Positions 1 to 35,549 of a stretch of DNA of 35,549 nucleotides are shown here, one piece after another (positions within the stretch are counted from its first letter, which is position 1; each line of letters opens with the position of its first letter). The notes beneath the pieces were generated by a model that saw only the letters and a list, made by a program, of their open reading frames with translations, did no database searches and was not told the origin of the DNA. Origin of the DNA: Acidobacteriota bacterium (GTDB taxonomy: Bacteria; Acidobacteriota; Terriglobia; Bryobacterales; Bryobacteraceae); contig CANIVU010000093.1 in the NCBI GenBank assembly GCA_947470805.1, positions 1-35,549 of the forward strand, written 5' to 3'. Position numbers and translations under genes: made by a program.

Positions 1-306
1 TTTCTTGGGGTCGACGTTGACGGTGTCGGTATGGCCCATGATGAGCAGCGGGCGCTTCTTGCCGGTGCCCTTGAGGCGGGCGACTACGTTGGGGCGATCC
101 TTGTTGACGGCGAAGATTTTGACGTCGACGCCTTCGGCTTCGAGTACCTGTTTGAGGTACATGGCGGCGGGGAGTTCGGTGCCGCCGGGATCGCTGGTAT
201 TGAAGCGGAGGAGCGTCTGGTAATGACGCATGGTCTCCTCCTCAATCACTTTCCAATCTTGGGCCGCGCAGGCGGCTGCACAGAGGAGGAGGAGGGCGCG
301 GGTCAT
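1..306 (-). CDS. M20 family metallopeptidase, N-terminal part (cut by window edge)
   Basis: The first 102 residues are present and the gene continues beyond base 1. A hydrophobic signal-peptide-like start (residues 1-16, ending CAAQ) suggests export. The body reads like the N-terminus of M20/ArgE/DapE/carboxypeptidase-G2-type zinc peptidases: a helix with LLRFNTSDPGGTE, then PLLIMGHTDTVNV, where His92 and Asp94 match the first zinc ligand and adjacent catalytic Asp of the family. Its ATG overlaps the stop codon of the upstream membrane-protein gene by one base (TAATG), so the two are probably translationally coupled. Family assignment is firm; whether it is a peptidase, deacylase or desuccinylase cannot be judged from this fragment. 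Confidence 0.88.
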   Translation of the reverse strand, partial: MTRALLLLCAAACAAQDWKVIEEETMRHYQTLLRFNTSDPGGTELPAAMYLKQVLEAEGVDVKIFAVNKDRPNVVARLKGTGKKRPLLIMGHTDTVNVDPKK

Positions 307-1808
307 TATTTTTTAGCGGGTGGAGTGGATTGTTTGCGGACCTGTTCGAAGTACTGCTGCACGTACTGCTGATGCTGGAGGGGGACTTCGTCGCGGTGGA
401 TTTCGCCGCCGCTTTCGGCGTGTTTGGCGGCGGAGTTGGAGTATTGCGTGCGGAGTTGCTGCTTGCCGCCGTTGACTTCCACCATCACCTCGCCGGCGAT
501 GTCCTTGGCTCGTTTGCCGATGATCTCGCTGATCTTGCCCATGGCCTGGAGCTGTTCGGCATCCTTGATGGACTTGTCGCCATCGGCTTTGCCAACGCCG
601 CTTTTCGCGTCGGGCGGGGCCTGCATGCTGGCGGATTTGTCGCCGCCCTGGCCTTGCGCCTGCGCCTGTTTTTCGTTCGCCTCGGCGCCTTCGTCACCCG
701 GCTGTTCGGCACCCTTCTGGGACTCATTGCCTTTGCCGGGCTGTTTGCCGGGTTGCTGGCCGCCCTTCTGCTGGCCGCCTTTTTCGCCACCCTTTTTGTT
801 GTCCGCCTGCTGCTGGCCTTCCTGCTGGTTGGGCTGTTTCAGCTTGTTCATCATGTTGGCGAAGGCGTCCTTCATCTTGTCCATCATGCTGTTCTTGGCT
901 GCCTGCAGATTGTTGTCGCCGCTCTTGGTGCCCTGCTTGGCGTTTTTGGCGTCCTGCGGTTTGCCTTCTTCGGACTTGCCTTGTTTGCCAGGGTCGTTGG
1001 GGTCCTGGTTCTGCGAATCCTGTTTACCTTCACCGCCTTCGCCTTCGCCGGGGTTGCTGCCTTTGCCTTCGGTGGCGGCTTTGCCTTTTTCGCCGCGGAC
1101 GGTGTCAGAGAGATCGTTGACGTCGGGGATGTCGGCGGTGGAGATCTCGCCTTCCTTCGCCATTTCAATTTTGGTCAGTTCGTCCTTGGCGTTTTCGTCG
1201 GGGGAGAGGCCGAGCTTCTGGAGTTCTTCGTTGAGCTTGGTCTGATCGGACTTGGCCATCTGCTTCTTGCCGGTGATGGAGGAGAAGCGGAAGACGTCGA
1301 TGACGGCTTCGGAAACGGGGGCGGAGAGGTCGAGCGTGTTGAGGATACCGTATCGGATGCCGACGAGGGTGAATGCGGCCAGGGAGAGGGCTGCGACGGC
1401 GTAGGTGGTCTTCGGCCACTGCATGGGGACCGCGGTTTCCGGGGAGAGGGTTGTGGCGAGGCGGGCGGCGACGGCGCGTTGGGCCGTGACCATGGGGCCG
1501 GCTTCGGTTTGGAAGTGGAAGGCGGTGGAGAGAGCGTCGTAGGTGGCGAGGCGCGCGTCGACCATTTGGGCCAGGCGGTAGAGCGTGGGCTTGTGCTTCT
1601 GGAACTGCCAGACGCCGACGCCGAAGGCGGTGACGAAGAGCAACACGGGCCAATACCAATCGAAGATCTGGGTACCGGCGAGCAGGAGGATGACGAGGCC
1701 GGAGAGGCCAAATACAAGGGCGGTGAGCGAATGGCGCACCAGTTCGGTGGTCATGTGCCGACGGCGCACATGAGCCAGAAACGCGAGCAGGGATTCGGTC
1801 TCGGGCAA
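306..1808 (-). CDS. Membrane protein with long disordered G/Q/K/E-rich region (DUF4175-like)
   Basis: A 500-residue protein starting at TTG 1808, chosen because GGAGG lies about 10 bases upstream and because the longer in-frame extension (to 2207) is Arg/Pro-rich shadow sequence over two other genes. Two hydrophobic segments lie at about 28-46 and 48-66 and a third at about 134-154. Residues about 235-410 are low complexity, dominated by Gly, Gln, Lys, Glu, Asp and Asn, followed by a helical region (415-445) and a short tail. The architecture resembles acidobacterial/bacteroidete DUF4175-type membrane proteins, but I did not recognise a decisive motif. It sits between a tiny membrane-protein gene and the M20 peptidase, whose start it overlaps. 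Function unknown; a cell-envelope role is an inference from topology. Confidence 0.75.
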   Translation of the reverse strand: MPETESLLAFLAHVRRRHMTTELVRHSLTALVFGLSGLVILLLAGTQIFDWYWPVLLFVTAFGVGVWQFQKHKPTLYRLAQMVDARLATYDALSTAFHFQTEAGPMVTAQRAVAARLATTLSPETAVPMQWPKTTYAVAALSLAAFTLVGIRYGILNTLDLSAPVSEAVIDVFRFSSITGKKQMAKSDQTKLNEELQKLGLSPDENAKDELTKIEMAKEGEISTADIPDVNDLSDTVRGEKGKAATEGKGSNPGEGEGGEGKQDSQNQDPNDPGKQGKSEEGKPQDAKNAKQGTKSGDNNLQAAKNSMMDKMKDAFANMMNKLKQPNQQEGQQQADNKKGGEKGGQQKGGQQPGKQPGKGNESQKGAEQPGDEGAEANEKQAQAQGQGGDKSASMQAPPDAKSGVGKADGDKSIKDAEQLQAMGKISEIIGKRAKDIAGEVMVEVNGGKQQLRTQYSNSAAKHAESGGEIHRDEVPLQHQQYVQQYFEQVRKQSTPPAKK

Positions 1809-1837
1809 GATGGATTGGCCTCCGGAGATTGTTTCTT

Positions 1838-2026
1838 TTATTCTACGCCGGATGCGCGGACGCGGACGTAGGGAGTGCCGCGGGAATCGCGGTGAACGTC
1901 GAAGTGGGGCGAGATTTCGCGGGGTTGGCGAGGGCGGGCGGCGAGTTGGCGTTCTCCCCAGCCCAGGGCGGCTGCGAGCAGGAGGCCACAGATTGTGCCG
2001 GCGGCGATGGAGATTGCGGAGTTCAC
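1838..2026 (-). CDS. Small single-pass membrane or secreted protein, unknown
   Basis: A 62-residue reading frame with GTG start at 2026 and only a weak purine stretch (AAGAAA) upstream. Residues 4-22 are hydrophobic (SIAAGTICGLLLAAALGW), followed by a polar Arg/Pro-rich tail, giving the look of an N-terminally anchored small protein. It lies 35 bases after the pseudopilin-like gene and 29 bases before the TTG of the DUF4175-like gene, all on the same strand, so co-transcription is likely. The opposing frames are shadows without recognisable features. Not recognised as a known family; reality is supported only by position, hydrophobic profile and strand. Confidence 0.5.
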   Translation of the reverse strand: MNSAISIAAGTICGLLLAAALGWGERQLAARPRQPREISPHFDVHRDSRGTPYVRVRASGVE

Positions 2027-2061
2027 AGTTTCTTAGACGCTGAGGTTTCGGGAAAAGCTGT

Positions 2062-2367
2062 TTACTTGAGGCAAATATCGTCTGGGGTATTGGCTGCGCG
2101 GTCGGGGCCGAGGCTGCAGACGCGCGGGGCGTTGTTGACGAGGGTGTATTGATAGGGCGAGTCCCAGGGATCGGTGGTGAGGGGGATTTGTTTGGGGAAT
2201 TCGCCATTCTTGCGTTGGCTGGCGTTGGCGTAGTTCAGGTAGGCGTCGAGTTGAAAGCGGGCGACGTTGGTGAGAGGCGTACGGTGTGACGGGCCGTGCC
2301 AGCTGACGGTGTAGACGAGGAAAACAGAGACAGCGACAGCGAAGAGTATTTCGGGTGCATACTTCAT
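2062..2367 (-). CDS. Type II secretion GspG-like C-terminal domain protein, membrane anchored
   Basis: A 101-residue protein with ATG at 2367. An N-terminal hydrophobic anchor (residues about 6-22) precedes a short domain ending TDPWDSPYQYTLVN, CSLGPDRAANTPDDICL. This matches the calcium-binding C-terminal part of major pseudopilin GspG (DPWGxPYxY, SxGxDGxxGTxDDI). The usual prepilin leader with the G-FTLIE processing site is absent, so this is unlikely to be a processed T2SS pseudopilin; it looks like a stand-alone GspG-type domain held by an uncleaved anchor. It is the first gene of the minus-strand cluster toward 1 and is divergent from the mannonate dehydratase gene 60 bases away. No strong Shine-Dalgarno is visible. 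Confidence 0.7.
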   Translation of the reverse strand: MKYAPEILFAVAVSVFLVYTVSWHGPSHRTPLTNVARFQLDAYLNYANASQRKNGEFPKQIPLTTDPWDSPYQYTLVNNAPRVCSLGPDRAANTPDDICLK

Positions 2368-2387
2368 GCTGGGATTGACGCAACCGC

Positions 2388-2417
2388 TTGACGTTTGGCC
2401 GGAAGACGTGAAATAAC
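2388..2417 (+). promoter_or_regulatory. Candidate sigma-70-type promoter for the uxuA-like operon
   Basis: TTGACG at 2388-2393 and AATAAC at 2412-2417 are separated by 18 bases, ten bases before the ATG at 2428. A second TTGACG lies at 2375-2380. The -10 is a weak match and the leader would be very short, so this is tentative. Confidence 0.3.
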
Positions 2418-2427
2418 AATCGTGACT

Positions 2428-3522
2428 ATGCGACGCAGAGACGTATTTCAATCCGCGGCACTGGCCGCGACGGCCGCGATGGAAGCCCAAGGGGCGCCCG
2501 CCAAATCGAAAGGTGCCGGCAAGCCGGTGAAAATGTATGTCGGAACGCAGAACTCCGACAGCGAAGAAGATCTGATCACGTTTGCCGCCTTGGGCGTGAA
2601 CAACATTTGCAGCGGGTTGCCTTCGCGGAAGCTGGATGAAAAGTGGAGTGTGGAGAGCCTCGTCAAGCTGCGGGAGCGTGTTGAGAAACATGGGATCAAG
2701 CTCGACATGGTGCCGCTGCCGTTGAGTTCGGCTTACATCACGAAGGCCGAGTATCCGGCGATCATGATGGGGACGAAGGGCGAGCGGGACAAGGCAATTG
2801 ACGAAGTCTGCCAGATTATCCGCAATATTTCGAAGGCCGGGATTCCGGCGGCGAAGTACAACATGTCGATCCTGGGCGTGGTGCGCACGCCGACGACGAA
2901 GGGCCGCGGCGGGGCCGATTACAGCACTTTCAAATACGCCGTGGGCAAGCAAGAGCCGGCGTTGACCGAAGCCGGGCCTGTCGATCCGGACACCTATTGG
3001 GAGCGGATCACGTATTTCCTGGAGCGCGCGGTGCCGGTGGCCGCCGAGCACAAGTTGAAGATCGCCTGCCACCCGAACGATCCGGGCATGCCGAACGGGA
3101 AGAACTGGCGCGGCGTGGTGCCGGTGTTGGGGCGCGTGGAGGGGTTGAAGCGGTTTGTTTCGATCAAAGAGAATCCTTACCACGGGCTGAACTTCTGCCA
3201 GGGAACGATCTGCGAGGGGTTGGAGAATCCGAATAAAGAGATTCACGACATCATTCGCTATTTCGGCAACAAGAAGAAGATCTTCAACGTGCACTTCCGC
3301 AACATTGAAGGCAAGATTGGCGACTTCCGCGAGACGTTCCCGGATAACGGCGATGTGAACATGATCGAAGCCATTCGGACGTATCGCGAAGTGGGCTACG
3401 ACGGGATGATTATGCCGGATCACGTGCCGCACGTGGGCGGCGATACGCGCGGGGCCAAGTCGTTCGCATTCTGCTTTGGCTATATCCAAGCACTGATTCA
3501 GATGCTAAAAATGGAGGGGTAA
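2428..3522 (+). CDS. uxuA: Mannonate dehydratase (UxuA family) with Tat-like signal
   Basis: Family members dehydrate D-mannonate to 2-keto-3-deoxygluconate in hexuronate catabolism. The 364-residue product carries the UxuA C-terminal signature: [20 protein letters not shown], then [31 protein letters not shown] and [10 protein letters not shown], with the metal-binding His/Asp residues in place. E. coli UxuA is about 394 residues. The ATG at 2428 was preferred over an upstream start because it begins [18 protein letters not shown], a twin-arginine-like signal, unusual for an enzyme normally cytoplasmic. Its TAA overlaps the next ATG (TAATG) and the following DUF362 gene also has a Tat signal. 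It could be a diverged UxuA-fold enzyme with another substrate; family assignment is strong, reaction less so. Confidence 0.85.
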
Positions 3523-4571
3523 TGATTCGGCTTCCGCTTCGCTGGTCCGGTGCCTTGCCTAAGGGCGATCTGGCGCCGTTGAATTGCCTCTACGGAGGCG
3601 GCGAAGGGATGCCGGTGTTATCCGCCGCAGAGTTGCAGGGCGTCCAGATCCCCAAGGACGCCCTGTGGCCTTCGGTGCGGGTGAATCGCCGGGGAGGCGA
3701 TGCGGCGGGGCCGACGGGGTTGCCGTGGGTGAACGCGAACGGGTGGTTGATCCGGATGTTGCAGTTCCGCGATGCGACACGGGGCGTGATGCTGGACGTG
3801 AAGCCCGATGCCGAGGCGCGGCCGGCGGGGCATGTTTTGCAGGTGACCGAAGCGATGGCGTATGGAGCCACGGCGGTGGTGACGCACACGGCGGAGACGT
3901 GGCCGGCGGTGCAGAAGGCGATGCGGTTTTTCCTGGGGCATGCGGCGTGGTGGGCGTGGGAACCGGTGGCGGCGTTGGCGGTGATTAGCGAGTTTGCGGG
4001 CGAGATGGAGACGGCGGCGGGGGAGTGCTTGAACCTGTTGACGCGGCGGCAGGTGGGGTTCAAGTTGGCCCTGCCGGGCGACGTGGCGGCGTTGGCAAAT
4101 GTGGGGGCGGCGGCGTGGGTTTCGAACGCGCCGGTGCCGATGGAGAAGTATTTGCCGTGGGTGCGAGGGGGCGGGACGTTGATTGTGCATGGCAAGGGCG
4201 CGGGGCGGGCGGAAGGGAAGGGGCGGATTATTGAACGTCCGGAGCCTTGGGAAGATTTCTATGCGGCCGCGGCGGGGGTGCATCTGGCGTTGACGCGGAA
4301 GACCGATGTTGTCCGGTTGTGGAATGCGGGTTCGTTTAATGCGTTTTATCAGTCCGAACCGGGCGGCAAGCGCGGCGTGGTGCAGCTGTTGAATTATGCC
4401 GGGAACCGTAGTTCCGATGACACGTCGGTATGGATCGCGCGGCCGTGGAAGACGGCGGTGCTTACCACGTTTGATGGGCAGACACCCTTGAAGCCTACGG
4501 CCACCAATGGTGGAATAGAGATACCGCTTCCTCCGTTGGGAGTCTACGCGGCGATCGAACTGGAGGCATAG
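3522..4571 (+). CDS. Hypothetical protein with glycosidase-associated C-terminal features
   Basis: A 349-residue protein whose ATG overlaps the TAA of the mannonate dehydratase gene. No signal peptide or membrane segment is visible. The middle contains an alternating beta/alpha pattern with VRGGGTLIVHG (a strand-loop seen in glutamine-amidotransferase-like and beta-galactosidase trimerisation folds), and the end (VVQLLNYAGN... IEIPLPPLGVYAAIEL) looks like the beta-sandwich that closes many glycoside hydrolases. I could not identify catalytic residues or a named family. The tight packing with the mannonate dehydratase and DUF362 genes points to a shared sugar-related role, which is inference. 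Confidence 0.72.
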   Translation: MIRLPLRWSGALPKGDLAPLNCLYGGGEGMPVLSAAELQGVQIPKDALWPSVRVNRRGGDAAGPTGLPWVNANGWLIRMLQFRDATRGVMLDVKPDAEARPAGHVLQVTEAMAYGATAVVTHTAETWPAVQKAMRFFLGHAAWWAWEPVAALAVISEFAGEMETAAGECLNLLTRRQVGFKLALPGDVAALANVGAAAWVSNAPVPMEKYLPWVRGGGTLIVHGKGAGRAEGKGRIIERPEPWEDFYAAAAGVHLALTRKTDVVRLWNAGSFNAFYQSEPGGKRGVVQLLNYAGNRSSDDTSVWIARPWKTAVLTTFDGQTPLKPTATNGGIEIPLPPLGVYAAIELEA

Positions 4572-4573
4572 CG

Positions 4574-5704
4574 GTGATGATCAACAGACGCGATTTTCTG
4601 GCAGGCGCGGCGACGGCCGCCTTGATACAGCAGCGCGCCGTGGCCGCGCCGATTGCTCCGGTGGCGATTCAGCGGTGCCGGACGTACGGCGCCGGGTTGG
4701 AGCCGACGATGCGGCGGCTGTTCGACGGCATTGGCGGGTTGGGGCGGCTGGTTAATAACAAGACTGTCGCGATCAAAGTGAACCTGACGGGGCGGCCCTC
4801 GCAGCGGTTGGGGCATTCGCCGGCGGAGTTGGCGCATTGGACGCATCCGCGGGTGATCGGCATGACGCTGCACCTGATGAACGAAGCGGGGGCGAAGCGG
4901 ATTCGGATCCTGGAGAGCCCGTGGTCGACCACCGATCCGTTGGAAGAGTACATGATGGAGGCGAATTGGGATCCGTCGCTGATCCTGAACGCCGCGAAAA
5001 AAGTGGAGTTTGAGAACACTAATTATCTGGGCAACGCGAAGAATTACGTTCGATTCAAGGTGCCCAACGGCGGGCATATGTTTCCGGCCTACGACCTGAA
5101 CCACAGCTACGCCGATTGCGATGTGTTTGTGTCGATTGCGAAGTTGAAGGAGCATGCCACGGCGGGCGTGACGCTTTCGATGAAGAACTGTTTTGGCATT
5201 ACGCCGTGCACGATTTACGGCGATGGCGCGGGCGAGAAAGAACCGGGGTTGGTGCCGGTGGGTGGACGCGGATCGGTGATCCACAGCGGGTCGCGGAAGC
5301 CGTCGTTGAGCGCGCCGCAGGAGTTGCATCCCGATTCGCCGCGCGACGGCGGGTATCGTGTACCACGCGTGGTGGCGGATTTGAACGCGGCGCGGCCGAT
5401 TGACCTGGCGATTATTGAAGGTGTGGAGTCCATGGCGGGCGGGGAAGGGCCTTGGATTCGCGGGACGCGCCGTTGTAGCCCGGGGGTGATTATTGCCGGT
5501 ACGAACGCCGTTTGCACCGATGCGGTGGCGACGGCTGTTCTTGGCTTCGACCCGATGGCGATGCGCGGCACGCCGCCGTTTGAAACCTGCGACAACACGC
5601 TGGCACTGGCCGAGCAGTTGGGCGTGGGCTCCCGCGATTTGAGCAAGATTGAGGTGGCCGGCGCGCAGATCGCCGATGTCCGCTACATGATTCGCAAGGC
5701 GTAA
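4574..5704 (+). CDS. DUF362 domain-containing protein with Tat signal
   Basis: A 376-residue protein. GTG at 4574 is chosen because GGAGG at 4562-4566 is seven bases upstream; ATG 4577 is an alternative and makes no practical difference. The start MMINRRDFLAGAATAALI is a good twin-arginine signal, so the protein is probably exported folded. The body has DUF362 hallmarks: KTVAIKVNLTG near the N-terminus, VSIAKLKEHATAGVTLSMKN followed by CFGITP, and late DLAIIEGVESM and VCTDAVATAVLGFDP. DUF362 proteins are often linked to iron-sulfur clusters, but no CxxCxxC ferredoxin motif is present here. Third gene of the uxuA-like operon, two bases after the preceding stop. Function unknown. Confidence 0.88.
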   Translation: MMINRRDFLAGAATAALIQQRAVAAPIAPVAIQRCRTYGAGLEPTMRRLFDGIGGLGRLVNNKTVAIKVNLTGRPSQRLGHSPAELAHWTHPRVIGMTLHLMNEAGAKRIRILESPWSTTDPLEEYMMEANWDPSLILNAAKKVEFENTNYLGNAKNYVRFKVPNGGHMFPAYDLNHSYADCDVFVSIAKLKEHATAGVTLSMKNCFGITPCTIYGDGAGEKEPGLVPVGGRGSVIHSGSRKPSLSAPQELHPDSPRDGGYRVPRVVADLNAARPIDLAIIEGVESMAGGEGPWIRGTRRCSPGVIIAGTNAVCTDAVATAVLGFDPMAMRGTPPFETCDNTLALAEQLGVGSRDLSKIEVAGAQIADVRYMIRKA

Positions 5705-5721
5705 TTGAGCGCTTTGCCGCG

Positions 5722-5740
5722 GCCGGGCAGAGAGCCCGGC
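5722..5740 (+). terminator. Hairpin between the DUF362 gene and tex (possible weak terminator)
   Basis: GCCGGGC (5722-5728) pairs perfectly with GCCCGGC (5734-5740) around an AGAGA loop. A TTTTT run follows at 5751-5755, ten bases after the stem, so the fit to an intrinsic terminator is imperfect. It may instead be an RNA structure in the tex leader. Confidence 0.4.
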
Positions 5741-5757
5741 GCAGAAACGATTTTTCT

Positions 5758-8046
5758 ATGTCCTATCAAGCATTACCTACGCACGCACTCGTTCATATTG
5801 CGCAAACCATTCAGGTCTCGATGCAGAGCCTGGTGGCGACGATCAGCCTTTTTGATGAAGGCGGCACCGTTCCGTTCATTGCGCGTTACCGCAAGGAAGT
5901 GACCGGCAATCTGGACGAGGTGAAGATTTTATCCATTCAGGAGAAGCTGGAATACCATCGCGAGTTGGAGGAGCGGCGCAGCACCGTACTCGACTCGATC
6001 AAAGAGCAGGGCAAACTGTCGCCGGAGTTGCAGGCGAAGATCGAAAAGACGCTGGATAAGAGCGAACTGGAAGATCTGTATCTGCCGTACAAGCCGAAGC
6101 GGAAGACGAAGGCCAGCGTGGCGCGGGAGAAGGGGTTGGAACCGCTGGCGATGTTCCTGTGGGAGCAGCAGGCCAATGGCAAGCCGTTGAGCGAGTTTGC
6201 CGGATCTTTCGTGAATGCTGAGTTGGGCGTGGCGACGGTGGCGGAGGCCCTGGAAGGGGCGCGCCATATCATCAGCGAAATGGTGGCGGAAAACGCCGAT
6301 TATCGCAAGGCCGTGCGGCAGCAGATGATGGAGAAGGGCAAGGTGTCGGCGAAGGCGATTCCGGGGATGGAAGACCCGGAGGGCAAGTACAAAATGTACG
6401 CCGACTTTGCCGAGCAGGCGAAGAATATTCCGTCGCACCGCATGCTGGCGATCCGGCGCGGGGCGAAGGAAGGGTTCCTGCATTTTGAGATTGAAGTGGA
6501 CCGGGACGAGACGGTGGCGTGGCTGCGGTCGCGCGTGATTCAGCAGCCCGGCGAGTGGGAAAGCCACTTGTCGGAAGCCATTGAAGACGGCTACGACCGG
6601 TTGTTGAATCCGTCGATTCAGACCGAGATCCGGCTGGAGTTGAAGGACCGTTCCGACGAAGAGGCGATCAAGGTTTTCCGGGAGAATCTGGAGAATTTGT
6701 TGCTGGCGCCGCCGGCCGGGCAGTTGAAGGTGATCGGCATCGATCCTGGCATCCGTACAGGCTGCAAGATTGCCGTGGTGGACGATACGGGGAAGATGCT
6801 GGCGCATACGGTGATCTATCCTTTGGAGCCGAAGAACGACGTGATTGGCTCGGCGCGGACGCTATCGATGTTGATCAAAGAGCATGGCGCGCAGGCGATC
6901 GCGATTGGCAACGGGACGGGGTCGCGCGAGGTGTCGCAGATTTTGACCGATTTCCTGCGGCAGGCGGGGCTGGGGGAGATCTTCCAGGTGACGGTGAGCG
7001 AGGCCGGGGCGTCGGTGTATTCGGCTTCCGACATTGCGCGGCAGGAGTTCCCGGATTTGGACCTGACGGTGCGCGGCGCGATCTCCATTGCGCGGCGGTT
7101 GCAGGATCCGCTAGCAGAGCTGGTGAAGGTTGATCCGAAGGCGATTGGCGTGGGGCAGTATCAGCACGACGTGGACCAGCGGAAGTTGAAGCAGGGGCTG
7201 GAGCAGACTGTCGAGAGCTGCGTGAACCGCGTGGGTGTGGATTTGAATACGGCGTCGTGGGCGCTGCTGCGGTATGTGGCCGGGGTGACCGAGCGCACGG
7301 CTCTGAAGATCGTCGAGTATCGCAATGAACACGGGCGTTTCAAGAGCCGCATGCAGCTGATGGCGGTGCCCGGCTTCGGGCCGAAAACGTTTGAGCAGGC
7401 GGCTGGATTCTTGCGCATTCGCGGCGGGGAGAATCCGCTAGATATGACCGGGGTGCATCCGGAGTCGTACCCGGTGGTGGAAAAGATTGCGGCGTCGATG
7501 AACGTGAGCGTCGATGAGCTGATCAAGCAGCCGGAGTTGGCCGAGAAGGTGAAGATCGAGGGCTTCAAGACGGAGACCGTCGGCATCTACACCTTGGGCG
7601 ACATCAAGGAAGAACTGCGGAAGCCGGGCCGCGATCCGCGCGATAAATTCGTGGCGCCGAAGTTCCGCGAAGACGTGAAGGAGATGAAAGATATCTCCGC
7701 TGGCATGGCGCTGGAAGGCGTTGTGACCAATGTGACGAAGTTCGGCGCGTTCGTGGATATCGGTGTGCATCAGGACGGGCTGGTGCATGTGAGCGAGATC
7801 AGCCACCGGTTCATTACCGAGCCGAGCGAGGCGCTGAAGGCGGGGCAGATCGTGAAGGTGCAGGTGCTTTCGGTGGACTTGAAGGCGAAACGCATCGCGC
7901 TGTCGATCAAGGCGTTGGAGCCGAAGCCGAAGCAGGCGGGGCCCGGTGGGGGCGGCGGACGGCCGCAGCAGGCGCCGCAGCAGCGGAATCAGCCGAGCAT
8001 GCAGGACAAGCTGGCTGCGTTGAACTCCAAGTTCAAGACCCGCTGA
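5758..8046 (+). CDS. tex: Tex family RNA-binding protein
   Basis: A 762-residue protein, close to E. coli YhgF (773). The Tex N-terminal domain begins with the conserved region around GGTVPFIARYRKE; the YqgF/RNase-H-like domain starts with VIGIDPGIRTGCKIAVVD (about residue 325); a double helix-hairpin-helix spans roughly 495-555 (VGVDLNTASWALLRYVAGV, MAVPGFGPKTFEQAAGF); an S1 RNA-binding domain occupies about 650-720 (GVVTNVTKFGAFVDIGVHQD); the tail is Gly/Gln/Pro-rich. Tex is a cytoplasmic nucleic-acid-binding factor affecting transcription and gene expression. No clear Shine-Dalgarno precedes ATG 5758, and a hairpin lies in the leader. Its last 14 bases overlap the convergent DinB-like gene. 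Confidence 0.96.
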   Translation: MSYQALPTHALVHIAQTIQVSMQSLVATISLFDEGGTVPFIARYRKEVTGNLDEVKILSIQEKLEYHRELEERRSTVLDSIKEQGKLSPELQAKIEKTLDKSELEDLYLPYKPKRKTKASVAREKGLEPLAMFLWEQQANGKPLSEFAGSFVNAELGVATVAEALEGARHIISEMVAENADYRKAVRQQMMEKGKVSAKAIPGMEDPEGKYKMYADFAEQAKNIPSHRMLAIRRGAKEGFLHFEIEVDRDETVAWLRSRVIQQPGEWESHLSEAIEDGYDRLLNPSIQTEIRLELKDRSDEEAIKVFRENLENLLLAPPAGQLKVIGIDPGIRTGCKIAVVDDTGKMLAHTVIYPLEPKNDVIGSARTLSMLIKEHGAQAIAIGNGTGSREVSQILTDFLRQAGLGEIFQVTVSEAGASVYSASDIARQEFPDLDLTVRGAISIARRLQDPLAELVKVDPKAIGVGQYQHDVDQRKLKQGLEQTVESCVNRVGVDLNTASWALLRYVAGVTERTALKIVEYRNEHGRFKSRMQLMAVPGFGPKTFEQAAGFLRIRGGENPLDMTGVHPESYPVVEKIAASMNVSVDELIKQPELAEKVKIEGFKTETVGIYTLGDIKEELRKPGRDPRDKFVAPKFREDVKEMKDISAGMALEGVVTNVTKFGAFVDIGVHQDGLVHVSEISHRFITEPSEALKAGQIVKVQVLSVDLKAKRIALSIKALEPKPKQAGPGGGGGRPQQAPQQRNQPSMQDKLAALNSKFKTR

Positions 8047-8581
8047 GCGCTTTGCGGGCTTGCCATAAATGACGCCGGGCGTGGGCCGTGAGAATGCCAA
8101 TCGCGGCCCCGACCGGGAACTTGATCTTATCGCTGGCCGGGGAGGTGACGCGGATGGCGGCGAGGTCGAGCCCGTCGGCCAGGAGCAGCAGTTTCTGCAG
8201 TTCGGCGTGTTGGGTGAGGTAGGCGGCGAGCGCGGCGGCTACGTCCGGTTGCGGGCGCGGAGCGAAGGTGGCAGGCGCTTTTACGCGCATTCGCACGGGC
8301 GGCTCCAACATCCACAGGAACGTGCGGGCCAGGAAGCCGTATTGGAATGGGCCTTCCCCGGTGGCACCGTTGGCGCGGCCCTCTTCCAGCGCTTGACGAA
8401 GCACAGGGACGTATTTTTCGGCCGTAACGGCGACGTGGTCCAGGCACTCGGCCACCGACCACCCGCCGCCGGGGGCGGGGCGAGTGAGCTCGGCAGGGGA
8501 ATGGCTGTCGACCAGGGCACTGGCTTCGGCGTTGACTGAATCAATCTGGCGTGCGTAATCTTCGAGTTCCAAGGACGACAA
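8033..8581 (-). CDS. DinB-like (DinB_2/YfiT) four-helix metal-binding protein
   Basis: A 182-residue protein with TTG start at 8581, supported by GGAGGGG six bases upstream. The DinB/YfiT metal triad is visible: His49 in ECLDHVAVT, and His167 and His171 in AHARRHLWQ near the C-terminus. The family includes thiol-dependent transferases and many stress-associated proteins of unknown substrate. The gene begins one base after the stop region of the DUF2721 gene and is probably co-transcribed with it; its 3' end overlaps tex by 14 bases, convergent. Family is clear, function is not. Confidence 0.85.
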   Translation of the reverse strand: MSSLELEDYARQIDSVNAEASALVDSHSPAELTRPAPGGGWSVAECLDHVAVTAEKYVPVLRQALEEGRANGATGEGPFQYGFLARTFLWMLEPPVRMRVKAPATFAPRPQPDVAAALAAYLTQHAELQKLLLLADGLDLAAIRVTSPASDKIKFPVGAAIGILTAHARRHLWQARKALSGS

Positions 8582-8582
8582 G

Positions 8583-9119
8583 TCAATCCCCTCCCGGGAC
8601 GTGTTTCAGTGCGGATTTGTCGACGTAGACGATCTCTTCCAGCAAGCTTTCCTGCGAGAGCTTGGCTTCGATGATGAGCCAGAAGCCGCCCCAACTCATG
8701 AAGAGCGCGCCGAGAATGCCGAGTGAGACGGGGAGCCAGCTGAGACGGTCGATGAACAGCGATGCAACGCCGATGGAGACGCTGGTGGCAACGAACGAGC
8801 CCGCGGCGAGGTAGAACGTAATCATCACCCGGGCGAGCATACGGGCGCGGCGGCCGCTGTAGTCCAGCATGCGCAGCAGCATGGCGATGCGTTCCTGGCT
8901 GAGAGGTTTTTGGGTGCCGGGATCGATCTGAAATTCCAGTTGATCGGAGATGCGGCGGATGCGGTCCACGCAGCGTCCGAGGCGGTTGGACGTCGAGAGG
9001 ATAAAAGTCCCGGACGCGGAAAGCAAAAGGGCCGGGGTAATCATCGAAGTGAGTACCGCCAGCCCTTTGGAAAGCGTGAACAGCTCTGGATCGTTGAGCA
9101 GATTCGGCAGGGTTACCAC
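8583..9119 (-). CDS. DUF2721 family membrane protein
   Basis: A 178-residue protein with GTG start at 9119. The N-terminus (LTSMITPALLLSASGTFILSTSNRLGRCVDRIRRI) is typical of DUF2721. Hydrophobic segments at about 20-42, 97-120 and 126-150 make it an integral membrane protein; the loop between segments one and two is charged and probably cytoplasmic. It ends directly before the DinB-like gene. The function of DUF2721 is not established. Confidence 0.83.
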   Translation of the reverse strand: MVTLPNLLNDPELFTLSKGLAVLTSMITPALLLSASGTFILSTSNRLGRCVDRIRRISDQLEFQIDPGTQKPLSQERIAMLLRMLDYSGRRARMLARVMITFYLAAGSFVATSVSIGVASLFIDRLSWLPVSLGILGALFMSWGGFWLIIEAKLSQESLLEEIVYVDKSALKHVPGGD

Positions 9120-9152
9120 ATCCCCAGTTTAGCGGGAACCCGTGCGGGGGAA

Positions 9153-10148
9153 CTACTCTTCCTGTTTCCCGTTGACGCGGAGGCGAATGACGTTCGGGCC
9201 GACGTTGTCTTCGGTGATGACTTTGTAGTCCGAGGGAACCTCGAAGAGCAGGCGGCTGGGTTCGCCGCGGCGCAGGTTGGTGAGTTTGTAGGTGCTTTCG
9301 CCCATGCGCGGGTCCTTGCGGGTGGTCATGACGGTGGTCTTGAGTTCGTTGGAGAACCAGCGTTCGGAGACGGTGTCGAGCGCGCGGTCGTTGCCGATCT
9401 GGCCGGCGGGAATGGTGATGGTGGAGCGGGTGCCGGTGGCCTCCACGCCTTCGATGATGCGCTTGCCGAGGTCGTCGGTTTTGACGTTGGTGGAAGTGGC
9501 GGCGGGGCCATCACCGATATGGATGGTCTGCGCCATGACGGCGCCGGTGCGCATTTCACCGGCGATAGCCGTGGGCATCGGCATGCGCGGTAGTTCGATG
9601 GGGCCCTGGTTGTTTTCGGTGATCACCACTCCTTTGCCGTCTTCCACGCGGCGGGTGATGACGACGTTGCCGGTGTCGCGGGTGGTGGTGAACGTGTTCA
9701 CCTTTGCCGTGGCCGCGCCGAGGTTGATTTTGCGGGCGGTCTTGTTCTGGGGATCGAGAACGTAATCGATTTTGGCGACCGGGTCGTGGATGAAGATGGT
9801 CTTGTGGTCGGTGCCGCCGGTGAAGGGGCCGATGGCGTTGATGGTGATTTCGCGGCGGGTGCGGCCCTCGCCATCGCGGGCGAAGGAGGTGGTGTTGGCG
9901 GCTTTGATGCGATTGCCGTCGGCCAGCACCTGGATGTTCTCCGTGAGGAAGTCGCCCGTGAACGGGACGCCTTTTACGAGCGTGGTTTCAAAACCCATCT
10001 CCGCGCTCATGAATGTGAATCCGCTCATGGCGGTTGCGCCTGCGGCGGGGGCCGCGATCACGTGGATTTGTTTGTTCTCGACGACCTGGGGCGTTTGCGC
10101 GAACAAGGCCGTGGCAGAGATGAATACCGGTACGAGTGCTTTTTTCAT
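9153..10148 (-). CDS. Secreted protein of unknown function in an ECF sigma operon
   Basis: A 331-residue protein starting at ATG 10148, with AGGAAA upstream and a signal peptide (MKKALVPVFISATALFAQ). The mature part is rich in beta-strand-like segments, including KTIFIHDPVAKIDYVLDP, RRVEDGKGVVI, and a C-terminal block ERWFSNELKTTVMTTR, GESTYKLTNLRRGEPS, LFEVPSDYKV. This last block is reminiscent of LolA/RseB-type lipoprotein-sensor folds, a guess made from pattern only. It lies 16 bases after the anti-sigma gene, so it is likely the output or sensor protein of that sigma factor. No paralogue is seen in the window. Confidence 0.75.
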   Translation of the reverse strand: MKKALVPVFISATALFAQTPQVVENKQIHVIAAPAAGATAMSGFTFMSAEMGFETTLVKGVPFTGDFLTENIQVLADGNRIKAANTTSFARDGEGRTRREITINAIGPFTGGTDHKTIFIHDPVAKIDYVLDPQNKTARKINLGAATAKVNTFTTTRDTGNVVITRRVEDGKGVVITENNQGPIELPRMPMPTAIAGEMRTGAVMAQTIHIGDGPAATSTNVKTDDLGKRIIEGVEATGTRSTITIPAGQIGNDRALDTVSERWFSNELKTTVMTTRKDPRMGESTYKLTNLRRGEPSRLLFEVPSDYKVITEDNVGPNVIRLRVNGKQEE

Positions 10149-10164
10149 AGATTTCCTGTGTGAA

Positions 10165-10755
10165 TTATTCAACGTTGCTGACGAGGCGGATGGCGCGCAT
10201 GCTGCCATCTTCACCTAAGACCACATCCGCGGGAAGTGATTCGTTCCAGCGGTCCGCGCTGACGGCAATGCCGAAGCCGGGAAGAGAAGATTTGGGGAGA
10301 CGAACGCGGACGATGGCGCCGCGCTCCATTGGTTCGAAGGCCTGCCATGCGCCGACCGGAATGAATTCGCCGGCGTCGGCGTTTTCCACGCGGCGGGGAG
10401 TGGTGCGTGGCCGGCGGGGGGACGGGGCGACCGCGAGTGTTTCCGGACCCGGATTGGGCGGAGCGATTGCAGGTACAGGCGGGTCGGATTGACGCGCAAC
10501 GACGGGCGCCGGGAGCTCCGTTGGCACCACCGGGCGGGACAGCCAGAGGCCGACCAGAATGGCCGCGGCGATCGCGCCGGCAGCGGACACGCGGAGCAGG
10601 ATGGAATGGCGATTGCGCCGCCGCAGTTCAGCCACCAGCGCATTTTCGATCCGGGGAGGCGCGCCGAGCCCATCGGCCCTTGCCGCGGCGGCCAGTGCGC
10701 CTCGGATACGCTCTTCCTCGGCATAAGACAAGACTGGGTTCCGGTCCGGTTTCAT
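10165..10755 (-). CDS. Putative anti-sigma factor, single transmembrane segment
   Basis: A 196-residue bitopic protein: an N-terminal cytoplasmic part (1-50) with a helical stretch YAEEERIRGALAAAARADG, a transmembrane helix at about 52-73, then a Pro-rich linker (74-120) and a small C-terminal domain (130-196) presumably in the periplasm. Its ATG overlaps the sigma-factor stop (ATGA), the usual arrangement for sigma/anti-sigma pairs. There is no cysteine in the protein, so the zinc-binding HxxxCxxC anti-sigma motif is absent. The assignment rests on position and topology rather than on a recognised domain. Confidence 0.68.
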   Translation of the reverse strand: MKPDRNPVLSYAEEERIRGALAAAARADGLGAPPRIENALVAELRRRNRHSILLRVSAAGAIAAAILVGLWLSRPVVPTELPAPVVARQSDPPVPAIAPPNPGPETLAVAPSPRRPRTTPRRVENADAGEFIPVGAWQAFEPMERGAIVRVRLPKSSLPGFGIAVSADRWNESLPADVVLGEDGSMRAIRLVSNVE

Positions 10756-11345
10756 GATGGTATCCCCACGAGCGGTTTCAACTTTCCGGCCAGCAGCGCG
10801 CGGGCCCGGTGGAGCCGGGATCGCACCGTGCCGGTGGGGCAGCCGGCGATGGCGGCCACCTCGTCATACGAAAGCTCCTGCATATCGCACAGTACCAGCA
10901 CCTCCCGGTAAACCGGTGGCAGCGTGGCCATGGTTTCCCGCAGGCGGCTGGACAGCTGTTCCTGTTCCAACTCTGTCACCAGGCACCCACCGGCGACCAG
11001 TTCGTCCTGCTCTTCGTCTTCGAGCGATAGATGCTGGCGGCGGCCTCGCAACTGCTTCAGAACCTGATTTCGGGCGACGGCGAACAGCCAGGAGAGAACG
11101 GTGCCACGGCTGGCGTCCAGCCGGCCGGCGTCGCGCAGCAGAGAAAGAAACGTCTCCTGCACGACTTCCGCGGCAACGTCGGGGTCACCGGAGAGATGCA
11201 ATGCGTAGCGGTAGATGGAGGCTTGGCGCCGTCGGTAGACAACCAGGAACGCCGATTCTTCGCCGCGAGCCAGCGCAGGCAGGAGAACTTCGTCGCTCAG
11301 CTCCGTTTCCGCTTCGGGTTGTGTCCGCGTCCAACGTTTCCACAT
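10752..11345 (-). CDS. ECF (group 4) RNA polymerase sigma factor
   Basis: A 197-residue protein with ATG at 11345. Region 2 reads ALARGEESAFLVVYRRRQ, then YRYALHLSGDPDVAAEVVQETFLSLL and SWLFAVARNQVL; region 4 is LPPVYREVLVLCDMQELSYDEVAAIAGC, PTGTVRSRLHRARALL, a classic sigma-70 family helix-turn-helix. No region 3 is present and no extra C-terminal domain. It heads a three-gene operon (sigma, anti-sigma, secreted protein) and has a matching ECF promoter just upstream, indicating autoregulation. A longer frame reaching 11525 was rejected because it runs through the Nudix gene and that promoter. Confidence 0.93.
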   Translation of the reverse strand: MWKRWTRTQPEAETELSDEVLLPALARGEESAFLVVYRRRQASIYRYALHLSGDPDVAAEVVQETFLSLLRDAGRLDASRGTVLSWLFAVARNQVLKQLRGRRQHLSLEDEEQDELVAGGCLVTELEQEQLSSRLRETMATLPPVYREVLVLCDMQELSYDEVAAIAGCPTGTVRSRLHRARALLAGKLKPLVGIPS

Positions 11346-11359
11346 GCTCTGTCGTAAAG

Positions 11360-11387
11360 AGTATCCGGCCCGCAGCGAAAAAGTTCC
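11360..11387 (-). promoter_or_regulatory. ECF-type promoter of the sigma-factor operon
   Basis: On the minus strand GGAAC (11387-11383) is followed by TTTTT, then after a 17-base spacer by GATACT (11365-11360), fifteen bases before the sigma ATG. GGAAC with a 16-17 base spacer is the common -35 element of ECF sigma promoters, so self-activation is likely. Confidence 0.65.
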
Positions 11388-11394
11388 CGGAATT

Positions 11395-11946
11395 TTAGAA
11401 AGACGTCGATCGAATGACAGCGCGGCGAATCGGGGCGGGCACGTCGTAGGAGTCGAACAGGCTGACCGGGCACCATACCAGCCCGCGAACTTCTTCTGAA
11501 CCGACAAACTCCTCCGAGGAGGCACGGAAACTGAAAATCAGGTCGTGGTGCAGGTGAAATGGCTCTTTCTTGCGCCCGGGAATGCCGTGGACGTCGATGC
11601 CGACCAGTCGGGGCGGCACGGTTTGGTCTAGCTGTACCCCGGCCTCTTCCACGGCCTCGCGGCGCGCAGTCTCGGCGACGCGGTTGTCGATTCCGGCTTC
11701 CACGTGGCCGCCGGGGAGAAGCCAGCGGTTGAGTTTTCGATGGTGCACCAGCAGCACCATCTCCCGAGTGGGGTGAAGGATGCAGGCGGTCCCAGTGATG
11801 TGCCCGGGGGCAAACTGGGAGCGGGCAAACGGCATGGGCGTTTCCCGCAGCAGGCCCAGGCAGAGCTCGCGGCTCTTTTCGGCTTCTCCGTCGGAGGGGT
11901 CGTTCCACTCCGACAGCATCAGTACAAGCGAAGGAATGTCGATCAC
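11395..11946 (-). CDS. Nudix hydrolase
   Basis: A 183-residue protein starting at GTG 11946, overlapping the TGA of the upstream alpha/beta hydrolase gene (GTGA). The Nudix box is seen as WLLPGGHVEAG followed by ARREAVEEAG, with the REAVEEAG metal-binding core intact; the loop between the two halves is two residues longer than the GX5EX7REUXEEXGU consensus and the first loop Glu is not kept. Later GRKKEPFHLHHDLIFSF is a strand pair common in this family. Nudix enzymes hydrolyse nucleoside diphosphates linked to another moiety; the substrate is not predictable here. Confidence 0.9.
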   Translation of the reverse strand: MIDIPSLVLMLSEWNDPSDGEAEKSRELCLGLLRETPMPFARSQFAPGHITGTACILHPTREMVLLVHHRKLNRWLLPGGHVEAGIDNRVAETARREAVEEAGVQLDQTVPPRLVGIDVHGIPGRKKEPFHLHHDLIFSFRASSEEFVGSEEVRGLVWCPVSLFDSYDVPAPIRRAVIRSTSF

Positions 11947-12986
11947 AGGTTCCGCTTCAGGAAGTTGATGATGTGGTATCCGTCCATAAACTTGAACGGC
12001 ATTTCGCCCATGGTGTAGTGGCCGCAGGGCAGGACGACCACTTTGTTGGCTATGCCGCGACGCTGGACTTCCTGCACGATATCCTGCGACAGGCGCGGGA
12101 TGAAAGTGGTGTCGTACTTGGTGTAGATAAACAGCGACCGTTTGTCTTTATGCTCGGCCAGCTTGTCGAGGAAGTTTACCGGGCTGATGGCGTTCCAAAG
12201 ATTGCGCAATTGATCGAGCGAGACGTGGCTTTCCAGTCCCTGCTTGACGTGGATGGTGGAGAGTCCGGTCCAGACGACGTCGGCAACGTAGGTGGAGCAA
12301 TGGTTGAAGACGTTGACGTTGATGCGCGGGTCGTGAGACGAGGCCAGACAGGCATAGCAGGATCCGATCGACGTCCCGCAGATGCCGATGCGGGTGTATC
12401 CCATTTCGTAAAGCCAGTCGATCATGGCGCGGATATCGGTAACGGCCTGACGGGTGGCGTCGATGGTCCGGCCAATATTCGAGGACATGGCGAAGTCCGC
12501 CCGGCTCAATTCGGCCGGCATACGGAAATCATGGTAGGGCAAACTAAGGCGAACAGCTGAGAGACCGAACTTTGCCAGCCCGGCGCACAGCCCGCCGTGT
12601 TGATTCTGGCTGGCGTTCCAGTGCGGGAGGACGATGACCGCCTTCCCATTATGCTTTTCGGCCGGGAACCACTCGCCATGAACAACATTATTTGCCGGGT
12701 AGGGAGTGCGGACGGGGGATTGGAATCGGACGAATCCGCCCTCCAACCGGAACTTTTCCGGCTTTTCGTAGGCGTAAAACTCATCGCTGTGCTCAATTGC
12801 CAGACGATTTAGTTCCAGGAGCCACTTTTCCGGTGTCTCACCTCCGTAGGGAAGCCTTTCGGCTACAGGCCAGCCTTCGGCCCAGTCGAGGCCCCATTCG
12901 AATGGCCTTACAACACGGTCAGTGGAGCGGAAGCAGAGATGTTTTTCCCAGTCGTTTATCCAACGGGTGTACAGAGACTTGATCAT
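11943..12986 (-). CDS. Alpha/beta hydrolase family protein
   Basis: A 347-residue protein with ATG 12986; no clear Shine-Dalgarno is visible and a GTG at 13052 is a possible earlier start. The fold signals are KAVIVLPHWNASQNQH (strand plus oxyanion region), the nucleophile elbow IGICGTSIGSC with Ser206, an acid-bearing strand SLFIYTKYDTTFIP, and a late His in LPCGHYTMG (His323). There is no signal peptide, so it is likely cytoplasmic. The product overlaps the Nudix gene by four bases, implying translational coupling. Substrate unknown. Confidence 0.87.
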   Translation of the reverse strand: MIKSLYTRWINDWEKHLCFRSTDRVVRPFEWGLDWAEGWPVAERLPYGGETPEKWLLELNRLAIEHSDEFYAYEKPEKFRLEGGFVRFQSPVRTPYPANNVVHGEWFPAEKHNGKAVIVLPHWNASQNQHGGLCAGLAKFGLSAVRLSLPYHDFRMPAELSRADFAMSSNIGRTIDATRQAVTDIRAMIDWLYEMGYTRIGICGTSIGSCYACLASSHDPRINVNVFNHCSTYVADVVWTGLSTIHVKQGLESHVSLDQLRNLWNAISPVNFLDKLAEHKDKRSLFIYTKYDTTFIPRLSQDIVQEVQRRGIANKVVVLPCGHYTMGEMPFKFMDGYHIINFLKRNL

Positions 12987-13143
12987 CAGAGGCGGGTTTG
13001 GGCAGGAAGCGCGAGGCGCTCTTTCTGCCAGTGTAGCAACTGGCGGCTGCACGGTAGGGAAATGACCTGAGAGTAGTGGATTTTGTGCCCTATCAAGGAT
13101 CCAATCGCCAATTTATCAGTGAGAATAACCACAGGAGACCAAG
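12987..13143. other. Divergent intergenic region with imperfect hairpin
   Basis: This 157-base gap separates the alpha/beta hydrolase (minus) from the zinc-ribbon protein (plus). It contains an imperfect hairpin at 13002-13028 (GCAGGAAGCGC, GAG loop, GCGCTCTTTCTGC) that would sit in the hydrolase leader. AGGAGA at 13133-13138 is the ribosome site of the plus-strand gene. No convincing promoter hexamers were found. Confidence 0.4.
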
Positions 13144-14118
13144 ATGGTCTGCCGATACTGCCAAAAAACAATCTCAATTACACATCGGCTCGTCGATAGT
13201 GAGTTCTGCTGCAAACAGCACCGGAATGCATTCACTGCCCGATCAGCGCGTGCCCTCCGCGAGATGGGGGAATTCACCTACTCGGTGGCGGATGTGCTGC
13301 GGGATACGGACGAATTCGCTGTTCCTAAGAATAAGAAGAAGCAGGCAGCGGGAACACGTTCGACGGCGACGGTTTTAGGGTTGGCAGCCTTAACGATCGC
13401 CGGTTTGGTGGTGATGGAGAAGTTTGGTGTTGGCGGGGCGTCGGCCGGGAAGAAGAGCGGTGAGGCCCAGCAGGGAACGGTGAGCCGGTTGGTGGGCATG
13501 GTTGTTGACCGAATGCCGAAGAACGCCTCTGGCGGCCTGCAGATCGAGGATAAGTTTCAGGCAGGACTTCGCAATTGGCTGCCGGCGCCGGGCACGGGAA
13601 TGTCGGGCTGGCGGATTGATAACGGTTTGATGCGGCCCGGCGGGCTGCGGATTTGGGACGAATCCCGGAACCTGGCTGACTATAGCTTTCAGTTTGAAGG
13701 ACGAGTGGAGAGCCGGTCGCTGGGTTGGGTGGTCCGAGCGCCGAACCACAACAACTATTACGCGGCGAAGCTTTCCATTCCGGAGCGCGGCGGCAACGCG
13801 CGACCGGAGATCATCCGTTTCTCGGTCATCCAGGGGCAGGAGTCGCGCCGCCAGCATTTCCCGATCCCGGTGCTGTTGGAGAAGGGTGAGTTCTATGAAT
13901 ATGAGGTCCGTGCGGTTGGCGACCGGATCCTGACGATTATCGGTGGCCGGGTGGTCGACCAGTGGCGCGACGCGCGCTTCCGCACCGGCGGCGTTGGGTT
14001 CTTCTCTGAACGGGGAGACAAGTCGTCGATCCGGTGGGCCAAGCTGCAGGAAGGCGAGAGCATCGCCGACAAATTGCGCAGCTACCTGACGTTCGGACTC
14101 ATCATCCCTGTGATGTAG
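13144..14118 (+). CDS. Zinc-ribbon / transmembrane / LamG-like (DUF1080-type) protein
   Basis: A 324-residue protein with AGGAGA five bases before ATG 13144. The N-terminus has a compact metal-binding pattern: Cys3-x2-Cys6 and FCCKQHRNAF with Cys22, Cys23 and His26. A charged linker leads to one transmembrane helix at about 74-91. The C-terminal part (about 130-310) is beta-rich with DYSFQFEGRVESRSLGWVVRA, YYAAKLSI, FYEYEVRAVGDRILTIIGG and GGVGFFSERGDKSSIRWAKL, the pattern of a concanavalin-like 3-keto-disaccharide hydrolase/LamG domain. So a cytoplasmic zinc knuckle is joined to an external carbohydrate-type domain. Function unknown; the domain calls are by pattern. Confidence 0.78.
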   Translation: MVCRYCQKTISITHRLVDSEFCCKQHRNAFTARSARALREMGEFTYSVADVLRDTDEFAVPKNKKKQAAGTRSTATVLGLAALTIAGLVVMEKFGVGGASAGKKSGEAQQGTVSRLVGMVVDRMPKNASGGLQIEDKFQAGLRNWLPAPGTGMSGWRIDNGLMRPGGLRIWDESRNLADYSFQFEGRVESRSLGWVVRAPNHNNYYAAKLSIPERGGNARPEIIRFSVIQGQESRRQHFPIPVLLEKGEFYEYEVRAVGDRILTIIGGRVVDQWRDARFRTGGVGFFSERGDKSSIRWAKLQEGESIADKLRSYLTFGLIIPVM

Positions 14119-14139
14119 TTCCGGTCTAACGGACCGGAA
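14119..14139. terminator. Hairpin between convergent genes
   Basis: TTCCGGTC (14119-14126) pairs perfectly with GACCGGAA (14132-14139) across a five-base loop. It starts right after the TAG of the zinc-ribbon gene and overlaps the end of the DUF4394 gene. There is no T-run, so any terminator function would not be of the classical intrinsic kind. Confidence 0.4.
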
Positions 14140-14905
14140 TCGCGAAGCCGCCGATCTGATCAAGTCGATCAAATATCCCGAGTTGAATTGTTATGCCCGT
14201 GGTGAGGTTCACTTCGTAGAGCGCCGCGGCGGCTTGCCCTCGAACTCGTGTCGCGAGGAACGCGGCGCCAGTGCGCGGCGAGATGTCAAATCCGGCGACC
14301 TCGGACATGTCGATGTTCATCATGCCGACGCGGACCAGTTTGCCGTCGTTCGGAGGGTTCTGCATCACCAGGGCCCGCTGTTCAGCGTCAATTCCATAAA
14401 GTACGGTTGTGGTGGCACCGGCGACGCTGTTGGTGTACGCCGCACCGACGATCTTGAAATCCGGCAGGTTCTCGGCGTTCAGACGGCCGTCAACGGCGGC
14501 CACCGCGCCGGTGTCCGGATGCAGGCGGAGATTCTGGCCGGTATTGGAGACCACGCGGATGCGATCAACGGTGGGGTTGAAGTCGAAACCGAACTCGGTT
14601 CCCTCGAGCGCCGGGGTGAAGGGGCCGCTGCCGACGGCCGTGGCCTGGCCGGTGGCCGGGTCGATGGTGTAGATGCGGCTGTGGCTGCCGAGGCCGTACA
14701 GCACGCCGTTCGCCGGCCGGAAGTCGATGGCCAGGATCGACTCGCCGGGTTGGAGGCCCCGGACGATCTGGGTGGCGTCGGTAAACCCCGGCGTGTTTGT
14801 GTCGAACCGGACCAGGACGTTCCGGCCGTTGAGTGCGTATGCCGGTTCCGCGTGCAGGGCGGCGGCAGAGAGGACGATGAAGAAAAAGGAGTGAGTGAGT
14901 TTCAT
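14126..14905 (-). CDS. DUF4394 domain-containing secreted protein
   Basis: A 259-residue protein with ATG 14905 and signal peptide MKLTHSFFFIVLSAAALHA. The rest matches DUF4394: YALNGRNVLVRFDTNTPG, ILAIDFRPANGVLYGLG, RIYTIDPATGQATAVG, FGFDFNPTVDRIRVVSNTGQ, NLRLHPDTGAVA, and a C-terminal EVAGFDISPRTGAAFLA. The repeated strand pattern suggests a beta-propeller-like fold. It is exported or surface-located and of unknown function. It faces the zinc-ribbon gene end to end with a hairpin between them. Confidence 0.9.
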   Translation of the reverse strand: MKLTHSFFFIVLSAAALHAEPAYALNGRNVLVRFDTNTPGFTDATQIVRGLQPGESILAIDFRPANGVLYGLGSHSRIYTIDPATGQATAVGSGPFTPALEGTEFGFDFNPTVDRIRVVSNTGQNLRLHPDTGAVAAVDGRLNAENLPDFKIVGAAYTNSVAGATTTVLYGIDAEQRALVMQNPPNDGKLVRVGMMNIDMSEVAGFDISPRTGAAFLATRVRGQAAAALYEVNLTTGITIQLGIFDRLDQIGGFAIPVR

Positions 14906-14989
14906 AGCGAATCCACTCACTGCTACGAGACCGCTGGAAAATCGGATGGGGACGATTGGCTTTTTCGCTCTCGCAATGGGAGGCCATGT

Positions 14990-14995
14990 TAAACT
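14990..14995 (+). promoter_or_regulatory. Candidate -10 element of the SRP RNA gene
   Basis: TAAACT at 14990-14995 is correctly placed about eight bases before the inferred 5' end of the SRP RNA. No good -35 hexamer was found 16-18 bases further upstream, so the call is tentative. Confidence 0.3.
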
Positions 14996-15003
14996 AGTCG
15001 ATT

Positions 15004-15110
15004 GCTGGGTCTCGGGCTTCGTGCAACGGGCGGCTGCAAACCCCGCCAGGTCCGGAAGGAAGCAACGGTAGTGGTTTAGCTCGTGTGCCGCGGATCACCC
15101 GGGGCCTGGC
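15004..15110 (+). ncRNA. ffs: Signal recognition particle RNA, small bacterial type (4.5S)
   Basis: The conserved apical domain is present: CAGGTCCGGAAGGAAGCA at 15049-15066, containing the GGAA tetraloop and the asymmetric internal loop that binds Ffh. The ends were set by pairing: bases 15004-15016 can pair with 15098-15110 over 13 positions with several G-U pairs. The roughly 107-base length fits the 4.5S type without an Alu domain. The RNA pairs with Ffh to target membrane and secreted proteins. Its position directly upstream of dnaX-ybaB-recR is common in bacteria and supports the call. Confidence 0.95.
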
Positions 15111-15119
15111 ATTAATACT

Positions 15120-17108
<1,989 letters not shown>

Positions 17109-17126
17109 GTAGTCCCGGAGGAACTC

Positions 17127-17435
17127 ATGAAACTGCCCGGAAATATGCAGGCCATGATGGCACAGGCGCAGAAGATGCAACAGCGGTTGCAGGAAGACAT
17201 CGCGGCCATCCGCGTGGAAGCCAGCGCCGGTGGCGGCATGGTGACCGTGAAGATGGACGGCATGAAGAAATGTCTCGGTATCAAAATTGATCCCGAGGCC
17301 GCCGGCGACGCGGAAATGTTGCAGGACATGATCATGGCCGCGTACAACGAAGCCTACAAGAAGGCCGAAGACCAAGCGGCGGCGAAGACCAGCGGGATGC
17401 TGGGCGGCATGGGCCTCCCGCCCGGCCTGTTTTAA
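17127..17435 (+). CDS. ybaB: YbaB/EbfC family nucleoid-associated protein
   Basis: A 102-residue protein with GGAGGAA ahead of ATG 17127. The Met/Gln-rich N-terminal helix (MQAMMAQAQKMQQRLQED), the VEASAGGGMVTVKMDG strand region and LQDMIMAAYNEAYKKAED helix are typical of YbaB/EbfC dimeric DNA-binding proteins. It sits between dnaX and recR, the usual place for this gene, 18 bases after dnaX and 12 before recR. The product coats or bends DNA and may assist recombination and replication. Confidence 0.95.
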   Translation: MKLPGNMQAMMAQAQKMQQRLQEDIAAIRVEASAGGGMVTVKMDGMKKCLGIKIDPEAAGDAEMLQDMIMAAYNEAYKKAEDQAAAKTSGMLGGMGLPPGLF

Positions 17436-17447
17436 TCGGCGCCTGCC

Positions 17448-18047
17448 ATGCCTGATTTTGCCGAGCCCTTATCCCGGTTGGTGGAAGAGTTCCGGCGTCT
17501 GCCCGGTATCGGGCAGAAATCGGCGCAGCGCATTGCCTTTCATCTGTTGCGCGCGACCAAGGAAGACGCCTTCCGGCTCGCGCGCGCGGTTGTGGATGTA
17601 AAGGAGAAGCTTGGCCTCTGCTCCATTTGCAACAACGTGAGCGATGGCGATCTCTGTCCCTACTGTTCGAATCCAAACCGCGACCGTTCCATCATCTGTG
17701 TCGTGGAAGAGCCGCCGAATATTCTGCCCATTGAAACCACCCGCGCCTTCGACGGGCTGTATCATGTGCTGCACGGGTCCATCAGCCCGCTCCGCGGTAT
17801 CGGTCCGGAGCAACTGAAAATCAAGAACCTGTTGCAACGCTTGCAGTCCGGTGACACGCAGGAAATTATCCTCGCCACCAATCCGACTGTCGAAGGCGAA
17901 GCGACCGCCGCTTATCTCTCCCGCCTGTTGAAGCCGCTCGGAATCAAGGTCACTCGGATCGCCATGGGTATCCCGGTCGGAAGCGACCTGGAATACGCCG
18001 ACGAGGTTTCCATGTCGAAGTCGATGGAAAACCGGCGCGAGCTATAG
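17448..18047 (+). CDS. recR: Recombination mediator protein RecR
   Basis: A 199-residue protein of normal length. It has the N-terminal helix-hairpin-helix [17 protein letters not shown], the four-cysteine zinc finger [16 protein letters not shown], and the Toprim domain starting [14 protein letters not shown] with [33 protein letters not shown] and [18 protein letters not shown]. RecR works with RecO (and RecF) to load RecA at single-stranded gaps. Last gene of the ffs-dnaX-ybaB-recR unit. Its final six bases overlap the convergent mtaB gene. Confidence 0.97.
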
Positions 18048-19337
18048 AACGCGCAGCGGATCGAACTCCCGCAAGCCCTGGTCCGTCAACCCGCCAATGC
18101 GAACATCCCGCAGCACATTGTCGTGGGATTCCCGCACGAGTTCCACTTTCAGATAGTTGCTGCTCAGCGCCATCTTTCCCTGGCCGAGCGTCACTACGGA
18201 GAGCGTCTCCCCGTTGAACCGTTTACGGAACGCCAGATTCTTGCGCTCCGCCAACTCGCGTAGCCGCCGGTTGCGCTCTTTGCGAATCGGCATCGGAACC
18301 TGTCCCGGCGCCGTCGCCGCCGGCGTTCCCGGGCGCGCCGAATAGGTGAATACGTGCAGGTAGGTGAAGGGCAGAGAATCGATGAATTGGAACGTCTCTT
18401 CGAACTCGGCGTCTGTCTCTCCTGGGAAGCCCACCATGACGTCGGCGCCAACGGCCGCGTCCGGCATCCAGGCCCGCGCCTTCTGCACCCGGTCCGCATA
18501 GTGGCGCGGACGGTACTTCCGATGCATCCGGCGCAGCACGGTGTCGGCGCCCGATTGCAGCGGCGCATGAACGTGCTTCGCAATTCGCCCGGACTCAGCC
18601 ATCAAGCCCAGCAACTCGTCGGAGAAATCCATCGGCTCCACCGACGACAGCCGGAGCCGTTCTACAGGTGTTTCATCCAGCATCCGCTTCACAAGGCCAA
18701 CCAGACGCATCGTTGATCCCGGTTCCCGGCCCCACCGTCCCAGATTCACTCCGCTCAGAACGACTTCGCGATAATTTCGCGACAGCCCTCGAACCTGTTC
18801 GATCACCTGATCCGCCGGCATCGACCGGCTTCGGCCCCGCACAAACGGGATGACGCAGAAGGAACAACGGTTGTTGCAGCCGTCTTGGATTTTCAGGTTC
18901 GGCCGCGCCCGATCCCCCGCCGCGTCTTCCACCGGAGCGGAGAGGAATTGGTGCTGGGCAAAGATATCGTGGACGTGGATTTGCCCATGAAAATGGCCCA
19001 GTTCATCGGCGACCAAATCCGGAATGTGCGTCTTGTCCGAATTGCCAACCACCCATTCCACACCTGGTAAGGCGGCAATTTCTTCCGGGGCGCGCTGCGC
19101 ATAACATCCCGTTACAAGGATGCGCGCGTCCGGATTTTCACGGTGTACCCGGCGGACTGTATGCCGCAAATCCTCATCCGCAGCCGACGTCACCGTGCAA
19201 CTGTTCAGGACAACAAGATCGGCATGGCCCCAGGACTCTGCCGCATCCATGCCGCGCTGGCCCAATAGGGATTCGAGCGCCGCTCCATCTGCCTGCGTCG
19301 CCCGGCATCCAAAATTCTGAACAAAAAACTTCCGCAC
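18042..19337 (-). CDS. mtaB: tRNA t6A37 methylthiotransferase MtaB
   Basis: A 431-residue radical-SAM enzyme that converts t6A37 to ms2t6A in tRNAs reading ANN codons. GTG 19337 was chosen because family members begin right before [15 protein letters not shown]. The auxiliary cluster cysteines are Cys11, Cys47 and Cys78; the radical-SAM motif CNNRCSFC provides Cys154, Cys158, Cys161. [28 protein letters not shown] and [15 protein letters not shown] are MtaB hallmarks, and a TRAM-like segment closes the protein. It lies 22 bases downstream of the MFS gene on the same strand, so it may receive readthrough from the transport operon. Confidence 0.94.
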
Positions 19338-19359
19338 ACTTCCAGTGTAGCGGCTCTCG

Positions 19360-20682
19360 CTACTCGGGCAGTTCCTTCGGCGGTTCCGGCAGGAAGAAGC
19401 TGGCCGCGAAGCCAATCACATAGGCCGCCGTGCCCACCAGCGCCGCAGCGTAGGCCAACTTGGCAGCCGGCCCCGCGCCAGGGGCGGTCTTGGCCAGTTG
19501 TGTTGTCAACAACGCCGCCGACGTGCCCAGCATGCGCCCACCGATGTTGGCCGCAAAGCTCTCGCCAGTGCCCCGCAAATGCGTCGGGTAGACGCGCGGC
19601 AGGTAGTTGCCCCAGAAGCTGAACTGCGCCACGGTCAGCAGGCCCACAATCGCGATGCCCCACTGCAGCGTCTGCACATCCGTACCGCTGGCGACGAAGA
19701 AAACCCACGGCACCACAAAGAGCCCCGGAATCTGAAACACACGAATCAGCAATCGCCGGCTCACGATGATGGTCGCCAGCACCGCCAACACGACGCGTCC
19801 CACTAGGCCGCCCATCTCCTGCCAGAACTGCACGCCGGAAACGACCTTCTGCACCATCGGGGGAGTCATACCGGCCAGTTCCTGCAAGCCGGGAACGATG
19901 CGCGGAATCTGCTGAATCGCGCCAAACGCGGCCGCGTAGCTGGCGGCATACATGATCATCGTTACCCAAGTGGTTCGGGCATACTGCGCCTGAAACAATG
20001 CCACAAAACTCGGGCGCTTCAACGTGCCGGCGGCCTTCTTTTCCGCCCAGGCCGGAGACTCCGGCAGGAACGGGCGAATCAGCATCAACGGAATGGCCGG
20101 CAGCAGTCCTGAAATCAGCGTGTAACGCCACGGGGCGTGCGCACCGTGAATCGCGGGAAACCAGTTGACGTTTGTAATGGCGATGTAATAGGCGCCCGTA
20201 ACCAGCAGTCCGCCGATGGACGAAAACGCCTGTGTGTAACCCAGCACCTTCTCTCGTTGCTCTTCGTCCGGGAACAACTCGGCCAGCCATGCGACGGCGG
20301 CGACGAATTCCACACAAACACCAATGAAAGTCGTGCATCGGAAGAACAACAGTTGTTCGAGCGATGTTGCATAACCGGCCGCGAGCGCCGAGAACGCATA
20401 GATCAGAATGCTCCACACCAGAACCTTGCGCCGGCCCCAGAGGTCGGTCAAGTACCCGCCGATCATCCCGAAAATGCCACCCGCGAATGCAGGGACGAAG
20501 AACAGCCAGCCCACCCAGTCAAGATAAGCAGGGGTGCCCGGCTTCAAGCCCCCCAACTCTCCCAGCGCCGGCCCCACAATCAACGGCAAAACCAAAATTT
20601 CGTAGATGTCGAAGGCAAAGCCGATCGACGCCACCAGGCAGATGAGCCAGTGAACCAGGGTGAACTTGCGCATTCCGAGCAT
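19360..20682 (-). CDS. MFS transporter (sugar/acid symporter type)
   Basis: A 440-residue membrane protein with about 12 hydrophobic segments. ATG 20682 is used because it overlaps the symporter stop (TAATG), indicating coupling; ATG 20673 is possible. Features include FDIYEILVLPLIVGP in the first helix region, GGIFGMIGGYLTDLWGRRKVLV (the MFS loop 2-3 motif, G-x-L-x-D-x-x-GRRKV), FRCTTFIGVCVEF in helix 4, and LPESPAWAEKK after helix 6, as in metabolite:H+ symporters. A C-terminal LPRVYPTHLRGTGESF is also typical. Fourth gene of a coupled transport operon. Substrate unknown. Confidence 0.9.
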   Translation of the reverse strand: MLGMRKFTLVHWLICLVASIGFAFDIYEILVLPLIVGPALGELGGLKPGTPAYLDWVGWLFFVPAFAGGIFGMIGGYLTDLWGRRKVLVWSILIYAFSALAAGYATSLEQLLFFRCTTFIGVCVEFVAAVAWLAELFPDEEQREKVLGYTQAFSSIGGLLVTGAYYIAITNVNWFPAIHGAHAPWRYTLISGLLPAIPLMLIRPFLPESPAWAEKKAAGTLKRPSFVALFQAQYARTTWVTMIMYAASYAAAFGAIQQIPRIVPGLQELAGMTPPMVQKVVSGVQFWQEMGGLVGRVVLAVLATIIVSRRLLIRVFQIPGLFVVPWVFFVASGTDVQTLQWGIAIVGLLTVAQFSFWGNYLPRVYPTHLRGTGESFAANIGGRMLGTSAALLTTQLAKTAPGAGPAAKLAYAAALVGTAAYVIGFAASFFLPEPPKELPE

Positions 20683-22172
20683 TATACAGAGAAGTAACGT
20701 TCCACCGTATTGGCGGAGGGTTTCGGGGTGAGAATTGACACCATCCAGAGCAGAAACGCGGCGCCCAAAGTCATCGGCACCACCGGCGCCAGACCCATTA
20801 CCGTGAAGCCGCGTGGAGCGTAGAACAGGGCAATCGTTGCACCCGCCACCCATATGGTCGCCGCCAGTGCGCCCCACTTCGTGCTGCCCTTCCAATACAA
20901 CGCGCCCACGTAGAGCGGCATCATCGCGGAAAAGCCGGCGAATGAAAACTGCACGGCCAGGTCAAAGATGCTCGCCTTGGCATTCAACGCTGTGAAATAG
21001 GCGAACGCCGTTACAAGCACGATGAAGAGTCGGCCCGTGGTCACCTGCGCCTTTTGCCCGAATCGCTCCCTGGCTCCGTAGAACGTGAAGATGTCCTCGG
21101 TGAACATGGTCGACAGCGCCAGAATCTGCGAGTCGCTCGCCATCACCGCCGCCATGATCCCCGCGCCCAGTAATCCGGCCAGCCACTCCGGCGCGAAATG
21201 CCCCAACAATTGCAACATCACATCGTCGGCCACCACCGGTCGGCCCGTGGCCATCTTCATGTCGATCTTCGCCGCCATCGCCGGGATCTCTTGCGCCTGA
21301 TTGGCGAATACTCCCAGGCAAACGCACGGCAGCCAAATGAGTAGAATGCACAGCGGGTACAGCATCACGGTTTTCTTGAACTGCGTCATTTTCTTGGCGG
21401 TCAGGCAGAAAATGGCAATGTGCGGAAAGGCAATCGCCGAAAGCGGATTAAACGTGTAGCTCAGGAACGCCAGCGGCGAAAACTTCTCGCGCGAGAGCAG
21501 GTGAGCCGTCTTCGGGTCGTTCAACATCTTCTCCGCAATCGTCGAAAAGCCGCCCATTCCATTGCCGATCACGAAAACCGCGATCATGCCGAACGTCAGG
21601 AACAGCACCGTTTGAAACGCGTTCACCCACGCCGTCCCGCGCATCCCGCCAAAGAAAACGTAGCTCATCACAACCACCGCCACCAGCAGGCCGCCTGCCC
21701 AGAACGGAATCAGTCCGCCGCTGATTACGCTCAGCGTCGTGCCGCCGCCCATCACGCCGATGATGATGTAAGGGATCAACAACGCTGCTTGCAGGAAAAA
21801 GATCAGTGTCCCAATATGTCCGCACTCCCAGCGATCGCGGAAGATCTGCACCGGCGTGATATGCCCGAACTTCTTTCCCACCGCCCAGAGCTTTGTCCCC
21901 AGAAATAGCAGCAAAACCGGCACAACAAAGGCGGAGCTCGACGCCATCAGCCCGAATGTAACGATGCCGAAATTGAAAGCGTGACCGCTGGAGCCGAGGA
22001 TGGCGAACGCCGTCATATGCGTGCCAAACAAGCTCAGCAGAAATACCCAGGGCCCTAGCGCCCGGCCCGCCAGGAAATAATCTTCCGCCTGCCCGCGGGA
22101 CTGCCGGAATGCGAACACCCCGATGTAGAGGACGATCGCCAGGTAGGCGAGTACGAACAGTGTCGGTATCAC
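20682..22172 (-). CDS. Sodium:solute symporter (SSS) family transporter
   Basis: A 496-residue protein with GTG 22172 overlapping the TGA of the DUF3311 gene (GTGA). It has about 13 hydrophobic segments. The N-terminus shows [25 protein letters not shown], the classic SSS first-loop signature, and [21 protein letters not shown] in the middle region matches the SSS consensus. [21 protein letters not shown] corresponds to the helix with the conserved Ser/Thr sodium site. It imports a solute with Na+; the substrate is not evident. DUF3311 small proteins often precede such symporters. Confidence 0.93.
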
Positions 22173-22390
22173 TCGCCCGGTTCCTTTTCCGCCCACGCTT
22201 CTAGGCGCGACGGCCACGCCACCTTCACCAGCAGCGCCATTAACGCAGCCGCGCCGATCGCATAAAGGGCGTGATAGGTCAGGCCAATCGGTAGAAATCC
22301 AAAGAGCAGCGGTCGCGCCGACGTCCAGTTCCAGAAATCCTGGTGGAGCGCGTAGTAGGCAAGGAGGAGGAGCGGAATAGCTATTTTCAT
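22169..22390 (-). CDS. DUF3311-type small membrane protein, symporter partner
   Basis: A 73-residue protein with two hydrophobic segments (about 3-15 and 27-60) separated by [24 protein letters not shown]. The [15 protein letters not shown] pattern resembles DUF3311 proteins encoded just ahead of SSS transporters. Its ATG overlaps the TGA of the propeller gene (ATGA) and its TGA overlaps the GTG of the symporter (GTGA), so all are translationally coupled. A role as small subunit or assembly helper of the symporter is inference from context. Confidence 0.8.
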
Positions 22391-23666
22391 TGGGCGATTG
22401 CGAATAGGTGATCTTTGCCACGAATGAAGATCGTTCCGTTCGCAATCGCCGGTGACGCCAGCACCGGCTCGCCAACCGAGTTCGTCCGCAACACGGCGAA
22501 CTCAAGCCCGGCTTGAATTACGTGGGTCTCTCCGTCTTCACTCGTGAGAAGGATTTTCCCATCATAGGCTACCGGCGAGCCCGCAAACTGTCCGCCCGGT
22601 CCAGGGCGCTTGCCCTCATACTTCACTGCACCAGATTTCGCCTCGATGCAAGTCACCAATCCCTTATCGGTAATCAGATACACGTAGTCGCCATAAAAAT
22701 CGGCGACGGCACATACGCCGTCCCCTTGGCGTATTCCCACAGTGGCTTGCCATCGCCTCCGGCCCGGAATGCCCACGCATATTTGTCCGGGTACCCTGCC
22801 GACACGACGACAATCCGATTGCCCGACACCGGGCTCGGCACCGCGTTCCCCTTCACGCCCGGTCCCCGCCACCGTTCCTTGCCGGTTTGCGGGTCGTAGG
22901 AAATCACGACATCATTCGCCGTCGTGATCAACTCCTGCTTCCCGTTCCCCTCAACCAGCATCGGAGTCGCCCACGTGACGTCGGTCTTGCGATCGGTCTT
23001 CCAAACCAGCTCCCCGTTCTTCTGGTTTAACGCCACCAGCTTTGATTTCTGATCACTTGAATCGCACTGCAAAATGAGCAACTCCCCTGCCAGTACCGGT
23101 GAGGTCCCAGGCCCCATTCCAACAGTCATGATCTTGCCCGGGTCATACTTCCAAAGGAACTTGCCCTTCATGTCATAGGCATAGAACCCCTCCGCGCCGA
23201 AGTAGGCGTAGACGGCGCGGCCATCGGTCACCGGCGTCGGCGCGGCGTAGCTGCCGGCCTTGTGCCGTTCGTCAAACACCGGGCCCTCATAGGCAACTTG
23301 TTGCCATAGCAATTTGCCGCTCTTGCGGTCCAGGCAGATCAGGACCAGCTTGTGCCGCAGGTCGGCGCCCATGCTGTCCGGATGGCGGAACGGCGTACCA
23401 TCGATAACGTGCTTCGGCGGTTGATTGCCTTCCGCCTTGCCTGCCTCAACATCACTCGTCAGAAAAACGCGATCGCCCCAAATCACCGGCGACGAGCGTC
23501 CGCGACCTGGAATCGCTGTCTTCCACAGAACGTTTTGCTGTGCGCCCCATTCGGTTGGCAGGTTCTTCTCAGCTGAAACCCCGTTTGATCCCGGCCCGCG
23601 CCATTGCGGCCAGTTCTCGGCGGCGAGTGGTAAAATAAAAGCTGCAAAAAACCAAAAGACACGCAT
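22387..23666 (-). pseudogene. PQQ-like beta-propeller protein, single-base frameshift
   Basis: Starts ATG 23666 with signal peptide MRVFWFFAAFILPLAAENW and the WPQWRGPGSNGVS signature. The first frame runs about 324 codons through propeller repeats such as HKLVLICLDRKSGKLLW and YDPQTGKERW, then diverges at a five-base T run (plus strand A run, 22695-22699) and stops six codons later. The other frame continues YGDYVYLITDKGLVTCIEAKSG to [14 protein letters not shown] and stops at 22387. The intact paralogue at 27999-29267 aligns across the junction ([22 protein letters not shown]), so one gene has been split. One missing T restores it. It may be a pseudogene, a sequence error or -1 frameshifting. 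The periplasmic protein would head the transport operon. Confidence 0.85.
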
Positions 23667-23817
23667 GCCCCAGTGTACCGGGCTGATTGGTTTTTCACAC
23701 GTAAGCCCTGGGGCGAAACGCCCAATTTCAGGGGCCGCCCGGTAGCGTTACAAATCACGTGTGAGCAGCGTCTATTCCGGTGTGTCTGCCCGCGGATACG
23801 TCGCCCTTGATGGAAAA
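23667..23817. promoter_or_regulatory. Divergent regulatory region with inverted repeats
   Basis: This 151-base gap lies between the propeller/transport operon (minus) and the TonB-dependent receptor (plus). It holds an inverted pair TCACACGTAA (23695-23704) and TCACGTGTGA (23755-23764), and between them GGGCG-AAA-CGCCC (23711-23723) flanked by CCCTG (23706-23710) and CAGGG (23729-23733). These are candidates for repressor binding or structured RNA; a LacI-type regulator is encoded nearby. No clear -35/-10 pair was identified. Confidence 0.45.
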
Positions 23818-26800
23818 ATGAGGTGTGAGTTGGGCTATTTTCGTTTGGCTATTGTTTCGGTATTGCTGACGGCTTCGGCCTATTCGCAAACTGCCGCAAC
23901 TCTGACGGGTACGGTGCGTGATGCCAGTGGCGCGGTCGTTCCAGACGCCGAAGTCGTCGTCGTGCACGTTTCAACGCGTACGGCTCGAACCGCCGTCACC
24001 GACAAGAACGGTCTCTACCAGATTCCCTCTCTCAGAGCCGGGGTCGTGGAGGTCCGTGCCAAGGCGCAGGGCTTCCGGCCGCTGCTTCGAAAGGGAATCG
24101 TATTGACCGTGAACGAGTCGGTCAAACTCGATCTGGATTTGGCCGTGGGCTCTGTCGATCAGGAGGTCACCGTCGACGCCGCCGCCTCCCAGGTCAACAC
24201 CTCCACTGCCGAGCTCGGCTATCTGGTCTCCGAATCCGCCATGCGCGATCTGCCTCTGAACGGCCGCAACTATACCGATCTTGCGCTCCTGCAGCCCGGC
24301 GTCGTCTCCTACCCGCACCGCGATGGCGGCTCCGTCGTCGCGCACGGTCTCGGCATGAGTATCAACGGCCAGGATCCGCGCTCCAATGTTTATCTCATCG
24401 ACGGCACGCCGCAGAACGATTTCACCAACGGGCCCGCCGGTTCCGCCGCCGGAACAGCCCTCGGCGTCGAGGCAATCCGCGAATTTCGCGTCGAGGTCAA
24501 CAACTACTCCGCCGAGTTCGGCCGGAACTCCGGCGGCCAGTTCAATGCCCTCACCAAGTCCGGCTCCAATGAACTCCACGGCAGCCTCTACCACTTCCTG
24601 CGCAACGACAATTTCGACGCGCGCAACTTCTTCGACCCCTCCAAACGCCCCGAATTCAAGCGCAATCAGTTCGGCGGCAGCATCGGCGGCCCCATCTACA
24701 AGGACAAAGACTTCTTCTTCTTCACCTACGAAGGCCTTCGGGAGCGCCTCGGCCGCACCATCGTCTCGCCCGTACCGGACGACAACGCCCGGCGCGGTAT
24801 CCTGCCCGATCCCGCTCGCCCCGGCCAGACGCTCACCGTCCCTGTCAGTCCAGCCGTCGTTCCCTTCCTGAATGAGATGCCGCGGCCCAACGGCGCCTCC
24901 CGCGGCGGCGGCCTTGCCGACTACATTTTCGGTTTCGCCCAGTCGGTCAATCAGCATTTCGTACAAGGGCGGTACGACCGTAACTTCGGCAACGCCGGGC
25001 AATTCTTCACTCGCTACACGTTTGATGATGCCGTGCAAAACCTCCCAACCGATTTCCCGCAGTTCCCGCGCCAGTTTCTCTCCAAAAACCAGTTCGTAAC
25101 CTCCGAGTACCGCCACGTCCTTTCCGCCCGTACACTCCTGCATTTCCGCGGATCCTTCAGCCGAACCACGACATTTCAGAATGTGGAAGCCAACACGGCG
25201 ACCAAGCTCCAGGAGTTCGTTCCCGGCCGCGGCCTCACCGGCAATATCGACATCGGCGGTATGCAACGATTCGGTCCGCAAAGCTCGGCCAACCTCCGCC
25301 TCACCCAAAATGTCTACGGCTTTGAAACGGGTGCAACGCTTACACGCGGACACCATATCTTGAAGGCCGGAATGCTAGTGGAACGCTATCAGGACAACAT
25401 GGTCAACCCGACATTCTCCCTCGGGACGTACACTTTCAACGATCTCCGCTCCTTCCTCACCAATACCCCAGCCCGCTTCCTGGGCCTCACGCCCACCGGC
25501 CAGTTCGACCGTTACTGGCGTTTCACCTCCATGGGCTTCTACCTCCAGGACTCCTGGAAAATCACCCCACGTCTGACGATCAACCCCGGCCTGCGCTACG
25601 AATTCGCCACCATGCCGATCGATATCTACGGGCGCGATTCAGCACTGCTCAACCTCTTCACCGACGCCTCTCCCCGCTCCGGTCAGCTCTACCAAAACCC
25701 CACAAAGAAGAACTTCTCCCCCCGCTTCGGCTTTGCCTGGGATGTGTTCGGAACCGGCCGCACCGCGGTCCGTGGCGGCTACGGGTTGATCTTCAATACC
25801 AATGGTCAACAAACGTTGATCGTCACCGTGACCAACCCGCCCTACACCCCCCGCGTCAGCATCGCCAATCCCTCCTTCCCCAATCCGCCCTTTGAGCGCG
25901 GTCTTGGGAACACCATCCGCCCCGTTGAATGGAACATCCGGAACCCCTATTTGCAGACGTGGAATCTGAACGTGCAACACCAACTGCCTGGCGATGTAAT
26001 CGTTACATTTGGCTATGCCGGCGCTCGCGGTATTCACCTCCTCCGGTCCAATGACGTCAACATTGTCGAACCGGTTCGGCAGTCCGATGGCACCCTCGTC
26101 TTCCCCGCTGGTGCTCCCCGCCGCAACCCTGCCTTCACCACCATCGAACTCAAGTCGAGCGACGGCAACTCCTGGTACAACGCCGGCATCCTTGAAATCC
26201 GCAAACGGCTCGGGCGCGACCTGCAGTTCCAAAGTTCCTACACGCTGGCCCGGAATATCGACACCACCCAGGCCTCCACGTTTTTCTCTGACGCCACCAA
26301 TGGCACCACCTCAGCCATGCCCGAATTCGCCGGCTTCAGTTACAACAAGGGCCTTTCCGATTACCACGCCAAACACAATTGGGTCACGAACTTTCACTGG
26401 GATATCCCCATCTACCGAAACGCCCTCGGCCTCCGAAAAGTGGCATTCTCCGGCTGGCAGTTGGCCGGCATCTCCAACCTGCGCAGCGGCGGCCCTCTCA
26501 CGGTTTTCGTCAGCGGCAACCGCTCCCGCTCCGGATGGTCGCCCTCGTTGGGACCGGGCCTCGGCCAGGACCGCGCCAGCCTCGCTCCCGGTTTCACGCA
26601 CGAGTCCGCCGTCCTCGGCAATCCCAACCAATGGTTCAACCCCAGCGCCTTCGTGCTTGCACCCTCCGGTCAACTCGGCACTCTCGGCCGGGGCACGTTC
26701 ATCGGGCCGCATCTGCGGACGTTTGACCTCTCGCTACTGAAGAATTTCGACTTGCCCAGGTGGAACGATCAGGCGCGCCTGCAGTTCCGCGCCGAGTCCT

Positions 26801-26946
26801 TCAATCTCTTCAATCACGCCAATTTCGGAGTGCCGAGCATCCTTGCGATCTCCACCACCACCGGGCCCATCGGGACCTTCGGCGCTGTGCGAAACACCAT
26901 CACCACTTCCCGGCAAATCCAACTCGGACTCCGCCTGCAGTTCTAG
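23818..26946 (+). CDS. TonB-dependent receptor, Oar-like, with carboxypeptidase-regulatory domain
   Basis: A 1042-residue outer-membrane protein. ATG 23818 gives a signal peptide (YFRLAIVSVLLTASAYSQ) and has GGA just upstream; a longer start at 23761 would bury it. Residues about 27-105 form the carboxypeptidase-regulatory-like domain (TLTGTVRDASGAVVPDAEV, YQIPSLRAGVVEVRAKA); a plug domain follows (RDLPLNGRNYTDLALLQPGV, SINGQDPRSNVYLIDG, AIREFRVEVNNYSAEFGR), then a long beta-barrel ending FNHANFGVPS and QIQLGLRLQF with a terminal Phe. Such proteins are abundant in Acidobacteria and take up or bind large ligands. The partner transporters lie on the other side of the shared intergenic region. 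Its last four bases overlap the LacI gene. Confidence 0.94.
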   Translation: MRCELGYFRLAIVSVLLTASAYSQTAATLTGTVRDASGAVVPDAEVVVVHVSTRTARTAVTDKNGLYQIPSLRAGVVEVRAKAQGFRPLLRKGIVLTVNESVKLDLDLAVGSVDQEVTVDAAASQVNTSTAELGYLVSESAMRDLPLNGRNYTDLALLQPGVVSYPHRDGGSVVAHGLGMSINGQDPRSNVYLIDGTPQNDFTNGPAGSAAGTALGVEAIREFRVEVNNYSAEFGRNSGGQFNALTKSGSNELHGSLYHFLRNDNFDARNFFDPSKRPEFKRNQFGGSIGGPIYKDKDFFFFTYEGLRERLGRTIVSPVPDDNARRGILPDPARPGQTLTVPVSPAVVPFLNEMPRPNGASRGGGLADYIFGFAQSVNQHFVQGRYDRNFGNAGQFFTRYTFDDAVQNLPTDFPQFPRQFLSKNQFVTSEYRHVLSARTLLHFRGSFSRTTTFQNVEANTATKLQEFVPGRGLTGNIDIGGMQRFGPQSSANLRLTQNVYGFETGATLTRGHHILKAGMLVERYQDNMVNPTFSLGTYTFNDLRSFLTNTPARFLGLTPTGQFDRYWRFTSMGFYLQDSWKITPRLTINPGLRYEFATMPIDIYGRDSALLNLFTDASPRSGQLYQNPTKKNFSPRFGFAWDVFGTGRTAVRGGYGLIFNTNGQQTLIVTVTNPPYTPRVSIANPSFPNPPFERGLGNTIRPVEWNIRNPYLQTWNLNVQHQLPGDVIVTFGYAGARGIHLLRSNDVNIVEPVRQSDGTLVFPAGAPRRNPAFTTIELKSSDGNSWYNAGILEIRKRLGRDLQFQSSYTLARNIDTTQASTFFSDATNGTTSAMPEFAGFSYNKGLSDYHAKHNWVTNFHWDIPIYRNALGLRKVAFSGWQLAGISNLRSGGPLTVFVSGNRSRSGWSPSLGPGLGQDRASLAPGFTHESAVLGNPNQWFNPSAFVLAPSGQLGTLGRGTFIGPHLRTFDLSLLKNFDLPRWNDQARLQFRAESFNLFNHANFGVPSILAISTTTGPIGTFGAVRNTITTSRQIQLGLRLQF

Positions 26947-27980
26947 CGGGCCGCCTTCTTCTGTTTCTTCTCGGCCGAATGCGGCTCGGTGGCCACAGGT
27001 CCGGTCGACTCCCGCAGCACCAACTCAGGGTCGATGGTGATCTCCCGCGCCGCGTCGCCCTTCTCCGTCAGCATCGCGAAGATCTTCCGGCCCAGCGTGT
27101 CGCACGGGATGTGAACGGTCGTCAGCGATGGCGTCATCATCTCGGAAAGGGTGATGTTGTCGAACCCGGTTACTGACACATCTTCGGGCACGCGCAGTCC
27201 GAACTCGCGCAACTGCCGCAGCACGCCCACCGCCATAAAATCGTTCACGCAAACAATCGCCGTCGGGTGCATCCCGTCGCCAAACAATTCCCGCACCGCT
27301 TCCCGCCCGCCGCCATACCCGTCTTCCGATGCCACCGATCGAACCTCTACCTGCGGCCCCAGTCGCTTCACCGCTTCCAGAAAGGACTGGTGGCGTTCGC
27401 TAATCGGCCCCAGCGAATCATGGTGCCCCACAAACGCCATCTTCCGGTGGCCCATGCTGTACAGGTACTCCACAATTCGTTGCATGCCCCGCCGGTACTG
27501 CGTTTTGATGCTCATGACGTACGGCTTCGGTGTGCCGACATCGTAGACAACAGTCCGGACTTTTCGCTCCGACAATTCATCCAACAAGTGCGGCGCGATC
27601 TCCGACACAATCAGCGCCAACCCCGCCACTCGCCGCCCCAGCATCAAGTGAACATTCGCCACCAATCGCTGCGGGTCGTAGTCCGTATTGGCGATCAGAA
27701 CCTCGTAACCCTTTTCCCGGGCCTCGCTCTCCAGCGCCCGGAAAACATCCAGAAAGAAGGGGTTTTCCAGGTTCGAGACCAACAGCCCCAGCGTTCGTGT
27801 CGCTCCACCCGCCAGTGCTCGGGCGTGGATGTTGGGGAAGTATTTCAGTTCCTCAACCGCCTTCAATACCTTCGCCCGCGTGCTGCCCTTCACGACGCCG
27901 ATGTTGTTCAGTACACGGGATACCGTAGCCGTCGACACACCTGCTTGGTCTGCAACGTCTTGCAAACTACGAGTACTCAT
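26943..27980 (-). CDS. LacI family transcriptional regulator
   Basis: A 345-residue protein. The N-terminal helix-turn-helix is SLQDVADQAGVSTATVSRVLNN (about 5-26), with hinge helix region NIHARALAGGATRTLGLLV, and the rest is a periplasmic-binding-protein-like effector domain (SNLENPFFLDVFRALE, AIVCVNDFMAVGVLRQLRE, VSVTGFDN). The C-terminus is Lys/Arg-rich. It would bind a sugar-like effector and regulate nearby genes, most plausibly the receptor/transport locus. It is 18 bases downstream of the second propeller gene on the same strand and convergent with the receptor gene, overlapping it by four bases. Confidence 0.95.
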   Translation of the reverse strand: MSTRSLQDVADQAGVSTATVSRVLNNIGVVKGSTRAKVLKAVEELKYFPNIHARALAGGATRTLGLLVSNLENPFFLDVFRALESEAREKGYEVLIANTDYDPQRLVANVHLMLGRRVAGLALIVSEIAPHLLDELSERKVRTVVYDVGTPKPYVMSIKTQYRRGMQRIVEYLYSMGHRKMAFVGHHDSLGPISERHQSFLEAVKRLGPQVEVRSVASEDGYGGGREAVRELFGDGMHPTAIVCVNDFMAVGVLRQLREFGLRVPEDVSVTGFDNITLSEMMTPSLTTVHIPCDTLGRKIFAMLTEKGDAAREITIDPELVLRESTGPVATEPHSAEKKQKKAAR

Positions 27981-27998
27981 GCGGCTATGCTATCGCAT

Positions 27999-29267
27999 TC
28001 ACCGCTTCGGAGCGCGCTTACCAATGCAGTACAAGTACCCGGCGGTCCGCAGAAAAAGCTGCCCGTCACTCACCGCCGGCGAACTCAACGTGTAATCTTT
28101 CATATCGTTTTCAGAAAGCACCTTGAACTCCGGCCCAGCCTGAATCACAGTTACCAATCCGTCCTCATTCGTTACATATAGCTTGCCATCCGCCAGCAAC
28201 GGCGAAGAACTGTAAATCGCCGATTTGATCCGCTTGCCCCCATAGATTTCCTGCCCTGTCTTGGCATCCAGGCACCACAGAATCCCCCGGTCATTGGTCA
28301 CATAAAGGTACTTCCCATCGGTCACCGGGGTCGGCACATCCGGTCCGTTCGGGTTCTGCCAGGCAACGTGAGTCTTGCTCACGTCGCCCTTCCCGCCCGG
28401 TCGCAACGCCGTCAGCGGCCGCACCCGCGTCGGCGCATAAATAAGCCCGTCGCGTACCACAGGTGATGCAATGATCCGGTTCATCGGATTGTTCTGCGGG
28501 TTCAAAACGTTGGCGCGCCACAACTCCTTCAATGTCGCCGGGTCATGTCCCGTCACCACATCGCCACCCGAAATAATGATCTCCGTCTGTTTGCCCGATG
28601 TCCAAACGGCTGGCGTCGTATAGCTGTCCGGCGACTCCACAATCGCTTCCGTCGGCCGTTCCATCCGCACCACCGTCTTCCCGGTCTTCGGATCGATTCG
28701 CAAAATGTAAGAAGGATCGTCCGTTTTCATTCCGTGCAGAACCTGGACGTACAGCGTCCCATTCCACAACAACGGCGACGACGCGTAGCCCCAGTTCAAC
28801 CCGAACTTGCCGTAGTCCTTCTGGATGTCCCGCGTCCAAAGCTCCGTCCCGTTGAAATCGAACGCCTTGAAGATCCCCGTGCCCGTCATCACGAAGACGG
28901 ATTTCCCATCCGTCACCGGCGACGGCGACGACATGTTCTGCTTATTGATCTTGTAGTTCCCGCCGCCGAGTTTCTTCTTCCACTTCACTCCGCCAGCGCC
29001 CCGGTCGAGCGCCCACAGTTGCAGGTCATCCCCCTCGGCGACATTCAGGAAAATCGTCTCGCCCCAAACAATCGGCGTCGCCCCGCTCCTGCTCGGCAAC
29101 GCCACTTTCCAGGTCACGTTCTCCTCGGTCGACCACCGCTCCGGCAAACCCTTTTCTTCGCTGACGCCATCCAGCGACGGCCCTCTCCACTGGGGCCAAT
29201 TCCCCCCGAAGACCACAGGCAGGCAAAGTGCGAAAAGAATCCAAATGCGGCGCATACTCGACATCAT
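27999..29267 (-). CDS. PQQ-like beta-propeller protein (intact copy)
   Basis: A 422-residue secreted protein. ATG 29267 has GGGGGAG eight bases upstream; ATG 29255 is an alternative. After the signal peptide ([17 protein letters not shown]) comes [13 protein letters not shown] and repeated propeller blades: [92 protein letters not shown]. Such proteins are common in Planctomycetes and Acidobacteria; whether PQQ is bound is uncertain, since no dehydrogenase active-site motif is visible. It is probably co-transcribed with the LacI gene and is homologous over its length to the frameshifted copy at 22387-23666. Confidence 0.9.
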
Positions 29268-29320
29268 ATATCGGGCTCCCCCAACCCCCGTCCCGACTCG
29301 ATATGATCTTGGAGATTTTT

Positions 29321-31129
29321 ATGCTGTCCCGACTGTCCCTCTCATTGGCCCTGTTGCTGCCTGTCCTCGCTCAACCCAAGGCCCCGTTGCCTGACGGCCA
29401 CCCGCGCGTGAACGAATCCGGACAGCGTCAAAAGCTCTCCCAGCTAACCGCCTCAGTGCGCGGCGACGCCACCCCGCCCGTGGGCCCCATCACCCACCGC
29501 AATTTTATTGACGATCACATCTTCGGCGCCATGCGCCGCGAGCAGATACCGCACGCCCCACTCGCCTCCGACGAAGAGTTCTTCCGCCGCATTCACCTCG
29601 ACTTGACCGGCCGCATCGGCGATTCGGCTGACCTCGAGAAATTCACCGCCTCCACCGATCCCGCCAAACGCGACAAGCTGATCGACGCCCTCACCGTCAG
29701 CCCAGCCTTCAAAGCCCGCTGGACCTATTGGTTCGGCGACCTCGCCAAAACAGCCTCCAACCGGGTCGGCAACGACGGCAAAAATCTCTTCTACAAATGG
29801 ATTTACGACAACATTCACCTCAACCGTCCCTACAACGAAATGGTGAAGGACATGCTCACCGCCAACGCGGCCAGCAACTGGTATGTCGGCCCCGCCAGTT
29901 ACGTCGCCCGCTGGGTTGTCGTCGGCCTAACGTGTGAAGACACGGTCCACGAAGATACCTCTGACGAACTGGCCATCAGCGCCGTCAATCACTTCATGGG
30001 CGTCGATCTGTCGTGCGTCTCTTGCCACGATGGCGCCCGGCATTTGGAGAAGATCAATCTCTATCTCGCTTCCCGGAAGCGCGAAGAGCTTTGGAAAACA
30101 GCCGCCTTCTTCGGCGGCACCCGCGTGCTCCGGCGCGTTGAAATCGCCACCACGCAAGATGAGTATTCGATCGATGACGACGGCCCCGGCTACGACGCGG
30201 GCGCCCGAACCGTGGTCCGTGTGCCGCGCAACGGCAAGGGCAAGCTCGATCCCTCGTTCATTCTCAACGGCGCCACCCCTGCGCCCGGCAAACCCCTGCG
30301 TTCCGAATTCGCCCGCATCCTCACCTCCCACCCGCAGTTCGCCCGCTCAACGGTCAATATGTTCTGGGCTGAAATGTTCGGCGTGGGCATTGTTGACCCG
30401 CCCCACGAGTTCGATCTCCTCCGCCAGGACCCCAAGAATCCGCCTCCTGCTCCTTGGACCCTGCAGCCATCCCACCCCGAACTCCTCGACGCGCTCGCCG
30501 ACGATTTCCGCGCCCACAACTACGACCTCCGCCACCTCTTTCGGACCATCGCCAAGTCCAGCGCCTATCAACTCTCCTCCCGCTTCCCCGGCGAGTGGAA
30601 GGACAGCTACGCCAAATTCTTCGCCCGCCGTTTCGTCCGCCGCCTCACTGCCGAACAGATTCACGACTCGCTTGTCTTCGCGACAAATCTCCACACCCGC
30701 ATCCCCATCCGCGACACGAATCTGAACGTGAAATACGCCACCGAACTCCGCTCTCCGGAGGACCTGAAACAGAACTTCCCGGGCGCTAAGGACCTCTACT
30801 TCTTCCTCGACTCCTTCGGCCAGACCAATCGCGAGTACTCCGAACGAACCAACGATGGCGACGTCACACAGGCCGTCCTGCTTCTCAACAGTCCCTTCGT
30901 GCGCGAACAGGTCCGTGCCAAACCGGGAAGCTATCTGGCCACTCTGGTTGCCGCCGGCACTGCTGCCGAAGCCCGCATCGACAAGCTCTTCCAGCGCTTT
31001 CTGCTCCGGCAACCAACCGCCGAAGAACGCCGCCTGGCAATGCAAGTCGTCGCCGCCGGCGACGCCAAAAACTACGAGGACCTCCAGTGGCTCCTCGTCA
31101 ACAAAGTCGAATTCCTCTTCAACTACTAG
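29321..31129 (+). CDS. DUF1549/DUF1553 domain protein (PSCyt2-type)
   Basis: A 602-residue protein. ATG 29321 has GGAG six bases upstream and starts a signal peptide (MLSRLSLSLALLLPVLAQ). DUF1549 occupies about 60-255: FIDDHIFGAMRREQI, EEFFRRIHLDLTGRI, RPYNEMVKDMLTA and LSCVSCHDG, a CxxCH motif at 232-236. DUF1553 follows (about 325-600): LRSEFARILTSHPQFARSTVNMFWAEMFG, YDLRHLFRTIAKSSAYQLSS, RRLTAEQIHDSLVFAT, TQAVLLLNSPFVREQV. The family is linked to cytochrome-like domains in Planctomycetes and Solibacter and is nearly always paired with DUF1501, as here. Exported; function unknown. Confidence 0.92.
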   Translation: MLSRLSLSLALLLPVLAQPKAPLPDGHPRVNESGQRQKLSQLTASVRGDATPPVGPITHRNFIDDHIFGAMRREQIPHAPLASDEEFFRRIHLDLTGRIGDSADLEKFTASTDPAKRDKLIDALTVSPAFKARWTYWFGDLAKTASNRVGNDGKNLFYKWIYDNIHLNRPYNEMVKDMLTANAASNWYVGPASYVARWVVVGLTCEDTVHEDTSDELAISAVNHFMGVDLSCVSCHDGARHLEKINLYLASRKREELWKTAAFFGGTRVLRRVEIATTQDEYSIDDDGPGYDAGARTVVRVPRNGKGKLDPSFILNGATPAPGKPLRSEFARILTSHPQFARSTVNMFWAEMFGVGIVDPPHEFDLLRQDPKNPPPAPWTLQPSHPELLDALADDFRAHNYDLRHLFRTIAKSSAYQLSSRFPGEWKDSYAKFFARRFVRRLTAEQIHDSLVFATNLHTRIPIRDTNLNVKYATELRSPEDLKQNFPGAKDLYFFLDSFGQTNREYSERTNDGDVTQAVLLLNSPFVREQVRAKPGSYLATLVAAGTAAEARIDKLFQRFLLRQPTAEERRLAMQVVAAGDAKNYEDLQWLLVNKVEFLFNY

Positions 31130-31136
31130 GCCTGTC

Positions 31137-32519
31137 ATGTCCCACCCTCTCGACAACTTCCTCACTCGCCGCCAGTTGTTCCGCGCCGGCGCCACCACCG
31201 TTGGCGCCTACTCGTTCCTTCCCTTAACCGGCACTCAGGCCCGCGCCGCCCAGCCTGTAAAGCCCCGCGGCTCCGCACGTTTTGTCATATGGGTCGTGCT
31301 CGATGGCGGTGCCTCCCATCTGGACACCTGGGATCTCAAGGAAGGCCCCTGGACCCCGTCCGATTTTGATGTCCGCGAAATTCAGCCCGGCCTGAAATGG
31401 CCCATGGGGCTGTTCCCCCAACTTTCCAAGCAACTGCCCAACTCCGCTATCGTCCGGTCTCTCGAAGCCTGGGACAGCGTCCACGGTCGCGCGCAATATT
31501 ATGTGCAATCCGCGCACGCCTTGAATCCGGCCTTGCATAAAGAAATCCCCAGCGTCGGCTCCGTTGTTGCCATGGAGTGGCAACAGCGCCGCCGCTCCAC
31601 CGATTCGCTCCCCTCCTACGTCGCGCTCAATGTAACGCAGACACAAGCCGGCCTCCTCAAGTCCGGTTTCCTCCCCGCTCTCTACTCCCCGTTTCATATC
31701 CAAACCCAAACCAGCCTGTCGGCCTACACCGTCGACAATGCCGACGAAAAGGCCGAATTCCAACGCCGCTGGGCGCTCCTGAAAGACTTCGACGCCCGCC
31801 TTCGCAACGACAGTTCCCTCCAGGCGAAAGCCTATCGCGATTACAACGACCACTACGAATCCGCCGTGCGCCTCCTCTCCGACCCGCGCACCGCTCCCCT
31901 CTTCAGCCTCCCCGACGACGAGAAGAAGCGCTACGGTTCCACTCCCGTCGGCGATGCCTGCCTCATCGCCCGCAATCTGGTGGAGGCCGACTCCGGCACC
32001 CATTTCATCTTCATCCTGCATCCTGGATGGGATCATCACTCCGACATCTATCAGCGCAAGAATATTTACAAACAATCCGCCGAACTCGACCCCGCCCTCT
32101 CCAACCTCCTGCAAGACCTTGCAACGCGCAAACGTCCCGACGGCAAGTCTCTGCTCGACGAAACGCTCGTCATCTCAACCGGCGAGTTCGGCCGTACCCC
32201 GGGCCACATCACGCAAGGCCTCAAAGGCCGTGACCATTACCAGTACGCCTTCTCCGGTCTCTTCGCCGGCGGCGGCGTCAAAGGCGGCCAGATCATCGGC
32301 AAAACCAGCGACGATGGCGCCAAGGTCCTCGACGCCGGTTGGGGCGTGAAACGCTCCATTTACATGGAGGACATCGCCACCACGATTTACTCGGTCATGG
32401 GCATCGATTGGCGCAAGACCATCAAGGGCACTCCCTCCGGCCGCGACTTCTACTACATCGAACCATTCGCCTCCCAGAAGATGATCGTCAGCCGCGAGAT
32501 CGAACCGCTCTTCGGCTAG
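31137..32519 (+). CDS. DUF1501 domain-containing protein with Tat signal
   Basis: A 460-residue protein, ATG 31137, seven bases after the DUF1549 gene. A longer frame starting at 30855 was rejected because it overlaps that gene. LTRRQLFRAGATTVGAYSFLPL is a twin-arginine signal. Then FVIWVVLDGGASHLDTWD, the DUF1501 metal-site-like start (alkaline-phosphatase/sulfatase fold), and later FIFILHPGWDHHSDIYQRKN, LVISTGEFGRTPG and GRDHYQYAFSGLFAGGGVKGGQIIG, all DUF1501 hallmarks. The protein acts outside the cytoplasm, probably with its DUF1549 partner; the reaction is not known. A strong terminator follows. Confidence 0.93.
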   Translation: MSHPLDNFLTRRQLFRAGATTVGAYSFLPLTGTQARAAQPVKPRGSARFVIWVVLDGGASHLDTWDLKEGPWTPSDFDVREIQPGLKWPMGLFPQLSKQLPNSAIVRSLEAWDSVHGRAQYYVQSAHALNPALHKEIPSVGSVVAMEWQQRRRSTDSLPSYVALNVTQTQAGLLKSGFLPALYSPFHIQTQTSLSAYTVDNADEKAEFQRRWALLKDFDARLRNDSSLQAKAYRDYNDHYESAVRLLSDPRTAPLFSLPDDEKKRYGSTPVGDACLIARNLVEADSGTHFIFILHPGWDHHSDIYQRKNIYKQSAELDPALSNLLQDLATRKRPDGKSLLDETLVISTGEFGRTPGHITQGLKGRDHYQYAFSGLFAGGGVKGGQIIGKTSDDGAKVLDAGWGVKRSIYMEDIATTIYSVMGIDWRKTIKGTPSGRDFYYIEPFASQKMIVSREIEPLFG

Positions 32520-32539
32520 TTCATTCCCATCTCCATCCC

Positions 32540-32581
32540 GAACCGGCGCGCGAGCCTCCCCTCGCGCGCCGGTTCTTTTTT
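32540..32581 (+). terminator. Rho-independent terminator after the DUF1549-DUF1501 operon
   Basis: A 15-base stem, 32540-32554 (GAACCGGCGCGCGAG) with 32561-32575, is perfectly complementary, with a CCTCCC loop and six T bases immediately after (32576-32581). It lies 20 bases beyond the DUF1501 stop and ends just before the SPFH promoter. Confidence 0.95.
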
Positions 32582-32594
32582 GTGCGTTTTTCTC

Positions 32595-32622
32595 TTGACG
32601 TGGAATATCAAAGTGATATCAT
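32595..32622 (+). promoter_or_regulatory. Sigma-70 promoter of the SPFH-RHH operon
   Basis: TTGACG (32595-32600) and TATCAT (32617-32622) are each one mismatch from consensus and are separated by 16 bases. Transcription would start near 32630, about 30 bases before the SPFH ATG, which has AAGGAAGG upstream. The -10 overlaps the repeat array listed separately. Confidence 0.75.
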
Positions 32623-32631
32623 TTATATATC
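32605..32631 (+). promoter_or_regulatory. Putative operator: three ATATC boxes at 11-bp period
   Basis: ATATC occurs at 32605-32609, 32616-32620 and 32627-32631, exactly 11 bases start to start, covering the spacer, -10 and probable start site. The first two boxes also form a dyad, ATATCA-AAG-TGATAT (32605-32619), and TGATATCA (32614-32621) is a perfect palindrome. Such tandem short boxes on one DNA face are typical of ribbon-helix-helix repressors; an RHH protein is encoded in the same operon. Binding is inferred. Confidence 0.6.
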
Positions 32632-32660
32632 CATAGGCTATTTGCTCAAGGAAGGTCAAA

Positions 32661-33539
32661 ATGATCAAAGAACTTCGCATTACCGCCGCTTCCGGCTACC
32701 TCATGCTCCTCGTCGACGTTGCCCTCTACGCCGCCGCCGTCTACGCCTTCGCCAGCGTCAAGCGCGTCGAAACCATGTCGCCGGCCGTTGTCGCGTTCAG
32801 CGCTCTGGCTATCCTCTTGTTCGCCATCACCGTATCCTGCGGTTTCTTTACCGTGCAACCCAACAACGCTGTTGTTCTCCAGTTGTTCGGCAAGTACGTC
32901 GGCACCGTCAAGGACGAAGGCTTGCGTTGGGCGAACCCCTTCTACGCCAAACGCCCCGTCTCGCTGCGCACCCGGAACTTTGAAACAAACCGTCTGAAGG
33001 TAAATGATTTCGACGGGAATCCCATCGAGATCGGCGCTGTCGTTGTCTGGAAGGTCGTCGACTCCGCGGAAGCTTCGTTCCAGGTGGACAACTACGAAAA
33101 CTACGTCAACATCCAAAGCGAGTCCGCCTTGCGAACACTGGCTACCCACTACGCCTATGACTCGCACGAAAAAGATGGCATTTCCCTCCGAGCCAACACC
33201 GAAGAGATCGCCAACCGGCTTCGGCACGAAATCCAGGAACGCCTGACCGTCGCCGGCGTCTCCGTGGTAGAAGCCCGCATCAGCCATCTGGCCTATGCCC
33301 CTGAAATTGCCGCGGCCATGTTGCAACGCCAGCAGGCGTCCGCCATCGTCGCCGCCCGCTCGAAGATTGTCGAAGGCGCGGTTGGTATGGTGGAAATGGC
33401 TCTCGCCATGCTCAACGAACGCGCTGTCGTCAGCCTCGATGAGGAACGCAAAGCGGCTATGGTCTCCAATCTCCTGGTGGTCCTCTGCGGCGAGCGCAGT
33501 ACACAACCTGTCATCAATGCCGGAACACTGCACCACTAA
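32661..33539 (+). CDS. SPFH (band 7/prohibitin-like) membrane protein
   Basis: A 292-residue protein with a strong Shine-Dalgarno (AAGGAAGG). Two transmembrane helices lie at about 12-32 and 41-63, followed by an SPFH domain: [110 protein letters not shown]. The end is helical with no long coiled coil. SPFH proteins form membrane-associated oligomers or microdomain scaffolds; this one is short, and no NfeD or protease partner is present. It is instead followed ten bases later by a ribbon-helix-helix gene. Confidence 0.92.
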
Positions 33540-33548
33540 GGAACTGCC

Positions 33549-33734
33549 ATGGCAGAGCGGAAATCATTCCTGATCCGCATTGATGCGCAGACCCTCGACC
33601 TGGTCAAAGAGTGGGCGGACGACGAGTTCCGCTCACTCAACGGACAGGTCGAATTCCTGTTGCGCGACGCGCTGAAACGCGCCGGGCGGCTGAAAGCCCC
33701 AGCCGCCAAACCACCGGCAAAAGACGACAAATGA
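33549..33734 (+). CDS. Arc-like ribbon-helix-helix DNA-binding protein
   Basis: A 61-residue protein with AAGGA upstream of ATG 33549. The first part KSFLIRIDAQTLDLVKEWADDEFRS gives the beta strand and first helix, and LNGQVEFLLRDALKRAGR the second helix, matching Arc/MetJ-type RHH repressors. The tail is Ala/Pro/Lys-rich. These proteins dimerise and use the paired strands to read DNA. It is co-transcribed with the SPFH gene and probably represses their shared promoter through the ATATC repeats. Not a recognised toxin-antitoxin antitoxin, as no toxin gene is adjacent. Its TGA directly abuts the stop of the convergent DUF5995 gene. Confidence 0.88.
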   Translation: MAERKSFLIRIDAQTLDLVKEWADDEFRSLNGQVEFLLRDALKRAGRLKAPAAKPPAKDDK

Positions 33735-34487
33735 TCATTGCAACGCGTCGATAATCCGCACCACGTCCTGCGCTTCGCTTTTCACCACCATACGAATCGT
33801 CGCTCGCATGAGAAACTCCGGCGGGTCCAGCACTCCCGCCCCGATCACCGTGATTCCCGTGTCCACGGCGCCAATCGCCGCCGGCTTTTCCCCAGTCCCT
33901 AATCCCGCAAAAAACTTCGCCTGCATCCACGCCGCGTCGCGCGCCTTGGCCATGCTGAACTCCACCATCCGCTCCTCGTGCCGCCCGCCCACCGTGTCCA
34001 GCATCCACATCAGCGGTGAAACGCTTGCAATCGCGTCCTGCACGCCGTCCACCTGTTCATTCAGGATTTGATTGATCTCCTGAAAATCCCCTTGCAATGT
34101 TGCAATCGCCGGCCCAGGCGCTACTTCAGCCGCCGCCACAGCCAGATCCAGGTTGATGTGCGCATTCATTCCCAGTAACAGGTGCTGAATAATCGTCCGG
34201 TCCGCTCGCCCCGCCGCCTGGAAAGCCAGCAACCAGCATCGGCTAACCGCCTGCCCCGCCCGCCATTCGTCGTAAGCCGCCAGATACCGGTTCGCAAAGA
34301 CGACGTCCAGTCGCTCCATCCGCGCCCCGTCTTGAAACCGTCCCTGCGCGATCCCGTCTCGAACGGCTCTTGTCACCCGCCGGTACAGGGCAGGGAAGTA
34401 CCCCAGCCGCGAATGCTCTCCACGCGCCTGTTCAATGATTACCGTCAGCGCATCCACTACTTCGTCAATCGATCTGGCGAAAGGCAT
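33735..34487 (-). CDS. DUF5995 family protein
   Basis: A 250-residue protein, ATG 34487; no clear Shine-Dalgarno is present and further upstream starts would run into the divergent esterase gene. The DUF5995 hallmark HLLLGMNAHINLDLAVAAAE is present, preceded by ERLDVVFANRYLAAYDEWRAG and followed by DFQEINQILNEQVDGVQDAI. No signal peptide or membrane segment is visible; the protein is mostly helical. Function unknown. It is convergent with the RHH gene with no base between the two stop codons (TGATCA). Confidence 0.87.
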   Translation of the reverse strand: MPFARSIDEVVDALTVIIEQARGEHSRLGYFPALYRRVTRAVRDGIAQGRFQDGARMERLDVVFANRYLAAYDEWRAGQAVSRCWLLAFQAAGRADRTIIQHLLLGMNAHINLDLAVAAAEVAPGPAIATLQGDFQEINQILNEQVDGVQDAIASVSPLMWMLDTVGGRHEERMVEFSMAKARDAAWMQAKFFAGLGTGEKPAAIGAVDTGITVIGAGVLDPPEFLMRATIRMVVKSEAQDVVRIIDALQ

Positions 34488-34545
34488 AGCGTTGCATTGT
34501 AAATCGTCTTGCGCCCGGTGTTGGGCCTGCGGTATCGTGACCCGC

Positions 34546-35406
34546 ATGCGTTCCTCCCTTCTTCTTTTGGCTACCGCCGCGACGCTTCTCGCCCAGCGCC
34601 CCGCCCCCGAGCCTCCCTCCTTCCCGCTCTGGGCCCAATCCGCCCCCGGCGCCCAAGGGACCGATGATAAAGACGTTCCCGCTCTCACCCCCTGGATCGC
34701 CAAAAACCCCAACGGCAAGGCGATCGTCGTCTGCCCCGGCGGCGGCTACGGTGCCCTCGCCAACGATCACGAAGGCAAACAAATCGCCCAGTGGCTGAAC
34801 TCGCAAGGCATCTCCGCCTTTGTTCTCCGCTACCGCCTCGGCCCCAAGTACCGCCATCCCGCCATGATCAATGACGTCCAGCGTGCCCTCCGCACCGTCC
34901 GTGCCCGCGCCGCGGAATTCAAGGTGAACCCGGCCAAAATCGGCGTCATGGGCTTCAGCGCCGGTGGCCACCTCTCCGCCACCGCGGCCACCCATTTCGA
35001 TGCCGGTAACGCCTCCAGCGACGATGTCATCGAACGTGCCAGTTCCCGCCCGGACTTCGCCGTTCTCGCCTACCCCGTTATCACCTTTACCGAAGAGGCC
35101 TACGTTCACAAAGGCAGCCGCCGCAATCTGCTGGGCGACAACCCCGACCCCAAGTTGGTCGAAAACCTCTCCGCCGAGCGTGCCGTCACCAAAGAAACCC
35201 CACCCTGTTTCCTCTTTCATACCAACGCCGACACCGGCGTTCCCCCCGAAAACAGTGTGCTGTTCTACCTCGCTCTCCGGAAGCACGGTGTCCCGGCGGA
35301 ACTGCATATTTACGAGAATGGACCGCACGGCGTCGGTCTCGCCTGGAGCGATATCGCCCTCAGCACCTGGCCGGCCCGTCTGGCCGACTGGCTACGAAAT
35401 CGCTAA
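34546..35406 (+). CDS. Secreted alpha/beta hydrolase, BD-FAE/acetylxylan esterase-like
   Basis: A 286-residue protein with signal peptide MRSSLLLLATAATLLAQ. It shows AIVVCPGGGYGALANDHEG (oxyanion GGGYG, residues 65-69), the nucleophile elbow GVMGFSAGGHLSA (Ser138), a likely acid Asp229 in FHTNADTGVPPENSVLF, and a catalytic His in GPHGVGL (His261). This is the pattern of bifunctional feruloyl/acetylxylan esterase-like hydrolases that deacylate plant polysaccharides. It lies 58 bases from the divergent DUF5995 gene and is followed by tRNA-Asn. Substrate is inferred from the family. Confidence 0.88.
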   Translation: MRSSLLLLATAATLLAQRPAPEPPSFPLWAQSAPGAQGTDDKDVPALTPWIAKNPNGKAIVVCPGGGYGALANDHEGKQIAQWLNSQGISAFVLRYRLGPKYRHPAMINDVQRALRTVRARAAEFKVNPAKIGVMGFSAGGHLSATAATHFDAGNASSDDVIERASSRPDFAVLAYPVITFTEEAYVHKGSRRNLLGDNPDPKLVENLSAERAVTKETPPCFLFHTNADTGVPPENSVLFYLALRKHGVPAELHIYENGPHGVGLAWSDIALSTWPARLADWLRNR

Positions 35407-35421
35407 AACCAGCATCGGAAG

Positions 35422-35451
35422 TTGACTTTTTCCGTCTCCGTTTGCTGTAAT
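35422..35451 (+). promoter_or_regulatory. Candidate promoter of tRNA-Asn
   Basis: TTGACT (35422-35427) and TGTAAT (35446-35451) are separated by 18 bases, about 21 bases before the mature tRNA. The strong -35 and position make it a likely tRNA promoter. Confidence 0.55.
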
Positions 35452-35472
35452 AAATGACGTAGCACACGCTGC

Positions 35473-35547
<75 letters not shown>

Positions 35548-35549
35548 AA

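What the first reader, a model, noticed from the sequence alone, without database searches (positions are those of the whole stretch)
32595..33734. SPFH-RHH two-gene system with an 11-bp-periodic operator in its own promoter
Seen: ATATC boxes at 32605, 32616 and 32627 are exactly one helical turn apart and overlap the -10 of a good sigma-70 promoter; the operon then encodes a two-TM SPFH protein and a 61-residue Arc-like RHH protein. Known: RHH proteins bind short tandem or dyad boxes and often autorepress. Inferred: the RHH protein controls a membrane scaffold, possibly sensing membrane state through the SPFH partner. The absence of NfeD or protease partners makes this a different setting from classical SPFH operons.
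Basis: partly seen in the sequence, partly recalled or inferred. Interest (0 to 1): 0.7.

Follow-up and report, generated by a model that had tools for sequence, protein, structure and literature searches.

The report
Membrane-scaffold gene with its own repressor
A gene for a membrane-organising (SPFH) protein travels across many bacterial groups together with a tiny DNA-binding protein and a matching repeated DNA switch in front of the pair, which suggests that the small protein turns its own operon down.

Summary
In the window, boxes 11 bp apart overlap the -10 of an operon encoding a two-helix SPFH protein and a 61-aa Arc-like ribbon-helix-helix (RHH) protein. The underlying box is the 8-bp palindrome TGATATCA.

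Of 110 loci fetched by SPFH alone (109 distinct, window included), 107 carry the RHH gene downstream. A box pair exactly 11 bp apart lies upstream in 94 of 108 assessable loci, against 2 of 1,903 control windows; no locus has a pair at 10 or 12 bp. Boxes track the RHH gene: 114 of 115 RHH-bearing loci are boxed, against 1 of 9 RHH-less loci (that match lies inside the gene). In 101 related genomes the RHH occurs in 37 of 37 with the SPFH ortholog and 1 of 64 without; that one keeps only the SPFH tail. In 26 further genomes all 16 sites with at most 1 mismatch lie at the SPFH promoter.

Best reading: the RHH protein is a dedicated, single-target autorepressor. Binding and repression are inferred, not measured; the membrane-sensing idea is untested. 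Seven term searches of the held papers found no description of the pair. New variant of a known kind.

The parts
32540..32575 (+). terminator-like hairpin of the upstream gene (15 pairs, then T run)
   Evidence: a consensus match, 2 such sites found in 32400-33900 against a shuffle mean of 1.7
32595..32600 (+). -35 hexamer TTGACG
32603..32610 (.). operator box 1, GAATATCA (6/8 of TGATATCA)
   Evidence: register conserved in relatives
32614..32621 (.). operator box 2, TGATATCA (8/8), overlapping the -10
   Evidence: conserved across loci
32617..32622 (+). -10 hexamer TATCAT with TG before it
32625..32632 (.). operator box 3, ATATATCC (5/8), weak
32648..32655 (+). AAGGAAGG, likely ribosome-binding site of the SPFH gene
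   Evidence: sequence; read by eye
32661..33539 (+). SPFH (Band 7) protein, 292 aa, two N-terminal membrane helices
   Evidence: Pfam Band_7 1.8e-26; model pLDDT 91.5; Foldseek: stomatin, HflK/C, QmcA
33549..33734 (+). Arc-like ribbon-helix-helix protein, 61 aa, start 9 bp after the SPFH stop codon
   Evidence: Pfam Arc 2e-4; profile of 50 relatives finds P22 Arc in the PDB

Best explanation
spfh-rhh is a dedicated autoregulated operon. Dimers of the small Arc-like RHH protein bind TGATATCA palindromes set exactly one helical turn (11 bp) apart, side by side on one face of the DNA; in the window they cover the promoter spacer and the -10 and would block RNA polymerase, so that the operon holds its own output, including the SPFH membrane scaffold, at a set level. 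Shown by computation: the conserved gene pair, the conserved box array and its 11-bp phase, the near absence of the site elsewhere in the genomes scanned, and its absence where the RHH gene is absent. Inferred: that the RHH protein is the binder, that binding represses, one dimer per box, and the homeostatic role. What relieves repression, if anything, is unknown.
For: RHH gene downstream of SPFH in 107 of 110 loci fetched by SPFH alone. Pair of boxes exactly 11 bp apart in 94 of 108 loci, 0 of 108 at 10 or 12 bp, 2 of 1,903 control windows. Box present in 114 of 115 RHH-bearing and 1 of 9 RHH-less loci. RHH in 37 of 37 genomes with the SPFH ortholog and 1 of 64 without, the one being a relic without boxes. 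All 16 sites with at most 1 mismatch in 26 genomes lie within 400 bp of the SPFH start; one site in the own genome, which has nine Band 7 matches. RHH profile matches P22 Arc. The middle box contains the -10.
Against: No binding, footprint or expression data. The promoter overlap is clear in the window and plausible where a TTGACA-like hexamer sits 8-9 bp before the first box (13 of 28 Acidobacteriota relatives and 7 of 29 loci of the 'other' group), but no such -35 stood out in 49 Gammaproteobacteria. One RHH-bearing locus (L101) has only degraded boxes (6/8); two Actinomycetota and one Eisenbacteria locus have single boxes. Fourteen 2-mismatch sites lie away from SPFH in the 26 genomes. The RHH monomer model did not show the fold.
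Confidence: 0.83

Rival explanations
1. The RHH protein binds the array but activates rather than represses the operon.
For: Position over a promoter does not by itself give the sign; some RHH proteins activate (recalled).
Against: The boxes lie in the spacer and over the -10 in the window, a repressing position; the first box lies a median of 42, 47 and 44 bp before the start codon in the three groups.
Confidence: 0.06
2. Membrane-sensing version: the SPFH assembly holds or releases the RHH protein, so that the operator reads the state of the scaffold or membrane.
For: Almost obligate pairing of the two genes; the SPFH domain is probably cytosolic (more lysine and arginine before helix 1 than in the loop, 2.06 against 0.67; positive-inside rule recalled); a strongly conserved RHH surface, with W22 invariant in 50 sequences.
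Against: No conserved RHH tail for partner binding; SPFH persists without RHH in 9 loci. No interaction was tested.
Confidence: 0.2
3. Toxin-antitoxin pair, with SPFH as toxin and RHH as antitoxin and repressor.
For: One record annotates the RHH as 'toxin-antitoxin system HicB family antitoxin'; two of three off-target sites inspected stand before genes that look by eye like RHH-PIN modules.
Against: SPFH stands without the RHH gene at 9 loci, and the RHH was not found elsewhere in the three genomes and four plasmid records searched, which an unchecked toxin would not allow; no conserved antitoxin tail; no PADLOC match at E up to 0.001.
Confidence: 0.03
4. The boxes are only a conserved promoter element or the site of another regulator.
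For: The middle box contains the -10.
Against: Strict 11-bp phase and loss together with the RHH gene are not explained by a -10; of nine Band 7 matches in the genome, only this locus has the site.
Confidence: 0.05

Closest known systems
P22 Arc repressor and its operator
   Same: The RHH profile matches Arc best among solved structures (2.7e-7 for the tandem construct 1u9p, 0.0018 for Arc 1arq), with the RSxN segment shared; from memory, Arc dimers sit on half-sites about 11 bp apart and cooperate.
   Different: Here it is chromosomal, paired with a membrane scaffold, and the boxes are full 8-bp palindromes in a run of two or more.
Autoregulated RHH antitoxins (RelB, FitA)
   Same: A small RHH protein in a two-gene operon acts on its own promoter; RelB dimers bind phased repeats on one face of the DNA (passages of PMC2812701); FitA binds its operator through an RHH fold (passages of PMC3920265).
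   Different: The partner is an SPFH protein that also occurs without the RHH; the order is partner first, RHH second; RelB half-sites are 12 bp and allow no spacer.
SPFH-NfeD operons (QmcA-YbbJ, YuaG-YuaF)
   Same: Two-gene SPFH operon; the model resembles QmcA and stomatin, and QmcA is the only sequence match in the PDB (1e-4).
   Different: The partner is a DNA-binding protein, not NfeD. PMC2636767 (section 13) treats NfeD partners and says the other subgroups have none.
Band-7 and RHH genes in PspA/CesT-Tir operons
   Same: A genomic link between membrane-stress genes and an RHH regulator (passages of PMC11237479).
   Different: There the RHH gene ends a six-to-seven-gene PspA/spermine-synthase operon; no SPFH-RHH pair and no operator appear in the passages seen.

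Membership tests
SPFH / Band 7 superfamily | Band 7 domain above the curated cut-off | tested here: met
   93.7 bits against 23.6
SPFH / Band 7 superfamily | Membrane segment, SPFH fold and coiled helix | tested here: met
   model pLDDT 91.5; Foldseek 4e-14 to stomatin
SPFH / Band 7 superfamily | Forms rings or cages | not testable with these tools
   single-chain models only
HflK / HflC | Score above the NCBIfam equivalog cut-off | tested here: not met
   31.8 bits against 159.4 (HflK) and 17.6 against 134.4 (HflC)
SPFH-NfeD operon | NfeD gene beside SPFH | tested here: not met
   window neighbours are DUF1549/DUF1553, DUF1501, the RHH gene, DUF5995 and an alpha/beta hydrolase; tested in the window only
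Arc/MetJ ribbon-helix-helix proteins | Sequence match above the curated cut-off | tested here: met
   Pfam Arc 21.6 bits against 20.4; 33 of 50 relatives match Arc at E up to 0.01
Arc/MetJ ribbon-helix-helix proteins | Strand-helix-helix fold | tested here: inconclusive
   the monomer model shows one helix 13-44 and no strand, pTM 0.42; Foldseek found no match at E up to 0.001; the fold is an intertwined dimer, which was not modelled
Arc/MetJ ribbon-helix-helix proteins | Binds phased short operator repeats | not testable with these tools
   the array is there; binding needs an experiment
Type II toxin-antitoxin systems | The toxin gene is not kept without the antitoxin gene | tested here: not met
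   9 SPFH loci without RHH
Type II toxin-antitoxin systems | Antitoxin with a conserved toxin-binding tail | tested here: not met
   all invariant and nearly invariant columns of 50 sequences lie at positions 1-47 of 61
Known anti-phage defence systems (PADLOC) | Match to a PADLOC model | tested here: not met
   no match for either protein at E up to 0.001

The most novel reading that the evidence does not exclude
The pair is a pan-bacterial membrane-homeostasis module: the SPFH ring holds or releases the RHH repressor at the membrane, so that the operator reads the state of the scaffold, with a DNA site kept nearly letter for letter between Acidobacteriota, Proteobacteria, Bacteroidota, Gemmatimonadota, Deinococcota, Actinomycetota and Clostridia.
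Probability: 0.2. Interest if true: 0.8.

Novelty: new variant of a known kind. Interest (0 to 1): 0.62.

Why it matters
Bacterial SPFH proteins are widespread but mostly of unknown role; the small subfamilies 6-12 were said in 2009 to contain no documented members (PMC2636767 section 11; I did not assign this protein to a subfamily). A dedicated regulator whose operator is kept across phyla says that the dose of this scaffold is controlled, and gives a direct handle: find what lifts the repression and the scaffold's job may follow. It also gives a rule for naming small genes now labelled hypothetical, HicB antitoxin or, in one record, a PTS subunit.

Tried and rejected
Rejected: chance repeats; a plain promoter element; HflK/C membership; an NfeD setting in the window; toxin-antitoxin; a known defence system; a wide regulon, since no site with at most 1 mismatch lies away from SPFH in 26 genomes. 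Of the 14 sites with 2 mismatches elsewhere in those genomes (6 of them in one Colwellia) none was examined; of 15 such sites in the 101 relatives (my count) three were. The reversed control pattern also matched at 2 mismatches in 4 of 101 genomes and 5 of 26.

Led nowhere: AlphaFold2 of the RHH as a monomer. Seven paper searches gave no description of the pair: SPFH + ribbon-helix-helix (one paper, where the words stand in a reference title); 'band 7 protein' + 'Arc family' (none); stomatin + ribbon-helix-helix (two papers; the new one lists a CopG-type protein and a stomatin apart); TGATATCA + operator (one, seen as a listing); 'SPFH domain' + 'Arc-like' (none); flotillin + ribbon-helix-helix (two, passages); SPFH + 'Arc family DNA-binding' (none). 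This covers only the open library held here. A first scan script used a wrong motif; it was replaced and its counts are not used.

Caveats: L002 is the window itself and L034 is the same sequence as L007, so the 110 loci are 109 distinct ones, 108 besides the window; many are close relatives, so the Fisher values are optimistic. Start codons outside annotated records were chosen by my scripts. L029 (two in-frame stops in SPFH) and L031 (cut by the contig end) had no assessable upstream, 16 of 18 loci were assessable (L134 no start found, L136 no upstream). The 26 genomes were picked by me from the 80 genome-contig loci. The list of 37 SPFH genomes was taken by hand (matches of E 5.6e-51 or better).

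Full report
What is there. The window is a contig of an unnamed 8.7-Mb genome. A genome of the same genus (G011) holds a locus identical to that of a record titled 'Acidobacteria bacterium', so the host is very probably an acidobacterium. After a terminator-like hairpin (32540-32575) stands a sigma-70-like promoter, TTGACG/16/TATCAT with an extended -10, ATATC at 32605, 32616 and 32627, an AAGGAAGG stretch, an SPFH gene (32661-33539) and, 9 bp on, a 61-aa gene (33549-33734). No terminator-like site lies between them; the only other one found in 32400-33900 is inside the SPFH gene. The window neighbours are DUF1549/DUF1553 and DUF1501 proteins upstream and a converging DUF5995 gene and an alpha/beta hydrolase downstream.

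Proteins. The 292-aa protein is Band 7 (1.8e-26), far below the HflK and HflC cut-offs. Its model (mean pLDDT 91.5, pTM 0.76) has two membrane helices, an SPFH core and a helix 214-253, and resembles stomatin, HflK/C and QmcA (63 matches at E up to 0.001). More lysine and arginine stand before helix 1 than in the loop (2.06 against 0.67), which by the positive-inside rule (recalled) suggests a cytosolic SPFH domain. The 61-aa protein is Arc-like; a profile of 50 relatives finds P22 Arc among solved structures (2.7e-7 for a tandem Arc construct, 0.0018 for Arc). Invariant are K5, R10, W22, R28, S29, N31, Q33 and L42. The monomer model was poor: one helix, no strand, no Foldseek match; the fold therefore rests on sequence.

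The pair is conserved. Loci were fetched with SPFH alone: 30 from relatives (best matches only) and the best 80 of 585 from genome contigs. The RHH gene follows in 104 of 110 within 900 bp and in three more farther downstream (L047, L102, L104): 107 of 110. The offset is at most 60 bp in 69 of 103 measured loci and up to 666 bp. In 101 related genomes, 37 hold a strong SPFH ortholog and 38 the RHH, with 37 shared. The exception, G043, has no SPFH gene but a frame ending in AQPALNTGSLYP-stop just before its RHH gene, matching the SPFH C-terminus; the best box there is 5/8. I read it as a relic.

The operator is conserved. TGATATCA at 7/8 or better lies within -250..+30 of the SPFH start in 28 of 28 assessable relatives and 76 of 80 genome-contig loci; shuffled sequences reach this in 9% and control windows of the same loci in 108 of 1,903. 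Pairs exactly 11 bp apart occur in 94 of 108, against 0.13% of shuffles and 2 of 1,903 control windows; at 10 and 12 bp there are none, at 22 bp 19, at 5 bp 8, at 16 bp 7, at other spacings 0-3. With looser flanking boxes (5/8), 53 loci have three boxes in register and 42 have two. Pairs by group: Acidobacteriota relatives 22 of 28, further Acidobacteriota 10 of 10, Gammaproteobacteria 49 of 50, Bacteroidota 7 of 7, Gemmatimonadota 3 of 5, Alphaproteobacteria 2 of 2, Ignavibacteriota 1 of 1, Eisenbacteria 0 of 1 and Actinomycetota 0 of 2 (single boxes), Planctomycetota 0 of 2 (no box).

Boxes follow RHH. In the first set 104 of 105 assessable RHH-bearing loci are boxed and 0 of 3 RHH-less ones (L063, L083, L113); the odd RHH-bearing one, L101, has degraded boxes. 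From annotated plasmid and phage records 16 of 18 loci could be judged: RHH-bearing 10 of 10 boxed (Deinococcota, Alphaproteobacteria, Bacteroidota, Actinomycetota, Clostridia), RHH-less 1 of 6, that match lying at +20 inside the gene. Pooled: 114 of 115 against 1 of 9 (Fisher 7e-11; kinship makes this optimistic). Within Deinococcus two records have RHH and box, two have neither. The RHH profile finds nothing at E up to 1e-5 in three RHH-less genomes and four plasmid records (the same query works), and the operator is absent at up to 2 mismatches from those three genomes.

One target. The pattern with up to 3 mismatches has one place in the own genome, which holds nine Band 7 matches. In the 101 relatives, 34 genomes have a site of at most 2 mismatches; the 18 genomes with a site of at most 1 mismatch all have it beside the SPFH ortholog, by comparing coordinates. 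In 26 further genomes chosen by me all 16 sites of at most 1 mismatch lie within 400 bp of the SPFH start; of 24 sites with 2 mismatches 10 are there and 14 elsewhere; 5 of the 26 genomes show no site near SPFH at this stringency. Of three off-target sites looked at among the relatives, two stand before genes that look by eye like RHH-PIN toxin-antitoxin modules, which fits this kind of box being an RHH site.

Mechanism. The simplest reading is autorepression by RHH dimers, one per palindrome, side by side along one face of the DNA. In the window the array covers the spacer and the -10. A TTGACA-like hexamer at a fitting distance was seen in 13 of 28 Acidobacteriota relatives, while in Gammaproteobacteria the promoter could not be placed, so the repressing position is shown for part of the set only. 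SPFH is kept without RHH at nine loci, but RHH without SPFH only as one relic; this fits a regulator that serves SPFH and speaks against a toxin-antitoxin pair. Whether SPFH feeds back on the RHH protein is open.

Known or not. Hinderhofer et al. 2009 (PMC2636767; sections 11 and 13 read, other passages seen) treat NfeD partners and report no shared neighbour for the other subgroups. PMC11237479 (passages) notes an RHH gene in a PspA operon. PMC13086221 (12 of 30 passages) describes SPFH loci of Pseudomonas aeruginosa, none with such a pair in what I saw. Seven term searches returned no paper on the pair. Annotators call the RHH gene hypothetical, a PTS subunit, a HicB family antitoxin or an Arc family DNA-binding protein.

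Noticed in passing
L126 1880-2235 (genome G043): Relic locus: only the last residues of SPFH remain in frame before an intact-looking RHH gene; no operator.
   Followed up: yes
L068:3766-4047, L051:3764-4114, L040:3946-4359: In Lysobacterales a small hydrophobic ORF stands between SPFH and RHH (94, 117 and 138 aa); no Pfam match above its cut-off.
   Followed up: partly
L098:3865-4020 and L098:4026-4511: In a flavobacterium a DUF4177 protein and a 162-aa protein without Pfam match stand between SPFH and RHH.
   Followed up: partly
L114 1219-1510 and L116 784-1045: Sites like this operator stand in front of genes that look by eye like RHH-PIN (VapBC-type) modules in genomes without this SPFH ortholog.
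   Followed up: partly
L101, upstream of the SPFH start: A planctomycete bearer of the RHH gene shows TGATATAT-like repeats at 11 bp instead of TGATATCA, a possible shift of specificity.
   Followed up: no
L119 2250-2447: The RHH gene of Deinococcus sp. QL22 is annotated as 'PTS ascorbate transporter subunit IIC', very probably an error.
   Followed up: partly
phage records H16-H22: Seven 'phage' records hold the SPFH gene; the three opened are UNVERIFIED assemblies, perhaps bacterial contamination.
   Followed up: partly
own genome: The genome has nine Band 7 matches; one reading frame (C130:6688-7329) contains an in-frame stop.
   Followed up: no
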